A DNA stretch of 64,000 bases from positions 1-64,000 of the forward strand of contig JAJDED010000020.1 of assembly GCA_029259915.1 (NCBI GenBank), read 5' to 3'. The notes beneath the pieces were generated by a model that saw only the letters and a program-made list of their open reading frames with translations, ran no database searches and had not been told where the DNA came from. This DNA comes from Planctomycetota bacterium (GTDB lineage: Bacteria; Planctomycetota; Planctomycetia; Pirellulales; Lacipirellulaceae). Shown piece by piece: positions 1 through 64,000 of this stretch. Made by a program: the position numbers and the translations under genes. Numbering within the stretch: position 1 is the first letter of the stretch; each line of letters begins with the position of its first letter.

Positions 1-989
1 ACCTCGTAAACATCGAAATCCAGCTTCGCAAATTTCTCGATTTCTCAGGCTCCAACGCGGCCGTGATTACCAACAACTTCGACTGGTTTGGGCAGATTCG
101 GCTCGTGACCTTTCTTCGTGAGATCGGTAAACATTTTTCCGTCAACACGATGATGGCGAAGGACTCAGTGCGCGCACGCCTCGAAGATCGTGAGCAAGGC
201 ATCAGCTACACCGAGTTCTCGTACCAAGTCCTCCAAGCCTACGATTTTCTCCATCTTCATGACGAACATGCCTGTCGCCTCCAGATCGGCGGCAGCGATC
301 AGTGGGGTAATATTGTCGCCGGAATGGATCTCGTTCGTCGAATTCGTGAAGGTGCTACAACCTATGGCATGACAATGCCCTTGGTCACCAAATCGGACGG
401 AACAAAATTTGGGAAGACCGAATCCGGCGCAATTTGGCTCGACCCGAAGAAAACCTCGCCCTACAAGTTTTACCAATACTGGCTCAATCAGGCTGATCAG
501 GACGTGATCAAATTCCTCTGCTACTTCACGTTTCTGACGAAAGATGACATCGACGCGCTGATCGAGCAGCTCAACGATGCCCCACACCAACGCGCCGCGC
601 AAAAGCGGCTAGGCGAGGAAGTTACCCGTATGGTGCACGGCGAGGAAGCACTGCAAGGGGCTATCGCGGCAAGCCAAGCAATGTTTGGCGGGGAGCTTAG
701 CGGACTGGATGATGCCACCCTGGAGGATATTTTTAGCGAGGTGCCATCCAGCGAAATTGAACAATCGGAGCTTAGCGCAGACAAGCTGCTCGCCGATGTA
801 CTTGTTGAAGTCGAAGTCTTCGCCAGCAAGGGCGAAGCACGCCGCATGATCAAAAACGGTGGGCTTTACCTCAACAACAAACGCATCACAGACGATACGA
901 CTAAACTGACCCCGGAAGCCCTCGCCTCCGACCGCATCGCCATTATTCGCAAGGGTAAAAAGAACTACCACCTGCTTCGATTTGTTTGA
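1..989 (+). CDS. tyrS: Tyrosyl-tRNA synthetase, 5' end missing
   Basis: This enzyme charges tRNA-Tyr with tyrosine in the cytoplasm. The reading frame is open from base 3, so the N-terminal part with the HIGH-type signature lies outside the window. The visible part has the second half of the class I catalytic domain, including the LQIGGSDQWGN motif that contacts tyrosine and the KFGKT loop (the KMSKS equivalent). It ends in an S4-like RNA-binding domain over the last ~65 residues (SKGEARRMIKNGGLYLNN). It converges on the next gene with only a few bases between them. Identity is secure. Confidence 0.96.
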   Translation, partial: LVNIEIQLRKFLDFSGSNAAVITNNFDWFGQIRLVTFLREIGKHFSVNTMMAKDSVRARLEDREQGISYTEFSYQVLQAYDFLHLHDEHACRLQIGGSDQWGNIVAGMDLVRRIREGATTYGMTMPLVTKSDGTKFGKTESGAIWLDPKKTSPYKFYQYWLNQADQDVIKFLCYFTFLTKDDIDALIEQLNDAPHQRAAQKRLGEEVTRMVHGEEALQGAIAASQAMFGGELSGLDDATLEDIFSEVPSSEIEQSELSADKLLADVLVEVEVFASKGEARRMIKNGGLYLNNKRITDDTTKLTPEALASDRIAIIRKGKKNYHLLRFV

Positions 990-992
990 CCG

Positions 993-1862
993 CTACGCGT
1001 TGCCCGTGCCCTTGTCTGAAAGATACAGGCGCGAAAGTTCGCTTTTTAAATAATCGAATGCATCATCCACTGTATCAACCAAGCGAAAAAGCGAAAGATC
1101 TTCGGGGCTAATAGTGCCCCACCTGACCATGGCGTCGAAATTAAGCACATCGTTCCAGTAGTCACTTCCGTAGAGAATGATGGGCAGGGTCTTTGTCGTT
1201 TTCTCTGTTTGAAGCATGGTCAGCAATTCAAACATTTCGTCCATGGTGCCAAAGCCGCCGGGGAAGAGAACGAGGGCCTTGGCGAGGTAGGCAAACCAAA
1301 ATTTGCGCATAAAGAAATAGTGAAACTCGAACGAGAGCTCTTTCGATTGATAGGGGTTGGGGGCCTGCTCGAATGGGAGCGTTATATTGAGGCCAATTGA
1401 ACGCCCCCCTGCTTCATCAGCACCCTGATTCGCCGCCGCCATAATGCCAGGCCCGCCGCCGGAGCACACGTAAAAACGCTTTGCCGGGCGCAGTGAGGAT
1501 TTGGACCAGGCTGTGATGCGTTTTGAAAGTTCACGGGCGTCTTCATGATACTGGGCCAAAAGAACACCACGCTCCGCGACCTCATAGGCCGCACGAAGCA
1601 CATTCTTCTCACCATCGATCGCCTTTTCCCAGGCTTGTTTCTCGGTATCACGTCGCGAGATAGCCTCGCGTATCGGAAGCGTTCGTGCCGATCCAAAGAA
1701 GACAATCGTATGGTTCACATTAAGCCGGTGAAAACGATCTTCAGGCTCAAGGTATTCGCAGAGAATACGCACCGTACGAGCAGGCGGACTCTCCATAAAC
1801 GTATGGTCGTGAAATGAACTTAGCGGTTGGTACGCTCCGGGGAAGGACGATTTTCGGGACAT
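993..1862 (-). CDS. LOG-family (TIGR00730-like) Rossmann-fold protein
   Basis: The protein is related to the lysine-decarboxylase-like / LOG family, whose characterised members release free cytokinin-type bases from nucleoside monophosphates by phosphoribohydrolysis. The signature PGGFGTMDE lies in the C-terminal half. An earlier glycine-rich stretch (CSGGGPGIMAAANQG) forms the nucleotide-binding part. At about 289 residues it is longer than the ~190-residue short LOG type. The extra length is an N-terminal region of about 45 residues. I prefer the ATG at 1862 over the GTG at 1868 because a GGAG lies about 10 bases upstream of it. The substrate cannot be told from sequence; many bacterial members are annotated only as Rossmann-fold proteins. 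Confidence 0.88.
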   Translation of the reverse strand: MSRKSSFPGAYQPLSSFHDHTFMESPPARTVRILCEYLEPEDRFHRLNVNHTIVFFGSARTLPIREAISRRDTEKQAWEKAIDGEKNVLRAAYEVAERGVLLAQYHEDARELSKRITAWSKSSLRPAKRFYVCSGGGPGIMAAANQGADEAGGRSIGLNITLPFEQAPNPYQSKELSFEFHYFFMRKFWFAYLAKALVLFPGGFGTMDEMFELLTMLQTEKTTKTLPIILYGSDYWNDVLNFDAMVRWGTISPEDLSLFRLVDTVDDAFDYLKSELSRLYLSDKGTGNA

Positions 1863-1983
1863 ATGCACAGGACTCCATCAACATGGTAGGGTGGTGCGTT
1901 TCCATACAATTTCCTCATTGGTTATACACCACCGTGCGCAGGATTCATAGTCGCCGGGGTTTCACAGGAAGGCATCTCATTCA

Positions 1984-2706
1984 ATGACATTGTTGAGCGT
2001 AAACGTAAACAAGATCGCGTTGATTCGGAATAGTCGTGGCGGAACGGTCCCCGAAGTCACTCGAATGGCACAGATCGCGCTGGATGCAGGGGCACACGGA
2101 ATCACCGTGCATCCCCGACCAGACGGACGCCACATTCGTACCCAGGACGTGTACGACCTCGCGAAAATGCTGGACGTCGAGTTTAATATCGAGGGCTATC
2201 CAACCGACGAATTCATGAAGTTGGTGCTCGATGTACGCCCCGCCCAGGTGACGCTGGTACCAGACGAACCGGGGCAGTTGACCTCCGATCACGGATGGGA
2301 CATTCCAAGTGCGAAGGAGACGTTGAAACCGCTCATCGGTGAACTAAAAAATGCAGGGATTCGGGTAAGCGTGTTTATGGATCCCGTGGTGGATCAGATC
2401 GAGCGTGTGCCAGAGATTGGCGCGGATCGGATTGAACTCTACACCGAGGATTACGCACGCGCCTACGGCAACGCAGACCACGAAGCGGTACTGAGGCGCT
2501 ATGCCGACGCCGCGCAGACCGCAGAGCGACTGAGCTTGGGGGTCAACGCAGGGCACGACCTCGATCAGAAGAATCTGCACGAGTTCTGCAACCGCGTGCC
2601 CAACGTGCTGGAGGTATCAATCGGTCATGCACTGATATCCGAAGCCCTCGAAGAGGGACTACGCAATACGGTAAAAGCCTACTTGCGCGCGCTCGGGCAT
2701 GAGTAA
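1984..2706 (+). CDS. pdxJ: Pyridoxine 5'-phosphate synthase
   Basis: PdxJ condenses 1-deoxyxylulose 5-phosphate with 3-amino-2-oxopropyl phosphate to form pyridoxine 5'-phosphate, the last ring-forming step of the DXP-dependent vitamin B6 pathway. The protein starts with the typical LSVNVNKIALIRNSRGG and carries HPRPDGRHI and NAGHDL, which line the TIM-barrel active site. Its 240 residues match the family length. Its last 8 bases overlap the start of the small Cys4 gene, which suggests translational coupling. PdxA is not in this window. Confidence 0.96.
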   Translation: MTLLSVNVNKIALIRNSRGGTVPEVTRMAQIALDAGAHGITVHPRPDGRHIRTQDVYDLAKMLDVEFNIEGYPTDEFMKLVLDVRPAQVTLVPDEPGQLTSDHGWDIPSAKETLKPLIGELKNAGIRVSVFMDPVVDQIERVPEIGADRIELYTEDYARAYGNADHEAVLRRYADAAQTAERLSLGVNAGHDLDQKNLHEFCNRVPNVLEVSIGHALISEALEEGLRNTVKAYLRALGHE

Positions 2707-2875
2707 ACCATCCGTAGGGCTCTGTGCACAGTGCAGCCACGTCCGGCGAATCGAATCCAAAACAGGCACGGGCGTCTACTGGATGTGCCTGCTCTCAAAA
2801 GCCAACGCCCGCTTCAAACGGTATCCACGCCTGCCAGTAAGCCAATGCGAAGGCTTTGAGGAAACATCCCCTTAG
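2699..2875 (+). CDS. Small four-cysteine protein overlapping pdxJ
   Basis: This 58-residue frame starts at ATG 2699 inside the pdxJ stop region and ends at TAG 2873-2875. It has a LCAQC pair near the N-terminus, a third Cys in a YWMC segment and a fourth in SQCEGF, a spacing that fits a small zinc-binding fold. The RYPRLPV stretch before the last Cys resembles short uncharacterised Cys-rich proteins found in many bacteria. The 8-base overlap with pdxJ, the good use of its length and the intact Cys pattern argue for a real gene. Function is unknown. Confidence 0.72.
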   Translation: MSKPSVGLCAQCSHVRRIESKTGTGVYWMCLLSKANARFKRYPRLPVSQCEGFEETSP

Positions 2876-2943
2876 AAAAGACCACGGACATGGGGTTTTC
2901 TTTGATTCCCTTTTTCCTAAGAACAAAGAATAAGTGCCCTAAC

Positions 2944-3858
2944 CTACTGCCGCGAGAGAAGCCACCATTTCATCGTGCTCGTTACGATTTCATGGGCCTC
3001 CTGCTGCGCGAAGTGGCCTGCACCCGGAATGGTCACCAGCGTGTAATCCTTCTCCATCTGTTCCCAGCTATCATTCAGCGCCGGGTAAAGCAGAGCGGTG
3101 TCATTCATCCCGTGAAATTGCAAAACTGGCACGTGGATTTTGGGAAGAACACCGTCCGGAATTTCCTCGTACGGCTCTCTCGGATAATTCTGCCGATAAT
3201 AATTCATCATGCCATCGAAGCTGGATTGCTCAAACGCGGCTTTGTATTTTTCCTTCAAACCGGCATCGCCGCGAGAAACCATAGTGGACAACATCTCAGC
3301 ATTTAACCGCGTATGCGAGTCCGGCTCTTGAAATCTGCGCGCGTAGATGGAATTCGCCTGCTGCTGCTCACTGTTCGCAAGTTCACGTGAGAGCGGCTTC
3401 GGGTGAGGCAGGTTGACGATAATGAGCTTCTCGACCATCTCTGGCTCGCTCATGGTGAATTGCCAGGCGATCACACCACCCCAGTCGTGCCCGATAATGA
3501 TGGAGTTTTCCTGCCCCTGATCCCGGATAACGGCGGCAACGTCGGAAACGAGCAGGGTCATGTCGTAATTTTCCTGCCCCTCAGGTTTGTCGCTCAGATT
3601 ATAGCCGCGACAATCCAGAGCAGCGACGGTAAAGTTATCGGACAACCCGGCCATTTGATGATGCCAGGTGTACCAAAAATCAGGAAATCCGTGAATAAGA
3701 ACAACTAACGGGCCCTCGCCCATCGTGGCGTAATGAATGTTGACACCGTTGTTATCCACGTAATGATGCTCGACATCCGCTGTGACGTCGTTATCCTCTG
3801 CGAATCCTGCCGCGCTCACCGCCACCAGACACAGTGTAAATAGTACTCGTTTCAACAT
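2944..3858 (-). CDS. Exported alpha/beta hydrolase, epoxide hydrolase / dehalogenase type
   Basis: The first ~20 residues form a signal peptide (basic start, hydrophobic core, cleavage near AGFAE), so the enzyme likely acts in the periplasm. The mature part has the oxyanion-hole motif [10 protein letters not shown] and the nucleophile elbow GHDWGG with Asp as nucleophile. This is typical of soluble epoxide hydrolases and haloalkane dehalogenases rather than Ser lipases. A C-terminal [10 protein letters not shown] supplies the catalytic His. The total of 304 residues fits the family. The exact substrate is open. Confidence 0.88.
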
Positions 3859-3983
3859 CCCGGACTCCCCTTCGTTCCCATCATATTTTAGTCAGCTCAA
3901 CGCAATAGGAGATGAAACACCGTTGCGCGAAGAGGGTTCGCTCCCGCCCAACATTTAATCGAGGTCGAAGAGAAGGAACCCAT

Positions 3984-4017
3984 AAAAAAAACGGTGCTGA
4001 CCCTTAGGCCAGCACCG
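3984..4017 (-). terminator. Rho-independent terminator of groEL
   Basis: On the minus strand a hairpin with an 8-base outer stem (CGGTGCTG/CAGCACCG) and a short inner GG/CC pairing is followed by eight T residues. It starts 20 bases after the groEL stop codon. Confidence 0.9.
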
Positions 4018-4037
4018 CAATAAATCGTTTTTCGAGC

Positions 4038-5753
4038 TTACATCATGCCGGGCATTCCGCCCATGCCACCCATTCCGCCCATGCCTGGCATGCCACCTCC
4101 CATGCCGGGCATTCCGCCGCCCATTCCACCCATACCATGGTCGTGATCGTGGCCGGCGTGCTCATCTTCCTCTGAGGGGATTTCGGTGACTAACGAATCG
4201 GTCGTCAGCAGCAGTGCGGCCACGCTGGCAGCATTTTGCAGCGATGCGCGAACTACCTTCGCGGGGTCGATCACTCCGGCTTCCACTAAGTCGCAGTATT
4301 CATCTTTGTCGGCGTTGTAGCCTTCGTTTTTGCCTTTGGTTTGGCGAACACGATTGACGACCACGGCCCCGTCGACCCCGGCGTTCTCGGCGATGTAACG
4401 CAACGGATAGTCGAGCACTTTGCGCACGATTTCGATTCCGAGTGCTTCGTCGCCTTTCAAATCGAGTTTGTCGAGCGCCTTTTCCGATCGAAGCAGCGCC
4501 ACGCCACCGCCTGGCACGACACCTTCGGCCAAGGCTGCTTGGGTGGCTGCCCGGGCGTCGTCCAACAGGGCTTTGCGCTCTTTCATTTCGGTTTCGGTGG
4601 CTGCACCGCAGTTGATTTGAGCGACGCCGCCGGCCAATTTTGCCAGGCGTTCTTGCAGTTTTTCTCGATCGTAATCGCTGTCGGAGTTTTCGATCTCGCG
4701 ACGGATCAGTTCAGCACGGGCGGTGATATCTTCCTTTTTGCCACCGCCGCTAACCATGGTGGTGGTGTCGCTGGTAATGACGACCTTGCGGCATTTGCCC
4801 AAGTCGGAAAGTTGGACGCCATCGAGCTTGATGCCGAGATCTTTGAAAATTGCCGTTGCTCCGGTGAGCGTGGCGAGATCCCCCAACATGGCCTTGCGAC
4901 GATCGCCGTAGCCGGGGGCCTTGACCGCACAAACGTTGACAATGCCGCGTAGCTTATTCACCACAAGCGTGGCTAAGGCCTCGCCTTCAACGTCTTCGGC
5001 GATGATCAAGAGTTGCTTGCCTGCTTTGGACACGGCTTCGAGTAGGGGAACCATGTTCTTGGCATTGGAAATTTTTTCTTCAAATACCAAGACCAGGCAG
5101 TTCTCGAATTCGACCGATTGGTTGTCTTCGTTATTGACGAAATGGGGCGAAAGGAATCCGCGATCGAATTGCATGCCTTCGACCACTTCGACGGTCGTTT
5201 CGTTGCTGCGGCCTTCTTCGATTGTGATCACGCCGTCTTTGCCAACTTTGCCAAACGCCTCGGCAAGGACATTGCCAATCGAGGGATCGTTGTTGCCGGC
5301 GATGGTGGCGATTTGCTGGAGGCTTTTCTTGTTTTTTACGTCTACCGGTTCGGCCAATTTGCCGACCGCGGCGGAGACGGCTTCCACAGCCTTGTTGATG
5401 CCTCGGCTCAGTGCCATGGCATCCGCCCCGGCGGCGAGCATTTTCAGGCCTTCCTTATAAATTCCGTGAGCCAACACGGTTGCTGTGGTGGTGCCGTCGC
5501 CAGCGACGTCGTTCGTCTTGCTGGCTGCTTCCTTCACCAGTTGGGCTCCCAGGTTTTCGTAGGGATCGACCAACTCGATATCCTCGGCAACGGTGACACC
5601 ATCTTTTGTGACTTTTGGCGACCCCCAACCTTTGTCCAACACGGCATTACGACCACGGGGTCCGAGAGTGCTGCGGACCGCTCGAGCCAGTTTTTCAACT
5701 CCAGCCGCAAGTGACCTGCGGGCATCGTCCTCAAAAACCATTTGTTTGGGCAC
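4038..5753 (-). CDS. groEL: Chaperonin GroEL with His-rich and Gly/Met-rich tail
   Basis: GroEL forms the double-ring chaperonin that folds proteins with GroES in the cytoplasm. The 571 residues contain the hallmarks [13 protein letters not shown], the ATP-site [14 protein letters not shown] and [11 protein letters not shown]. The tail is longer than usual: an acidic and His-rich piece (HAGHDHDHG) precedes many GGM/PGM units. The start is GTG 5753 with GAGGAG six bases upstream. No groES is adjacent and no CIRCE repeat (the HrcA operator) was seen. A perfect sigma-54 promoter at 5931-5946 points at this gene, with a predicted leader of about 165 bases. Planctomycetes often carry several groEL copies, so this may be a specialised paralogue. 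Confidence 0.96.
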
Positions 5754-5930
5754 GTTCGACTCCTCTTTTGTTGTTGTCTAGTGTTATTTGTCTGGTGTTA
5801 TTTGAATATCGAGGGCTTGTGTGAGTTTTTTGCCTTACACTTGCACTTGGGACCTTGAATCAGCACCCCTCCCTCGGGGATGGATCAAAGCCTTTTTTGG
5901 CAGGTACACTGCAACGTAGAGACTCTTAAA

Positions 5931-5946
5931 AGCAAGCAGCGTGCCA
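5931..5946 (-). promoter_or_regulatory. Sigma-54 (-24/-12) promoter pointing at groEL
   Basis: Read on the minus strand, TGGCACG is followed by four bases and TTGCT, a perfect match to TGGCACG-N4-TTGCW. The GG and GC are separated by the required 10 bases. The predicted start is near 5920, about 165 bases before the groEL GTG. No good sigma-70 promoter was seen in the leader. Confidence 0.75.
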
Positions 5947-6119
5947 ACGGCAAGAGTGGAGAGTCAGCAGACGATTCATGCCTTGTTTCTAAGGATTACC
6001 AGAGATAAGGCGGTTTGAGAGACTCCGCCAGGAAGGTCCATAAAATGCCATTTTGGCAGTTTCTTGGGTCGGTCTCTACTCTTGGCGATTAGCTGCTCAC
6101 TGTGTTGGACCGATCCATC

Positions 6120-6135
6120 TGGCACGGTACTTGCC
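6120..6135 (+). promoter_or_regulatory. Second sigma-54 promoter, plus strand
   Basis: TGGCACG, four bases, then TTGCC, with correct GG-N10-GC spacing. It points away from groEL into a stretch without a convincing gene, so its product would be a small RNA or a very short peptide. A weaker plus-strand look-alike with two mismatches lies at 5898-5913. Confidence 0.6.
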
Positions 6136-6690
6136 CTTATGAGGGACTGGCCCAACCGTGCGTTGTCTTTTCCAAAGGCAACTCGGTTGGGGCCAATCCT
6201 CTCTACACGGAACATTTGCTAGTGAACGACATCTACGCACTCGCCTAGATCCTTCTTTTCTAAAGATTGAGAAGACGATTAGCGCAAGGGCCCCGCGCGA
6301 TTGGTGGGCGCTCGCGCTATTTGTCTCATCTTCTGCTCAATAAAGGTCAATCATGGGAGTAGACCAATGTAATCGCCTTTAAACGGATACAATCCAAAAA
6401 CACGCTGAGGAAGGCATATTTGCCGGCCTGAGGAGACGCTTACGCACGAAAGTATCTGCGTTTACGCGTCCGAACGACATGGTGCGCGCTCATCGGGCGC
6501 TATCGACACTGTGTTGTTTCACTCCTCGTTAGGTGGTCGGGGAGTATCCGCCCGAAGCGTGCGCAACAAGCCGTCGACACCGACGAACCCAGGAATGACT
6601 ATTCCTGCGGATTGGCGGTGATCCGCGCCCTGCTGCGCTTGAATGCAACGCCTTTGAAGAGGAAATGCGCGCTTTGCGCACCGAACGCCT

Positions 6691-6727
6691 TTCACCAATA
6701 TGGTGAAAGTGTGTCACCGTGATGGTG
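6691..6727. promoter_or_regulatory. Tandem dyad sites, possible enhancer-binding-protein sites
   Basis: Two copies of TCACC-N3-ATGGTG start at 6692 and 6714, exactly 22 bases (two helical turns) apart. The first is part of a 9+9 base palindrome around CTTTCACCA/TGGTGAAAG. Same-face tandem dyads upstream of sigma-54 promoters are typical of activator binding sites. The assignment is inference; the distance to the 7062 promoter (~350 bases) is rather long. Confidence 0.4.
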
Positions 6728-7061
6728 CGCGCATACATAACATTCTTTGCTGTAAAGGCTTAGGGTGCTCCGAAGGCCTTCTTTTCGCTGAGTTTTTGCA
6801 GTTCTGCAACATTCTGACTCACAGCAACTCCTGGATGCGTAGTCACTTCTGTCGATTCGTCTGCGAATCACCGATTTGGTGTTTCCCGCGGTTTGCGAAG
6901 TCTTCCAAACGATCGCAACTGCGTATTTTCCTCGAGAAAGTCTTCAAATCGGCTTAATCGTCATAAACCCATTGGTGACACATTCATGGGCGGCGCGAGG
7001 TTGCTGAGAAGGGTTGTTGTTCGAGGCCGATTCGCACATTTGGGGAGCATAAGCCCTCGGC

Positions 7062-7077
7062 TGGCACGCAGATTGCA
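7062..7077 (+). promoter_or_regulatory. Third sigma-54 promoter, upstream of the 66-residue gene
   Basis: TGGCACG, CAGA, TTGCA is a perfect -24/-12 element with correct GG/GC spacing. The predicted start near 7088 gives a leader of about 95 bases before ATG 7182. The transcript would end at the hairpin at 7424-7462, giving a defined ~370-base unit. Confidence 0.75.
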
Positions 7078-7181
7078 AAGGAATGTGGCGGAACAGTTAT
7101 GTCATGGCCCATTCAGGTCGGCGTGTACGTCAGCCATTTGGGTATGCAATAAGTTGGTCAGAACGAGAAAAAGGCTTTAAC

Positions 7182-7382
7182 ATGTTTAGTTATCAGCAGC
7201 AGAATAACTGCGATTACGACTCGTTGATCGTGGATGGAAAAAAAGTACATTCACGTAAGAAGGGGGTTGGTGTTGGCCGTATGCGATTCGCACTTTCAAA
7301 AAAGCGGAGTACTCGTACTCGCAGCTCAGGTCAGGCGATTGTAGGGATAGGGCACCGCCGAAACCGAAAGTGGACTTGGTAG
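7182..7382 (+). CDS. Small basic protein under a sigma-54 promoter
   Basis: This is a 66-residue frame starting at ATG 7182, with AAAAAGG eight bases upstream. The N-terminal part is polar (FSYQQQNNCDYDSL). The rest is strongly basic, with many Lys and Arg (KKVHSRKKG, LSKKRSTRTRS) and an aromatic end (RRNRKWTW). No membrane segment, signal peptide or known domain was recognised. The basic charge suggests nucleic-acid or ribosome binding, but this is only a guess. Support for a real gene comes from its setting: a perfect sigma-54 promoter before it and a strong terminator 42 bases after it. It could alternatively be a regulatory RNA that happens to contain an open frame. Confidence 0.6.
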   Translation: MFSYQQQNNCDYDSLIVDGKKVHSRKKGVGVGRMRFALSKKRSTRTRSSGQAIVGIGHRRNRKWTW

Positions 7383-7423
7383 TGTAGGTTAATTAACGGG
7401 TATCGCGCCGCTAAACAGCGATA

Positions 7424-7462
7424 GTCCGGCAGGCTTTGAACGGCCTGAGCCGGACTTTTTTT
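7424..7462 (+). terminator. Rho-independent terminator after the 66-residue gene
   Basis: A stem of 7 bp (GTCCGGC/GCCGGAC) extended by AGGC/GCCT with a two-base bulge is followed by seven T residues. It isolates the small gene from fabZ downstream. Confidence 0.88.
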
Positions 7463-7559
7463 ATGCGTTTCAGCCTGGTCGTCATCCGCAGAGCAGGTCG
7501 CTAGAATGTCGGCAATCCTAGCAACTTCCCTATCAATCGGTTCAGCAATCTTTCTGGCT

Positions 7560-7994
7560 ATGAGCTTGGAGACGATCAAAGCGGCGATTCCGCACCGTGC
7601 CCCGTTTCTTCTGATCGACGAAGTCGTCGAACAATCGGAGCAACGGATAGTTTGTCGCAAAACATTTTCTGGCGACGAATTCTGGTACCGTGGGCACTAT
7701 CCCCACTTTCCGATCACACCGGGTGTGTTGTTGTGCGAAGCGGCCATGCAGGCGGGGGCGGTGCTATTGGCTAGCAAGGTGCCTGACGATTCGGGGGCGG
7801 TGCCAGTGGCCACCCGGGTGAATAACGTGCAGTTCAAGAAAATGGTTTTTCCCGGAGACACGATCGAACTTGAGGTGAAACTCGTTGAACAACTGGCCAG
7901 CGCCTTTTTTCTCAAGGCGCGTGTGACGGTTGCCGGCAAGGTGGCTGCCCGGTTGGAATTTGCCTGCACGCTAGCTGAACCTGAGGCCTGCTGA
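7560..7994 (+). CDS. fabZ: 3-hydroxyacyl-ACP dehydratase, FabZ type
   Basis: FabZ removes water from 3-hydroxyacyl-ACP in fatty acid elongation. The hot-dog fold is visible, with [13 protein letters not shown] near the start and the active-site block [20 protein letters not shown] containing the catalytic His and Glu. I place the start at ATG 7560 because family members begin just before the PHR motif. An upstream ATG at 7506 would add 18 hydrophobic residues not normal for the family, although it has a slightly better ribosome site. The stop overlaps the fabI start by one base (TGATG), so the two are surely co-translated. Confidence 0.9.
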
Positions 7995-8824
7995 TGTCTG
8001 CCGACTTTTTGCAACTGGCTGGGAAACGCGTGTTGGTGTTTGGCGTGGCCAATCGCAAGAGCGTTGCTTATCACGTGGGCCAAGTGCTTCGTCAGGCCGA
8101 GGCCGAGGTGGTTTACGTAGTCCGCAGTCCGGAACGACGCGACTCGGTGGCAAAACTCGTTGAAGGCAGCGACGTTTACGTGTGCGACGTGGAGCATCAA
8201 GAGCAGATTGACAAACTCGCATCCGATTTAGCTGAGCAATACGATAACTTTAATGGCTTGGTGCATTCGATAGCTTTTGGCGATTACTCGGAGGGTCCCA
8301 AGGCATTCCATGAAACCAGCAAGAAACAGTTGTTACGAGCATTCGACATTTCGTGTTTTTCGCTGGTGGCTATTTGCAATGCGTTGAAGGATTACCTTAC
8401 TTCAGATGCCTCGGTGGTGACCATTTCGATATCCACCACGCGTATGGCGAGCGAGAATTATGGTTTTATGGCTCCGGTGAAGGCGGCCCTCGATTCGAGT
8501 TTGGCGTTTCTTGCGAAATCGTTTAGCCGTTTCTCCGAGATTCGATTCAATGCGGTTGCTCCGGGATTGTTGAAGACTTCTGCGTCGGCCGGCATCCCCG
8601 GTTATGTCGATTCCTATCTGTATGCCGAACGGGCGACACTCCGCAATCGAGCGGTTCAAACCGAAGAAGTGGCCAACACGGTGGCCTTTCTTCTGAGCCC
8701 TCGCTCCAGTGGGATTACGACTCAGCGATTGGTAGTTGACGCAGGTATGGAGGTGAATTATTTCGATGAGCGGCTGATCCGGGGTTTTTTGCAAGGGGAC
8801 CCGCTGGGGGGCGAGTCGGAGTGA
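7994..8824 (+). CDS. fabI: Enoyl-ACP reductase, FabI type
   Basis: FabI reduces the enoyl-ACP made by the dehydratase encoded just upstream, using NAD(P)H. The N-terminal [13 protein letters not shown] is the FabI form of the nucleotide-binding loop. The catalytic pair Tyr156 and Lys163 (Y-x6-K, in [10 protein letters not shown]) falls at exactly the E. coli FabI numbers. The second conserved Tyr of FabI, ten residues before Tyr156 (Tyr146 in E. coli), is Ile here in my alignment. This could alter activity or triclosan binding. The C-terminal [11 protein letters not shown] is typical. Overlap with fabZ marks an operon. Confidence 0.9.
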
Positions 8825-9171
8825 TTTGCCGAAAAGTCCAGCTAGGAAAATCGCAGGTTTATGGATTTTTCGTGATTTCACCGCTGGAAAACGAGAGTCT
8901 TTCGATTCGATGATGGCAGAATGTCGCCCTAGATGATATTCTGTAAGTAGAGGCGGAGTCACGAGTTTGGTCAGCAGCCGAAGTAGCAATGGAATGATAC
9001 CCGAGGAAGTTGGTGAGCGTGTGTACTCCAAAAGGTAACAGAGAAATCTCATCTTCAGGACAATCGAATCGATGGTCGGCGCTGCCATTTGGCAACATAG
9101 TGGCGGTGCATGCGTTGTGTATGCGGTGTGCCGTCATGAGTTGAGCACCCCATCGGTTCGATGCGCTATTT
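8825..9171. other. Intergenic region upstream of the kinase gene
   Basis: About 350 bases with no convincing gene. A 92-codon minus-strand frame has no family signature and no ribosome site. No strong promoter or hairpin was seen. Confidence 0.5.
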
Positions 9172-10725
9172 ATGTCTAAAGCAGTGGCCCAAAGTTTTCT
9201 GGATCTTGTGAGACGGAGTCAGTTGATCGAAGAAGATCAGCTCGACAAGTTTCTTGCCAAATATCTGGCAAGTTGCGGCGGCACTCTACCAGAACGTCAA
9301 GAGGCGATTTCTGAAGCGCTGATTGAAGCCGACTTGCTGACCGAATGGCAGGCGGAAAAACTTCTCGCGGGGAAGCACAAGGGATTCAACCTCGGCAAGT
9401 ACAAGTTGTTGCGGCATCTTGGCAAGGGAGGGATGAGTCAGGTTTATCTTGCCGAGCACAAGTTGATGAGGCGTAAGGTAGCCATCAAAGTACTGCCGCA
9501 GAACCGAGTGGAAGATTCCACGTATCTCGAAAGATTTCGTATTGAAGCTCGAGCTGCGGCCAAGCTGGACGATCCCAACATTGTTCGCGCGTACGATATC
9601 GATCAAGACGGCAAAACGCACTTTTTGGTGATGGAGTACGTGGAAGGCAAGGATCTCCATGTGCTAGTGAAAGATAGCGGCCCGCTGAATTACGATACGG
9701 CGGCCGACTATATCGCCCAAACTGCCCGAGGATTGGCCCATGCCCATGCGATGGGGCTCGTGCATCGTGATATCAAACCGGCAAATTGTTTGGTCGACAA
9801 GAACCAGACCATCAAACTTCTCGACATGGGTTTAGCCCGGATAACCGATGACGAGGCCTCGCTGACACTGGATAACAATGAAAATGTTTTGGGTACCGCC
9901 GACTACCTCGCTCCGGAGCAAGCCCTCAACAGCCATAAAGCCGATACGCGTGCCGACATCTATAGCTTGGGATGCACTTTGTATTTTCTTTTGACGGGGC
10001 ACCCTCCTTTCCCGGAAGGATCGATTTCGGAGCGGTTGCTTAAGCACCAGGTTGAAACGCCCCCCAGTGTTCTTGTCGCTCGTCCCGACGCGCCCCCAAC
10101 GCTCGTTCACATTTGCGAAAAGATGATGGCCAAGAACCCGGACGAGCGGTATCAAACGGCTACTGATATTTCTGAGCGGTTGGCGGAGTGGTTGGCAGAC
10201 CGTGGGAGAGAAGTGGGGGAAAGCGGCAAGCAAAGCGGTTCCAAGTCTGGAGTGGGGAGCGATGTTTTCAGTCGGTTTGCGGCTGCCTTAGGAAAAACAA
10301 AACAGGGGTCAAGCAGTGGCATTCATAGCGGCTCTTCTAAGAAATCTTTAATGGCACAATCGTCGGCTTCGGACCTGGCAGATGAAGAAATTGGGCTCGC
10401 TCCTTTGGATGAGGAAAATGCTCCCGACGCCGCCGAAGATGCTGGCGACATGGCTGCCAGGTCGACCGACGATCTCACTTCGGCCACTCGCGACACCGTT
10501 GCCGAGCGGCCTCACAAATCGCTTATCGAAGAGGCACTCGAAGCAGAGCCAAATCAGCCGGTGGTAAGCGAGCGTTTCCAAACCCAGCCGGGCGAGGTCA
10601 ACCCGCTGCGCCCGCCCGGTTTTATCGGACCGAGCTATGGAACCCCGACTTGGGTTTATGTGGCTGTGGGAATGGGGGTCTTTGCGCTCTTGGGAATCGC
10701 GATTTTGTTGTTTATCTTTTCGTAG
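9172..10725 (+). CDS. Membrane-anchored Ser/Thr protein kinase
   Basis: A Hanks-type (eukaryotic-like) kinase of 517 residues. Residues 1-75 form an all-helical extension (LIEEDQLDKFL, LIEADLLTEWQAEKLLAG) that planctomycete kinases often share. The kinase domain runs from about 77 to 345: Gly loop GKGGMSQV (84-91), catalytic Lys106, HRDIKPAN with Asp200, and DMG (218-220) in place of the usual DFG. The activation segment ends in YLAPEQ. A low-complexity Ser/Asp-rich linker follows, then one membrane helix at about 493-515 near the C-terminus. The kinase part should therefore face the cytoplasm. There is no PASTA or other sensor domain. The target is unknown. Confidence 0.93.
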   Translation: MSKAVAQSFLDLVRRSQLIEEDQLDKFLAKYLASCGGTLPERQEAISEALIEADLLTEWQAEKLLAGKHKGFNLGKYKLLRHLGKGGMSQVYLAEHKLMRRKVAIKVLPQNRVEDSTYLERFRIEARAAAKLDDPNIVRAYDIDQDGKTHFLVMEYVEGKDLHVLVKDSGPLNYDTAADYIAQTARGLAHAHAMGLVHRDIKPANCLVDKNQTIKLLDMGLARITDDEASLTLDNNENVLGTADYLAPEQALNSHKADTRADIYSLGCTLYFLLTGHPPFPEGSISERLLKHQVETPPSVLVARPDAPPTLVHICEKMMAKNPDERYQTATDISERLAEWLADRGREVGESGKQSGSKSGVGSDVFSRFAAALGKTKQGSSSGIHSGSSKKSLMAQSSASDLADEEIGLAPLDEENAPDAAEDAGDMAARSTDDLTSATRDTVAERPHKSLIEEALEAEPNQPVVSERFQTQPGEVNPLRPPGFIGPSYGTPTWVYVAVGMGVFALLGIAILLFIFS

Positions 10726-10796
10726 CCCGAAATCTAAGGTGTGCTTTCTTGTTCGAGAAATTTCTCAGTTCGACTTTTGCATTTTTTAGCAAGCAG

Positions 10797-10939
10797 AATA
10801 GAACACAGATGCACACAGATTAAGCAGATTTCCGCAGATTTTTTCAGAGTCCTGATAACTGCGTCCATGAGAACGAACCTCTCAACTATGTCGTGATCGG
10901 CGCCGATCCGTTTTATCAGCGTTTGTCTGCGTTCTATTC
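10797..10939. repeat. Dispersed inverted repeat, copy 1
   Basis: The element begins AATAGAACACAGATGCACAC and ends GTTTGTCTGCGTTCTATT, so its ends form imperfect inverted arms of about 30 bases rich in CAGAT units. A related element lies at 61860-62011. It fills most of the space between the kinase and the methyltransferase gene; the rest of 10726-11063 shows nothing clear. Confidence 0.7.
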
Positions 10940-11063
10940 TTTTTTTTTGGACCGCCAGCTAAATAAACGCTAGACGAGGGTGGGGCGTATACTGCTACAA
11001 TGGGCAACTCCGCCAACCTTGGCTGAGCAAAGTTTTGCTCCCGATTCCTAGATTGCCCGATTG

Positions 11064-12089
11064 ATGAACCCGCTAGTGCGAAAATTACTGTTTGGCGTCG
11101 AAGGGCTCGTTTACGGCCCTGCTTACGCTGGGCTACAGCATCTGATTCGTTCGCCCGAGCCGATCGATCCGCAGGCGGCTTGGGACTTAATCGTCGGGGA
11201 CAAGCCGGCGGTTTACGAATTTGTGTGTGGCCACTGGCCATTGCGACCGCTGCGTTGGCCGTTGTTGCATGCCAAGATGAGGCAGGACCATGTTCTGGGG
11301 ATCGCTGCACATTATGACGTGTCGAACGAGTTCTTCGAGCTGTTTCTCGACAAGAAGTACATGTTTTACACATGCGCCGATTTTCCCACTGGCACCGAGA
11401 CCCTCGACGAAGCCCAGCAAATCAAAGCCGACTTTATTCTCAACCTGATCGACCCCCAGCCGGGGCAGAAGATTCTGGAACTTGGCTGCGGGTGGGGACC
11501 GATGCTCAAGCGGATTTATGAGCACACGGGCGAAAAGGAGAATCTCTACGGGCTGACTCTTTCTAAAGAACAAGTTGCGTACAACGAACAGCACAACGGA
11601 TTTAACGTGAAGTTCGACGACTTTATCTCGCACGAATATGATCCGGAGTCGTACGACACGATTTATTCCATTGGCGCTTGGGAGCATGTGCGGCCCAATG
11701 AAATTAGGCCGCTTGCCAAAAAGCTTTACGCCGCGATCAAGCCGGGTGGGAAGTTGGTAAAGCATTTCTTTTGCCGCGTGCCAGACCATTTGTTTGCCAC
11801 GGCCATCTGCTCACAGATTTTTTTCCCGGGCTCGATGGGTTCGCCCTATCGCTCCCAGGTGAAGGCATTTGAAGACGCCGGTTTTCGTATCACCCACCGT
11901 TCGATTCACGACTACCGCCCAACCCTGCGGGCGTGGTTCGACAACCTGGTCGCCAACCGCCGCGAGGCGTTGGAACTGGTCGACGTGCAAACTTACAACC
12001 GTTATCTCACGTTTTTCCCGGTGTCGTGGCGATATTTCAACGACGGTTTGGGGATGCTGGTACGGTGGGTGATGGAGAAGCCGGCTTAG
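11064..12089 (+). CDS. Cyclopropane-fatty-acyl-phospholipid synthase family methyltransferase
   Basis: This 341-residue protein belongs to the class I SAM-dependent methyltransferases of the mycolic/cyclopropane fatty acid synthase group, which modify unsaturated acyl chains in membrane lipids. It shows AHYDVSNEFFELFLD, a typical entry motif, and the SAM-binding loop ILELGCGWGPML, then YDTIYSIGAWEHV. The start is ATG 11064; a TTG three bases earlier is less likely. Its 3' end overlaps the convergent KAS III-like gene by 53 bases, an unusual overlap that could make antisense pairing between the two messages. The exact product is not predictable. Confidence 0.88.
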   Translation: MNPLVRKLLFGVEGLVYGPAYAGLQHLIRSPEPIDPQAAWDLIVGDKPAVYEFVCGHWPLRPLRWPLLHAKMRQDHVLGIAAHYDVSNEFFELFLDKKYMFYTCADFPTGTETLDEAQQIKADFILNLIDPQPGQKILELGCGWGPMLKRIYEHTGEKENLYGLTLSKEQVAYNEQHNGFNVKFDDFISHEYDPESYDTIYSIGAWEHVRPNEIRPLAKKLYAAIKPGGKLVKHFFCRVPDHLFATAICSQIFFPGSMGSPYRSQVKAFEDAGFRITHRSIHDYRPTLRAWFDNLVANRREALELVDVQTYNRYLTFFPVSWRYFNDGLGMLVRWVMEKPA

Positions 12090-13152
12090 CCGTTTCTAAA
12101 GTGGCATTGCCCAGAACGCGGCTTTCTTGCCAATGGACCCCGATCATTTGGCAATTGATTCCCGAGCCGATACCGAGCATGGCCAGGCGATCTTCGGGGC
12201 AGATGTGTTCTGCTTCGAGCGCCAGGGCCATCGTCAACGGTAGCGCGGCTGCCCCGGTATTCCCCAACCATTCGAGGGTGCCAAAATCGATCGATTCGTC
12301 CAATGCAAACGATTCGAATAACAACCGGCGATGCGCGACTCCCACTTGATGGCAAATGGTTTTGTCGATCGACTCGCGTTGCCAACCGGTTTCGTTGAGA
12401 AAATGTGCAAACGTTTCGACGCCCGTCGCGACGCCTTCGTTCATCAGTTGTTCGCTGTCGGTACGCATAAAAGTATCGAGACCGTCGCTCCGACAAAGTT
12501 GATGATGCTCGGTCCGAGCGAGTACGCTGGCGGCAGTCACGCGGTTTCCGGTTTGGGTGAGCGCTTCGTCGCAAAGCAGCATGGCCACGCTCCCCGATCC
12601 AATCGTTAGCGAAGCGACAAGAAATTTAATGTCTTTGCGCGAGAGGCTTTGATCCTCGTTAAGCCGAGCGATGGTGTTTTCGACCAACTCCCTGCCACAT
12701 TCGGTACCTACGACCAAGCCGGCACGGATTTGGCCAAGCTCGATCATGTTTGCCACCTGCAGCAAACCTGTTAGCAGTCCCAGGCAGGCATTCGAGACGT
12801 CGTAGATCATGCACGAGGCGGGAAGTTGCAAACCATGGTGGACGGTGCAAGCGGTGGCAGGTTCCAAAAAATCGCGGCAAACCGATCCGTGGACCAAAGC
12901 GCCGATTTGCTGTCGGTCAATCCCGCTGGCCCGGATCGCGTTTTCGCCGCTGGCGATGCTCATCGCGCTGGGAGCGGTTGCCGGCGGGAAGAATCGTCGC
13001 TCGCGAATCCCGGTCATCAATTCGAGCCGGCCTTCAGGAAGCCGAAGCCGACTGTAGAGCGGGGCAAGCCGATTTTCGAGCTCGGTGGAGGTGACCACTT
13101 CGTCCGGCAGCGTGTAGCCGAAGGATTCGAGATGAACGCGTTGGAATTGCAT
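12037..13152 (-). CDS. 3-oxoacyl-ACP synthase III-like (KAS III / FabH family)
   Basis: A thiolase-fold condensing enzyme. The Cys-His-Asn triad is visible: Cys123 in VSNACLGLL, His in TICHQVGVAH and Asn in WLGNTGAAALP. FabH starts fatty acid synthesis from acetyl-CoA and malonyl-ACP, but this divergent member (about 371 residues, longer than the usual ~320) could instead act in a special lipid or head-to-head condensation route. I prefer the ATG at 13152 (QFQRVHLESFGYTLP) over the frame's upstream ATG at 13203. The C-terminal ~25 residues are Pro/Ser-rich and lie in the overlap with the methyltransferase gene. Confidence 0.85.
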   Translation of the reverse strand: MQFQRVHLESFGYTLPDEVVTSTELENRLAPLYSRLRLPEGRLELMTGIRERRFFPPATAPSAMSIASGENAIRASGIDRQQIGALVHGSVCRDFLEPATACTVHHGLQLPASCMIYDVSNACLGLLTGLLQVANMIELGQIRAGLVVGTECGRELVENTIARLNEDQSLSRKDIKFLVASLTIGSGSVAMLLCDEALTQTGNRVTAASVLARTEHHQLCRSDGLDTFMRTDSEQLMNEGVATGVETFAHFLNETGWQRESIDKTICHQVGVAHRRLLFESFALDESIDFGTLEWLGNTGAAALPLTMALALEAEHICPEDRLAMLGIGSGINCQMIGVHWQESRVLGNATLETAKPASPSPTVPASPNRR

Positions 13153-13265
13153 CGTGATTGCGGGGTCGGAACGCAGTGTGGACAAAGCAACGGAAACACC
13201 CAAAATACAGGTCGGCTTGGATGCCGTAAACCGGCTGGTCCTTCGACTGTTTTGAAGCAGTGCAG

Positions 13266-13364
13266 ATTGGGTGGCATGCCCTCGTCTGCGTGGGCATGGT
13301 CAAGCGTGCTGGAAACCCGTAATCATGGCCACGTCGGCGGACCTCCGAGGCCATGCCACCCAAT
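13266..13364. repeat. Palindromic REP-like element
   Basis: A perfect 13-base inverted pair, ATTGGGTGGCATG at 13266-13278 and its complement at 13352-13364, encloses a GC-rich spacer. Related GGTGGC/GCCACC pieces recur next to the RAYT gene at 14.2-14.9 kb, which suggests the same repeat family. Confidence 0.7.
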
Positions 13365-13385
13365 AGTCTCTGAAGGGATATTCCG

Positions 13386-14123
13386 ATGCAGCCGAATGAG
13401 AAAATGCCGCCAACTGCTCGCGATTGGGCAGCCGTGTTGTTTGCCTTGTTGTTGCCGACGTTGGTGACGCTGGCGTACTTTGTTTGGGCTGAAAGTTTCT
13501 CGGCGAGCGTACAACAGTCGACTTATACGATTGCGAAGTGTATCCAGTTTGGCTTTCCGGTGTTTTGGGTGTTTGCCGTGCAGAGGCAACGGTTTCGTCT
13601 TGCGCTTCCGGCGGCACGTGGTGCGATCTTGGGAATTCTGTTTGGGTGTGTCGTCGCATTCACGATGATTGCGCTATACGAGAACTGGCTGAAGTCTGCC
13701 GAGTTTTTCGTAGCCGCGGAAGCACAGATGCAGGAAAAAATTGCTGGCCTGGCAATCGACGAAGCCTGGAAGTTTGCTGCGTTGGGAGTTTTCTACAGCA
13801 TTTTTCATTCGTTGTTGGAAGAGTATTACTGGCGGTGGTTTGTCTTCGGGCAGTTGCGAAGGTTGATTCCCTGGCAGTTGGCGGTGGTGGTTTCGTCGCT
13901 TGGATTTATGGCGCATCATGTGATTGTGCTTTCTAAATACTTTGGTGCCGCGTCGCTCGTCACTTGGTTGTTTTCATTGGCAATTGCCATCGGCGGTGCG
14001 TTTTGGGCTTGGCTTTATCACCGCAGTGGTTCGCTGCTGGGGCCCTGGTTAGGCCATTTGCTGGTCGACGCGGCGATCTTCTGGATCGGTTATCAGATTG
14101 TCCTTGGCATGGCTGCACCCTAA
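13386..14123 (+). CDS. CPBP-family intramembrane metalloprotease (CAAX protease-like)
   Basis: A 245-residue integral membrane protein with about seven hydrophobic segments. The family motifs are present: EEYYWRW (the EExxxR motif) in the middle, FMAHH (FxxxH) about 45 residues later, and a third segment, WLGHLLVDAAIFW, near the C-terminus. These residues bind the metal in Abi/CPBP proteases, which in bacteria process small peptides or have unknown targets. It stands alone between two repeat regions. The substrate is unknown. Confidence 0.88.
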   Translation: MQPNEKMPPTARDWAAVLFALLLPTLVTLAYFVWAESFSASVQQSTYTIAKCIQFGFPVFWVFAVQRQRFRLALPAARGAILGILFGCVVAFTMIALYENWLKSAEFFVAAEAQMQEKIAGLAIDEAWKFAALGVFYSIFHSLLEEYYWRWFVFGQLRRLIPWQLAVVVSSLGFMAHHVIVLSKYFGAASLVTWLFSLAIAIGGAFWAWLYHRSGSLLGPWLGHLLVDAAIFWIGYQIVLGMAAP

Positions 14124-14195
14124 TGGAGCGTCCATTTCGAGCAGTCGGGCGATGAAGCCGGGGGGAGTTGGAATTTGATGACTGAAAAAGGGTGG

Positions 14196-14275
14196 CACCG
14201 ACACTTGTCCGCGAAAAGCTCTGCCATCGATAGGGCGTTGTTCGGACAAGTGTCGGTGTGCGCAGCACAAGAAGC
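14196..14275. repeat. RAYT left flank: 16-base inverted repeat
   Basis: A perfect 16-base inverted repeat (CACCGACACTTGTCCG at 14196-14211, complement at 14243-14258) with a 31-base loop ends just downstream of the RAYT stop. Its right part, 14240-14275, is about 75% identical to the sequence at the other end of the RAYT gene read in the opposite direction. If both pieces are read as protein they give FGQVSVCAAQE and FGRLSVCNAQE. Confidence 0.75.
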
Positions 14276-14277
14276 AT

Positions 14278-14790
14278 TCAGAATATCCATTCCAGCGGCA
14301 CTACGGACGACTTCCCCAGCAAGAAATATTGTGCGGAACTCCAACGCCAATCAACAGCCCGCTGCACAAGTCCGGCAGTCACAGGATTCTTGTGCATGTA
14401 ATCCAACTTCTCTTCCGCTTTCTTTCGGGAGAACAAGTTGAATGGATAATACTTCGGCTGCCAGAATGGATCGGCTGGCGGAATTTTGCTGGCAAACTGT
14501 GGAGCCACGCCCCGGAGCATCTTCTTGAGTTTCATGCTGGAGGTTTGTTTCCAACTCTTCATGAACCGGCTTAGCTCACCCGGTTTGTCAAACCAAACGA
14601 TGAGATGTACGTGGTCCGGCATGACCACGTAGCCCGAGCAGATGCCGTGGTACTCGCACAGCTTTTGCGCAAGCAAATCAAGAAGGGTATCCCGCAACGG
14701 CTCACAATCCAGCATCCGTCGGCGGTGATAACATGAGAAGGTGACAAACTGGGCGTTCTTCTCTTGGTCGTAGATTCGGCGACGAGGCAT
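14278..14790 (-). CDS. REP-associated tyrosine transposase (RAYT, Y1/IS200-like)
   Basis: A single-strand DNA transposase-like protein of the HUH class. The HUH motif is in VVMPDHVHLIVW, and the catalytic Tyr is probably in EEKLDYMHKNPVTAGLV. The family tail WRWSSAQYFLLG is intact. RAYTs are domesticated relatives of IS200/IS605 transposases that process REP palindromes. I place the start at ATG 14790 (PRRRIYDQEKNAQF), as the upstream 30 codons lie inside the flanking repeat. There is no second gene or usual IS end, only the flanking inverted REP-like elements. The frame is intact, so the gene may be active. Confidence 0.9.
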   Translation of the reverse strand: MPRRRIYDQEKNAQFVTFSCYHRRRMLDCEPLRDTLLDLLAQKLCEYHGICSGYVVMPDHVHLIVWFDKPGELSRFMKSWKQTSSMKLKKMLRGVAPQFASKIPPADPFWQPKYYPFNLFSRKKAEEKLDYMHKNPVTAGLVQRAVDWRWSSAQYFLLGKSSVVPLEWIF

Positions 14791-14799
14791 CGCGCCATT

Positions 14800-14925
14800 G
14801 TCGTCTTGGAAATGAACTTGCACAACCTCCTGTGCGTTGCACACGGACAATCGGCCGAAAGAGGTCTGTCGGGTGGCCATACCAACTCCGGCCGACTGTC
14901 CATGCCACCCGCGCTGTGACTGCCG
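14800..14925. repeat. RAYT right flank: REP-like elements
   Basis: The minus strand of about 14825-14860 mirrors 14240-14275 with roughly 75% identity. Beyond it lie GGGTGGCCAT and CCATGCCACCCG, an inverted GGTGGC/GCCACC pair like that at 13266-13364. Confidence 0.65.
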
Positions 14926-14960
14926 GTAGTTAGCACTACTGTGTTTTCCCAGAGTCCACC

Positions 14961-15362
14961 TTAGTACCCGTTGATTTCTTTGTGAATAACTTTTCCTTTA
15001 TCATCGAGGTGAACGTATACAAATGCATCGTCCATCCCCAGAAAGCTCGTTGCACCACTTGAACCTAGGTAGTATTTCAGAGTCTCGACGCCAGGCAGCT
15101 CATTCCCACCTGAATCTTGGCCCTCACAAATCTCATCTGCCTCGCCAATAAGTCGAATGACTTCGTCGCGGGACATCTCATCGTGGATAAGACGGCTAAT
15201 AACGTCCTTAGCCATAGCGATTCGGGAGTCAGCCCCTTGAAGCCAAATCGCTCTGTCGAACGGTTGGTCGTTGAACGGATTGAGCGTGTCTGCTATTACC
15301 CAAGCTAAGATTGTTCCGAATAGAATAAAACTAGCGAGCAGAATCTTCGAGTTCTTCTTCAT
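14961..15362 (-). CDS. Small membrane-anchored protein of unknown function
   Basis: A 133-residue protein with one N-terminal hydrophobic segment (ILLASFILFGTILAWVI) after a short Lys-rich start, so it is a signal-anchor or secreted protein. The part outside the membrane is mixed helix and strand (AKDVISRLIHDEMSRDEVIRLIGEAD), which faintly resembles SmpA/OmlA-type small outer-membrane lipoprotein folds, but there is no lipobox Cys. Nothing in the neighbourhood suggests a role. The real gene status is fairly good given its length and clean start. Confidence 0.65.
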   Translation of the reverse strand: MKKNSKILLASFILFGTILAWVIADTLNPFNDQPFDRAIWLQGADSRIAMAKDVISRLIHDEMSRDEVIRLIGEADEICEGQDSGGNELPGVETLKYYLGSSGATSFLGMDDAFVYVHLDDKGKVIHKEINGY

Positions 15363-16096
15363 GCGATAAGCCTATCCTTGGACGCCGGCGAGAGTGCCGC
15401 ATTAGTGCAGAACGCTTGTCATGTAAGGAATTGTACAGAATCTGCTTCGAGCCGCACAAATTGCAATTTTGCTAACATTTGGACTACCGGAGGTGTGACA
15501 CATCGGCCGCACGAAAAGATACGTCTGAAACTGCGGCGGTTTCATCCTCGATTCAGGCATGAAAGTCCACGAGCAACGGACGATAGCACGTTACCCAGCT
15601 TAACTTTTACGGCATTTAGTGTGGGTAAAAAAAATATGCCCCCAAGATGTGTTAAAAGCTTGTTTATAAAATCGCTTGGTTTATATTCCGCCGTGACTTG
15701 CATCTCCTTTCGGCCGGGTGACACGGCCAACCAACCAATAGGAGTACCGAGGCTGCGATAGGGAAATCGAATCCGATCTTGGTTTGGAACTGTGCACTGT
15801 TTTGAAGGCGCACAAACGGTTCTGGCTAGGGGAGGATAGGCAGATTCAATCGCCTCGCGTTCAATGGAATCTTGAAAGTGCCAGGGAAGGCTTGCCGCCG
15901 GAGTGCTGTGTGAACAGGCTTTGGAGTGAGGTGGCTCCAATCTCTTCCTATTGGTCGCTTTTTTTGGATCGCCATGATTGGAAGAGCCCGGGGCTTTGCC
16001 AGCCGACTTTTCGAGTCCATCCGCTATCGTTTCTTCGATACTTCCAAGGAAGTTCACGACGGTGCATTTGCTGCACCGGAAAGGGAGTGCGATACG
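15363..16096. other. Long intergenic stretch before the amidotransferase-like gene
   Basis: About 730 bases. Several overlapping open frames exist, but none has a family signature. There is an AT-rich part around 15600-15700 that could hold a promoter. I see no clear RNA fold. Confidence 0.45.
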
Positions 16097-16840
16097 ATGA
16101 CCAAGCCATTGATTGGCGTGAATGCGGATTTTCGATCTGCGAACCAGGATGTGCCAGCCTATACGTATGTGGCTGCGGCCTACTGCGATGCGATTATGCA
16201 GGTGGGGGCGGTGCCGGTGATTTTGCCCCCCTACGATTCGGAGAGTGCCATTGATACGGCACTCGAGCACCTCGACGGCGTGATGCTTGTTGGCGGGGCG
16301 GACCTCGACCCGCGGCGCGATGGCTGGATGCTTCATCCCACGGTCCGTTTGCAAGATTCGCGGCGAGAATCGTTCGATCGAATGCTGATTCGAAAAGTTT
16401 CCGAGCGACGGATGCCTGTGCTGGGCATTGGTGCGGGCATGCAACTGCTGAACGTTTCCCAGGGCGGCAATCTGATGCTGCACATCCCGGAAGATATGCC
16501 GACCGCGTTGCCTCATAAAGATCCTCTCGACCCCGCGCACCGCCATACCTTGGAACTCGCGTCCGGGACGATGATGGACCGCGTGTATGGAGACGGCGAA
16601 CTTCGGGTGAACAGTATGCACCACATGGCGGTGGACGAACTGGCGCCTGGGTTTGCTGCGACGGCAAAATGTCCTGACGGCGTGATCGAGGCGATTGAAA
16701 GTCAGATGTCGGATTGGTTTGCTGTGGGCACGCAATTCCACCCGGAGATGGATACCGCCTCGGCATTGGATATTCGCATTTTTGAAGAGTTCTTGGCCGG
16801 TGTGGCCGAGTTCCATGGAGCGATGCGATTGGTTGCATGA
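16097..16840 (+). CDS. Peptidase C26 / class I amidotransferase-like protein lacking the catalytic Cys
   Basis: The 247-residue protein has the fold of gamma-glutamyl-GABA hydrolases (PuuD group), which cut gamma-glutamyl amides with a Cys-His-Glu triad. The His-Glu pair is intact (GTQFHPEMD) and the oxyanion region is recognisable (VGGADLDPRR). The nucleophile motif GICRG is replaced by GIGAG, so the Cys is Gly112 (codon GGT at 16430-16432). The frame is otherwise whole. It may be a binding protein, or use another residue. The start at ATG 16097 has GGGAG nine bases upstream. A terminator follows at 16918-16955. The frame is open upstream of this ATG, but not in a family-like way. Confidence 0.85.
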   Translation: MTKPLIGVNADFRSANQDVPAYTYVAAAYCDAIMQVGAVPVILPPYDSESAIDTALEHLDGVMLVGGADLDPRRDGWMLHPTVRLQDSRRESFDRMLIRKVSERRMPVLGIGAGMQLLNVSQGGNLMLHIPEDMPTALPHKDPLDPAHRHTLELASGTMMDRVYGDGELRVNSMHHMAVDELAPGFAATAKCPDGVIEAIESQMSDWFAVGTQFHPEMDTASALDIRIFEEFLAGVAEFHGAMRLVA

Positions 16841-16917
16841 TGTGAAAGGGCGTAATCGGTTCGTAAAATCCGAGCCGAGTGTTTTCTGCTCGTAGGAAGC
16901 GAGTTTCGACCCAGGGT

Positions 16918-16955
16918 CTGACGTTGGCAGGGGAGGCCGGCGTCAGGCTTTTTTT
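16918..16955 (+). terminator. Rho-independent terminator
   Basis: CTGACG/CGTCAG with an inner GGC/GCC pair, followed by GC and seven T residues, 75 bases after the amidotransferase-like gene. Confidence 0.8.
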
Positions 16956-16965
16956 GCGTGCCAAA

Positions 16966-16984
16966 GTCAGGTGCCGCACCTGAC
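16966..16984. repeat. Short perfect palindrome
   Basis: GTCAGGTGC and GCACCTGAC separated by one base. It sits just beyond the terminator and before the convergent thioesterase gene. Confidence 0.6.
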
Positions 16985-17006
16985 CTACGAACTGAAAGAA
17001 TTGCCT

Positions 17007-17396
17007 CTATGGCAACTCTGCTTCGAGGAGAATTTTGGGAATGCGTCGCACGGTTCCCTCGGCATCCATACAGGCGATCGTGCTAGAGCCTTCTGCCAAT
17101 AGTTCTACATCACGGAAGACTTGATAAGTATGTTCGATTCGGCCTGGCGTTACCCGATCGACTCGCGTGACAATCCGCAACGTGTCGCCAAAGTGGGCGG
17201 GTAAATGATATTTGCAGCGGATACTGTGGACGACCAGAAAGATGCCTTGCCGTTCCAGGTCGGCATAGTCGTGCCCCGTCGCGGCTAAGAGTTTCACTCG
17301 TGCCAATTCAAAATACTGAAAATAATTGGCGTGGTGAACAATGCCTTGGCCATCGGTTTCGTAGTAGCGGACGTCGATTTCGATTTCGTGCTGCAT
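17007..17396 (-). CDS. Acyl-CoA thioesterase, YbgC/4-hydroxybenzoyl-CoA type
   Basis: A hot-dog-fold thioesterase of about 129 residues. The motif YYETDGQGIVHHANYFQYFE contains the conserved Asp of the YbgC/FcbC group, which hydrolyses acyl-CoA or acyl-ACP. I place the start at ATG 17396 (QHEIEIDVRYYETD). The longer frame to 17486 adds 30 residues not typical of the family. In proteobacteria such proteins sit with Tol-Pal genes, but that is not the case here. Function in lipid turnover is likely; the substrate is unknown. Confidence 0.86.
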   Translation of the reverse strand: MQHEIEIDVRYYETDGQGIVHHANYFQYFELARVKLLAATGHDYADLERQGIFLVVHSIRCKYHLPAHFGDTLRIVTRVDRVTPGRIEHTYQVFRDVELLAEGSSTIACMDAEGTVRRIPKILLEAELP

Positions 17397-17496
17397 GGTC
17401 GCTTGGGGGGGGGTGATGAATGTTCGGACGCACCGAAATGTTGTGGGTAGTTTCGCATCGTAAACCATTCTGGTCGTGAAGTCCAAGCTAGTACTC

Positions 17497-17682
17497 TTGG
17501 CCGAAGGCCATTGTCAACGTAGCCTGGGCAACGCCCCAGGTCGGTAAGTGTCCCAAGATGTTCGGCTGAAAGCCGTATTCACTTGCGCTCAAGGTGAATA
17601 TGGCCTTTGGCCAAAGAGTGTTTCTGCGTTTCGATTCCTGGGGCGTTGCCCTAGGCTACGGTGAAGAGAGGCCTTCGGCCAA
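17497..17682. repeat. Nested palindromic repeat element
   Basis: Outer arms TTGGCCGAAGGCC (17497-17509) and its perfect complement (17670-17682) enclose a second pair: 23-base arms (17519-17540 and 17637-17659) with one mismatch, containing GGGCAACGCCCC and GGGGCGTTGCCC. Small GGCCTTTGGCC-type hairpins lie between. The element could fold into a long cruciform-like structure. Confidence 0.75.
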
Positions 17683-17803
17683 ATTGATCTACTACCACAG
17701 GCTCGTACTACGTTGCAAATTGAGCTTGAGAACCCTATATTGGCGGTTCGAGAGGGGTTTTTCTGTTTTGTTGGACCCTTAGCGCTGAAGCTTGGAGGAA
17801 GTT

Positions 17804-18295
17804 ATGAGTAGCGGTGAAGATGCCGGCATCGATTTTGCGACGCTGCGTGGGCGCGATTATCCTTCGATACGTCAGTTTACCGTCTTTCTGGAAAATCGGG
17901 TCGGCCAGCTTCTTGAGGTGGTACGTCGATTTGAAGGGAGCAACGTCCGCATTGTGGCGCTGACGATTTCCGACTCGACAGAATGCGCGGTGGTTCGGTT
18001 TCTGTTGAGCGATCCCGAGCAGGGCAGGGAAGTGCTGGAGCGGGCGGGCCTGGCGATTGTCGAATCGGACCTGATCGGCGTGGAACTGCCCGATAGCCCG
18101 CAGCCTTTGCTGCAAGTTTGCACGGCCTTGCTCCAAGCGGAAGTGAACATCACCCAGGTCTATCCTCTTTTGGCCCGGCCCCATGGCCGACCGGCAGTGG
18201 CACTGATGGTCGACAGTATTGAAATGGCCATCGATACACTCGCGTCTAAGGGCTTTGCAGCGCTCAATGAAGATGATCTTAAGCATGTCGAGTGA
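17804..18295 (+). CDS. Double ACT-domain protein
   Basis: A 163-residue protein with two ACT-like halves. The first (QFTVFLENRVGQLLEVVRRFEGSN) has the ligand-binding turn typical of ACT domains that sense amino acids. The second begins near LLQVCTALLQAEVNITQVYPLL. No catalytic domain is attached, so it probably regulates a partner enzyme by binding an amino acid. It could be related to ilvH-type regulatory subunits or to stand-alone ACT proteins. The start at ATG 17804 has a perfect GGAGG eight bases upstream. No partner enzyme is adjacent, so the target is unknown. Confidence 0.82.
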   Translation: MSSGEDAGIDFATLRGRDYPSIRQFTVFLENRVGQLLEVVRRFEGSNVRIVALTISDSTECAVVRFLLSDPEQGREVLERAGLAIVESDLIGVELPDSPQPLLQVCTALLQAEVNITQVYPLLARPHGRPAVALMVDSIEMAIDTLASKGFAALNEDDLKHVE

Positions 18296-18365
18296 CAAAA
18301 GTTTCAAGTTTGGAATTTTAACTCTGTATAACAGTTTTCGAAGTCACGACGACGTGAGCAAGCAG

Positions 18366-18445
18366 CTATTAGCGGTTAGCCATTAGCGTTTTATCCACAA
18401 AAAACTTAACCTTCCCAGGCTAATAGCTAATCGCTAATAGCTCAC
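18366..18445. repeat. TTAGCG/CTAATA-rich repeat
   Basis: Repeated GCTATTAGCGGTTAGC-like units face GCTAATAGCTAATCGC-like units in inverted orientation. A similar, more degenerate element lies at 47735-47815, again just before a start codon. Confidence 0.6.
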
Positions 18446-18449
18446 TGAT

Positions 18450-19151
18450 ATGCCGATTCAAGTTATCTGCCCCGGATGTCATACGCGATTCAAGGTAGGC
18501 GATCAGCACGCCGGCAAATCGGGCGCTTGCCCCAAGTGCAAGGGCCCGATCGAGATTCCCGAAGCGAGCGACGAAGTGGTGATCCATGCGCCGGAGCTGG
18601 AAGCGGGTGCTAAGGACGCCCATGGGCGATCGGTTCTTAATCCGATCAAACGCAAAGAAGCAAAGTTTAGCGTGAATATCTTTGTCGTAGTTGCTGGGCT
18701 GGTGCTATTGAGTGTGGCGTTTGCCTGGCTGCTGGGGCGTAATGAATTGGGCAGCGCGGAGTTTTGGGTTTTGGCGGGCGGTGCGATTTTGCTTGGTCCC
18801 CCCTTGGCTTACGTGGGATATTCCTTTTTGCGCGACGATGAAGCGGGGTTTTACCAAGGGACGAGTGTTTTGCTCCGCTCGGTGGTGTGCGGTTTGGTTT
18901 ATGCCCTGCTGTGGGGGATTTATATGTTCGTGGGGACACAAATTTTCGGCGACGAAGCGTTTGCCGAGGGGCTCGAAATGGCGCAAATTGCCATGCTCGT
19001 CATCCCGATTTTGGCTCTCGGAGCCGGGGCGGCGTTTGTCTGTTTCGATTTGGAATTTATCACGGGGTTTTTCCACTTTGCGCTCTATTTGATGGTGACG
19101 ATCGGCCTGCGCTTTGTGATGGGTTTGCCCTTGCTGCCAGGAATGGGCTGA
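18450..19151 (+). CDS. Zinc-ribbon membrane protein of unknown function
   Basis: The first ~35 residues hold a zinc-ribbon (ICPGCHTRFKVGD and CPKCKG) like the short domain found at the N-terminus of many planctomycete and myxobacterial proteins. About five hydrophobic segments follow over residues 75-230, so this is an integral membrane protein with a cytoplasmic zinc ribbon. No enzymatic motif is visible. It is 233 residues long and lies 38 bases upstream of the HD gene, so the two may be co-transcribed. Confidence 0.78.
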   Translation: MPIQVICPGCHTRFKVGDQHAGKSGACPKCKGPIEIPEASDEVVIHAPELEAGAKDAHGRSVLNPIKRKEAKFSVNIFVVVAGLVLLSVAFAWLLGRNELGSAEFWVLAGGAILLGPPLAYVGYSFLRDDEAGFYQGTSVLLRSVVCGLVYALLWGIYMFVGTQIFGDEAFAEGLEMAQIAMLVIPILALGAGAAFVCFDLEFITGFFHFALYLMVTIGLRFVMGLPLLPGMG

Positions 19152-19189
19152 GTTGCTTTTCTTATGCGACGCGGGAGTTTTCTTGATCG

Positions 19190-20521
19190 ATGAGTGCGCT
19201 GCGTGAACTTCCTGAAATCAGGGCCCTGGGCGGCGGACGTTCTTTGGTGCGAATTCCGCCCGAACTGGATGTGCCGTTGACCGACCGTGTGCGGCAATTG
19301 GTCGACACGCCCGAATTCCGCCGATTGCGCGAAATCAGTCAACTTGGTTTGGTAAGCCTAGTTTACCCGGCGGCGAATCATTCGCGGTTTGAGCATTCGT
19401 TGGGTGTCTATCGGATGGCTTTGATGTTTCTGGACCGTTTGGCCGACGATCCCCGTTTTCAGGCTGCGGTCCAGGTGGAAGATGCTGAGAAGTTTCTCGT
19501 CGCGGCGTTATTGCACGACGTTGGGCATTGGCCTTTTTGTCATCCCATCGAAGATATCTGTCTTGCCCAAGTACCAACGCACGAATTGTTTGCCAACAGT
19601 TTTCTGTTGGAGGGAGAGATCGCCGACACCTTGCGAGATCATTGGGGCTTGCAGCCGCGCGAGGTGATGGAAATGCTTACTGGGAAGCCGAAAGACCGCG
19701 CCACGCGCATCTTGCGGAGCATGCTTTCCGGGCCGATTGACGTCGACAAGATGGATTACTTGATGCGCGATAGTCTGCATGCGGGAGTCCCCTACGGCAG
19801 GAATTTTGATCAAGCCAGGCTCATTCAAAGTTTGTGTCTGAACGAAATTGGAGACGGCCTGGCGATTACCGACAAGGGAAAGACCGCCGCGGAAATGATG
19901 GTCTTTGCCCGCTATGTGATGTTTAGCGAAGTTTACTGGCATCATGCCGTGCGGTCGGCAACGGCGATGTTGCAGCGGGCGTTTGTGTTGTTGCACGAAA
20001 CGGTCGACATTGACGCACTGTTTCGGATGTCGGAGCGTCCGATGATCGAGACATTGCTTGCCGCGGCCGGGGATGGACCGGCAAGGGAATTGCTGGATGG
20101 GTTGTTTGGTCCTTCCCGGCGGCTTTACAAACGGGTTGCCCAATACAGTCTGTTTCAAGCGCCGGAACTCTATCAGCTTTTGGCGCGAAAGCCGTACCCG
20201 TGGCTGGTGAAGTGTACGGAAAACTTTGCCACGCTCGCTAGCACAGCGCTTTCGCGGGTTGTCGCCCCGCATGAAGTGCTAATTGACGCTCCGCCCGTCG
20301 AGTTGGAAGTGGAATTTAAGATCGATGTGTTTTTCCCCAAGGAAAACCACTTCCGGAAATTGGGCGATATTTCGCCGGTGGTGCGAACTCTTGCGCGAGA
20401 GCAATTTGACGACTACGTAAAACGGGTTCGCATTTTTACCCACCCGCGCGTAGCCGACGATTTGCGCTCGTTGGTGCGGCTGCCCGAACTGATTGCCGAG
20501 GCGGTGAGCATGACTGGCTGA
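19190..20521 (+). CDS. HD-domain phosphohydrolase, dGTPase/SAMHD1-like
   Basis: A 443-residue protein of the HD superfamily. The N-terminal part has HSRFEHSLGVYRMA and LLHDVGHWPFCHPIED, the metal-binding His and HD residues, spaced as in dNTP triphosphohydrolases and their homologues. A long helical C-terminal half follows, with VDKMDYLMRDS, which is also typical of the group. The likely activity is hydrolysis of dNTPs or related phosphate compounds. The start has GGGAG nearby. It is convergent with the next gene, with only 12 bases between the stops. Confidence 0.88.
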   Translation: MSALRELPEIRALGGGRSLVRIPPELDVPLTDRVRQLVDTPEFRRLREISQLGLVSLVYPAANHSRFEHSLGVYRMALMFLDRLADDPRFQAAVQVEDAEKFLVAALLHDVGHWPFCHPIEDICLAQVPTHELFANSFLLEGEIADTLRDHWGLQPREVMEMLTGKPKDRATRILRSMLSGPIDVDKMDYLMRDSLHAGVPYGRNFDQARLIQSLCLNEIGDGLAITDKGKTAAEMMVFARYVMFSEVYWHHAVRSATAMLQRAFVLLHETVDIDALFRMSERPMIETLLAAAGDGPARELLDGLFGPSRRLYKRVAQYSLFQAPELYQLLARKPYPWLVKCTENFATLASTALSRVVAPHEVLIDAPPVELEVEFKIDVFFPKENHFRKLGDISPVVRTLAREQFDDYVKRVRIFTHPRVADDLRSLVRLPELIAEAVSMTG

Positions 20522-20533
20522 GGCGAATCCAGC

Positions 20534-20923
20534 TCAATGTGTGGAAGAGGCTTCGCTTTCGGCCGATTCTTGATTCTCGCGGCGATATTCCAAGTAGTGT
20601 TTTTGCAGGTCGTAGGGCGTAACAAATCCGGACTCCACGACAATTTCCGCCATGGGGCGCACCCGCACCGACTGCAAGTAGATTAAGTTCGATAGCTCTT
20701 CTTCGGTCAGTAATTTTTCTTGAACGGCGATTTCGCCAAATAGCTCTTCCGGCATATCGGCCTGGAAGCGGAGGATATGGAATACCTGCTTGACGGAGAG
20801 AATCTCTTTCTCGATAGCCAACGCACCTAATTGGGTGCGCGATTCGAGTTGGCGCTCGAGCGCATCGACAAATTGTTCGCAGGTAATTGCACCCTGCTTC
20901 ACCAAGTACAGTCCAAAGTGCAT
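20534..20923 (-). CDS. Small helical protein resembling a GspE N-terminal domain
   Basis: This 129-residue soluble protein has two repeats of a short helical motif (LVKQGAITCEQFVDALERQ and IAVQEKLLTEEELSNLI; compare VVESGFVTPYDLQKH). These resemble the N-terminal domain of GspE/PilB secretion ATPases (MshEN-like), which in other bacteria binds c-di-GMP. It has no ATPase part. The start at 20923 has GGAGA seven bases upstream. Function is unknown. Confidence 0.72.
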   Translation of the reverse strand: MHFGLYLVKQGAITCEQFVDALERQLESRTQLGALAIEKEILSVKQVFHILRFQADMPEELFGEIAVQEKLLTEEELSNLIYLQSVRVRPMAEIVVESGFVTPYDLQKHYLEYRRENQESAESEASSTH

Positions 20924-21398
20924 TGCTGGTCTCCAATGCAGACGATTCTTTTGATTGAGTAAAGCAGTTCTTTCAATGAGAAAAAATAGTTATCTCTGGC
21001 GCAAGGATAGGTTAACACGCACCTAACACAAGGAAATTAAAATAGTGGTTTTTAGCTAGTTTACGTCCGGGAATGTCTTGCGATCGGTAGAACCCATTCA
21101 ATCGTTATCAACCGATGGATGGGAAGCAGTGAATTGTGGGGGGCACTGCTATGCCGGCGAAACCGCAAGCGAGCCTCGCCAACAAAGGCCAAGTGAATCG
21201 CAGCGTCACCCTTGAGGAAACGCCAGACTATCTCCCGTTAGTCTGGAGAAGATGCGTCAAGTTTGCCGATAGGTGTTTTTGGACTGGAAGAGTGTTTCTG
21301 TCCGACTCGCAACTCCCCGCAGAGCAAGGTTTACCCCCCGCTTTGTGCCGACTCCCCACGCGGTCAGATGTCGTCAAAAGCCATCTGATTATATTGCC
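20924..21398. other. Intergenic region with a small hairpin
   Basis: About 475 bases with no convincing gene; the 88-codon plus-strand frame at 21136 shows no known pattern. A perfect 8-base hairpin (CCAGACTA/TAGTCTGG, loop 8) lies at 21223-21246. I looked for a known riboswitch and found none. Confidence 0.45.
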
Positions 21399-21401
21399 AT
21401 G

Positions 21402-22139
21402 ATGCTCAGTAGCTCCCACTACTTGCTATTTTCCGAGGCTAGTCAGAACTCGTGTTCCACGCAGACTTGGCGGTTTGTGTTGCAAAAACTCGGATCTCAA
21501 AAGCGACTTTCCGCCTCGGATACGGAGCCTGAAACCAGTGGCGGGGAGCGTTTGGAACTCTTGGCGGTCGTACGCGGTTTGGAAGCGCTCGATCGGCCCT
21601 CGCGGGTGACGCTGGTTACGAAGAGCCGTTACGTGAGTCGTGGAATCAAGCACAGCTTGGAGGAATGGCGCGCTGGCGACTGGCGCTGGGAGCGTTTTGG
21701 GCGGTTTGTCCCGGTTCGCGACCACGATCTGTGGCGTCGTGTGGATCGTGCTTTGCGTTATCATCAGGTCGATTGTCAGGCTTGGCGTTTTGAAACTTCT
21801 GTTGACGAAGGTCATGCAAAAGAAGTAATCGCCCCAAAGCAACAGGATCAAGATTTTCTCGGTTGTCGCACGGAGCAGGCCGATCAAGCCAGTTGTCGGA
21901 CAGCGCAGGTTGCTTCGGTTGAAAATCGAGCCCATGCCACGGGTGCTGGCGAAACACGCCGCAGAACCAGCCGTCCACGCCGACGAGCTCGATCGAAGAC
22001 TTTCGTCGAGAGGACTCGTTTGGCACCCGACTGGAGTGGTCATCGGATGCGGTCGGCCTTCAGTTGGATAGCGATTTGGTCGGGAGTTTTGGGCACTTTT
22101 TTGCGAAATAGCCAGCGTGCGTTGGGAACGACACATTAG
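21402..22139 (+). CDS. RNase H-like fold protein with eroded active site and basic tail
   Basis: The first ~130 residues follow the RNase HI plan: a first strand at YLLFSEAS, the central Glu in LELLAVVRGLEAL, and TKSRYVSRGI where TDSxYV is expected, followed by a DHDLWRRVDRAL helix. In RNase HI the metal-binding Asp residues sit in the first strand and in TDSxYV. Here they appear as Glu (or shifted) and Lys, while the Glu is kept. The C-terminal ~110 residues are strongly basic (RRRTSRPRRRARSK). It is probably a nucleic-acid-binding relative rather than an active nuclease. ATG 21402 follows another ATG at 21399. It lies upstream of glgB in the same direction. Confidence 0.65.
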   Translation: MLSSSHYLLFSEASQNSCSTQTWRFVLQKLGSQKRLSASDTEPETSGGERLELLAVVRGLEALDRPSRVTLVTKSRYVSRGIKHSLEEWRAGDWRWERFGRFVPVRDHDLWRRVDRALRYHQVDCQAWRFETSVDEGHAKEVIAPKQQDQDFLGCRTEQADQASCRTAQVASVENRAHATGAGETRRRTSRPRRRARSKTFVERTRLAPDWSGHRMRSAFSWIAIWSGVLGTFLRNSQRALGTTH

Positions 22140-22291
22140 CCAACACCGGCAAAGGATTCCAAAAAAAGGCTTAGAAAAAGTCTGTTTCTCAGGAAACGAA
22201 CGACAGAACACGAGTTGGCTGCTGAGCGGGTGGGCAAAAAAACTCAGCAGGTGCCAATAGTTTCAAGTACAACAGAGATAAGGATCGGAAC

Positions 22292-24511
22292 GTGCGCTCT
22301 CAATTTGACGTCAATGCTTTTACACCGGTGATTCATGGTCATCACGAGAATCCGTTCGAAATTTTGGGCCCGCACGAGATCGTCGAGGACGGTCGTCGTG
22401 CCTTGGCGGTTCGCGCTTATTTGCCACAATCGCAGCAGGTGTGGCTTGTCGATCCGCAACAGGGCTTTTCTCAGCCGATGCGACAAATCCATCCGGCAGG
22501 GCTCTTCGAGGCAATTTGCCATCCCGAGATCCACGACCAGCAAAAAGGACATACCTACCAGCTTCGATCGATCAATCACGAAGGCGAACAGGTAACGATG
22601 CACGACCCCTATGCGTTTCCCCCGTACTTGACCGATTACGACCTGCACTTGTTGGGCGAGGGTCGTCACTGGGATTGTTATGAGAAACTTGGCGCACACG
22701 TGCGCGAAGTGAACGGCATTGTGGGGATCAATTTTGCCGTCTGGGCTCCCAATGCTGAGAGTGTGAGCGTGATCGGCGAATTTAACGGCTGGGACCGCCG
22801 CCCTCATGCCATGCGTAAACATATTCCCGGTGGGATTTGGGAGTTGTTTATTCCTGAATTACCAGTAGGTACGCAGTACAAATTTTCGGTCAAGCAGCGT
22901 GGCGGGAAAATTGTCGACAAGATCGATCCCTATGGCTTCGCGGCAGAAGTTCCCCCGCGCACTGCAAATATCGTTTCTGACCTCAATTGCTACGAGTGGA
23001 ACGATCAACAATGGATGGAGACGCGTACCAAGCACAACGCGCTTGATGCGCCGATGTCGATCTACGAAGTCCATTTGGGAAGTTGGCGACGCAACCACAA
23101 CGGCGAGACTCAATGGCTGAACTACCGCGATCTTGCCCATCAACTGGTCGAGTATTGCCAACAGTTAGGCTACACGCATTTGGAATTGATGCCCGTGAGC
23201 GAGCATCCGTTCACAGGCAGCTGGGGCTACCAAACCGTGGGGTACTTTGCCGCCACAAGTCGGTATGGTTCGCCCGAAGATTTTATGTACTTTGTCGATC
23301 ACTGCCATCAGAACGGTATTGGCGTGCTAATCGACTGGGTGCCAGCCCATTTCCCGAAAGATGACCATGGGCTCGATTCTTACGATGGCTCCGCGTTGTT
23401 CGAGCATGCCGACCCGCGCCAAGGCGAGCATCCCGATTGGGGCACCAAGATATTCAACTATGGCCGCAACGAAATCCGCAATTTCCTGATTGCCAACGCG
23501 TTGTTCTGGCTCGACAAATACCATATCGACGGGCTGCGGGTCGATGCGGTTGCCTCAATGCTTTATCTCGATTACAGCCGGGAAGATGGAGACTGGATTC
23601 CCAACCAATATGGCGGACGGGAAAATCTGGAAGCGATTTCCTTCCTCAAGGAATTCAACGAGCAGGTGCATCTGCAACATCCGGGCGCCTTGACGATTGC
23701 CGAGGAATCGACTGCCTGGGGAGGCGTTTCGCGGCCAACCTATCTGGGGGGATTGGGATTCAGCCTGAAGTGGAACATGGGCTGGATGAACGATACGCTT
23801 CAATACATGCGTCATGAGCCGATCCACCGTGGTTACCATCACGACGAACTCACATTTTCGTTGATCTACGCATTCACCGAAAACTTTGCGTTGCCTTTTT
23901 CGCACGACGAAGTCGTACACGGCAAGGGTTCGATGCTGGATCAGATGCCGGGCGATCTTTGGCAGCGCTTTGCCAATCTACGGCTGCTGTACGGTTACCA
24001 ATGGACCCATCCCGGCAAGAAGCTGCAGTTTATGGGCGGTGAAATTGCCCAATGGAACGAATGGGATTGCGATCACGAACTTCAGTGGGATCTATTGCAG
24101 TGGGAATTGCACAAAGGCGTGCAAACCATGATGGCCGATCTTAACAAGCTCTACCGCAGCGAACCCGCTTTGCATCAGGTCGATTTCGAATATCAAGGAT
24201 TCGAGTGGATCGATAGTCACAACCACAACGACAGTGTGTTGATCTACATGCGAAAGGCGAAAGACCCAAGCGATTATGTGGTCGTGGCTTGTAACTTCAC
24301 ACCTGTCCTACGCAAAGACTATCGCATTGGCGTGCCTCAAGGGGGTTGGTACGACGAGCTGTTCAACAGCGATTCGAAGTACTACGGAGGCAGCAACCAG
24401 GGGAATGGTTCTGGCATCTTGGCCGAACAGAGCGAAAGCCATTCGCGGCCGTTTTCCCTGCAGATTACCTTGCCGCCATTGGCTGTGGTTGTGCTTAAGC
24501 CTCGAAGATAG
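22292..24511 (+). CDS. glgB: 1,4-alpha-glucan branching enzyme
   Basis: GlgB makes alpha-1,6 branches during glycogen synthesis. The protein has the N-terminal carbohydrate-binding modules ([41 protein letters not shown]) and the GH13 barrel. The catalytic residues are visible: Asp418 in [10 protein letters not shown], Glu471 in TIAEESTAW and Asp539 in FSHDEVVHG. The length of 739 matches the full type. The start is GTG 22292 with AAGGA upstream. No other glg gene is in the window. A long palindrome follows the stop codon. Confidence 0.97.
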
Positions 24512-24540
24512 AACGCCGTCAAAGCTTAATTTTTAGGGGT

Positions 24541-24601
24541 GAGCCGAACGTGCTAGCGTCGGGTTTTTCCCAGGTTTACCCGATGCTAGCGCGTTCGGCT
24601 C
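24541..24601. repeat. Long palindrome between convergent glgB and the SurA-like gene
   Basis: GAGCCGAACG... at 24541 pairs with ...CGTTCGGCTC at 24601; about 24 of the 26 bases in each arm pair, through GCTAGC and TCGGGT blocks, around a T-rich loop. It could serve as a two-way terminator, although there is no clear T run outside the stem. It looks like a dispersed planctomycete repeat. Confidence 0.75.
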
Positions 24602-26788
24602 TTATTCCTCTGAGTCGCCTTGCAGGTATTCGTTGAGCAGCTCGCGATCGAGCCCGGAGCGGTCGAGTACTGCGCTCAGCATTTGTCGCTGGGAATTTTG
24701 CAGGCGAATTTGCGACATGATCTGCATTGCCTGCGAGCGATCGGCGCCAGCAAGAAACGAGCTACGCAGCTCCTCGGCGGTTTGCTCGCGGCTGGCAAGA
24801 CGAATGATGAATGTCTGGGTTTTATCAAAATTTTGCAGGGCGACAACTTCGTCTGGTTTGAGAGCAAATGCCTTGGTCATGAAGTCGTTGCCGACGGCCT
24901 GCAAGGGCGGGGCGTCGCCCAATCGCGGGCCACGCTGCATTTCCATTTGAGTCGAGCCAAAAGTTAGCCAACTGAACAGATCGGTCTTAACAACCTCATT
25001 GCCGCTATCGGTAAAATAGGCTTCGAGCGGCTTCCCAGACTCCTCGGCTTGGGAGGCCAGATCTTCTGCTTTTGCCAGTGCCAATTTTGCAGCCTCTTGC
25101 ATTTTCCAGGCGGCGACAACTTGTTCGCGTACTTCGTCGAGCGGAGGAACACGGCTTGGCTGATCTTCCACCTTGGCCACCAGATACCAATAGCCATCGA
25201 TATCTTTGGCGAGTAGGGGCTCGTAAAGATTGAGGTTTTGAAAAGCGGCTCCGACGACGACTTGACGACCGCTTTGGGCGTCGACCGCTTTGCCAACCAA
25301 GGTGTCGGCCAACTCCCGCTGGGAATGAAGGCTTGTTTGCTCGTATGCAAGTTTGGTTTTTTTTGCTATTTCTGTGAAATCAGACAACCGTTCCGGCACG
25401 GCAGGAGGCTCGCGCTGTTCGCTTTCGGCCGCGACCAATTCGCCCCCGTAGCGATTGTAAACCGTGGTGAGATCGGCATAAGCGCCTTCCACTATCCCTT
25501 TCAGTTCCACAACTGCTTTGTCGTTGGCCAATTGGCGACGAATTTGATCGCGTACGCTATCCAGGGACTCGTATTCCACCGGTTCTTCATCGTCGTCTTC
25601 TTCGCTCGAAGATTCCTCGTCGGCAGGTTTTTCTGTGTCGAGGTCCTCTTGGAAAGCAGTCAAACGAAAAGAACTTGGTTGACGGGCATCGCTCGAATTG
25701 GTGGCATCGGGCTGTTCGTCTTGCTCATTATCGGAGGAAGTTGCTTCGGCGTCTGATTGTTCGTCATCAGGCTCATTTTCAGAGTCGCTTTCAGAGTCGC
25801 TGGAATCTTCTGTAGCCGATTCGGTTTGACTCGACATTTTCACGAATTGAGTGCGCTTGTTGCGCTCGTAATAATCTGCGATTTCTTCCTCGCTCACTTC
25901 GCCCAGCATGTCATTCGTCCAGGTGCCCACGTCTCCCAGTAGGTAGTGCAATCGCACACGGCGGGGTTCGCGGAAACCGGGTGCAGGCGACGGCAATTCT
26001 TTTCCCAGCAAAAATACCGGATTGCCGCGGACCCGATCTTTGTGTTCGTCGTAAAAGGCAACTAGCTGTGCTTCGCTTGGTTCAGAAACTTCAGAGACAA
26101 AATCGGCCGACTTCACAATCGCAGCTTCCAGGGAAATCAGATCATTGATCCGCTGCCAATCTTCCCAGCGATCTTCGGGCAAAGCGCTCATGACCGAAGA
26201 GGTGATGCTGTTCATGTAAAAATTGCTCAGCAGCAGTTCTCGCAATCCGGAGAAAAGCCATTGCTCGCTGGTGCGTAGGTCAAAGCGGCGCATTCCTCGG
26301 AGGATGTTGACAATATCTTGGTCGTTAATTCGGCGGAGTCCCGTCTCGTGCAGGAAATGATTGATCATTTCGTCGCTGACGTTCATTCCCGTTTTTCTTG
26401 CCTGCTCGGCAAGAATTTTCGTAGAGACGGTGCCCACTCGGACGGCTTCCTGCCTAGTGTTGGGAGGCATGATGAAGTCGGGGACTTGCGGTTTGATCGG
26501 GGTGCCGCCATCTGCCACAACGCGTTGTCCACCTTGCATCTGCAGATTTTGCAGGAATTCGCTAATAAAATATCGCCGCTGAACCAGCATCTCCAATTCT
26601 TGGGCCTTTATCGAACCCCCGTCCCAGGAGGCTACGACCGCTTTGGGCGACCGGCGTGGGCCTCCGCCTGCCTGCTGGACGTATCCCATCAAGGCATCGC
26701 CCACGACGAAGATAAACATCGCTAGCACCGCGGCAATCGCCAAAAATGCTTTTTGATGCTTGCGGAAAAAGCGGAAAGGGCTGGCCAT
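24602..26788 (-). CDS. Membrane-anchored SurA/PpiD-like periplasmic chaperone
   Basis: A 728-residue protein with one N-terminal membrane anchor (FLAIAAVLAMFIFVVGDALMG), then a SurA/PpiD-like helical domain and a C-terminal part in the style of parvulin-type folding factors. I see no clear parvulin active site, so isomerase activity is uncertain. A very acidic Ser/Glu/Asp-rich linker of about 80 residues, including EDSSDSESDSENEPDDEQS, is inserted in the middle. PpiD proteins help folding of outer-membrane proteins near the Sec exit. I chose ATG 26788 (ASPFRFFRKHQKA) because the anchor follows directly; the frame extends to 26869. Confidence 0.82.
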   Translation of the reverse strand: MASPFRFFRKHQKAFLAIAAVLAMFIFVVGDALMGYVQQAGGGPRRSPKAVVASWDGGSIKAQELEMLVQRRYFISEFLQNLQMQGGQRVVADGGTPIKPQVPDFIMPPNTRQEAVRVGTVSTKILAEQARKTGMNVSDEMINHFLHETGLRRINDQDIVNILRGMRRFDLRTSEQWLFSGLRELLLSNFYMNSITSSVMSALPEDRWEDWQRINDLISLEAAIVKSADFVSEVSEPSEAQLVAFYDEHKDRVRGNPVFLLGKELPSPAPGFREPRRVRLHYLLGDVGTWTNDMLGEVSEEEIADYYERNKRTQFVKMSSQTESATEDSSDSESDSENEPDDEQSDAEATSSDNEQDEQPDATNSSDARQPSSFRLTAFQEDLDTEKPADEESSSEEDDDEEPVEYESLDSVRDQIRRQLANDKAVVELKGIVEGAYADLTTVYNRYGGELVAAESEQREPPAVPERLSDFTEIAKKTKLAYEQTSLHSQRELADTLVGKAVDAQSGRQVVVGAAFQNLNLYEPLLAKDIDGYWYLVAKVEDQPSRVPPLDEVREQVVAAWKMQEAAKLALAKAEDLASQAEESGKPLEAYFTDSGNEVVKTDLFSWLTFGSTQMEMQRGPRLGDAPPLQAVGNDFMTKAFALKPDEVVALQNFDKTQTFIIRLASREQTAEELRSSFLAGADRSQAMQIMSQIRLQNSQRQMLSAVLDRSGLDRELLNEYLQGDSEE

Positions 26789-27232
26789 CGAAGTGTCCCA
26801 AGCGTAAAAGTCCGGACCAGAGCCACTTGACAGCCCTGCCGGTGCAACAGTAATGATTGACGACAGCAATTGTCGCTATGAAAGCCCGTGATTCTATTGG
26901 AGAACGACGTAAATGCAATCCCAATCGGCAGTGTGGGCGACGTGGTCGGGCCTGATTGGGCTGGGATTGAGGCATCCCCTCGAGATGGTTTGAGCTTTCC
27001 AATGAAATAAGTTTGTTGGATTTATCCCCCGCAGAAGGGGGGGTGTGAGTTGCCGTCGAGATAGAGAATTCCGTCAGCTTGGTGTTGCCACCAACAGAGC
27101 GGCTCGTAAGGATTGCCCGGGTCAGGGGGCGTAGCGAGACTTTGCTCACGGACAGGCATCGTAGCAGCGGATAACAAGAATCCGTGAGACCGGTTTGGAA
27201 TCGAGAGGCACCCATTCAGAGCGTAACACACC
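26789..27232. other. Divergent promoter region between the SurA-like gene and topA
   Basis: About 440 bases between two genes reading apart, so both promoters should lie here. No convincing -35/-10 pair or operator was found. Small frames on both strands show no known pattern. Confidence 0.5.
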
Positions 27233-29992
27233 ATGGCTAAGAAAAAATCTTCAACCTCCTCGAAAGGCGCCGGCAAGGCATTGGTGATTGTCGAATCGCC
27301 TGCCAAGGCAAAAACGATTGGCAAATTTTTGGGCCCTGGCTATCGCGTGGAGGCCAGCATTGGCCACGTCCGCGATCTGCCGCAGGGGGCCAAACAGATT
27401 CCCGCAAAGTACAAAGGGGAGTCGTGGTCGAATTTGGGTGTGAATGTCAACGAGAGCTTCACGCCAATCTACGTTATTCCTCCAGGCAAAATAAAACAGA
27501 TCAAACTGCTGAAAGATCAGCTCAAGGATTGCAGCGCTCTGTATCTCGCGACGGACGAAGACCGCGAAGGGGAAGCCATCAGTTGGCACCTGATGGAAAT
27601 TCTCAAGCCGAAGGTGCCGGTCCATCGGTTGGTATTTCACGAGATCACCAAAGACGCGATCCAAGCAGCGATCGCTGGTCCACGCGAGGTCGACGAGGGA
27701 TTGGTCCGTGCTCAGGAAACGCGACGGATTCTGGACCGATTGTTTGGCTACGAGGTTTCGCCTTTGCTATGGCGCAAAGTGCGTCCGAAGCTTTCGGCCG
27801 GTCGTGTGCAGAGCGTGGCTGTGCGGTTGATTGTCCAGCGCGAACGCGAACGAATGGCGTTTGTTTCGGGTACGTGGTGGGACCTGTTGGGTACTTTTTC
27901 CAAAGACAATGGCGATAATCGCCAATCGTTGGAAGCACCGCTGGTTTCGGTTTCAGGCAAAAAGATTCCTTCGGGTAAGGATTTTGATTCCGCGACGGGA
28001 AAATTAAAAAGCGATAATCTGGCTTTATTGGACGAAGCCAACGCACGCGACCTTGCCGACCGTATCCGGTCGGGAGAGTTTCGTGTTACCTCGGTTGAGG
28101 ATAAGCCCTACACGTCCAAACCATATGCGCCGTTTACCACAAGCACGCTGCAACAAGAGGCCAACCGGAAACTAGGCTTCACGGCCCGCAGGGCGATGCA
28201 AGTGGCCCAAAGTTTGTATGAAAACGGGCACATCACTTACATGCGAACCGATTCGACGAATCTTGCGGCGGTGGCGGTCGAGGATACCCGCGGGCTGGTC
28301 GAGCGCAACTACGGTGGCGACTATTTGCCAGCCAAGCCGCGAATTTACAAGTCGAAGGTCAAGAACGCTCAAGAAGCTCACGAGGCCATTCGCCCGGCGG
28401 GGCACCCGTTTGAATTGCCCGAGGCGATGAAAACGCAGCTCAACAACGACGAGTTCCGACTGTTCGAGTTGATTTGGAAGCGCACCATTGCCAGTCAGAT
28501 GGCGGATGCGCGCGGGCGTCGGATTGTTGTTTCCATCGAGGGCGAGGGTTGTGTATTCCAGGTGAGCGGTAAAACCATCGATTTCCCAGGCTATCTCCGG
28601 GCTTATGTCGAAGGTTCCGACGATCCGAATGCAGAATTGGCCGATCAGGAACGTGCGCTACCAAGTGTGGAAGTTGGCGAGGTGCTCAAGTGTTCGGAAC
28701 TCGATGCCAAGACCCATACGACGCAACCGCCGGGACGTTTCAGCGAGGCGTCGCTCACCAAGGCCTTGGAAGAACGCGGTATCGGCCGACCGAGTACCTA
28801 CGCGTCGATTATCGATACCATCCTCGCACGGAATTATGTATTTAAGAAAGCCAACGCATTGGTTCCGACTTGGGTAGCTTTTTCGGTGGTCTCCCTGTTG
28901 GAAGAGCATCTTACGAGCCTGGTCGATTACCAATTCACCGCCCAGATGGAAGACGATCTCGACGCGATCAGTCGCGGCGAGCAGGGGCACGTCGAATACC
29001 TGGAAAAGTTCTACTTCGGCAATGGCACGCCGGGGCTGAAAAAGCAAGTCGATAATAAGGTCGACGAAATCGATCCCGCGCGGATTGGTCGCATCTTGAT
29101 CGGCAAACCGGCGGATGGGCCGGAGGTTTATGTGCGCGTGGGCCGGTACTCGCCTTTTGTCGAACAGGGTGACCGTACCGCGTCGCTCAAGGACGAAACT
29201 CCGCCCGACGAAGTCACGCTAGAAGCTGCGCTCAAATTGCTGGAGCAGGCACAAATCGCCGAAGAGCCGTTGGGAACTTGTCCCGACACGCAGAAGCCCG
29301 TGTATCTGAAGGTGGGCCGATTTGGGCCTTACATCCAACGTGGCTCCACCGACGACGAAGAAAAACCACAAAACGCGGGACTACTCAAGGGCATGGAGCC
29401 CGAGGACATTGATTTTGCGACTGCGCTAAAGCTGCTTTCTTTGCCGCGAAATCTGGGAGACCATCCCAAGGAAAACAAGCCTGTGATGGCCTTTAATGGT
29501 CGTTATGGGCCTTATGTGAAGTGCGGTGACGAAACCCGTTCGTTGCCCGCGGAGATTTCACCGTTGGATGTAGGCTTGGAAAAGGCGCTCGAATTGTTGG
29601 CCCAACCCAAGACCCGTGGTCGTGGAGCCGCCGCGAAGAAAGAGCCGCTTAAAACTTTTGATCCCTCGCCAGCTACAGAAATACCGATTCAGATTCTCGA
29701 CGGACGTTACGGACCTTACATCACCGACGGAGAGACGAACGTCTCGCTCCGCAAGGGAGTGACTCCCGAGGAGATTTCGTTTGACGAGGCTGTGACACTT
29801 CTAGCCGAAAAAGCAGCCAAGGGCCCACCGAAGAAAAAGAAGGCCGCCAAAAAGAAATCCGCCACGAAGAAAGCTGCGAAAAAGAAATCGACCACGAAGA
29901 AGAAATCGGCGACGAAAAAGAAATCGGCGACGAAAAAGAAAGCGTCTGCCAAGAAGAAATCGGCTACGAAAAAAACGGCTAAGAAGAAGTGA
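27233..29992 (+). CDS. topA: DNA topoisomerase I with Lys-rich tail
   Basis: TopA relaxes negative supercoils by a type IA mechanism. The Toprim domain begins with ALVIVESPAKAKTIGKFLG and contains the DEDREGEAISWHL metal motif. The catalytic Tyr336 is in HITYMRTDSTNL. After the core come four copies of a TopoI C-terminal repeat, each with a GRYGPY-like motif (VGRYSPFV, VGRFGPYI, NGRYGPYV, DGRYGPYI), instead of Cys4 zinc fingers. The last ~55 residues are almost only Lys, Ala, Ser and Thr (repeats of KKKSATKK), as seen in other high-processivity bacterial topoisomerases. It is 919 residues long, and the start ATG follows directly after AACACACC. Confidence 0.97.
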   Translation: MAKKKSSTSSKGAGKALVIVESPAKAKTIGKFLGPGYRVEASIGHVRDLPQGAKQIPAKYKGESWSNLGVNVNESFTPIYVIPPGKIKQIKLLKDQLKDCSALYLATDEDREGEAISWHLMEILKPKVPVHRLVFHEITKDAIQAAIAGPREVDEGLVRAQETRRILDRLFGYEVSPLLWRKVRPKLSAGRVQSVAVRLIVQRERERMAFVSGTWWDLLGTFSKDNGDNRQSLEAPLVSVSGKKIPSGKDFDSATGKLKSDNLALLDEANARDLADRIRSGEFRVTSVEDKPYTSKPYAPFTTSTLQQEANRKLGFTARRAMQVAQSLYENGHITYMRTDSTNLAAVAVEDTRGLVERNYGGDYLPAKPRIYKSKVKNAQEAHEAIRPAGHPFELPEAMKTQLNNDEFRLFELIWKRTIASQMADARGRRIVVSIEGEGCVFQVSGKTIDFPGYLRAYVEGSDDPNAELADQERALPSVEVGEVLKCSELDAKTHTTQPPGRFSEASLTKALEERGIGRPSTYASIIDTILARNYVFKKANALVPTWVAFSVVSLLEEHLTSLVDYQFTAQMEDDLDAISRGEQGHVEYLEKFYFGNGTPGLKKQVDNKVDEIDPARIGRILIGKPADGPEVYVRVGRYSPFVEQGDRTASLKDETPPDEVTLEAALKLLEQAQIAEEPLGTCPDTQKPVYLKVGRFGPYIQRGSTDDEEKPQNAGLLKGMEPEDIDFATALKLLSLPRNLGDHPKENKPVMAFNGRYGPYVKCGDETRSLPAEISPLDVGLEKALELLAQPKTRGRGAAAKKEPLKTFDPSPATEIPIQILDGRYGPYITDGETNVSLRKGVTPEEISFDEAVTLLAEKAAKGPPKKKKAAKKKSATKKAAKKKSTTKKKSATKKKSATKKKASAKKKSATKKTAKKK

Positions 29993-30041
29993 GCCGTTTT
30001 GTGCATATCGAAAGCGAAGTCTCGTTTAATTACTAGCCGCT

Positions 30042-30075
30042 GGCGGAAGCCAGGGGTCCCACCGGCGCTTCCGCC
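30042..30075. repeat. GGCGGAAGC inverted repeat
   Basis: GGCGGAAGC (30042-30050) and GCTTCCGCC (30067-30075) with a 16-base loop, just after the topA stop and before the next ATG. It may weaken transcription but lacks a T run. Confidence 0.6.
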
Positions 30076-30094
30076 GGGGGCTAAGATTTTTACT

Positions 30095-30490
30095 ATGCGT
30101 TCTATCATCACCGATAGCGTTGTTCTCCCCGCGACTGCCGAATCGCTGTGGGATATGTATCTCGACCCGGGCCAGCACGCCGCATTTACGGGCAAACCTG
30201 TAACCATCGGGGCAGAAGATGGGGCCAAGTTCGTCGCGTTCGACGGCGTACTTACCGGCATGATGTTGCGTGCCGAGCGACCGCATCTGATCGTGCAATC
30301 ATGGCGTTCCATGAAATTCCATGACGAAGACCCCGATTCGACACTCATTCTTGTTTTCTCGCCTAACGGCCAACAGGGACGCATAGATTTGGTGCATCTT
30401 GATGTGCCGAGCCACGATTACGATGACGTTGTCGCGGGCTGGAAGAAATATTATTGGGATCCCTGGCGAGATTTTCTGCGTGCCGGTTAG
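30095..30490 (+). CDS. SRPBCC / AHSA1-like protein
   Basis: A 131-residue protein of the START/Bet v1-like fold group (Activator of Hsp90 ATPase homologue 1-like). It opens with SVVLPATAESLWDMYLDPGQHAAFTG, the typical first strand and helices of the fold, and has YWDPWRDFL at the end. Such proteins bind hydrophobic ligands in a deep cavity; the ligand here is unknown. The start is ATG 30095, although the frame is open further upstream. Its stop overlaps the convergent O-antigen ligase gene by four bases. Confidence 0.84.
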   Translation: MRSIITDSVVLPATAESLWDMYLDPGQHAAFTGKPVTIGAEDGAKFVAFDGVLTGMMLRAERPHLIVQSWRSMKFHDEDPDSTLILVFSPNGQQGRIDLVHLDVPSHDYDDVVAGWKKYYWDPWRDFLRAG

Positions 30491-31848
30491 CGCCCAAATT
30501 CTACGGGCCCTTCTTCAGGATCAGTGATCGTATTCGAAGGCCTAGTCGCAAGAATTACCAGCGCGAAGAACAAGAAATACGATCCCATGCCGTGGGAGGG
30601 AAATTTCGATTCTGCGAGGCCGTGGACTAGCGAAAATAGGATCAGGCAAATCGCAAATAGCACGCCGGAGGTTGGAGTGGTTTCGTGCCGGATCACTGCC
30701 ACACCGAGGGAACTAAGAACCCAGGCAAGATAAAGCAACAAACCTATCATGCCGGTCATCAACACGATGTCGAGATAAGCATTGTGAGCATGGGGGATGC
30801 TCCAGGCAAACATCTCGGAGTATTTCCGGATATTCTTTGAGCTCCAGAAACTGCCAAAACCGTGTCCCAAAAACGGGCGATCTGCCGCTCGTGTTGCAAG
30901 TGCTTTCCACAGGGGGAGTCTGCCGGTTAGCGAAGAGACATTTTCGCGTCGCCCCATCGAGGCGATATCCAACGTGGAATCTGCAGTCGCGGAAGTCGTG
31001 AAGCTATAGGCGATTCCAGCAATGCAAAGGAGCGAGATTGCGGTAGTTGCCAACAGGATTCGTTGGGGCCCGCGTACTCGCAGCAAGAGAGTAACCAGTC
31101 CGGCGGCTAGCAACGCGCCGAGCGAGGTGCGCGATTTTGTCATCACCAAAGCGGCAAAGCCAATACCCAAGATCCCCAACAAAATCCAACGGCTTCTGCG
31201 TTGTGTTCCCAGCAGGCAACCACACGCTATGCACAGCAGAGCGGCGTGCATCGCTTGGCTGTTGGGGTGGACTGTGCCCGAGAAACGATAGCCGGCTTGC
31301 CAAGGTCGGAAAGTTCCTTGGGCCAATTCAGCAAATATCCCCAGAACAATAAACGAGAGGCAAATGATGATGCACATCCAGGCCAAATCGTTCAGACGTA
31401 CCTTGCGGACCATTCCCGTAATCGAGATAAACATCAAAGCCAAAATGCCGACCTTGCGAATGCAAACGGCCGACGAGGTTGCCCACACGACGCTTGTCAC
31501 GCTCCAAGCCAAATAAGCGGCTCCCAACCATACGAGTGTGGACCTCCAGCAAAGTCTTCCCGATGCTGGCCATAGCAGGCAGCACGCTCCCGTGGCGGCC
31601 AGCAAACCGTAGCCGATTGTCGAAGAAGGAGTCACGTTTTTCTGACGCAGAGCGGCTCGATTCTCTTGGCGATGGAATTGAGTTTGTTCTTCGATTTCAA
31701 AAGTTCTGCTGATGGACCAACTATGTGAAATCAGGCCGTAAGAGGTGCCGATGAAGAAAGCCAACAAGCAGAGGGTTGTCCAGGAAGAAGCCGACTGCTT
31801 CGAGGAGTGTTCCAACATCGAGGAATGGATAGTCGGCAGAGTGGTCAT
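30487..31848 (-). CDS. O-antigen ligase/polymerase-family membrane protein
   Basis: About 453 residues with ten or more membrane helices and a large loop near the C-terminus containing GHGFGSFWS and PHAHNAYLDIVLMTG. This matches the Wzy_C/RfaL region, where His and Arg residues act in sugar-chain transfer in the outer leaflet of the inner membrane. It could be a ligase of surface polysaccharide or an exopolysaccharide polymerase; the two cannot be told apart by sequence alone. No glycosyltransferase gene is adjacent, so the polysaccharide is unknown. The start at 31848 is chosen over the frame's upstream start at 31887. Confidence 0.85.
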   Translation of the reverse strand: MTTLPTIHSSMLEHSSKQSASSWTTLCLLAFFIGTSYGLISHSWSISRTFEIEEQTQFHRQENRAALRQKNVTPSSTIGYGLLAATGACCLLWPASGRLCWRSTLVWLGAAYLAWSVTSVVWATSSAVCIRKVGILALMFISITGMVRKVRLNDLAWMCIIICLSFIVLGIFAELAQGTFRPWQAGYRFSGTVHPNSQAMHAALLCIACGCLLGTQRRSRWILLGILGIGFAALVMTKSRTSLGALLAAGLVTLLLRVRGPQRILLATTAISLLCIAGIAYSFTTSATADSTLDIASMGRRENVSSLTGRLPLWKALATRAADRPFLGHGFGSFWSSKNIRKYSEMFAWSIPHAHNAYLDIVLMTGMIGLLLYLAWVLSSLGVAVIRHETTPTSGVLFAICLILFSLVHGLAESKFPSHGMGSYFLFFALVILATRPSNTITDPEEGPVEFGR

Positions 31849-32069
31849 AATTTCAACAGAATGAGAATGCGCGGGCGCTGATTCCAAGCTTCAATTGTAG
31901 TTGTCCCACCAGCAAGTGTCGAATTTGTATCACAGCATTTTCCGCGATATTTGCAATGTTCCACTGCCCCAATCAAGATAAAACAAGGGGGAAACGTTAG
32001 AACGATTGCATGTGTTTATAAGCAGGAAATCGTTACGCTGTTTTATGTATCTGGGAGAGTGGGTTGACG

Positions 32070-32765
32070 ATGCAGTTCGGGAAAAGATGGGCACTTTTAG
32101 TTAGCTCGCTGGGCGCCCTATTGTTTGTTGCCATTTGGGGATTGGACCCTCAATTGACATCGAAATTGACCAAAGAAGATGGGCTCGTTGAAACCGTGAC
32201 GATGGCCCTGTTTGCTGCAACAAGTTTGGGATGTGCATACTTTGCTTGGCGAACGCCAGATGTCTTACGCTGGTACTTTGTGCTGTGGGCGTTGTTGGGG
32301 CTGCTGTTTTGGGGCGAAGAAGTGAGCTGGGGCCAGCGATGGATAGGTTTTGAAACCCCCGAGTCCCTTTCCAGCAATGTGCAAGGGGAAGCGAATCTTC
32401 ACAACCTGCCGTGGTTGACGCCACGCGTTGTCGACAGCCCGACCGATTTCATCACTAGCCAAGGGGCTTTTTACCTTGGATTTTTCGCGTACTTTTTTCT
32501 GCTCCCGTTTGTCTTCTGCATGAAACCGTTTGTTGCGTTGCGAGAACGCTTACAGTTTCCCCAAGAACCTGCATCGTTGATGCTGGCAATTTGGTTGCCC
32601 GTAGTAGTGTCGTTTTGCTTGGCGCTGTTTACTCCTCCGGGTCCGATACGATTTGCTTTGACTGAGACGCGAGAATGCTTTTTTGCATTTGCGATCTTTC
32701 TCTACGTAATGCTTTTGATGAAGCAAATTAGGGAGGTTGACCAAAGGCGCTTGGCGGCAAAATAG
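32070..32765 (+). CDS. Integral membrane protein with a FWGEEVSWGQR motif
   Basis: A 231-residue protein with about six hydrophobic segments. The segment between segments 3 and 4 carries FWGEEVSWGQRWIGFETPE and NVQGEANLHNL, a conserved block of charged and Trp residues that I know from uncharacterised membrane proteins in bacteria. The two Glu and the Gln/Arg could form an active or binding site, but the reaction is unknown. The start is ATG 32070 with GGGAGAG upstream; a TTG at 32064 is less likely. It reads away from the O-antigen ligase-like gene, so the intervening 220 bases should hold both promoters. Confidence 0.75.
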   Translation: MQFGKRWALLVSSLGALLFVAIWGLDPQLTSKLTKEDGLVETVTMALFAATSLGCAYFAWRTPDVLRWYFVLWALLGLLFWGEEVSWGQRWIGFETPESLSSNVQGEANLHNLPWLTPRVVDSPTDFITSQGAFYLGFFAYFFLLPFVFCMKPFVALRERLQFPQEPASLMLAIWLPVVVSFCLALFTPPGPIRFALTETRECFFAFAIFLYVMLLMKQIREVDQRRLAAK

Positions 32766-32766
32766 G

Positions 32767-33017
32767 CTGTCAGTTACACAAATAAGCCCAAAGGGCTGGC
32801 ACAACCCTAGCCGGTGCCGTAAGGCACCCGGTACAGGTGCAAATGTTGTTTTGAGGCCTGGAGGGCCGACACAAAAAGCAATCGGCAGATGAGTCGGCCC
32901 TCTTGGCCTACCAGAGGTTGGTCGATTTAATCCGGTGGTTGACACCACCGGCTAGAGATGGGTCAGCCCTCCGGGCTTGGGACACGGAGTCTGCTACGAC
33001 TTTTGTGTAACAGACAG
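32767..33017. repeat. Large palindromic element (~250 bases)
   Basis: Outer arms CTGTCAGTTACACAAA (32767-32782) and TTTGTGTAACAGACAG (33002-33017) match in 15 of 16 bases. Inside are further inverted segments: AGCCCAAAGGGCT, GCCGGTGCCGTAAGGCACCCGG, GGGCCGAC/GTCGGCCC and CCGGTGG/CCACCGG. It fills the whole gap between the membrane protein and acpS. Confidence 0.75.
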
Positions 33018-33026
33018 TCAAGTAAG

Positions 33027-33434
33027 CTACTCTTCGTCCTGTGCAGAAACACCTTCCGCAATAGCGTAGGCCGTGGCATGGCTGCGGCAGTGTGAAATGC
33101 TGATGTGCATTTTGTGGATGCCCGATTGCTCAAAGACTTCGCGTGCTCCGCCACAGAGGGCAATGGTTGGGGCGCCGCCCGTTTTGTTTCGCACCTCGAT
33201 ATCGCGCCAACTAATGCCGCGGATCCAGCCGGTCCCCAATGCTTTCAGAACCGCTTCCTTAGCCGCCCAGCGGCCCGCGTAGTGTTGCGTCGCAGCCTTC
33301 TTTGTCGAGCAATAACGAATCTCGTGCTCGGTATAGATGCGACGAATAAAAATCTCGCCGTGGCGCTCGATCATCTGCGCAATTCGCAAACACTCGATAA
33401 TATCCGTGCCGATTCCGATGATCTGTAGGGCCAT
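33027..33434 (-). CDS. acpS: Holo-ACP synthase
   Basis: AcpS transfers phosphopantetheine from CoA to acyl carrier protein, making it active for fatty acid synthesis. The 135 residues include the metal-binding Asp in IGIGTDIIE and Glu in RWAAKEAVLKALGTG, plus a typical C-terminal HISISHCRSHATA. It is the last gene of a minus-strand group with trpS and pyrD. The leader before ATG 33434 is pyrimidine-rich with no ribosome site, so the start is chosen by family length. Confidence 0.95.
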   Translation of the reverse strand: MALQIIGIGTDIIECLRIAQMIERHGEIFIRRIYTEHEIRYCSTKKAATQHYAGRWAAKEAVLKALGTGWIRGISWRDIEVRNKTGGAPTIALCGGAREVFEQSGIHKMHISISHCRSHATAYAIAEGVSAQDEE

Positions 33435-33509
33435 GGAGGGGAAATGGGAAAGGGGAATGCGGAAATGGGAATGCTACCGTCTTCCGTCAGTTAATAAATT
33501 CAAACTGCA

Positions 33510-34478
33510 CTAATAGCCTTTTAGGCCGCAGGCTTCTTGGGCTCGGTGGAGGACTTCGGCGGATTTTTTTCGTGCCCAGGCGGCTCCACTGGACAGAATA
33601 TCTCGAACGTCGTCGGGACGCGAGGCCCAATCGTCGCGCTGCGCCCGGGCTTCGGCAAAAAACTCTTCTGCCGCATTGGCGAGCGCCTTTTTTACTTCGC
33701 CGTATCCAAACCCGCCCTGGCGATAGGTGGCAGCCATTTCGGCGCACTGCTCGTCGGTCGCCACAAGCGAAAAGAGCTGGAACAACACGTCGCCTTCGGG
33801 ATCTTTGGGCTCGTCCATCGGACGCGAGTCGGTGGCGATTCGCATAATCTGTTTGCGCTGTGTTTTGGCGTTTTCAAAAACGTCCAGCGTATTGCCGTAG
33901 CTTTTCGACATCTTTTCCCCGTCCGTACCGGGAACGCGAGCCGAGCTGTCCAAAACCTTCGCCTTGGGCAGAACAAATACTTCGCCAAACTTGTGATTGA
34001 AACTTCCGGCGATATCGCGGCAAACTTCGATATGTTGAACCTGATCTTCGCCCACGGGGACGGTGTCGCTGTCGTAGGCCAGGATATCGGCGGCCTGCAA
34101 CACAGGGTAAGCAAACAACCCGGCATCGGCAGAAAGCCCTTTTGCTTTTTTGTCTTTATAGGCATGGCAACGCTCGAGAAGGCCCATCGGCGTACCGGTC
34201 ATCAATAGCCAGCAGAGTTCGCTGACTTCGGGAACATCCGACTGTACGAATAGCACGGCCTTATCGGGATCGAGCCCCAGTGCCAACAAGTCCATCGCCG
34301 AATCGAGTGTGTACTGCGACAGCAATTCTTTGTCCCGCACCGTGGTCAGCGCGTGGAGATTTGCAATAAAATAAAACGCCTGCTCGGCATCCTGCAGCGC
34401 GATGTACTGCGTGATGGCACCAAAATAATTTCCCCAGTGGGGACGACCGGTGGGTTGGATGCCGCTGAGTACTTGCAT
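33510..34478 (-). CDS. trpS: Tryptophanyl-tRNA synthetase
   Basis: TrpRS charges tRNA-Trp. The class I signatures are clear: PHWGN near residue 13 (HIGH motif) and [10 protein letters not shown] (KMSKS loop). The tail [21 protein letters not shown] is typical of bacterial TrpRS. Length of 322 residues is normal. It lies 24 bases downstream of pyrD and 75 bases upstream of acpS, all on the minus strand, so a joint transcript is likely though the functions are unrelated. Confidence 0.96.
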
Positions 34479-34502
34479 TGGTATTGGTGACGTGGTTTGA
34501 AT

Positions 34503-35450
34503 TTAGTTGTTGGAGAATTGAAGGGTGCCGGTGATTTCAACAACGGTTGTCGCGCCAATTTCTGCCAAGGCACTGGGCAGCGCGTCGAGGATGGTCATCG
34601 AAGCCGTTGGATTGTAGAAGTTTACCGTTCCGAGTTGAACCGCCGAAGCGCCGGCGACAAGAAATTCCATCACGTCGTCCAAATTGGCAATCCCGCCGAT
34701 GCCAACAATCGGCACATCACACGCCTGAGCCGCTTGATAAACCGCCCGCAGGGCGATCGGCTTGATCGCTGGGCCGCTGAGCCCGCCGATGCCATTGCCC
34801 AGCAGCGGGCGTTGTCGTCGCCAGTCGACGGCCATGCCTTGGCACGTGTTGATCAGCGAAATCGCGTCCGCACCTCCCTCAGCAGCCGCTGAGGCCATTT
34901 GTGCGATGCTGGTCACGTTGGGCGTCAACTTGGCGATTACCGGATGCCGGGTCGCCTGGCGGCAAGATGCGACCAATTTTTGGCACATCTGGGGATCGGT
35001 TCCAAAATCGACGCCGCCGCTCACGTTTGGACAAGAGATGTTCAGCTCAATCGCATCGACTCCGCTTTCGTCAGAGAGCTGCGCTGCCATTTCGACAAAA
35101 TCATCATGCGTCTGACCGGCGATGCTCACAATAATTAACGTTGGCAGCTTGGCTAAATATGGCAAGTGGTGAGCGACAAACGCATTGATGCCGTCGTTGT
35201 CTAAGCCAATCGAGTTGAGCATTCCCGAGGGCGTTTCCACCGTGCGCCAGGGGGCATTTCCCTGCCGAGGGAGTTTGGTAATCGTTTTGGGAATAATTGC
35301 TCCCAATCGCGACAAATCGACTAGCGATTCCATCTCTCTGGCGTAGCCAAAAGTTCCCGAGGCAACCATCACGGGATTGGGCAACTGGAGTCGACCAAGC
35401 TTCACCGAAAGATCGGCTTGGGGAGGCAGGGGGTCGTTATCGCTGGCCAA
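34503..35450 (-). CDS. pyrD: Dihydroorotate dehydrogenase, class 1-like
   Basis: PyrD oxidises dihydroorotate to orotate in pyrimidine synthesis, using FMN. The 315 residues contain LGRLQLPNPVMVASGTFG, the catalytic Cys in NISCPNVSGG (class 1, soluble; class 2 membrane enzymes have Ser) and the FMN-phosphate site IVGIGGIANLDDVMEFL. Class 1B needs a PyrK partner, which is not adjacent. The start is a TTG at 35450, and no ATG fits before residue 28, so the start is uncertain. A fumarate-using class 1A enzyme or a dihydropyrimidine dehydrogenase-like protein are other readings, but the motif set fits 1B best. Confidence 0.88.
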   Translation of the reverse strand: MASDNDPLPPQADLSVKLGRLQLPNPVMVASGTFGYAREMESLVDLSRLGAIIPKTITKLPRQGNAPWRTVETPSGMLNSIGLDNDGINAFVAHHLPYLAKLPTLIIVSIAGQTHDDFVEMAAQLSDESGVDAIELNISCPNVSGGVDFGTDPQMCQKLVASCRQATRHPVIAKLTPNVTSIAQMASAAAEGGADAISLINTCQGMAVDWRRQRPLLGNGIGGLSGPAIKPIALRAVYQAAQACDVPIVGIGGIANLDDVMEFLVAGASAVQLGTVNFYNPTASMTILDALPSALAEIGATTVVEITGTLQFSNN

Positions 35451-35606
35451 GGATTTGCTCGAAGGATCAGATTTGCCGAGAGAGGGAATCTTCCAAGATT
35501 ATCCTCCCCAATTTACACGTTAGTTAGGCATGCTGGCAACGCTTGGCAAATGCGCGCAGACACCGAGCGCAGGCCACGCAACGAGGTCCTTGGATTCGTT
35601 GGCGAA

Positions 35607-35825
35607 TTAGATAATTCCGCCGTGAACACTGTGTGGTGAGAGGTGCGAAGGTTGGTCAAGAAACCAGATTCGCTCCCATTCGTCGAGCATCTGCCGAAGG
35701 TTTTCCGATGAGTAAATCAACTGTTGAGCGCGTCGAGCTGGATCTGCCGAATACCCCGGCAATAAACAGCCCGTGCTACCCGCCAACGAGCAGACGGTCA
35801 CCACCGTCAAAAGCCAGTTGCGCAT
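35607..35825 (-). CDS. Small lipoprotein (72 residues)
   Basis: The first 20 residues form a signal peptide with a lipobox (LAGSTGC), so the Cys should carry a lipid anchor after cleavage. The mature ~53 residues are mostly one helix (RRAQQLIYSSENLRQMLDEWERIWFLDQPSHL) with an HGGII end, a pattern I recall from small lipoproteins in Pirellulales genomes. The start codon is supported by a perfect GGAGGAG about eight bases upstream. The anchor suggests a place in the outer or inner membrane; the partner is unknown. Confidence 0.82.
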   Translation of the reverse strand: MRNWLLTVVTVCSLAGSTGCLLPGYSADPARRAQQLIYSSENLRQMLDEWERIWFLDQPSHLSPHSVHGGII

Positions 35826-36164
35826 CTGCGTAGCTCCTCCATGAGCAAGGAAACGCCCCTCCGCCTATTTTGGGCGAAAGTGTGCTTCATTGGGACGGCT
35901 TCGCGTCAGGCATTTTTTGCGCTAACGTCAGCCGTCGGTCCCGCAATCGTGAAAAGTTTGTTCGCACCTCAGCCGCGAGCAAAGCCCACCTGCCGAGCTG
36001 CAAGGTAGAAAAGGTGCAGAAGGGTATCGAGCCCTAGAGATTGCGCCGAGGGCAATTTGGCCACTTCTGGAAGAAAACTACTGGAAATCTGCCGAAACCC
36101 AGGGTAATAGGGCTTTCTGCTGCGAAGGTGGCAAGGAATATCCAGATTGGAAGTAGAAAAAGGC
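35826..36164. other. Intergenic region with a palindrome
   Basis: About 340 bases without a gene. GACGGCT (35894-35900) and AGCCGTC (35930-35936) form a hairpin with an AT-rich centre; further pairing extends it in part (GGGAC/GTCCC). Otherwise nothing clear. Confidence 0.5.
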
Positions 36165-36566
36165 TCAGCCGCCGGTTCCCGATTCGTAACTCGTTGTCGG
36201 GGAATAACTTTGGCTGGGAGTCGACGGTGGAGGCACCTGCGAATTCGGCGAGTTTTGGGATGCCGCTTCCTGCTGGGCTGCCAGGCGTTCCAGTTCTCGG
36301 ACCCGCTCTTCCATTTCCTTACCCGGCTTAAACGTCACCACAAACTTCTTGGGGACAAAGACTTTTTCGCCCGTCCGGGGATTACGAGCCTTGCGGGCGG
36401 CACGCTGTTTGACCTCAAAAACGCCGAAATTTCGCAGTTCTATCCGCTTATCCTCGACAAGCGTATCTACGATTGCATCGAACGTTTTCTGGACGATTTC
36501 CTTCGTTTTCAATTGAGTGAGACCAATTTCCTCAGAAATGGTCTTTACGATTTCTTTCTTCGTCAC
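36165..36566 (-). CDS. HU/IHF-family DNA-binding protein with low-complexity tail
   Basis: The first ~90 residues are a bacterial HU-type domain: helix-turn region with [15 protein letters not shown], then the saddle with [23 protein letters not shown], which carries the Arg-Asn-Pro arm tip that bends DNA. The last ~35 residues are Ser/Pro/Gln-rich and disordered ([18 protein letters not shown]), absent from standard HU (90 residues). The start is a GTG at 36566 with GGGGA upstream. A sigma-70 promoter lies at 36645-36673. The tail may tune DNA compaction or protein contacts. Confidence 0.93.
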
Positions 36567-36644
36567 GGTGAGGTCCCCTATGAGAAGGATCGTAGCTCCG
36601 CCGGGTTAGGGAACGACCCGATACGGGATGGCTTACTCGCTCCA

Positions 36645-36673
36645 AGTGTAATTGGCATAAGCATTAGTGTCAA
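36645..36673 (-). promoter_or_regulatory. Sigma-70-like promoter of the HU gene
   Basis: On the minus strand a perfect -35 TTGACA (36668-36673) is followed by exactly 17 bases and TACACT (36645-36650), four of six matches to TATAAT. The predicted start lies about 70 bases before the GTG. Confidence 0.7.
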
Positions 36674-36894
36674 GATTACGGGAAATTCCGAGGTCGTCCC
36701 GGGGGATAGATAGGCATTCTTGGAAAGCGAGGTGAGCACCTCTCGAAAGCGATTTTCCGAGAAAACAGTCGCTAGACGCTGAAATCAGCGCGAATATGCT
36801 CAGTGAGCCTGTATGTTTAGCCGCAGGTGTAGGTATAAAGCCATGACACTCAGTATTTTAGGGCTATGAGCTCTTGGTTTTTAGATTAGCCGAT

Positions 36895-36953
36895 GGGCGC
36901 TAGCCCCGGTTCCAAATGGTAAACGTTACCGAGATGAACCGGGGATAGCGCCC
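36895..36953. repeat. GGGCGCTA/TAGCGCCC palindrome after the Cys-cluster gene
   Basis: 17-base arms (36895-36911 and 36937-36953) pair in 16 positions (GGGCGCTAxCCCCGGTT) around a small GGTAAACGTTACC inner hairpin. It lies downstream of the minus-strand Cys-cluster gene and could end its transcript, but there is no T run. Confidence 0.7.
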
Positions 36954-36966
36954 TGCAGCTGTTGGC

Positions 36967-37410
36967 TCACACATGAATCACCGCGGCTTGGGATTCGATC
37001 GCTTCAAGCTGATGCAGCTTTCCCTTGCCGCTGCCGGGGCAGCCTTCGCAGGTTTCTTCCCATGCCTGGGGGGTGCGGATGTTCGATTTCCAGAAGGGCC
37101 AAGTTCGGCATTGCCGGGGGCGATGATCGTAGATCTCGCACTTTCGAGTTTTGCTGTCGAGGAAAATGCAATCGTAATTGTCTAGCTCGACCAGACTGCG
37201 ACGGATACCAACACGCCGTACATAGCGGGCTTCAAAGTCGGCGAGCGTCATTTCCAAGTGCTGCGCGATGGCGTCGATTTCTGCTTGGTTCACCCAAACG
37301 AATCCAGGTGCACCGCTGCAGCAGTTGCCGCAGCCGGAGCATTTGAATCGCAAACCATCGTGATACCAGGGAAGATCGCCGTTGGACGATGCGTTTTGGA
37401 CTTTGGCCAC
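36967..37410 (-). CDS. YkgJ-family cysteine cluster protein
   Basis: A 147-residue protein of the CxxCxxCC family (UPF0153/YkgJ). The Cys cluster CSGCGNCCSGAPGF lies near residue 24, and further Cys and His follow in KCEIYDHRPRQCRTWPFW and CEGCPG, suggesting a bound Fe-S or zinc cluster. It is the last gene of the minus-strand molybdenum cofactor cluster, 37 bases after the desulfurase. Whether it is linked functionally to that pathway is not known. Confidence 0.88.
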   Translation of the reverse strand: MAKVQNASSNGDLPWYHDGLRFKCSGCGNCCSGAPGFVWVNQAEIDAIAQHLEMTLADFEARYVRRVGIRRSLVELDNYDCIFLDSKTRKCEIYDHRPRQCRTWPFWKSNIRTPQAWEETCEGCPGSGKGKLHQLEAIESQAAVIHV

Positions 37411-37447
37411 TTACAAAACCTCTTAGCAAAATTCCTTAAGAAAACCT

Positions 37448-38617
37448 TTAGTGGGTTGCAACCATTGCCAACGTCGCGATTGCCTCACATGTACGGTCGA
37501 TATCTTCCACCGTGGTAAACCAACCCGGGCTCAGACGCATCGTGCCGCCACCGTCAAGGGTTTGCAGAGCCTCGTGCATTCTCGGGGCACAGTGCAATCC
37601 TGGGCGGCCTTGAACTCCATGCGTGGCTTCCAATGCCGAGGCAACTTCTTGAGGATCGTAGCCCACGATACGAAAGCTCACAACACTTGTGCGTCTGGCT
37701 TCGGTGGGTGGCCCGGCGATTTCAACTCCTGGAATTGCTTTCAAGCCTTTCAGCAAACGCACTGTGAGCGTGGCAAGATGTGCATGGATTTGCTCGACCG
37801 ATTGGGATTCTAGCCAATCAACTGCTGCAGCCAATCCCGCCAATCCGGGCAGATTGTGATTGCCCGGCTCATACTTGTCGGGCAGCATCTCGGGTTGTCG
37901 GTCTTCTTCGCTCCGCGTTCCCGTGCCACCTAATCGAAACGGCAGCAACTTTTCTTCGACACCTGGGCAGATGTAAAGAATTCCCGTTCCCAACGGGCCC
38001 ATGAGTCCCTTGTGGCCCGGTGCGGCGAGGAGATCGATTCCCAACGCATCCACATCGATAGGAAAGTGACCCAGCGTTTGTGCGGCGTCGACCAACAGCA
38101 GGGCAGGGTGATTGTTGACCGCCGCGCCAATCTCGGCAACGGGCTGAATCGCACCGGTAACATTCGATCCATGGATGACAGCCACCAGCGAAGTCTCGGG
38201 CCGCAGCGCTTTTTGAACATCTTCAGGCGAAACGAATCCTTGGCTGTCACAAGGGACATAGGTGACCGAGACGTTAGCGGTTTCTTTAAGAGCGGTTAAA
38301 GGTCGCAGGACTGAATTGTGGTCGCAAACCGTCGTGACAACGTGATCACCCGGACGCACAATTCCCTGAATGGCCATGTTTAGTGAATCAGTGCCACTGG
38401 CGGTGAAGATAACCTCTTTCGGTGCAGTGGCGCCGATCAATCGCGCAATACCAAGCCGTGCCCGCTCGACAATGCGATTTGCTTCGACTGCCTCGCGGTA
38501 TCCACTGCGGCCATTTGGCGCGCCAAGGTTTCGTTGGTAGTGATCGACCGCTTCGTAAACTGCCTCGGGTTTTGGCCAGCTTGTCGCGGCATTGTCTAAA
38601 TAGATGCGTGGTTCCAT
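37448..38617 (-). CDS. Class V aminotransferase-fold cysteine desulfurase
   Basis: The enzyme uses PLP to take sulfur from cysteine. The PLP lysine is in APGHKGLMGPLGTG and the sulfur-carrying Cys is in GLHCAPRMHEAL, as in the SufS/CsdA and related groups. The N-terminus IYLDNAATSWPKPEAVYEA is typical. I chose ATG 38617 (EPRIYLDNAATSWP) because GGTGGA lies seven bases upstream, in a duplicated copy of the moaA end. It is 389 residues long. Its place between moaA and the Cys-cluster gene, in line with moaD and moaE, suggests it supplies sulfur for the MoaD thiocarboxylate. Confidence 0.9.
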   Translation of the reverse strand: MEPRIYLDNAATSWPKPEAVYEAVDHYQRNLGAPNGRSGYREAVEANRIVERARLGIARLIGATAPKEVIFTASGTDSLNMAIQGIVRPGDHVVTTVCDHNSVLRPLTALKETANVSVTYVPCDSQGFVSPEDVQKALRPETSLVAVIHGSNVTGAIQPVAEIGAAVNNHPALLLVDAAQTLGHFPIDVDALGIDLLAAPGHKGLMGPLGTGILYICPGVEEKLLPFRLGGTGTRSEEDRQPEMLPDKYEPGNHNLPGLAGLAAAVDWLESQSVEQIHAHLATLTVRLLKGLKAIPGVEIAGPPTEARRTSVVSFRIVGYDPQEVASALEATHGVQGRPGLHCAPRMHEALQTLDGGGTMRLSPGWFTTVEDIDRTCEAIATLAMVATH

Positions 38618-38618
38618 G

Positions 38619-38650
38619 TTTATCCACCAATTTAATTTATCCACCAATTT
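38619..38650. repeat. Tandem duplication of the moaA 3' end
   Basis: A 15-base unit (TTTATCCACCAATTT) occurs twice with a 17-base period, at 38619-38633 and 38636-38650. The second copy encodes the end of MoaA (Ile-Gly-Gly-stop). The first lies between moaA and the next ATG and supplies its GGTGGA ribosome site. Confidence 0.85.
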
Positions 38651-39665
38651 GGTACATCGCGCGCGCCGGCTGTTGAAACTCAGGGCTGCCAATGCCGTGA
38701 GCCTGCGCTTTGGCAGACACACTGTCCCGCACAAGTTGCCGAATCTCTTCGTCAGTCGCCCGACTTCGCAACAACCGGCGGACGTCCCACTCTTCAGTAG
38801 AAAAAAGGCAATTGCGCACTTGTCCTTCGGCCGTCAATCGCAGCCGATTGCAATCCTCGCAGAAGGGTTGGCTTACGGGATTGATGAACCCGATTCTGCC
38901 CCGACCGTCGGCAAAGCAAAAATCCACTGCCGGTTGACTCGGCTCGGTTCGCTCGGCCGGCAACAACTCGCAGAAGTGGTTTTCTAACATTGTGCGAATC
39001 ACGGGGCCCGAGAGAACGTCGTTTTCGTTCCACTGCTGCTCGGCATCAAGGGGCATGAATTCGATAAAACGCAGTTCGAAGTTATGGTCTCTGGAGAATT
39101 GCGCCAGAGGTACGACGTCCGCTTCCGTCAGTCCGCGGATGGCCACGGCATTGAGGCGGATTTTCGAGAATCCAGCTTCCCGAGCAGCGAAAATGCCATC
39201 CAACACTTTTTGGATTCCTCGACGGCGTGAGATTTTTTCAAACGTCGATTCCTGCAGCGTGTCAAGACTTACGTTCAAGCGGTCAAGACCAGCAGACTTT
39301 AGCTCGGCTGCATGTTCAGCCAGGAGTAGGCCATTGGTGGTTAGCGCGATGTCTTGAATTCCCGATATTGCACTAAGCTGGCGAATAAGAAGTGGTAGGT
39401 CGGTGCGCACCAGTGGTTCTCCACCGGTCAGGCGCAGTTTGGTGATGCCCATCGTTGCAACCACTTGGACGAAGCGCACAATTTCCTCAAACGAGAGCAA
39501 CTCATCACGCGGACGGAACACCACGTTTTCTGCCGGCATGCAGTAGAAGCAGCGGATGTTGCAGCGATCGGTCACGCTGATTCGCAAATTGGTATGCACG
39601 CGCCCAAACTGGTCGACCAATGCCGTTATGCTTTTCAGATTTGTGTTATTGAATTTGTCGATCAT
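38637..39665 (-). CDS. moaA: GTP 3',8-cyclase MoaA
   Basis: MoaA, a radical SAM enzyme, converts GTP to 3',8-cyclo-GTP with MoaC in the first step of molybdenum cofactor synthesis. The N-terminal cluster CNIRCFYC binds the SAM Fe-S centre; the C-terminal FCEDCNRLRLTAEGQVRNC binds the second cluster that holds GTP. The C-terminal Gly-Gly pair (YQIGG), needed for MoaA activity in known family members, is present. It is 342 residues long. It follows moaE by four bases and precedes the desulfurase by about 20. MoaC is not in the window. Confidence 0.96.
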   Translation of the reverse strand: MIDKFNNTNLKSITALVDQFGRVHTNLRISVTDRCNIRCFYCMPAENVVFRPRDELLSFEEIVRFVQVVATMGITKLRLTGGEPLVRTDLPLLIRQLSAISGIQDIALTTNGLLLAEHAAELKSAGLDRLNVSLDTLQESTFEKISRRRGIQKVLDGIFAAREAGFSKIRLNAVAIRGLTEADVVPLAQFSRDHNFELRFIEFMPLDAEQQWNENDVLSGPVIRTMLENHFCELLPAERTEPSQPAVDFCFADGRGRIGFINPVSQPFCEDCNRLRLTAEGQVRNCLFSTEEWDVRRLLRSRATDEEIRQLVRDSVSAKAQAHGIGSPEFQQPARAMYQIGG

Positions 39666-39668
39666 AGG

Positions 39669-40094
39669 TCAATCAATCTTAGAGAGCCCCGGATGTACCC
39701 ATTCGGTCGTGCCGTCGGCCCAGTGTTCCTGTTTCCAAATAGGGACGTCTGCTTTGAGTGAATCGATCAACCATTGCCCCGCTTCGAAGGCTTCCCGACG
39801 GTGAGCGCTCGCAACTGCCACCGCAACGCTAGCCTTGCCAAGCGGCACAACCCCCAGCCGATGCACAATCAAACAATCGATCAACTGCCAACGATCGCGG
39901 GCTTCTTTTTCTAGTTGTTCCAATTGTTTGACAGCCATTTCCTCGTAAGCATCGTAAACAAGCTGTGTGGTTTCCCGGCCATCGGTCTTGCGGCGCGAGA
40001 TGCCCAAGAACAAGACGACCGCTCCCGAATCGGGCGATTGGACTTGTTCGGCAAGCGATGCACTATCAATCGGCTGATGTGTGATTTCAATCAT
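39669..40094 (-). CDS. moaE: Molybdopterin synthase catalytic subunit MoaE
   Basis: MoaE takes sulfur from MoaD and adds it to precursor Z, making molybdopterin. The 141 residues contain VVLFLGISRRKTDGRETTQLVYDAY and the DCLIVHRLGVVPLGKASVAVAV block of the MoaE active site, then the Lys/Arg-rich tail with KQEHWADGTTEW. I chose ATG 40094 (IEITHQPIDS); the frame extends seven codons further to 40115, inside the gap after moaD. Four bases separate it from moaA. Confidence 0.94.
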   Translation of the reverse strand: MIEITHQPIDSASLAEQVQSPDSGAVVLFLGISRRKTDGRETTQLVYDAYEEMAVKQLEQLEKEARDRWQLIDCLIVHRLGVVPLGKASVAVAVASAHRREAFEAGQWLIDSLKADVPIWKQEHWADGTTEWVHPGLSKID

Positions 40095-40115
40095 GTTTGT
40101 ACAATCATGGCACAT

Positions 40116-40361
40116 TCATCCGCCGCTGACGGGCGGGATACATGCGATTTCTGATTTCTCTTGAACCAACGAATCGTCGGACGCATAGTCCGAATCGATA
40201 GCAAACATCGCGTGGGTAAGGTGCGGTCCCAATTGGGGGAAATCGGCAATCAAACATTTGCGCAGTTCGCCGATCGTGGATCCCTGTGCAAGCTCCGCGA
40301 CGATCTCACTTTGCTCGGCCAGTTCGCGTACCCCGGCGAAAAGTTTGACGGTTATTTTCAT
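40116..40361 (-). CDS. moaD: Molybdopterin synthase sulfur carrier subunit MoaD
   Basis: MoaD is a ubiquitin-like protein of about 81 residues, whose C-terminal Gly-Gly is turned into a thiocarboxylate. The end here is PPVSGG, as required. The fold core (KITVKLFAGVRELAEQSE) is typical. ATG 40361 is preferred over the upstream ATG at 40373 because family members start at this strand. It sits between the FAD/Fe-S gene and moaE, about 20 bases from each. Confidence 0.9.
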   Translation of the reverse strand: MKITVKLFAGVRELAEQSEIVAELAQGSTIGELRKCLIADFPQLGPHLTHAMFAIDSDYASDDSLVQEKSEIACIPPVSGG

Positions 40362-40380
40362 AGAGCCACACATGAACCCT

Positions 40381-43359
40381 TCATGTTACCACCAGATCTT
40401 CGCTCGTGCTATTGAGCAGGTGCTTCAGCTCCGGCATGATACCATAAGCTAAGGCCAACAATTTGATGGGATGGATGGTTGGTTTGGCGGTTCCTTGTTC
40501 CATTTGAATTTTGCACGTGCTGCATTCCGTGGCACCAACCGCAAAACTACCTGTGCGCACGGCGGTTAGCAAAGGCAGTCCCGCCCGCAGACTATTGCGG
40601 TAATTGCGATGCTGAAATCCATACAGCCCCGCGATACCACTACAGCCTTTTTCCAAGTGTTCCACTCGCAGCGCGGGAATCAGCTCCAGCAAATTTCGCG
40701 CGGGAGACCCCACTTGCAATGCTTTTACATGACATGGCGTGTGGTAGCCGACCGTGATGTTCAACGGAGAAAAATCAAGTTGCAGTCGGCCACGTTGATG
40801 GCAACGCCACAGATAGTAGCACGCTTCGCGACTGTTTTCCGCTACCAAAAGCGCATCCTGATCGCCGGGCAATAGTGTTGGGTACTCATGCGAAAGTGCC
40901 AATGCAGCGGAGGGTTCCGTTGCCACGACGGTATATCCCTGTCGCACCGCTTCGGCCAACAACGCGACATTCGCTTCTGCCGCGCTGCGTGCCGGTTCGA
41001 GCACGCCGCGCGAGATCATGGGCATCCCGGCTTGCTGCTGCCTGTCGGGAACGTAAACAGAAATGCCGTTGTGCTCGAGCACATTTACAAACGCTTCGGC
41101 AAGTTGCGTGTCGCAGTAATTGGCATAGGTATCGACAAAATACAGCACCTTTTCACCAGAGTCGCGCTGCGGTCGGTTCAAACGGCGCTCTGTCGAAAAC
41201 TGCAGAAAAGGCTGTCGGCTAAAACGGGGCAACTTGCGCCCCTGTGCGATGCCCAGCGTTTTTTCCAAGATCCATCTTGCCGGTCGGTTGGCGATGGCCC
41301 AATTTGCAAGGCGCGAAAACCGTGAAGCGGTTGCGCACAAGTCATCGATTCGGGTGATCATCCAATCGTGCAATTGCTCGCCATTCGTTGCAACGTAAGC
41401 GGCCTTCGCTTCCACCATCAACTTGGGAATATCAACCTCAGCGGGACACTCGAGCCGACACATGTGGCAATGGACGCAAAGATCGGCAATTTTTTTGCAT
41501 TCGTCTTCAACGACGCTACCTTGGGGCAAGCTGCCCGTAAGAATGCCCCGAGCCAGGTTGGCCTTGGCACGTGGCGATGCTTCTTCGCGAGGCGCAAAAC
41601 GAAAAATGGGGCACATTCGGCTTTCTAAGCTTTGCGTTCGGCACGCGGCACAACCGTTGCACGCCCGGGCGGCATGCACCATTTCTTCTGGGTGCCAATC
41701 GAGTTGCAACACTGTGCCGGGAGGTTTTTCTGCAAGTGGATTGGCAGTTGTTTCTGAAAGCTCAAGAGTTTCCAGTAATGGGTAACTCACGCGCCGCAAG
41801 TGCTCTCCCACGGCAGAGTCTTGGAGCGGTACGATTTTCCCCGGATTAAGAATCTCCTCAGGGTCGAACAATTCTTTGATCTCAGCAAAGGCCTCCGCCA
41901 ATGGGCCAGCCTGTTTAGCTACAAAAGGGGTACGGCTGAGGCCGTCGCCGTGTTCGCCGCTGATGGTGCCGCCGACTTTCCACACCTCTTCGTACAATTC
42001 TTCAGACAATGCGTGCATTGTACGGACGTCGTTTTTGTTGGACAAATCGAGAAACGGTCGAAGATGCAACTGCCCGTGTCCCACGTGTCCGAACAACGAA
42101 GCGGTGACTTGTTGTTGCTTGAGGATTTGTTGAGCGCGATGCAAAAACGTGGGCAACGACTCGGGCGGAACCGCAATGTCCTCCACGAACGGAATTGGAC
42201 GCGTGGAACCTTTGAGTCGGTAAAGCGTAGGCACATAATGCCGGGCCAACTCCCAAAGTAGTTCGTGATCGTACTCATCGGCAGCAATTTGAGATCCTGA
42301 AGCCAGTTTGCTTTGCTTCTGCAGGAGCCTGGTCGCATTGTCCAGTTGTTCATGAACTTCTTCATGAGATGTGCCTTGAAATTCTACCAGCAAAACGGCT
42401 TCTGCGGCTTGAGGAATCAGCAGTTCGTAACGCGGATCGTTTTCCCGCGCCAAACTCAGATGCCGTCGATCCATCAGATCGCAAGCGCTCGGCGCGAGTG
42501 GCAAAAGTTCCAGCACAGCCCGAGCCGCTTTGTCGACCGATTCAAAAAACAAAAGCACGCTACCGACACGCTCAGGAAAACGTGAAGTTGTGACCGTGGC
42601 TTCCGTGATAAATCCCAGCGTCCCTTCGCTGCCGGCGAACAGCCGGGCCAAATTGAGGCGGCCTTCTTCGCGCACATCTTCAAGCCGGTATCCGCAACAA
42701 TTGACTTTGCTCTTCGGTTGAAAGTTCCGAATCGGTTCGTCGTAACGAGTGATGATTTCATCGACCCCACTGAGAATGGTAGAGAGGGTCGAATCATCGT
42801 CGCTCGAGTAAGTCGGAATTTCGTGCTTCGATAGATGAACCACTTCGCCAGTGGCCAGCACAATTTCAAGAGATTGCACATGATGGCGAGCCGAACCATA
42901 AACAGGCCAGCGGCTTCCGCCCGTGTCGAGCGCTATCACACTGCCCATCGTTGTCACGTGCGAATTGGCGGGATCGGGACCAAACGTTCGGCCGAGCGAA
43001 GCCAACTGACGATTCAAATCGGCAAGCACCACACCCGCCTGGACTCGGGCCGTGTCGTCAGAAATTTTCACTATCCGGCGCATGTAGCGCGAAAAATCGA
43101 CAATCAATCCGGGGCCTAAAGCGCCACCGGTCAATCCAGAACCACTTCCGCGCGGGTGGAGCGGAAGTTGGTTTTCTGATGCGTAACGGACCGTGGCCAT
43201 CACGTCGTCAACGGTCCGAGGTCGGACAACCCCCAGCGGTGCGATCTCAAAAATACTCGCGTCGCTGGCGTAGAGTTGCACGAAAAGATCGTCGCAGCTC
43301 ACGGTCCCCGAGATCTGCCCTCGCAAGTCTTCTTCGATACGCTGCCGTTCGACATCCAT
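40381..43359 (-). CDS. FAD-binding and Fe-S oxidoreductase fusion (GlcD/GlcF-like, YdiJ type)
   Basis: A 992-residue fusion. The first ~480 residues are an FAD-linked oxidase of the D-lactate/glycolate type, with the PP-loop HPRGSGSGLTGGALG and the C-terminal IPFVEDIAVPPESLP part. The second half resembles GlcF/HdrD: two [4Fe-4S] motifs (CNGCAACRTQSLESRMCP and CVHCHMCRLECPAEVD), then CCG-type segments (GYHTPCHVK, KGCSGIAGLYGF, ECSTCKIQMEQG). E. coli YdiJ has the same order and oxidises D-2-hydroxyglutarate or similar 2-hydroxyacids. Membrane quinones are the likely acceptors. It is first in the moaD/moaE/moaA group, but is not known to need molybdenum cofactor. Confidence 0.92.
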   Translation of the reverse strand: MDVERQRIEEDLRGQISGTVSCDDLFVQLYASDASIFEIAPLGVVRPRTVDDVMATVRYASENQLPLHPRGSGSGLTGGALGPGLIVDFSRYMRRIVKISDDTARVQAGVVLADLNRQLASLGRTFGPDPANSHVTTMGSVIALDTGGSRWPVYGSARHHVQSLEIVLATGEVVHLSKHEIPTYSSDDDSTLSTILSGVDEIITRYDEPIRNFQPKSKVNCCGYRLEDVREEGRLNLARLFAGSEGTLGFITEATVTTSRFPERVGSVLLFFESVDKAARAVLELLPLAPSACDLMDRRHLSLARENDPRYELLIPQAAEAVLLVEFQGTSHEEVHEQLDNATRLLQKQSKLASGSQIAADEYDHELLWELARHYVPTLYRLKGSTRPIPFVEDIAVPPESLPTFLHRAQQILKQQQVTASLFGHVGHGQLHLRPFLDLSNKNDVRTMHALSEELYEEVWKVGGTISGEHGDGLSRTPFVAKQAGPLAEAFAEIKELFDPEEILNPGKIVPLQDSAVGEHLRRVSYPLLETLELSETTANPLAEKPPGTVLQLDWHPEEMVHAARACNGCAACRTQSLESRMCPIFRFAPREEASPRAKANLARGILTGSLPQGSVVEDECKKIADLCVHCHMCRLECPAEVDIPKLMVEAKAAYVATNGEQLHDWMITRIDDLCATASRFSRLANWAIANRPARWILEKTLGIAQGRKLPRFSRQPFLQFSTERRLNRPQRDSGEKVLYFVDTYANYCDTQLAEAFVNVLEHNGISVYVPDRQQQAGMPMISRGVLEPARSAAEANVALLAEAVRQGYTVVATEPSAALALSHEYPTLLPGDQDALLVAENSREACYYLWRCHQRGRLQLDFSPLNITVGYHTPCHVKALQVGSPARNLLELIPALRVEHLEKGCSGIAGLYGFQHRNYRNSLRAGLPLLTAVRTGSFAVGATECSTCKIQMEQGTAKPTIHPIKLLALAYGIMPELKHLLNSTSEDLVVT

Positions 43360-43434
43360 AAAGCGAAGACCCGAGGAGGAAGGAAGATGTTAGAAGTAAG
43401 AAGTTAGAATGACGTGACGCTTTCCAATGCCAAC

Positions 43435-43911
43435 TCACACGGTCTCGCTGGTTTTGGTTTCATCGATTCTGGCGGCGAGTTGGCGATATTTTTCGTGGGT
43501 TTCTAAATCAAAATTTCCGTGGGAATCCATTTCTTCCACGCCCCGATACAGAGCGTCGCACCGATAACACATCAGTGCGTCGCCGACCATGGTGTAAAGC
43601 AATACGTCGGCCAAAGCCGTTGCGAACAAGATGCCGAAGGTCCACATCAAGTTGGTGTGGTACCAGGCAATCGAACTGCCAATGATTCCCAGTCCCACCA
43701 GTGCGACGCCAAGGCGTTGTGGGAAATCCTTGCGCACATATAAATCGGTGCTCGGGCAAACGAGACAGCGTCCAAGCTTTTGTCCTTCGACAGTGGACTC
43801 GGCAATTGTGAGATGCTGGTTGCAATGTTCGCAGGTGATTGCTGGAGTCGAATCGTCGAATTCCGATCGGCTGGTTGCATGGCAATGGGGGCAGGCAAAA
43901 GTCACGTTCAC
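43435..43911 (-). CDS. Zinc-ribbon protein with two membrane segments
   Basis: About 158 residues. Three Cys-pair regions fit zinc ribbons: FACPHCHATS and TCEHCNQH near the start, RCLVCPSTDLYV before the membrane segments and LMCYRCDALYRGVE after them. Two hydrophobic segments (LGVALVGLGIIGSSIAWY; FGILFATALADVLLYTMVG) lie between the second and third pair. The frame opens with TTG at 43929; I prefer the GTG at 43911 (NVTFACPHCH), but the start is uncertain. No known function. Confidence 0.75.
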   Translation of the reverse strand: MNVTFACPHCHATSRSEFDDSTPAITCEHCNQHLTIAESTVEGQKLGRCLVCPSTDLYVRKDFPQRLGVALVGLGIIGSSIAWYHTNLMWTFGILFATALADVLLYTMVGDALMCYRCDALYRGVEEMDSHGNFDLETHEKYRQLAARIDETKTSETV

Positions 43912-43990
43912 GGCGGCACTCGATTTCAAAAATGCGAACCCTCAGGATGTTTCGCCGAAGGATTAGCGGGGCAAGATTTGTCACCGCTGA

Positions 43991-44839
43991 TTATAGCGGG
44001 AACATCGACTCAGCCGACAGTAGCAACGCCATCGTTTCGCCGACAAACGTGCCGATCACAGCCACGTAAAGAATGCCCGTGGCGCTTTGTGTATTAGGGA
44101 TTTTCAGCGTTTGCCATGCCATCCACGCCAGCACGCCGACTCCCAACAATCCAAATGTCCAACGCAAAATAACGAACAGAATCCACTGGCTAGCGTGAGT
44201 CTGGGCGTAAGCCAGTTCACCCCAAAGTCCCAATCCCGACAGCACCATTTGCAGAACCGTTGCCGCGCCCATGGCCAGAATCAACCGTCGCAGCGGCTTG
44301 AGATCCATCGTCGGCGAGTTCAAATACCAATGTCCCAACAGCATGGATGCCATTGTTAGGCCCAACAGCAAGCCGGAGCTAACTACTGGATCAAGAGAAC
44401 CGGCATAGTACCCCAAATTTTCAGACCGTTCTAAAATTTCGCTTGCCTCGGCAGCGCTGATAGACCCAGTAATTTCCGAACTAGGAAAGTATTTTTCGAA
44501 GACTTGATCATCTTTGTATTCAAGAGATGCAGAATGTTGATTAATGGCTCCTACAATAGAAGCTAAGGCGACAATCGCGAGTGCAATCCGCCCAGCGTTA
44601 GACTTTTCATAAAGCCAACATACCGAACCGACATAACTTGCCACTGCCGCACCGACGCAGAACCAAAACGCCTCAGGCACCACCGAGTGGCTCAACAAAG
44701 CGGCTAGCGAGGACAACCCCAGCGTCACATAAAGATGATTGCGGAAGTAACCGCTTGTGACGAGTTTGGGCGAAGTGATCGCCATTCCTGTGGCAAGGCC
44801 GAAGGACAGACGGAGCAGAAACTGAATCAGCAAAGCCAT
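43991..44839 (-). CDS. Integral membrane protein of unknown function
   Basis: About 282 residues with seven predicted membrane segments. A soluble loop of about 45 residues in the middle (EYKDDQVFEKYFPSSEI) is the only stretch outside the membrane of any size. No family motif was recognised. I chose ATG 44839; the frame's GTG at 44848 is three codons earlier. It lies between folE and the zinc-ribbon gene, both on the minus strand. Confidence 0.65.
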   Translation of the reverse strand: MALLIQFLLRLSFGLATGMAITSPKLVTSGYFRNHLYVTLGLSSLAALLSHSVVPEAFWFCVGAAVASYVGSVCWLYEKSNAGRIALAIVALASIVGAINQHSASLEYKDDQVFEKYFPSSEITGSISAAEASEILERSENLGYYAGSLDPVVSSGLLLGLTMASMLLGHWYLNSPTMDLKPLRRLILAMGAATVLQMVLSGLGLWGELAYAQTHASQWILFVILRWTFGLLGVGVLAWMAWQTLKIPNTQSATGILYVAVIGTFVGETMALLLSAESMFPL

Positions 44840-44858
44840 GGATTGCACGCTCGGTGGG

Positions 44859-45521
44859 CTATCGACGGTCGCCGTAAATCAACGTCATCACTTCCGACCG
44901 ACTCGAAAGATTCGTTCGAAAGATGCCCTTCATGGCTGAAGTGACGCACAAACTGTCCGGCTTACGCACGCCACGAATTGCCATGCACGAATGTGAAGCC
45001 TCGATCACCACCGCCACGCCTTTCACATCGAGTTCTTCAATCAACAGATTGGCAATCTGCTCGGTCATCCGTTCCTGTACCTGTGGACGATGGGAAACCT
45101 CTTCCACCACGCGTGCCAATTTGCTCAAGCCAACCACCTTGCCGTTGGGTACGTAACCGATATGCGCCTTGCCAATAAACGGAAGCATGTGATGTTCGCA
45201 CATGCTGTTGAACGCGATATCGCGAACCAGCACCATCTCGTCATATTTTTCGGTGAAGAACTTTTGCAGATGTTTGCGAGGGTCGGTGTGTAACCCACTG
45301 AAGAGTTCCGCATACATTCGCGCAACGCGTCCGGGGGTTTCCAACAAACCTTCGCGATCGGGATCCTCACCCACAGCGGTCAGAATTTCGCGCACCGCTC
45401 GCTCGATCCGCGGAAGGTCGACCTGCTCGGCCGCGGCAGGGGAGTTCTCTTCAGAAAGCTCCCCCGACAAAGAGCCGTGGTCGACCGAAGGGCCATCAAT
45501 TTTTGTGCAGGGAGGAGTCAT
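44859..45521 (-). CDS. folE: GTP cyclohydrolase I
   Basis: FolE opens the ring of GTP to make dihydroneopterin triphosphate, the start of folate and queuosine-related pathways. The 220 residues include [14 protein letters not shown], the zinc site in [22 protein letters not shown] (Cys and His) and a later [10 protein letters not shown] that holds the third zinc ligand. This is the zinc-dependent FolE1 type. The N-terminal ~35 residues are poorly conserved. AGGAAAT precedes the start ATG. Confidence 0.95.
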
Positions 45522-45653
45522 ATTTTTATTTCCTGAGAAAATCGAAACACAGGACGAACCGTTTATCGTAGGCCTGCTGATATTGTGTCGTCAACCAACC
45601 CTGAGGAGAGTTTGTCTCGCTAAACCGCAAGCGACTGGCCGCTTTCGGCTAAG

Positions 45654-46370
45654 CTAATTCAAGCTAAACGGAGGCAGATAGCTTGGATGCCGGCTTCCGA
45701 CGGGGCGAGGTTTGCCGTCTGTAGGCGATTCGAGTGCTTCGAGCAGCATCTTCGCACGGATATCGATGTCGCTTTCGCCGAGCAAAGCGCACTTCGTCGT
45801 AAAGTCGAGCGGCAGGGCAAAACTTACCAAATCGGTCAACACTCCTAGCGGAACGTCCGAAGAAAGCAATTCTTGAAAGGCTGGATTTGCGGGTTGGCCT
45901 GCCGGAAGCGACTGCTCAAACTTCCGGCTCAGTGCCGCTTGCAAACTCAGACGCTCCGCATCGTTTTCGGAGCAATAAAAATCTTCGAGTACTTTTACCC
46001 GCGCTTCGCGGTACGTTCGGGCAGGGGAGAGTTCTTTTTCAATACGCACTCTTCGCAAACCGAGTAGCAAGATATTGTATTGTCCATCGTCGGTCTGTTG
46101 ATGTGTGACAATTTTTCCCAGGCAAGCGTGCTGGATGAGTGCGGGACGGCCTTCGTAATTCGATTCCCAGCCAGATTCCAGCACACTCATCGCGATCAGC
46201 CCGTCGCTGTCGAGCGCCGCATTCAGGAGATCGCGATAGCGTGGTTCGTAAATGTGCAAAGGCTGCATCACATGCGGAAACATCACCAAGTCGGGCAGCG
46301 GAAACAGCCGTGCCTTCCCGCTAAAACGAGTTTGGTCAAACGTCAGGTCTTCAACATTCCAAGGAAGCAT
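45654..46370 (-). CDS. LON substrate-binding-domain protein
   Basis: This 238-residue protein is the stand-alone form of the N-terminal domain of Lon protease, as seen in ARLFPLPDLVMFPHVMQPLHIYEPRYRDLL near the start and ILLLGLRRVRIEKEL later. There is no ATPase or protease part. Stand-alone LON domains bind proteins, and their targets are mostly unknown. The gene is close to the DUF309 gene upstream (14 bases between them), so they are likely co-transcribed. Confidence 0.9.
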   Translation of the reverse strand: MLPWNVEDLTFDQTRFSGKARLFPLPDLVMFPHVMQPLHIYEPRYRDLLNAALDSDGLIAMSVLESGWESNYEGRPALIQHACLGKIVTHQQTDDGQYNILLLGLRRVRIEKELSPARTYREARVKVLEDFYCSENDAERLSLQAALSRKFEQSLPAGQPANPAFQELLSSDVPLGVLTDLVSFALPLDFTTKCALLGESDIDIRAKMLLEALESPTDGKPRPVGSRHPSYLPPFSLN

Positions 46371-46383
46371 AACGGACTTGCCT

Positions 46384-46776
46384 TTAAGGAGTTTGCTGTA
46401 AATGGATTTCTGGGATTAAGTCGGGAACGATTTCAATGCTGGGAAATTCGTCGGTGTTGGCCAACACGTCTTCAAAACATTGTGCGTATTGGTGTAGGAA
46501 ATTTTCTAAATCGAGGCCCTCGTAGCTCGGACAATAGTTTTCCAAATGTCCTCGGCTGGTGAGATACACTTTCTTCGCACCGCGGATGTTGCCATTGCCA
46601 AAATGATGCAGGGCGACTGCCGCCTGAATCAAACCTTGATAAAACTTTCGAGCCGGTCCTCGATACTCCGTCCACAATTCCTCCCAAGTTTCGTGGGCCT
46701 CAAAAAAATCGCAAATGTTAAAGTGCTCGATACCCTTAAGGTAAAGAGGGTCGTAGGTCGCTGTCTCGTCCAGCAT
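46384..46776 (-). CDS. DUF309 protein
   Basis: A helical protein of about 130 residues with the family hallmark HFNICDFFEAHETWEELW and GPARKFYQGLIQAAVALHHFGNGNIRGA. The conserved His, Glu and Gln suggest a metal or substrate site, but members have no agreed function. I place the start at ATG 46776; the frame extends 27 codons upstream without family support. Confidence 0.88.
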   Translation of the reverse strand: MLDETATYDPLYLKGIEHFNICDFFEAHETWEELWTEYRGPARKFYQGLIQAAVALHHFGNGNIRGAKKVYLTSRGHLENYCPSYEGLDLENFLHQYAQCFEDVLANTDEFPSIEIVPDLIPEIHLQQTP

Positions 46777-47046
46777 AGGGGGGGGCTTTCTGGAAATGCG
46801 CTCCAGACGGGGGGGGAGATTGGCATGGGTTGCTGCCCTACTAGGCCAGTCTCGCAAGATTATACGCAGTTCACTCCGCCGGGACTAGCAATAAGTCGAA
46901 CACTTCCAGGAAACTATGGCCCGACTCTTGACACCGAAGTTACGGGCGACACAATGACCCCCATCGCTGTGATTTTTCTCCAGCGATGTCTCAGATTTTG
47001 GCTCGGCTGAAGTGAATCTCGCCCTTTTTTACCGCTATTTTTCACC

Positions 47047-47733
47047 ATGCCCGCTCCTCGTGCTAAGTCGGTTTCTGCTTGCGACCTTTCTACTCGCGAT
47101 ACTGAGGCCAAGCAGCAGGCGGCCAAAGTCGTGCGACGGCTCAAGGCCGATTATCCCGACGCCGAGTGTGCTCTGGTGCATCGCACGCCGTTCCAATTGC
47201 TGGTGGCGACAATCCTTTCGGCCCAGTGTACCGACGTACGGGTCAATCTGGTCACCAAAGAGTTGTTCCGCAAATACCGCAAGCCGGCCGACTTTGCGAC
47301 CGCGACGTTGCCTGAGATTGAAGGAGCGATCCGAAGCACGGGCTTCTACCGCAACAAAGCAAAGAACATCAAGGCTTGCAGTACCGATCTGGTTGAGAAG
47401 CACGGCGGGAAAGTCCCCAAAGATCTTGAGGCGTTGGTGGCCCTGGCAGGGGTCGGTCGTAAGACAGCTAATGTTGTGCTAGGCACCGCTTACGGTTTGC
47501 CCACGGGTGTTGTTGTGGACACCCATGTCGGCCGACTGAGCCGTCGGCTGGGACTCACCCGGCAAAAGGACGCAGTAAAAGTTGAAGAAGAATTAATGCA
47601 ACTATTGCCAAAGAAGGGGTGGATCGAGTTTTCGCACCGAATGATTCACCACGGTCGGCAAGTCTGTGCAGCTCGAAAACCATTGTGCGACAAATGTTCG
47701 ATGAAAAAGTTTTGCCCACAAATAGGAATATAG
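47047..47733 (+). CDS. nth: Endonuclease III
   Basis: Nth removes oxidised pyrimidines from DNA and cuts the AP site. The 228 residues contain the helix-hairpin-helix LVALAGVGRKTANVVLG with the catalytic Lys, the catalytic Asp in VVDTHVGRLSRRLGL, and the [4Fe-4S] loop CAARKPLCDKCSMKKFCP at the C-terminus. It is longer than the ~211-residue E. coli enzyme due to an N-terminal basic extension. It is divergent from the DUF309 gene, so its promoter lies in 46777-47046. dcd follows in the same direction after a repeat. Confidence 0.95.
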   Translation: MPAPRAKSVSACDLSTRDTEAKQQAAKVVRRLKADYPDAECALVHRTPFQLLVATILSAQCTDVRVNLVTKELFRKYRKPADFATATLPEIEGAIRSTGFYRNKAKNIKACSTDLVEKHGGKVPKDLEALVALAGVGRKTANVVLGTAYGLPTGVVVDTHVGRLSRRLGLTRQKDAVKVEEELMQLLPKKGWIEFSHRMIHHGRQVCAARKPLCDKCSMKKFCPQIGI

Positions 47734-47734
47734 C

Positions 47735-47815
47735 AATTAGCTGTTTGCAGTTAGTCTTTATAAAAAAATAACTAGCAGCTAACAACTAGCAACTAGTAAC
47801 TCACTAATCAGGAGA
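47735..47815. repeat. TTAGC/CTAGC-rich repeat before dcd
   Basis: The segment has TTAGCTGTTTGCAGTTAG followed, after an A-rich run, by several ACTAGCAGCTAACAACTAGC-type units in inverse orientation. It resembles 18366-18445 in base pattern and place (immediately before a start codon). Confidence 0.5.
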
Positions 47816-47825
47816 ACCTGGCGAG

Positions 47826-48401
47826 ATGATTCTTTCAGGCAAGGAAATTTTAAGCCGCATCGGCGATGATATCGATATCGACCCATTCGACCCTGACCGC
47901 CTCAATCCAAATAGTTACAACCTTACGTTGCACGACGAATTGATAGTTTACGAAGAGGTCGTGCTCGACATGGCCAAGGCCAATCGCGTGCGGCGGATCA
48001 CAATTCCCGAAGAGGGATTGGTGCTTAGCCCGAACCAACTCTATCTGGGTCGCACGACCGAGCGGACGGTGACCCACAATCTTGTGCCGCAAATCGAAGG
48101 ACGATCGTCCATTGGCCGGTTGGGACTGTTTGTGCACGTGACCGCCGGTTTTGGCGACGTCGGTTTCGCCGGCTATTGGACGTTGGAAATGTTTGCTGTT
48201 CAACCAGTGCGCATCTATCCCAACACCCAGATCTGCCAAATCATTTACCACGAACTGACCGGCCCGGTCGAAGAGTACTCGTCCAAGTACCAGCACAACC
48301 ACGACATCCAGCCGAGTTTGCTTTTTGAGGAACTTGACCCGAATCGCGAAAACGACCCGCAGATGCCGCTGAACTTCGGCTTGGAGCGCTCGCACGGATA
48401 A
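47826..48401 (+). CDS. dcd: dCTP deaminase
   Basis: Dcd removes the amino group of dCTP, producing dUTP for thymidylate synthesis. The trimeric dUTPase-like fold is recognised by EGRSSIGRLGLFVHVTAGFGDVGFAGYWTLEM, with the Arg-Ser-Ser phosphate motif and the catalytic Glu. The total of 191 residues matches the family. CAGGAGAACC lies just before the start ATG. Some relatives are bifunctional dCTP deaminase/dUTPases; the sequence alone does not settle this. Confidence 0.94.
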   Translation: MILSGKEILSRIGDDIDIDPFDPDRLNPNSYNLTLHDELIVYEEVVLDMAKANRVRRITIPEEGLVLSPNQLYLGRTTERTVTHNLVPQIEGRSSIGRLGLFVHVTAGFGDVGFAGYWTLEMFAVQPVRIYPNTQICQIIYHELTGPVEEYSSKYQHNHDIQPSLLFEELDPNRENDPQMPLNFGLERSHG

Positions 48402-48425
48402 GCTTCTTGTGGAGCAGGTATTTTC

Positions 48426-48539
48426 ATGGGAGCAAAAAAGACGTTACAAAAGGTTCTTGGTGGATCAAGAGATATTCGATTTCTAGAGATGGTATCCCTC
48501 GTCGAAGAGTATAATTTGAGAATGGAGGACGAGTCGTGA
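48426..48539 (+). pseudogene. hicA: HicA-type toxin remnant with internal deletion
   Basis: A 37-codon frame starts at ATG 48426. Its first 19 residues (KTLQKVLGGSRDIRF) match the start of a HicA toxin, and the last 12 (VEEYNLRMEDES) match a HicA end, but the ~40 residues between, with the catalytic His in the GSH motif, are missing. HicA is normally an 75-90 residue mRNA-cleaving toxin. It overlaps the hicB frame by four bases (GTGA), as in a real hicAB operon. The toxin must be inactive. Confidence 0.75.
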
Positions 48540-48754
48540 AAGACTATCACATCAATATCTTTTATAGCGAAGAAGATGGCGGTTATATCGCCGACATTCC
48601 CGATCTCCAGGCGTGTAGCGCGTTTGGTGATACGCCCGAAGAGGCGTTGCGCGAGTCGGAAGTTGCGAAGGCTGGCTGGCTAGAGGCAGCTTAGGCATCT
48701 GGCAAGCCGATCCCGCCTGCCCGCTACAGACCTGCTATTTACGAGGCAATCTGA
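48536..48754 (+). pseudogene. hicB: HicB-type antitoxin with in-frame stop
   Basis: The frame starts at GTG 48536 and gives KDYHINIFYSEEDGGYIADI and PDLQACSAFGDTPEEALRE, the typical partial RNase H-like fold of HicB family antitoxins. A TAG at 48692-48694 stops it at residue 52. Read through, the same frame continues with SGKPIPPARYRPAIYEAI, a normal HicB end, to the TGA at 48752-48754. So a single base change has cut the antitoxin. The short form may still be made. Confidence 0.8.
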
Positions 48755-48816
48755 AGAACTCTTCTTTGCTTCGAGCAAGGCGCCCTATCGTAGACTAACG
48801 ATTTGCCGATTATAGG

Positions 48817-49596
48817 CTAGCCTGCCACAGTATGGCCGCCGTTGATCGAGAGCGATTGACCGGTAACAAAACTCGCTTCGTCACTCGCAAAATAAACAAC
48901 CGCTGTGCCCACCTCCGCGGCGGTTCCCATGCGCCCGGCTGGTACCTGGGACGTGTACGCGTCTTTCGCTTGTTGCGAAACCTTTGCGTGTCGCTCTGTG
49001 GGGATCCATCCCGGGGCGACCATGTTTACGGTAATTCCAAAAGGTGCCAGCTCGCTCGACAAACTTCGCGACAAACCAATCTGCCCACCTTTGGCCGCCG
49101 CGTACGCCGAGAACGGGCTTGCCCCCAATGCGAAAATTTCGCTGGTGATTTGAACAATGCGACCGAAACGCTGCTGTTTCATGTGCGGCAGACAAGCCCG
49201 CATCAGCAGCGTTGGGCTGACCACGAAAAATTCGTACATCTTTTGAAAATACTCGACCGAATATTCCTCGAACGGCAACTCAGGCTGAAAACAAGTAGCG
49301 TTGCATACAAGAATATCAATCGACCCCAACTGTTGGGCCACGGTTTTGTACAACCGCTGAACGTCAGCTTCGTTGGTAACGTCCGCCTGCACCAGACAGC
49401 AATCGGGTCCGATTTCTTCCAGCTCGGCCAGCGCCCGCTCCGCATCTTCATGAGAGTTGGCGTAGTTAACAGCCACCCGAGCGCCAGCCCGAGCCAGCTC
49501 CAGCGCAATACCTTTTCCCAACCCGCGCGAACTCCCCGTAACTAACGCCACACGGCCATCAAGATGGAAGCTAGAATGCAACGAATTTTCCTGCAT
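48817..49596 (-). CDS. SDR-family oxidoreductase
   Basis: A classical short-chain dehydrogenase/reductase of 259 residues. The cofactor loop is TGSSRGLGKGI, and the active-site Ser and Tyr-x3-Lys are in ITSEIFALGASPFSAYAAAKGG. A FabG-like 3-oxoacyl reductase is possible, but the family is broad, so the substrate cannot be named. An NADP preference is likely from the Arg/Ser pattern of the loop. It stands alone, convergent with the hicAB remnant. Confidence 0.88.
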   Translation of the reverse strand: MQENSLHSSFHLDGRVALVTGSSRGLGKGIALELARAGARVAVNYANSHEDAERALAELEEIGPDCCLVQADVTNEADVQRLYKTVAQQLGSIDILVCNATCFQPELPFEEYSVEYFQKMYEFFVVSPTLLMRACLPHMKQQRFGRIVQITSEIFALGASPFSAYAAAKGGQIGLSRSLSSELAPFGITVNMVAPGWIPTERHAKVSQQAKDAYTSQVPAGRMGTAAEVGTAVVYFASDEASFVTGQSLSINGGHTVAG

Positions 49597-50080
49597 GGCA
49601 ATGAATTTCCCTCGTACTTTTTTTGAACAGGTCGCTGCGGCGACCTGTTAAAAATATTATATTAAAAAAGGATGGGATCCCATCGGGGCGTGAGGGTTTT
49701 CGTGCCTGCATTTTAACGAGGGAACTGCAAAGTTTCGAAAAAATGCAGGACTAAGCTACTGGCATACACGCGATCACCCGTCCCCAAGCCAGATCGACCT
49801 CCAGAGAGAAAACCGCTCGCTGATGCATAGCGAGTGGCACGTTGGCCAACGTCAATCCAACAAGGCAACCTGGTCCGCCGCCGCAGCCCGTCCGCCCTCA
49901 GTCGTCGGTTATTGTAGTGAACCGCAGAGCGCCGCGCAACAACTATTTTTGGCCACCTTAGCGGTTGTTAAAGAATCTACCACAAAGGCACGACGGACAC
50001 TAAGAAGAATGAAATGAGGAATAGCCGCGACTCTACGAGGCTATCTAATCCCTATCACCTAGTCCCTAGCTCCTCCCCCG
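49597..50080. other. Intergenic region with several palindromes
   Basis: About 480 bases with no gene. AACAGGTCGC/GCGACCTGTT forms a perfect 10-base hairpin at 49626-49649; GATGGGATCCCATC at 49671-49684 is a perfect palindrome; and CCTGCATTTT pairs with AAAAATGCAGG (49712-49751). The stretch ACCACAAAGGCACGACGGAC near 49980 looks like a dispersed intergenic motif. Confidence 0.55.
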
Positions 50081-51604
50081 CTACATCACCGCGAAGTAGT
50101 TCTCCGCAGCATAATCAAAATACTCATGACACATCTGCGGGGGGACGTCGAGGTAGTGGCAATAGTTGCGGATTTGTAGCAGCAAGTCGCGTGGTTGGCA
50201 GCAGCGGAAGGGGCGGTTAACCGATTTGTAATGCGTCTCGACAAGATAGTCGATCGATTCCGCGTTGTATTCCATGCCAACGATCTTGGCCATGATCTTA
50301 AACAGCTCGCGAAATTCCTCTTCGCTTGGATCGACCACTTCGATCTTGTAGGGAATACGCCGCAGGAAGGCGTCGTCGACCAAATCTCTCGGTTCGAGGT
50401 TGGTGGAAAATATAATCAACTGGTCGAACGGCACTTGGATTTTCTTTCCATTGACCAGTCGTAGAAAATCGTACCGCTTTTCCAGGGGCACGATCCAGCG
50501 GTTCAACAGCTCGTCGGTGGTCATGCGTTGACGTCCGAAGTCGTCGATCACCAGCGTTCCACAATTGCTTTTGAGCTGTAACGGTGCTTCGCTGACGTTG
50601 GTGCCGGTACCGGCGGATACTTCCAAGGCGTCCATCGTGAGTTCGCCACCGGCGACAATCGTAGGCCGTCGGATGCGGATCCAGCGCTTGTCGACTGCCA
50701 CGTCGTGCATCGGACCGGCTGTTTTTTCCAGCGGTACTTCTTCGTGCAAGCCGGGATCGAACACACGCATGATTTCGCCGTCTATGGCGATGGCATTCGG
50801 TACCCAGATGGTATCGCCAAAGGCCTTGGTCACGCGCTCGGCGATGCTGGTCTTGCCGTTACCCGGTGCACCGAACAAAAACAGGCCTCTGCCGGAGTTC
50901 ACGGCTGGCCCCAGCCGGCGGAGCATTCGTTTATTGATCAACAAATCGGAAAACGCCCGATCGAGGTCGCCTTCAGTCGGATGCATTTTTGTGAGAGTCT
51001 GTTCGGCAACACTTTCGATGTATGATTTCAGCGAGATGGGAGCTGCGCCGAAATAGCTGCAATACTCGGTGAGTTTTTTGGCGGACTCGCGTCCCTTGTC
51101 GGTAAGCTGATAAACGTAGTCGTTCATCGCCGCCGCACCGCGGAAGGCGACCATCTGCGCCTGTTTTAGCCCGGCCAATACTGGTTCGACCAGCCTGAAG
51201 GGCAGTGAAAGGTGCTCGGCGATCTCGTGGCCGCTGAGGTCGCCGACGGCGCCAAAGAATTTCAGAATCAGGTGTTCGAGCTGCCCCTCGCTAATTTTCG
51301 CTTCCTCAAGCGATTGAGGCTCGGCCGGGAGCCACGGTTCATCGAGAACCTTTTTATCTTTTTCTCGTTGCACCTTGGAAGGTGCGTGGAGAGCCGAGAT
51401 CACCGCGGCGTCGGTGGATACCACCGAGGGACGGTGCTCGGTTTCGATTTGCTTTGGTCGAGCCGGCGCCTGAGATTCAGTTTGTGGCTGATCTTCTTCA
51501 GGAATTTCGCCGTTCGCCAGGCGATTGATCCGATCCAATAGCGATTCGAGATCGCTACCAGCGGGGGCCATCGATTTATCAACGCTAAGAGTCTTTTGTG
51601 ACAT
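50081..51604 (-). CDS. AAA+ ATPase with winged-helix-like N-terminal part
   Basis: A 507-residue protein. The first ~95 residues are disordered and polar. A helical part (residues ~105-195) resembles a winged-helix domain ([25 protein letters not shown]). The AAA+ part follows: Walker [10 protein letters not shown], Walker B LVIDDFG, sensor IIFSTNLEP and an Arg finger region ([13 protein letters not shown]). Such ATPases are frequent in planctomycetes without a known role. The product may be an energy-using switch that remodels a protein complex. It reads away from purU. Confidence 0.82.
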
Positions 51605-51941
51605 GCGAATAGTGCCTGTATGCGATTTAGAGAATTTGTGTGTGGATGTTTGAGAGTCGGCTTCTGAGGCTGAGGCTGCTGCAAGGGTCCTGGAAAAGGT
51701 GTCTTGAAAGAGTACGTCTTGGAATCGTATGTCGCAAACTGCTTGTGTCGGGTTGTAGGGATGCTGCGGATTGTCGCCTGGAAGTCTCTTTCATGGATTA
51801 GTACATGGCGGATTTCCTGACTTTTGGTCAGCAGGTACCCGGCCAGAGGCGTGATTGCCGATGACAGCATAGGATGTCTGGATTAACCTGGGGGTACTCA
51901 GCAAAACAGCTTTTTCTACTGCCAGTTTAGAGGTTGCCGCT
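51605..51941. other. Divergent promoter region between the ATPase gene and purU
   Basis: About 340 bases. Both promoters should be here. No clear -35/-10 or -24/-12 element was found. AGAGG precedes the purU ATG. Confidence 0.45.
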
Positions 51942-52796
51942 ATGCAAATGGTCATTACCGCCGTGGGGCCCGACAACCGGGGATTGGCCGATCCGATTGT
52001 GCATTGCGTGACCGAATTGGGTGCGAACATCGCCGAGATCCAAATGTTCGACCACGATCAGCAATCGTTATTTTCGATGCTTACGCGTGTGGAACTCGAT
52101 GCGGATGTGGTCGATCGATTGCAAGGTTCGATGCAGGAAGTCAGCACGCGCACAGGACTTTCGATCCGTACCTGGTCTCCGAAGATCGAAGGCCGGCGGC
52201 CGCGGTTGGCGATTTGTGTGACCTATCGCAAAGAAACGCCGCGCGCGGTGCTCGAAGCCGTACAAAGCGGGCTGATCGATGCCGAAGCGACCGTGATGAT
52301 CAGCAATCGCGAAGCGTGCCGTTCGTTGGCCCAAGAGTTCGACTTGCCCTGGTTTTATATTGGCAACGTCGAGGGGCAAGCGGACGACCGGCGACTGATC
52401 GACATTTGCGACGAGTACGAAGTCGATTACATCGTGCTTGCACGATACATGCGGATTCTGCCGCCGGAAAGTGTGTGGAAATATGCTGGTGGGCGGATCA
52501 TTAATCTGCATCATGGCCTGCTGCCTGGCTTTCCCGGGATGCGTCCCTATCACGATGCACACCGCGTACGGATGCTCACCTACGGGGCTACTTGCCATTT
52601 CATTGTGCCGGAACTCGACGCGGGAAATCAGATTATCAATCAAGCCACGTTTTCGGTCCCGCCGGGAACGTCGGTGGAAGAGATTGTCCGACGCGGGCAG
52701 GAAGAGAATGAACCTCGCTGTCTGGTCGAAGGGGTCCGGCGCGTGGTGGCGGGCGAAGTGCAACTGCACTTCAATCGGGTTGTGGCAACCGAATAA
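51942..52796 (+). CDS. purU: Formyltetrahydrofolate deformylase
   Basis: PurU splits 10-formyl-THF into formate and THF, which supplies formate for purine synthesis. The first ~80 residues are an ACT-like domain (MVITAVGPDNRGLADPIVHCVTELGANI). The formyl-transferase-like part has INLHHGLLPGFPGMRPYHDA with the catalytic Asn-His, and the Asp in VPELDAGNQI. The 284 residues match the family. The standard SFLP of the second motif is GLLP here. The N-terminal ACT domain may sense an amino acid such as glycine or methionine. Confidence 0.93.
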   Translation: MQMVITAVGPDNRGLADPIVHCVTELGANIAEIQMFDHDQQSLFSMLTRVELDADVVDRLQGSMQEVSTRTGLSIRTWSPKIEGRRPRLAICVTYRKETPRAVLEAVQSGLIDAEATVMISNREACRSLAQEFDLPWFYIGNVEGQADDRRLIDICDEYEVDYIVLARYMRILPPESVWKYAGGRIINLHHGLLPGFPGMRPYHDAHRVRMLTYGATCHFIVPELDAGNQIINQATFSVPPGTSVEEIVRRGQEENEPRCLVEGVRRVVAGEVQLHFNRVVATE

Positions 52797-52959
52797 CGGC
52801 GGCAATGGCAGTCCGGCTGGCGCGATTGTAGGGCAGATGCCACGTTCTACGCTATTTTCTTGACGTTTCCCCGGCCCGCGAATAGTCTGGAGCTATCGGA
52901 ACACTCTCGGCGCCACGCCGCACCGCCTCCCGCGCAATTCCCACCTGGCGAGATCACAA

Positions 52960-53838
52960 ATGTTTGCACGAATCGTACCAGCTCTTGTTTTTGTAACGCT
53001 GATTGCTAATACGGCAGCGGCTCAGACGATTCGCTTCGACACCAACGTCGGCAACATCGACCTGGTGCTCAATCCAACCAACAACATCAATTTGCAAGGG
53101 CATGTTGATAACATGCTGGATTACGTCAATGCAGGTGTTTACAATCACAGCGTTATCAACCGTGCTGTTGAAGGTTTCATTATACAGATTGGTAGTTTTT
53201 CTACAAGGAATTTGTCTGTCCCTCAGGCACGAGGAGAATTCATTCCACTGCCTAGGCGTGGATCAGTTACGGTCGACTTTGATGGCGATAATGAAATCGA
53301 TTTCAATACAGATGGGCTTTCCAACACGAGAGGAAAAGTGTCAATGGCTCTTGGAGGGGCAGGAGCTAATGGAGGACCCGATGTAAATAGCGGTACGGGT
53401 AGCTTTTTTGTTACGACAGATAACACTTCTGGTGCAGCAGGTCAGTTAGATCCAGGTGCGATCAACCCAGACGGCCAGGGCAATCCTGCTGTTACAGGTG
53501 GTTTTGTTGTATTTGCGGAAGTCGTGGATATGTCAACGATTGATTTTATCGCGAGCTTAAACAATGTGAATCTTTTTGGTGACGATCCTAGATTCAATCC
53601 TACTTTTACAGACGCTCCTCTTCTGGACAACGATTTTCAAGTTTTCATCGAGCGTGCATTCGTCTTGGAGGAAGCCCCGATGGCAATGGCGGCGTTGGCC
53701 CCGGGTTCAGGCGACGCGGGGGATTCGTTCACTCCGCCGGCGCTGAACACGTTGAGCGTGCCGGAACCACCGGCACTTGTGCTAGCGGTGGCGGCGCTGA
53801 TGGGCATTGCGATTCTCTCACGCTGCGGCATCGGTTGA
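52960..53838 (+). CDS. Secreted cyclophilin-type protein with PEP-CTERM-like tail
   Basis: A 292-residue protein. Residues 1-21 are a signal peptide (ALVFVTLIANTAAAQ). Then comes a cyclophilin-like domain: TNVGNIDLVL, a HSVINRAVEGFIIQIGSF active-site-like part (in standard cyclophilins FHRVIxxFMIQGG), and SGTGSFFVTTDN. The usual FHR is NHSV here, so isomerase activity is doubtful. The C-terminus has VPEPPALVLAVAALMGIAIL then a Cys/Gly end, close to PEP-CTERM sorting signals (PEP, hydrophobic helix, basic end). It may be exported and processed by an exosortase. The next gene encodes a giant surface protein. Confidence 0.8.
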   Translation: MFARIVPALVFVTLIANTAAAQTIRFDTNVGNIDLVLNPTNNINLQGHVDNMLDYVNAGVYNHSVINRAVEGFIIQIGSFSTRNLSVPQARGEFIPLPRRGSVTVDFDGDNEIDFNTDGLSNTRGKVSMALGGAGANGGPDVNSGTGSFFVTTDNTSGAAGQLDPGAINPDGQGNPAVTGGFVVFAEVVDMSTIDFIASLNNVNLFGDDPRFNPTFTDAPLLDNDFQVFIERAFVLEEAPMAMAALAPGSGDAGDSFTPPALNTLSVPEPPALVLAVAALMGIAILSRCGIG

Positions 53839-54182
53839 TGCGAGTACGGCTAAGCTGCTAACGGCGGGTTATACGGCATTCCGCAGGAATTTCTTGACTG
53901 CGCTCTCAGATTGCCCTTGCCGACCGGGGGGCCTCTTCCTACCATCCCTCCCGCCTCGAAATTTTGAGGCGACTCTTCTACTACCTTTTCCAACTTGATG
54001 ATCACGATGATCCCTTTGCAAACAGGTCCTGCGCGCGGGCTACTGATCTGCGTTTGCCAATTGTTTGGCGTGTGTGCGAGGGGTGTTAGAGCGCAGGGAA
54101 AAGAGTGGTGCGAAGTGGAATTAACGGAACGGCAAGTTTGACACCCAAGATTTTTCCTATGTGGAAACAGGAGATTATCGGC
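53839..54182. other. Intergenic region before the giant surface-protein gene
   Basis: About 345 bases with no gene. A near-perfect hairpin (GCCTCGAAA/TTTTGAGGC) sits at about 53956-53975. An AT-poor region follows; a TTGACA lies near 54139 but has no suitable -10 at 17 bases. Confidence 0.45.
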
Positions 54183-57100
54183 ATGGATAAGCCGACATCT
54201 TTGTGCTTTTTACTAGCGCGCGTGGCGTTAGGTTTGTTTTTGATAACTGCACTGTCGGGCGGAGCAGTGGCCCAAGATGGCGCTGTGATTGCCGCTGGCG
54301 GCATTGTGCCGGATGTGCCTGCGCAAATTTCTGGCAGCGGCAGCTTCTTCAACCGACAGTTGGGCACTCCGTTCCGATTCCGATATCATAGCGAAGGCTA
54401 CGGTACCGACACCGGTGTTGTTTCGTTGGGAACAATGAAGGTGTTCAGCAGCGACGGATCCGCAATTTTCCTCGACGGCCAAGCAACGCTCAGCGACAGC
54501 TTCGGTGGCGGATTCAACTCGGGCATCGGTTATCGAACTTTGACCAATCTAGGGTTTGGCCCCGATCCCAAACGAATTCACGGCGTGAGCTTCTGGACCG
54601 ATGGCCAGAGTACCGAGAACGACAATTTCTTCACCCAACTGGGCTTCAGCCTCGAATCGCTCGGCGACTCGATGGATGTACGTCTCAACGGACAGTTTCC
54701 CCTGGATCGCACGATGGAAGGCGTCCGCACCATTCTCCCCGGCAGTACGCCGGTGTTTGAAGGCAACGAATTGATGGGAGCGATCCAAACGTTTGCCGTC
54801 GATACCGCACTGTCTGTGGTGGATGTCGAAGCGGCCAAACGCATTAGCGATCTGGAAGCGTGGGCATTCTTGGGAGGTTATCACTTAGGTGGCGGCGGGT
54901 TCGATGAGGCTGGCTACCGCGCTGGCGTACGCGGTTATGCCGTGCCCGACGTTGCTGTTTCACTTCAGGTGACCGACGACAATATCTATCACACTAACGT
55001 GATGTTCGGCATCACCTGGTTTGTCGGTCGAACCAATCGTTGCAACGAACCGTGCGGCACGCTATTGGATCGCTTCCGCGAGCCGGTGCAGCGTAACGAC
55101 TTTATCGCTTTGCAAGAAAGAATCGTCACCGATCCGATCAATCCGCTCACCGATGCAACAACCAACGAGCAGTTCTTTATCGTACACGTCGACAGCTCCG
55201 CGGCCGCCGGCGGTGATGGCACCTTTGAAATGCCGTTCAACAACCTGACCGATGCCGAAACAGGCAGCGCCGTCAACAACATTGTTTTGACGCACGCCGA
55301 TTCCGTGCTGGCTGGAAGCTTTGCGCTCAAGGACGGCCAACGCTTCCTCGGCGAAGGCAACGACATCGTCCACACCGTCAATTCGGCCGAGCAGGGCATT
55401 GTCAATTTGCCTGAAACGGCGCCGGGTGCGCTGAGTGCCACTACGCCGATTATTACCGGCGCAGGCGATGTATTCACGATGGCGAATAACAACGAAGTGA
55501 ACAACTTCACGATCAACGGTGGCACGCGGGCGATTGTCGCCGATTCGGTAGCTTCCCCACAGGCGGCCAACCTTGCAATCAATATGCCCACGGGCGATGC
55601 CATTTCGCTCACTAACGTGACCGGCAGCACAACCATCGAAAACTCGGTCATGATTACTGATGCCGGTGGTGTGGCGATTTTGGTCGACGGCGGATCGGGC
55701 ATCGTCGGCGCCAACGCAGAAATCGTCTCCAACATCGTTGGTCGTTCGGTTGAAGTGCGTAACCGCGATGGCGGGAGCGTCACCTTTGGGCTGATTACCG
55801 ACACCGCCGACGGTATTTTGGTTGAGGAGAACACGGGCGGAACCGTCACATTCTCCAGCCTGGTGGATCTTGATACTGCCGCGATGACAGCCGTAACACT
55901 TAGCAACAACGACGGCGCCACCGTTACGTTCCAAGAACTCGATGCCACAAGTACAACGGCCAACACGTTCGTCGCCACAGGCGGCGGAACCATTAACGTC
56001 AACGATGCCCAAAACACCGGCAGCATGATTACCAACACCGGCACCGGTTCCGCTGTGGTACTCTCTGGCGACAACGGCGTAGGAACTGGCGACCCAACGG
56101 TCACCATCGCCGGCGACATCACCAACACCGGCGACGGCCGAGCTGTTGATGCCCAGTTTTTCACCGCAGGCGGTCTAACGGTTACCGGTGCCATCGACGA
56201 TACCGACGGTACGGGAAGTGGAATTCTTGTCCAGGACAACTCCGGCGGTGTGTTCTCGTTCAATGGAACCAACACGCTAACTACCGGCGCAAACAATGCG
56301 GTAACACTTCAAAACAACGACGGGGCAACCATCACGTTCGACGATCTGGCAGCTACATCTACGGCAGGCAACACGTTTGTGGTAAACGGCGGTGGAGCCG
56401 TGAACGTGAACGACACCAACGACGTGAGTGTGATCACCAACAATGGCCTTGGTACTGCTGTGAGAGTCCGTGGATCTGGTGGCGCCTTCATCGGCGATCC
56501 GACTGTCAGTATTGCAGCCGACGTGACCAACACCGTGGGTGGTATGTCGGTCGATATTCAGGATATGACAGCCGGCGGCGTTACCTTCAGCGGCTTGGTC
56601 AACGACACCGATGGTGGGGTACTCGTTTCCAATAATACTGGCGGTAGCATACTCTTTACCGATACCTTGACGGTAACCACGGGTAGCAGCAATGCCGCTG
56701 TGGAGTTGCTTACTAATACAGGAACCACTTTGAGCTTCAATGGTTTGGTTCTTAATGCTACAGGACCCTCAAAAGGTTTTTCAGCAACCGGCGGTGGGAA
56801 CGTGACCGTCACCAATACGAATCCTACTACGATTACATCCGTAATTGGCACGGCATTGGAACTCGACGGTATGACGATCGACGCGGGTGGCGCGACGTTT
56901 GACACGGTCAATCAATCCGCTGGAACTTCCGACGGAATTATTCTTACAAACATTGATGGCACGGGTGGCGTTGTTATCGGCTCGGGGACGAATCCGGGTG
57001 ATGGCGGGAACATTACGACCACAATGACCGCAATCAGCGTGAACAACGCCGCCAACCTCACGGTCGATAACGTAACCGTCAACAATACGGTTGGCGCAGG

Positions 57101-59105
57101 TGTCAATGTGACTGGACAGGTCGCGGGTTCCACAGCAACATTCAATGGCCTCGACATTACCACCACGAATGGCGACGCTGTTACCGTAGAGAATAACACC
57201 GACGGAACCATTGCATTTAACAGCCTCGATGCGACAACCACGGGTACAGGAGATTTGATCACGCTCAACAACAACGCTGCTGCCACCGTGAATATCAACG
57301 GCATGGAAGCAAGTGCTACCGGCGCAGGTAATGGTTTTACGGCAACAGGAACGGGCAATCTTTCGGTGAGTGGTACGGCCAACCTCAGCACCAATACAGG
57401 CCAGGCAATCAATATCGACAGTCAGTCGATCACTGCCGCTGGCGCCAACTTTAACAGTGTCAATACAACCAGCGCGACGACCAATGGAGTCACGCTCAAC
57501 AATCTGGGTGGCACAGGTGCCGTAACAGTTGGATCGAGTGCGACGGTACCCGGTACGATTATCTCCGCGGGCAGCGGAGTCGTGATCACCGGTTCGAGCA
57601 ACGACATCACGATCGGTAGCGACGTCGTCGTCACTGCTGGCGGTGGACGTTCGCTAGACATTCAGAACCGCACGGGCGGTACAGTGGACATCAACGGAAC
57701 GGTCACCGACAGTGGCGCTGGTGCACGGATTGCCGGCAATACAAGCGGTACGGTCAACGTCAACGACGCCATGACTTTCAACACCGGCGCGAATCCTGCA
57801 TTGACGATCAGCGGCAACAATGGCGGAGCAGTAAATATCGCCAGCACCAGCAGCATCGATTTGGGAACGACGACCGGCGATGGCGTTCTGCTTAGCGGTA
57901 CCAATAGCGGTGTTACGGTGGACGCAGACATCACCGGTGGCACAGGCGATTCGGTGGTCGTGGGTGGCAATGCCACGGCTACATTCAACGGAACCATCAC
58001 CAACACCGCTGGCCGGTCTGTGCATGTGACAGGCTTGACCGCCGGCACGGCGACCTTCAATGGCGACATTAACGATACGGGAAGTGGCATTTCAATCGAC
58101 ACCAACACCGGCGGCACGACGAACTTCAACGGCACTGTGACACTTAATACTGCGGGGAGCGACGCACTCACCATCACCGGCAACGGTGCCGGCAATACTA
58201 CCAATTTTGCCGCCGGCAGTCAGCTTGATATCGATACCACCATCGGGAGAGGTATCGTGATCAACGGGCCGGGGACAGTCACCGTTAGTGGCACAGGAAA
58301 CACAGTCGACACAACGACTGGCGTTGGCATCGACATCACTAATGCGGGCAATGCGACGATTAACAACACGACCGTCAATGCGGCCGGCAGTAATGCTGTG
58401 GACGTCACACATAACAATGCCACTGACTCAAGAGTCACATTCAATAGCCTGACGGTCGCCTCCGCGGGAGCGCATGGTGTGAACATCTTGGCAAATGGTT
58501 CCAGCGAACTTGATCTTCTGTTTGACAACGCCGACATAAATATTGTGGGCCAGAAGGGCCTCTTTCTGGACACAGGGGCCAGTGCTGATCGCGTTGATTT
58601 CACGCTGACCAATAGCGATATCACCGCCGTTGATGACAACGCACTACAAGCTGTTTTGGATGATTCGAACATCGCGGAAGTCAGATTATTTATCTCCGAC
58701 AACCAGCTCTCCAATAGTAGCGGCACAGCTGGTTCAGACAGCGCAACGGTGGATATAGCCGTTACCAGTGGAATGATTCTCAACGCGACGATTGGCGACT
58801 CGATTGCGGGTATAAATGTTCCTCCCACGTTGGGCGACAAGAATCGTATTATCAACAACTCGGTTGACGGCACACCATTCGCTTTTGAAGTGAATAATGT
58901 TGCTGCCACGGTCAATTTGGATCTTCGCGACAACACTGCACAGGGCGGGAATGTCACTTATTTTCTGACGAATACTGCCGGCACCTTTAATCTTGTAGAC
59001 GGAGCGGATACAATTAGCGGTGACAATAACATTGGCACTGTCACCGATACTGGTCCTGGTGTAATCAACGATATTGCTCCACCAGTGCTCTTGCCCACAC
59101 CGTAA
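54183..59105 (+). CDS. Giant secreted protein: inverse-autotransporter-like barrel plus beta-helix repeats
   Basis: About 1640 residues from ATG 54183 (AGGAG upstream); the frame extends 26 codons further. A signal peptide (LALGLFLITALSGGAVAQ-type) is followed by a Gly/aromatic-rich barrel-like part (GFNSGIGYRTLTNLGFG, GYHLGGGGFDEAGYRAGVRGY, MFGITWFVGRTN) that resembles inverse autotransporter barrels. From ~residue 340 on comes a right-handed beta-helix style passenger of short Gly/Asn/Thr-rich turns. Two repeat types occur: NTGG-TVTF-type units and GRSVxVxxxxGG units with DTxxGIxVxxNTGG, at about 55740, 56134, 56536, 57641 and 58011. No C-terminal anchor is visible. It is probably a surface adhesin or structural protein. 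Confidence 0.78.
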   Translation: MDKPTSLCFLLARVALGLFLITALSGGAVAQDGAVIAAGGIVPDVPAQISGSGSFFNRQLGTPFRFRYHSEGYGTDTGVVSLGTMKVFSSDGSAIFLDGQATLSDSFGGGFNSGIGYRTLTNLGFGPDPKRIHGVSFWTDGQSTENDNFFTQLGFSLESLGDSMDVRLNGQFPLDRTMEGVRTILPGSTPVFEGNELMGAIQTFAVDTALSVVDVEAAKRISDLEAWAFLGGYHLGGGGFDEAGYRAGVRGYAVPDVAVSLQVTDDNIYHTNVMFGITWFVGRTNRCNEPCGTLLDRFREPVQRNDFIALQERIVTDPINPLTDATTNEQFFIVHVDSSAAAGGDGTFEMPFNNLTDAETGSAVNNIVLTHADSVLAGSFALKDGQRFLGEGNDIVHTVNSAEQGIVNLPETAPGALSATTPIITGAGDVFTMANNNEVNNFTINGGTRAIVADSVASPQAANLAINMPTGDAISLTNVTGSTTIENSVMITDAGGVAILVDGGSGIVGANAEIVSNIVGRSVEVRNRDGGSVTFGLITDTADGILVEENTGGTVTFSSLVDLDTAAMTAVTLSNNDGATVTFQELDATSTTANTFVATGGGTINVNDAQNTGSMITNTGTGSAVVLSGDNGVGTGDPTVTIAGDITNTGDGRAVDAQFFTAGGLTVTGAIDDTDGTGSGILVQDNSGGVFSFNGTNTLTTGANNAVTLQNNDGATITFDDLAATSTAGNTFVVNGGGAVNVNDTNDVSVITNNGLGTAVRVRGSGGAFIGDPTVSIAADVTNTVGGMSVDIQDMTAGGVTFSGLVNDTDGGVLVSNNTGGSILFTDTLTVTTGSSNAAVELLTNTGTTLSFNGLVLNATGPSKGFSATGGGNVTVTNTNPTTITSVIGTALELDGMTIDAGGATFDTVNQSAGTSDGIILTNIDGTGGVVIGSGTNPGDGGNITTTMTAISVNNAANLTVDNVTVNNTVGAGVNVTGQVAGSTATFNGLDITTTNGDAVTVENNTDGTIAFNSLDATTTGTGDLITLNNNAAATVNINGMEASATGAGNGFTATGTGNLSVSGTANLSTNTGQAINIDSQSITAAGANFNSVNTTSATTNGVTLNNLGGTGAVTVGSSATVPGTIISAGSGVVITGSSNDITIGSDVVVTAGGGRSLDIQNRTGGTVDINGTVTDSGAGARIAGNTSGTVNVNDAMTFNTGANPALTISGNNGGAVNIASTSSIDLGTTTGDGVLLSGTNSGVTVDADITGGTGDSVVVGGNATATFNGTITNTAGRSVHVTGLTAGTATFNGDINDTGSGISIDTNTGGTTNFNGTVTLNTAGSDALTITGNGAGNTTNFAAGSQLDIDTTIGRGIVINGPGTVTVSGTGNTVDTTTGVGIDITNAGNATINNTTVNAAGSNAVDVTHNNATDSRVTFNSLTVASAGAHGVNILANGSSELDLLFDNADINIVGQKGLFLDTGASADRVDFTLTNSDITAVDDNALQAVLDDSNIAEVRLFISDNQLSNSSGTAGSDSATVDIAVTSGMILNATIGDSIAGINVPPTLGDKNRIINNSVDGTPFAFEVNNVAATVNLDLRDNTAQGGNVTYFLTNTAGTFNLVDGADTISGDNNIGTVTDTGPGVINDIAPPVLLPTP

Positions 59106-59138
59106 GCGGCTCGCTTCCGCCAAGCTTTGGGAGTCCGC

Positions 59139-59606
59139 ATGGTGGGCGTAACGCTGTGTTGCGAAAAGTGCGGCTGGCAAACCGTGTGCGGGCAGACGCA
59201 GCTCGAGCGGCGACTACGCACTCTGGGCCTGTTGCGTCGCGCCCCCAATCCGCCGGAAGAATTGGTCGCCGAACTGCTTTCGGCAAATCTTGGCCAGTTG
59301 GTTTGCGATCATTGCCAACATGTTGGTCTCTTTGTAGAAGGAGACAAGTCGGCTGACCAGGACGATTGGCAGCAAGCGGTAGTTTGCCAAATCTGCAACC
59401 AGCCGATCCCGCCGGAAAGATTGGAAATATTTCCCAACGTGCGGCGCTGTGTCGGTTGCCAGGACGCTGCCGATCGGGGAATCGAAAAGGACGAACCCGA
59501 TTTCTGTCCGAAGTGTGGAGCACTAGTGGAATTGCGAGTCAGCCGCACTAGTGGCATCACCCGCTACAAACTCTTCTGCACCGGCAACCCTTCTTGCCGC
59601 CTCTAG
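59139..59606 (+). CDS. Small zinc-ribbon protein with DksA/TraR-like pattern
   Basis: A 155-residue soluble protein with four Cys groups. The first (CCEKCGWQTVC) is at the start; the second (VCDHCQHVGLF) and third (VCQICNQPIPP with RRCVGCQDAADRG, like the zinc finger of DksA/TraR proteins) follow; the last (FCPKCGALVELRVSRTSGI... CTGNPSC) is a topoisomerase-like ribbon. So it probably binds two or more zinc ions and maybe RNA polymerase or nucleic acid. Start is ATG 59139; a TTG 12 bases earlier is less likely. Function unknown. Confidence 0.78.
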   Translation: MVGVTLCCEKCGWQTVCGQTQLERRLRTLGLLRRAPNPPEELVAELLSANLGQLVCDHCQHVGLFVEGDKSADQDDWQQAVVCQICNQPIPPERLEIFPNVRRCVGCQDAADRGIEKDEPDFCPKCGALVELRVSRTSGITRYKLFCTGNPSCRL

Positions 59607-59680
59607 CGAACAGCAACTCAATAGCGCATCATTAAGCCTCCCCCCTCCGCCTTCCCCCAATTTCCCCTTTCGCATTTCGC

Positions 59681-61834
59681 ATGTTCACACTCGTCGCCAC
59701 TGCCGCATCAGGTCTCGAAGCGGTCGTGGTGCGCGAACTCAATCAGCTTGGTTACGAAGCCCGCGTCGGGCGGCCGGGGAGGATTGAGTTCACCGGGGAC
59801 ATGACCGCCGTGGCGAGAACAAACCTTTGGCTGCGTAGCGCCGATCGGGTGCTGATCCAATTGGCCTGCTTCCCTGCCGCTGATTTCGACGCCTTGTTCG
59901 ACACCGTTTGCGAACTACCCTGGGAAGAGTGGATTGACGCGGATGCTGAGATTCCCGTGCGGGGTCGTTCGCACAAATCGCAGCTTACCAGCGTGCCCGC
60001 CTGTCAACGCACGGTTAAAAAAGCGATTGTCGAACGTCTGGGTGCAAAGCATCAAGTCACGACGTTGCCGGAAACCTCCTCGCCGGTCCCGGTTGAAGTT
60101 GCGATCTTGAATGACGAAGCAACGATTTCGATCGACACGTCCGGCGACGGCCTACACCGGCGCGGATATCGCACGCTCACCGGACCGGCACAAATTCGCG
60201 AGACGCTTGCGGCAGCACTTGTGCAACTCAGTTTTTGGAAGCCCGGTCGGCCAATGATCGATCCGTTTTGTGGCACGGGCACACTGGTTATCGAAGCCGT
60301 CATGTTGGGTCGCAATCTCGCGCCCGGCCGCAATCGCACGTTTGCCGCCGAACATTGGCTTGACGCTGCCACCGATGTCTGGCGAATTGCCCGGCAAGAG
60401 GCCGACGACTTGGCTTTGCCCGAACTCACTGAACGGCCGCTCGGCACGGATATCGATTCCGAGTCGCTCAAGTTGGCTCGTTACCATGCTGAACTTGCTG
60501 GCGTGCCCGACGATATCCACTTCCAACAGCACGCGTTTGAAGACATGCGGTCGTCGCGCGAGTTCGGCTGCACGATCATGAATCCCCCCTACGGTTTGCG
60601 ACTAGGGGAAGAAAAAGAGATTGCCGCACTTTACCGTACTCTGCCCGACGTGTTGCGGAGATTAAAAACCTGGTCGCACTTTATATTGTCAGCTCGGGAG
60701 GATTGTGAGCAGTTGGTGGGGCAACCGGCCGATCGTCGTCGCAAACTTTACAATGGTGGCGTCGCTTGCACGTATTATCAGTTTTACGGCCCACGTCCGC
60801 CACGCGAATCAGACACTCAGCACGCCGTTCCCCAAACAAAGCAAGCGGAGCAGCCCGCGGGACCAGCTTTTGGCGGATTGCTTAGCGAAGCCACTCGGCA
60901 AGCGGAAGAATTCGCAAACCGCCTACGCAAACGGGCCCGACACTTACGGCGTTGGCCCACGAAACGAGGCATCACCTGCTACCGACTTTACGAACGCGAT
61001 ATTCCCGAAGTGCCGTTGGTGGTCGATCATTACGAGGACGCCCTGCACATCGCGGAATTCGAGCGTCCCCACGCGCGCACTGCCGCAGAGCATGCCGATT
61101 GGCTCGACCACATGGTTCGCACGGCAGGCGAAGTGCTGGAGGTGTCGCGAGAAAATATCTTCATCAAGCACCGCGCCCGCCAACGCGGCAGCGAACAATA
61201 CACACGCTTCGCGCGTAGCGAATCGACGCGCGTGGTGCACGAAGGGGGCCTGAAGTTTTTGGTCAATCTTTCGGATTATCTCGACACAGGTTTGTTTCTC
61301 GATCATCGGATAACGCGTTCGATGGTTCGCGAAGCTGCTATTGGAACTCGCTTTCTCAACCTGTTTTCTTATACAGGCGCGTTTTCCGTTTATGCGGCAG
61401 CAGGCGGGGCGGTGAGTACCACTTCGGTCGATCTTTCGGCGAATTATCTCGATTGGGCACAGGAGAATATGAAACTCAATGGTTTCGATGGCGACAACCA
61501 CCGAGGGATTTGCGGCGACGTGGACGACTTTTTATCCTCGCTGAACAGCGACGAAAAATTTGACCTGGCCGTGGTCGACCCGCCTACCTTTTCTAACAGC
61601 AAACAACTCGAAACCGATTGGGACATCCAGCGAGACCATACGCAGCTACTGCGCAAAGTGTTTGAGCACATGGCGCCGGGCGGAGTGATTATCTTTTCCA
61701 CCAATTCTCGCCGCTTCAAATTTGACGAATTGGCGTACCCGGATGTCGCAATTCACGAAATCAGCCGGCAGACGGTCCCCGAAGATTTCCGCAACAAACG
61801 AATCCACCGCTGCTGGCGAATGACGGTCAAATAA
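59681..61834 (+). CDS. rlmKL: Bifunctional 23S rRNA methyltransferase RlmKL
   Basis: RlmKL methylates G2445 (N2, by the L part) and G2069 (N7, by the K part) of 23S rRNA. The first ~380 residues hold a THUMP domain and the methyltransferase with DPFCGTGTLVIEAVMLGRNLAPGRN and NPPYGLRLGEE. The second half is the K part, with LFSYTGAFSVYAAAGGAVSTTSVD and VVDPPTFSNSK. The order is identical to E. coli RlmL (702 residues); this one has 717. The start ATG is weakly supported by ribosome site. A dispersed repeat follows the gene. Confidence 0.95.
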   Translation: MFTLVATAASGLEAVVVRELNQLGYEARVGRPGRIEFTGDMTAVARTNLWLRSADRVLIQLACFPAADFDALFDTVCELPWEEWIDADAEIPVRGRSHKSQLTSVPACQRTVKKAIVERLGAKHQVTTLPETSSPVPVEVAILNDEATISIDTSGDGLHRRGYRTLTGPAQIRETLAAALVQLSFWKPGRPMIDPFCGTGTLVIEAVMLGRNLAPGRNRTFAAEHWLDAATDVWRIARQEADDLALPELTERPLGTDIDSESLKLARYHAELAGVPDDIHFQQHAFEDMRSSREFGCTIMNPPYGLRLGEEKEIAALYRTLPDVLRRLKTWSHFILSAREDCEQLVGQPADRRRKLYNGGVACTYYQFYGPRPPRESDTQHAVPQTKQAEQPAGPAFGGLLSEATRQAEEFANRLRKRARHLRRWPTKRGITCYRLYERDIPEVPLVVDHYEDALHIAEFERPHARTAAEHADWLDHMVRTAGEVLEVSRENIFIKHRARQRGSEQYTRFARSESTRVVHEGGLKFLVNLSDYLDTGLFLDHRITRSMVREAAIGTRFLNLFSYTGAFSVYAAAGGAVSTTSVDLSANYLDWAQENMKLNGFDGDNHRGICGDVDDFLSSLNSDEKFDLAVVDPPTFSNSKQLETDWDIQRDHTQLLRKVFEHMAPGGVIIFSTNSRRFKFDELAYPDVAIHEISRQTVPEDFRNKRIHRCWRMTVK

Positions 61835-61859
61835 CGCCTTGTGTTACTTTCAGAAAGAA

Positions 61860-62011
61860 AATAGAACGCAGATGAACGCGGATTTAGCTGATCAACACAG
61901 ATTCGTAGAATAATTTGTAGTTTTCTTACTTCGCCGGGTTGCTTCAGCCAAACCAGCCTCAACTATCATATCTGCGAAATCTTTTTCATCAGCGTTCATC
62001 CGTGTTCCATT
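61860..62011. repeat. Dispersed inverted repeat, copy 2
   Basis: AATAGAACGCAGATGAACGC at the left pairs with GTTCATCCGTGTTCCATT at the right (about 25-base imperfect arms). The sequence is closely related to 10797-10939, and both lie right after a plus-strand gene. Confidence 0.7.
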
Positions 62012-62073
62012 CCTGCTTTCAGCATGAAAAGCTTTTTGGCTGCAGCTTACGGACGCGACGGGAATTCCACAAC

Positions 62074-64000
62074 TCAAGGCGCGGGGAATTCCTGTACCGA
62101 CTCATAAAAGAGCCCTTGGGGTCGGACTTCGAGCCGGTCGACGGAAACTCCCATCAATCCTTGGGATTCTTCTTCACTGGGAAGCAACGCGCGGAGTAAT
62201 TCCCATGGCTGCGACTTTGTAGACGCTTCCTCTTCTTCTGTCTCCTCTTCATCATCATGCGCAGAGGTGTCGAGCATTTGATCTAACCGTTGATCGCCCC
62301 AGTTGCGTAAGACTTTTGCGTAACGATTTCCATCGGCTACGCGGGTTGCCCAACAGGGCTCATGTGGTAGGAGCTCGTTCGCCTGTTGATAGACACTGCC
62401 TCCGCGGAATCCGGAAGCATTGAGTGCAGGATTGTTGAGCGACGAAAGGACCTTTTCAACAACTTGTGCCCCGTAGCCCAGAACCAAGGTACCTTTGCCC
62501 AAGAAAAGTCCGCCCTCTACGGGACCGGTTTTGAATCGAAATCCCCGGAAGCCCTGTTCTTCGGTAAACTTGCCGCCAGGCATCGAACTGACAAAAGGCA
62601 CCAGCGATTGAAACAATTGCGACCACACTTGCTCATCTTCCAGTTGCCAAACCATCGCATTACGTTCAGGTTGCTCCCAATCGGCATCAATTTCTGGGTC
62701 CCACTCGGGTTCAAATTTCAAAATGATGTGTCGCGTGCCTACGGAACCCAGTAAATCTTCCAAACTACATTTCGCAAAACCTACAACCTGAGCTTCGGCC
62801 ATCGCAATCCACTGCCCGGCACGATCAGGAAATTCGAGAAGCAAAATCTCTTTGAGAGTTAAATAAGCTTCGCGCAGGTCAAACGAGATCTGGGAATACT
62901 CAAGAACCGTGGCGGGAACCCAGTCGGGAGGATCAACGGAAATCGGTTTTTGATCCAACCACTTCATCAGTCCTTGCCGGGGCTGCGCAGTGGCCAGCGA
63001 ATACCGACTATGTAATTGAAAGCCCTGCAGCGTCGCCTTCCAGGCAAAGGGACCGAGTCCGTGAGCGCCACTGATTCGCATTAACTTTTCAAATTTCTCG
63101 TTATCCTTCGACGACACTTGGGCTAAGCGGAGCAGGGGAGTGGGGTTGCCCAGTGCCTCGAACATGCCGATGCCGTCGAGATTCAAAACCTCTGCAGTAC
63201 CGGAATCGTCGGCCAGCTGCTGTAAGAATCCACCTTCTCCCTCAGACAACGAACCAATCAACCGAGCAAAAACATCTGCGAGAAGCTCGGCATCGGGGTG
63301 TTCGTCGGCCGTGGGCGAATTGTGGTAAGTGTGGGCCACCAGCAATCGATTGTCCACGGCGCTTACCAGAACCATCGCATACGTTGCCTTGAGCTTGGCA
63401 CTATTACGCCATTTTTCGTAGGCCTGCTCCCACTGCACCTGTTGGTCTTCTTCTGAAAGCTCGGAATAGTTTTCGGGCAGATCATAATCTTCGTCGTATT
63501 TCCATTCAAATTCGGGGACCATCAATTGCATGACGGGGCGATCGGCCAATTCCAGGTCGATACGTGTGGCGGGATGCTCTTGGTCTTCCTGACGTTCGAC
63601 TACTTTGCCGAGAATTTCAAAAGTTCGACCAGCCAGTTCCGCGCCCGGCTCGCACCAGGCCAATCCCAGCGGACGTGGAATATGATTTTCGTCGTCGACA
63701 ATCACGAGGGCGTAGCCTGTTTCGCCGACCAATAGTTGCCACAAATCGTCGACCGTGAATCCCAACTCGGACATCTCTTTTTGGATTTTCAGCCAATCCT
63801 CAGATTCGGCCTCCTCCATTGCTTTGGCGATTGCGGAAATGCGTCGCTCGCTAAACATCACCGTCCCAAGCTTGGTGTTTTCCCTAAACGCATCGGCAAA
63901 CGCCTTGCCATCAGCAATGCGCACCGCCACTGCCGTTTCTTCAGGAAGCGACTGCCAAACAGTGGGTTGCTGCGCGTATAACTGCGAATCTAAGCTGACT
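62074..64000 (-). CDS. Large protein of unknown function, 5' end missing
   Basis: The frame is open to the window end, so the N-terminus (at least 23 more residues beyond the GTG 63930) is missing. The visible ~640 residues are mixed helix and strand, with many acidic residues. The start region (DSQLYAQQPTVWQSLPEETAVAVRIADGKAF, FRENTKLGTVMF) resembles planctomycete proteins of about 600-800 residues that open with a signal peptide and an alpha/beta substrate-like domain. A run of Asp/Glu (DDEEETEEEEAS) lies near the C-terminus. No catalytic motif was recognised. Confidence 0.65.
   Translation of the reverse strand, partial: VSLDSQLYAQQPTVWQSLPEETAVAVRIADGKAFADAFRENTKLGTVMFSERRISAIAKAMEEAESEDWLKIQKEMSELGFTVDDLWQLLVGETGYALVIVDDENHIPRPLGLAWCEPGAELAGRTFEILGKVVERQEDQEHPATRIDLELADRPVMQLMVPEFEWKYDEDYDLPENYSELSEEDQQVQWEQAYEKWRNSAKLKATYAMVLVSAVDNRLLVAHTYHNSPTADEHPDAELLADVFARLIGSLSEGEGGFLQQLADDSGTAEVLNLDGIGMFEALGNPTPLLRLAQVSSKDNEKFEKLMRISGAHGLGPFAWKATLQGFQLHSRYSLATAQPRQGLMKWLDQKPISVDPPDWVPATVLEYSQISFDLREAYLTLKEILLLEFPDRAGQWIAMAEAQVVGFAKCSLEDLLGSVGTRHIILKFEPEWDPEIDADWEQPERNAMVWQLEDEQVWSQLFQSLVPFVSSMPGGKFTEEQGFRGFRFKTGPVEGGLFLGKGTLVLGYGAQVVEKVLSSLNNPALNASGFRGGSVYQQANELLPHEPCWATRVADGNRYAKVLRNWGDQRLDQMLDTSAHDDEEETEEEEASTKSQPWELLRALLPSEEESQGLMGVSVDRLEVRPQGLFYESVQEFPAP

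Follow-up and report, generated by a model that had tools for sequence, protein, structure and literature searches.

Bacterial heat shock has mostly been ascribed to dedicated factors of the sigma-70 family or to repressors, and joint control of groE and dnaK is known from the HrcA/CIRCE and RpoH systems. RNA polymerase carrying sigma-54 forms a closed complex at its promoter, which opens only when an ATPase bound to an upstream enhancer contacts the polymerase through a DNA loop. A chaperonin operon with a promoter of this type is the groESL copy of Bradyrhizobium japonicum that is activated by NifA from an enhancer upstream; the NifA site reads TGT-N10-ACA. The two-component system HsfA/HsfB, in which HsfA is an NtrC-like sigma-54 activator, reportedly activates lonD in Myxococcus xanthus, as described by Ueki and Inouye in 2002. 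Studholme and Dixon are said to have treated the sigma-54 activators of Pirellula sp. strain 1 in 2004, and may already have listed some of the promoters discussed here. According to the part consulted of a survey from 2025, sigma-54 promoters are enriched at the GroEL, GroES, GrpE, DnaJ, DnaK and IbpA families in Planctomycetota and Bacteroidota, and this enrichment at chaperones is concentrated in Planctomycetia (PMC12316311). The consulted part of a study of Rhodopirellula baltica reports that Cpn60, Cpn10, GroEL, DnaJ, GrpE, Hsp20 and DnaK are induced by heat, that rpoH is present, and that neither rpoH nor rpoN is regulated on heat shock (PMC2754498).

We analyzed a stretch of 64,000 nucleotides (the window) from a planctomycete of the family Lacipirellulaceae, in which a groEL gene of 571 aa with a GTG start lies at positions 4038-5753 on the minus strand (Pfam and NCBIfam), followed by a terminator-like hairpin found by motif scan (3991-4018, minus strand). 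It is one of four groEL genes in this genome and stands alone. At the nine other loci of the genus with flanking sequence, a second groEL and dnaJ come after the groEL orthologue; the genome under study carries that operon on contig C52 (L132), where the first groEL shares just 58-62% identity with the 4038-5753 copy. An earlier note on this DNA had placed a sigma-54 promoter, TGGCACG-N4-TTGC with GG-N10-GC spacing, on the minus strand before groEL. The minus-strand sequence at 5946-5932, TGGCACGCTGCTTGC, has this spacing and matches the motif at 11 of 11 positions. The first T of the site is 193 bp from the GTG at 5753, and the leader of about 165 bases given in the note is correct provided that transcription starts at the usual distance. 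The note had also seen neither a CIRCE operator nor a good sigma-70 promoter, and both statements held: no CIRCE-like sequence was found within three mismatches in the window or in 270 loci, and a simple scan of the minus strand between 3860 and 7560 listed no sigma-70 promoter. An additional ordinary groEL promoter may exist. The genome contains one rpoN gene (E 2.8e-63 to PF04552), and a search of positions 3500-9500 against Rfam gave a single match, far below the cut-off of its family.

The chance expectation of 0.03 perfect matches per window that accompanied the note is right for even base use and does not carry over to the genome, where about two are expected by an arithmetic estimate and five were found in 4.2 Mb. 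Because a reversed control pattern gave two, the perfect match by itself is modest evidence, and its weight comes from position and conservation. Three of the five perfect matches fall within one gap, the 1.75 kb that separate groEL from the next clear gene, at 7506. They are at 5932-5946 (minus strand), 6120-6134 (plus strand) and 7062-7076 (plus strand). Of the remaining two (L001 on contig C3 and L005 on contig C24), one separates an activator gene from genes resembling those of the flagellar rod and the other is close to a cytochrome-like gene, with the genes identified by reading the sequence.

To assess conservation, we compared the upstream regions of groEL genes taken from the best 80 of at least 593 named loci and from 14 genomes of the genus. 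This gave 91 orthologous loci (identity above 60.5%) after removal of repeats (L008-L010 and L095), a number in which L043 and L098, apparently from the same organism, are both counted, as are other close relatives. A same-strand GG-N10-GC site matching at least 9 of 11 positions within 400 bp of groEL was present at 81 of the 91 planctomycete loci, which strongly supports a sigma-54 promoter for groEL. The retention of GG and GC in close relatives, set beforehand as a test, was seen in every one of the ten orthologues of the genus for which upstream sequence was available (L096-L105, representing 10 of the 13 other genomes of the genus), each with at least 10 of 11 matches. Loci with the site extend to Thalassoglobus (L071), Singulisphaera (L076) and Gemmataceae (L082); both Phycisphaerae records (L086 and L092) were negative for it. 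Among the ten loci without the site, L085 has just 123 bp of upstream sequence, six (L068, L072, L080, L089, L090 and L094) have a palindrome-like sequence followed at 87-111 bp by a site with 8 of 11 matches, and three (L075, L086 and L092) showed no pairing of palindrome and site before groEL even under looser limits. When the DNA of the whole gap was compared with 58 relatives, just 26-30 bp around the groEL start matched, in three of them; the gap is therefore conserved as short elements and not as a block.

Alignment of 13 groEL upstream regions revealed at least two such elements besides the promoter: a block CTGCCAAAATGGCA, 89-112 bp upstream of it, and the hexamer CTGCCA, located about 43 bp downstream of the promoter's first base. 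The first corresponds in the window to a palindrome that was absent from the earlier note, TGCCAAAATGGCA, at 6046-6058, about 112 bp upstream of the groEL promoter. Its general form is TGCCA-N3-TGGCA, with C or T at the third base, and with at most one mismatch it occurs within 600 bp of groEL at 72 of the 91 loci. Exact copies of CTGCCAAAATGGCA exist at two places only in the genome, one at 6046-6059 and one on contig C33 upstream of groES-groEL, both before chaperonin genes. With one mismatch allowed, there are six places vs. five for the reversed control, and exact copies alone are therefore informative. The palindrome is likely bound by a bacterial enhancer-binding protein, and we annotate it as a predicted enhancer.

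We then defined a pair as TGYCA-N3-TGRCA (at most one mismatch) followed at 78-136 bp by a sigma-54 site with at least 9 of 11 matches, and counted it before several kinds of chaperone gene. Upstream pieces shorter than 250 bp were excluded, which kept 88 of 91 groEL loci, 10 of 11 groES-groEL loci and 29 of 30 dnaK loci; the 30 dnaK loci had been collected from 57 genomes by protein search, independently of the element. The pair was present before groEL at 63 of 88 loci, before groES-groEL at 10 of 10 and before dnaK at 24 of 29; it was missing in this strict form at 25 groEL and five dnaK loci. In a comparison set with 83 members, made up chiefly of the second groEL from the operon, the pair did not occur; some genes enter this set twice via overlapping loci, and it includes L108, which resembles the groES-groEL type. 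On the opposite strand, the counts were 2/88, 0/10, 0/29 and 1/83 for groEL, groES-groEL, dnaK and the comparison set, and the largest counts in 50 dinucleotide shuffles were 1, 0, 0 and 1, respectively.

A blind search with a gapped pattern found the pair in 117 of 196 Pirellulales genomes, and in 91 when only the 158 more complete genomes are considered; 79 of the 196 lack it in the strict form. The reversed control of this pattern gave one match, in genome G017. Of 30 blind matches that were laid out, 29 precede a chaperone gene (groEL 17, hsp20 6, dnaK 4, groES-groEL 2), the exception being L165; of 20 further matches, hand-picked for spread over families, 18 do (groEL 10, hsp20 4, groEL of the C33 type 4), bringing the sampled matches before chaperone genes to 47 of 50. 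For two matches from two families (L279 in G060 and L282 in G076), the reading frames that follow resemble each other on visual inspection and encode a repeat-like, non-chaperone protein, a possible further member of the regulon.

The genome under study carries the pair before the 4038-5753 groEL, before groES-groEL on contig C33 (TGGCGCG-N4-TTGC, 132 bp after the palindrome) and before dnaK on contig C1 (TGCCAACTTGGCA, at a spacing of 111 bp, with 10 of 11 promoter matches). A weak form precedes the groEL-groES-groEL-dnaJ-grpE operon on contig C52, where TGACATTGTGGCA (one mismatch in the palindrome) and AGGCATGACACTTGC (9 of 11 promoter matches) lie 99 bp apart by our own count. The sole hsp20 gene of the genome, on contig C38, has two exact palindromes and a weak promoter (8 of 11). 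One regulatory element is thus common to groE, dnaK and small heat-shock genes, the hsp20 of this genome having it only in the weak form.

The distances from palindrome to promoter cluster near 90, 101, 111, 121 and 132 bp, in steps of roughly a helical turn. The strength of the period at 10.5 bp was 0.53 in a hand-compiled list of distances; a recount from the sequence with wider limits gave 0.45 at 10.5 bp and a peak of 0.48 at 10 bp, vs. about 0.09 for smoothed versions of the distribution, none of 20000 of which reached the observed value. When only distinct values of gene and spacing were counted, 643 of 20000 null draws reached the observed periodicity. Since the sequences are related and relatives were counted as separate loci, we take the helical periodicity as indicative. 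Such spacing would fit an activator and a polymerase that have to be aligned on one side of the DNA helix.

The second conserved element, CTGCCA, lies in the window at 5898-5903 on the minus strand, shortly downstream of the predicted groEL transcription start, and is a half-site of the palindrome. At 59 of 81 groEL loci, TGCCA occurs 40-48 bp downstream of the promoter's first base, vs. about 1.3 in stretches of equal width elsewhere; C precedes it in 98% of the 59 loci, and it falls near +17 of the expected transcript. At 16 dnaK and groES-groEL promoters, the half-site was not clear at that place. In groEL it may offer the same regulator a second point of contact, and its action could be at the level of either the DNA or the leader RNA.

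Further elements lie in the remainder of the gap. On the other side of the palindrome, the perfect site at 6120-6134 points away from groEL, and counterparts with at least 9 of 11 matches were found 61-124 bp from the palindrome at 7 of 11 loci of the genus. These seven loci share no reading frame, no well-aligned RNA and no conserved product beyond the divergent site. A short block at about 6356-6390 on the plus strand (GTAGACCAATGTAA, followed about 12 bp on by a GAACAAT-like sequence) recurs beyond the divergent promoter in several loci of the genus. The third perfect site, at 7062-7076, lies 105 bp before an unannotated gene at 7182-7382 (plus strand) for a basic protein of 66 aa ending in HRRNRKWTW, which is conserved in the genus; a hairpin followed by a T run, read by eye and absent from the motif-scan list, comes after the gene at 7423-7462 (plus strand). 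Upstream is a palindrome of a second type, CACCA-N3-TGGTG, at 6693-6705, inside a perfect inverted repeat of 21 bp (6689-6709), and a further palindrome lies at 6715-6727. The small-protein gene occurs at eight loci of the genus, always beside groEL, and all eight have a sigma-54 site with at least 9 of 11 matches 293-348 bp before the stop codon and a perfect CACCA-N3-TGGTG 300-369 bp further up; this palindrome is a possible enhancer of the gene. One locus with sufficient flank (L151) is without it. A protein search with the single 66-aa sequence matched only itself, and a profile of the eight proteins matched 17 proteins including that of the window, one of them named 'hypothetical protein' and the others nameless.

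Taken together, we consider it probable, on the strength of motifs and their conservation, that these elements form a heat-shock regulon under sigma-54 and an enhancer, in which one activator would open the palindrome-bearing chaperone promoters together under protein-folding stress. The sites, the palindromes, their association with chaperone genes and the pattern of spacing are observed directly; a palindrome at helical steps upstream of the promoters has the look of a site for an activator of this kind. Sigma-54 RNA polymerase would sit closed at the chaperone promoters until, on protein-folding stress, one activator binds the palindrome, reaches the polymerase by DNA looping and opens these promoters together. 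We infer one common activator because the palindrome is common to the chaperone genes, and its binding, the activation itself and heat as the signal would follow the same scheme; heat induction of the genes here is suggested by its occurrence in R. baltica. A search for HrcA in 39 genomes (this one and 38 relatives) gave no match, with 7 of 14 control genomes positive, and the arrangement therefore likely does the work of the HrcA/CIRCE switch. We lean slightly toward the wider proposal that Pirellulales, and probably most Planctomycetia, run heat shock via sigma-54, with the reader of TGCCA-N3-TGGCA as master activator of groEL, groES, dnaK and hsp20 in place of HrcA/CIRCE or RpoH, and with the contact past the groEL start as a feedback point.

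The genome encodes 14 strong and three weak matches to the sigma-54 activator domain. We looked for reciprocal best hits between this genome and five element-carrying genomes of other families, in a set that left out L139 (= L235) of this genome and L216, L228 and L233 of G110. Four activators (L134, L136, L138 and L140) were kept in all five genomes, L142 in four (34-35% identity), L144 and L145 in three, and L141 in one. By Pfam, L134, L136 and L138 have receiver-AAA-HTH architecture and are conserved two-component candidates for an activator of the HsfA type. L140, a candidate of some interest, is AAA-HTH alone and directly follows a protein of 734 aa, a neighbor that recurs in five of six genomes; L142 begins with a stretch that looks FHA-like by eye. 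Neighboring genes, recognition helices and palindromes near the activator genes singled out no candidate and tied none to the site. The sigma-54 activator L141, on contig C64, carries a protoglobin domain at its N-terminus (Pfam E 3.8e-36) and may sense gas or haem.

That none of the 14 strong activators could be linked to the palindrome would also suit a reading, which we hold to be unlikely, in which the sigma-54 sites are real and the palindrome is bound by a separate regulator such as a repressor, or several activators serve the chaperone promoters, so that there is no single heat-shock activator. The variable third base of the palindrome agrees with it, and the half-site at a fixed distance after the groEL start could be the contact of a repressor. 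Against it, the palindrome keeps its helical steps upstream, the usual place of an enhancer, instead of lying over the promoter, and the same palindrome is common to groEL, groES-groEL, dnaK and hsp20.

It is very improbable that the 4038-5753 gene is an extra copy under NifA-type control by nitrogen or oxygen, as in Bradyrhizobium. A solitary copy among four groEL genes would suit such a role, but the same pair also stands before dnaK, hsp20 and groES-groEL, the palindrome differs from the NifA site, and the four activators, out of 14, that were scanned against NCBIfam all scored below the NifA cut-off. The likening to the NifA-activated groESL of Bradyrhizobium made in the earlier note thus fails against the spread of the pair over groEL, groES-groEL, dnaK and hsp20 in Pirellulales, and the rarity it ascribed to sigma-54 control of a chaperonin does not apply here; the arrangement extends across the lineage at heat-shock genes, and the 2025 survey had already recorded sigma-54 promoters in large numbers at chaperone genes of Planctomycetia. 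A chance motif beside an unrecognised ordinary groEL promoter is suggested by the genome-wide count (about two perfect matches expected and five found, with two for the reversed control) and is scarcely credible given that site, palindrome and spacing are conserved vs. shuffles, the opposite strand and the second-groEL set.

Among the described systems, HrcA/CIRCE and RpoH control groE and dnaK jointly, as is proposed for the sigma-54 regulon; the HrcA/CIRCE system differs in its parts, with no HrcA found in the 39 genomes and no CIRCE in the window and 270 loci. The groESL copy of B. japonicum likewise has a sigma-54-type promoter before a chaperonin and, as is predicted here, an enhancer upstream, but there one copy is tied to nitrogen fixation, whereas here groEL, groES, dnaK and hsp20 share a different palindrome. 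HsfA/HsfB of M. xanthus reportedly also places a heat-shock gene under a sigma-54 activator, in that case one protease gene and here, in the proposed regulon, the main chaperones. The work of Studholme and Dixon likewise concerns the sigma-54 promoters and activators of a planctomycete, and it could pre-empt part of the novelty of our findings. If the regulon is real, an essential response would follow a logic unlike that of sigma-70-family factors or repressors: the chaperone set would be silent without its activator and controlled by looping, through a switch that uses ATP. In that case the palindrome and the spacing rule would offer a direct means of capturing the activator for an entire bacterial order. 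The 2025 survey covers the same genes, promoter class and phylum, mainly the class Planctomycetia, and the promoter class at these chaperone genes is already known from it; the part consulted gives results by gene family and does not describe an enhancer, a spacing rule or a shared activator (PMC12316311). The open-access literature searched yielded no description of these three, and within it the shared enhancer and spacing appear to be new. They would turn the bulk statistical hint of the survey into a testable regulon in cultivable species.
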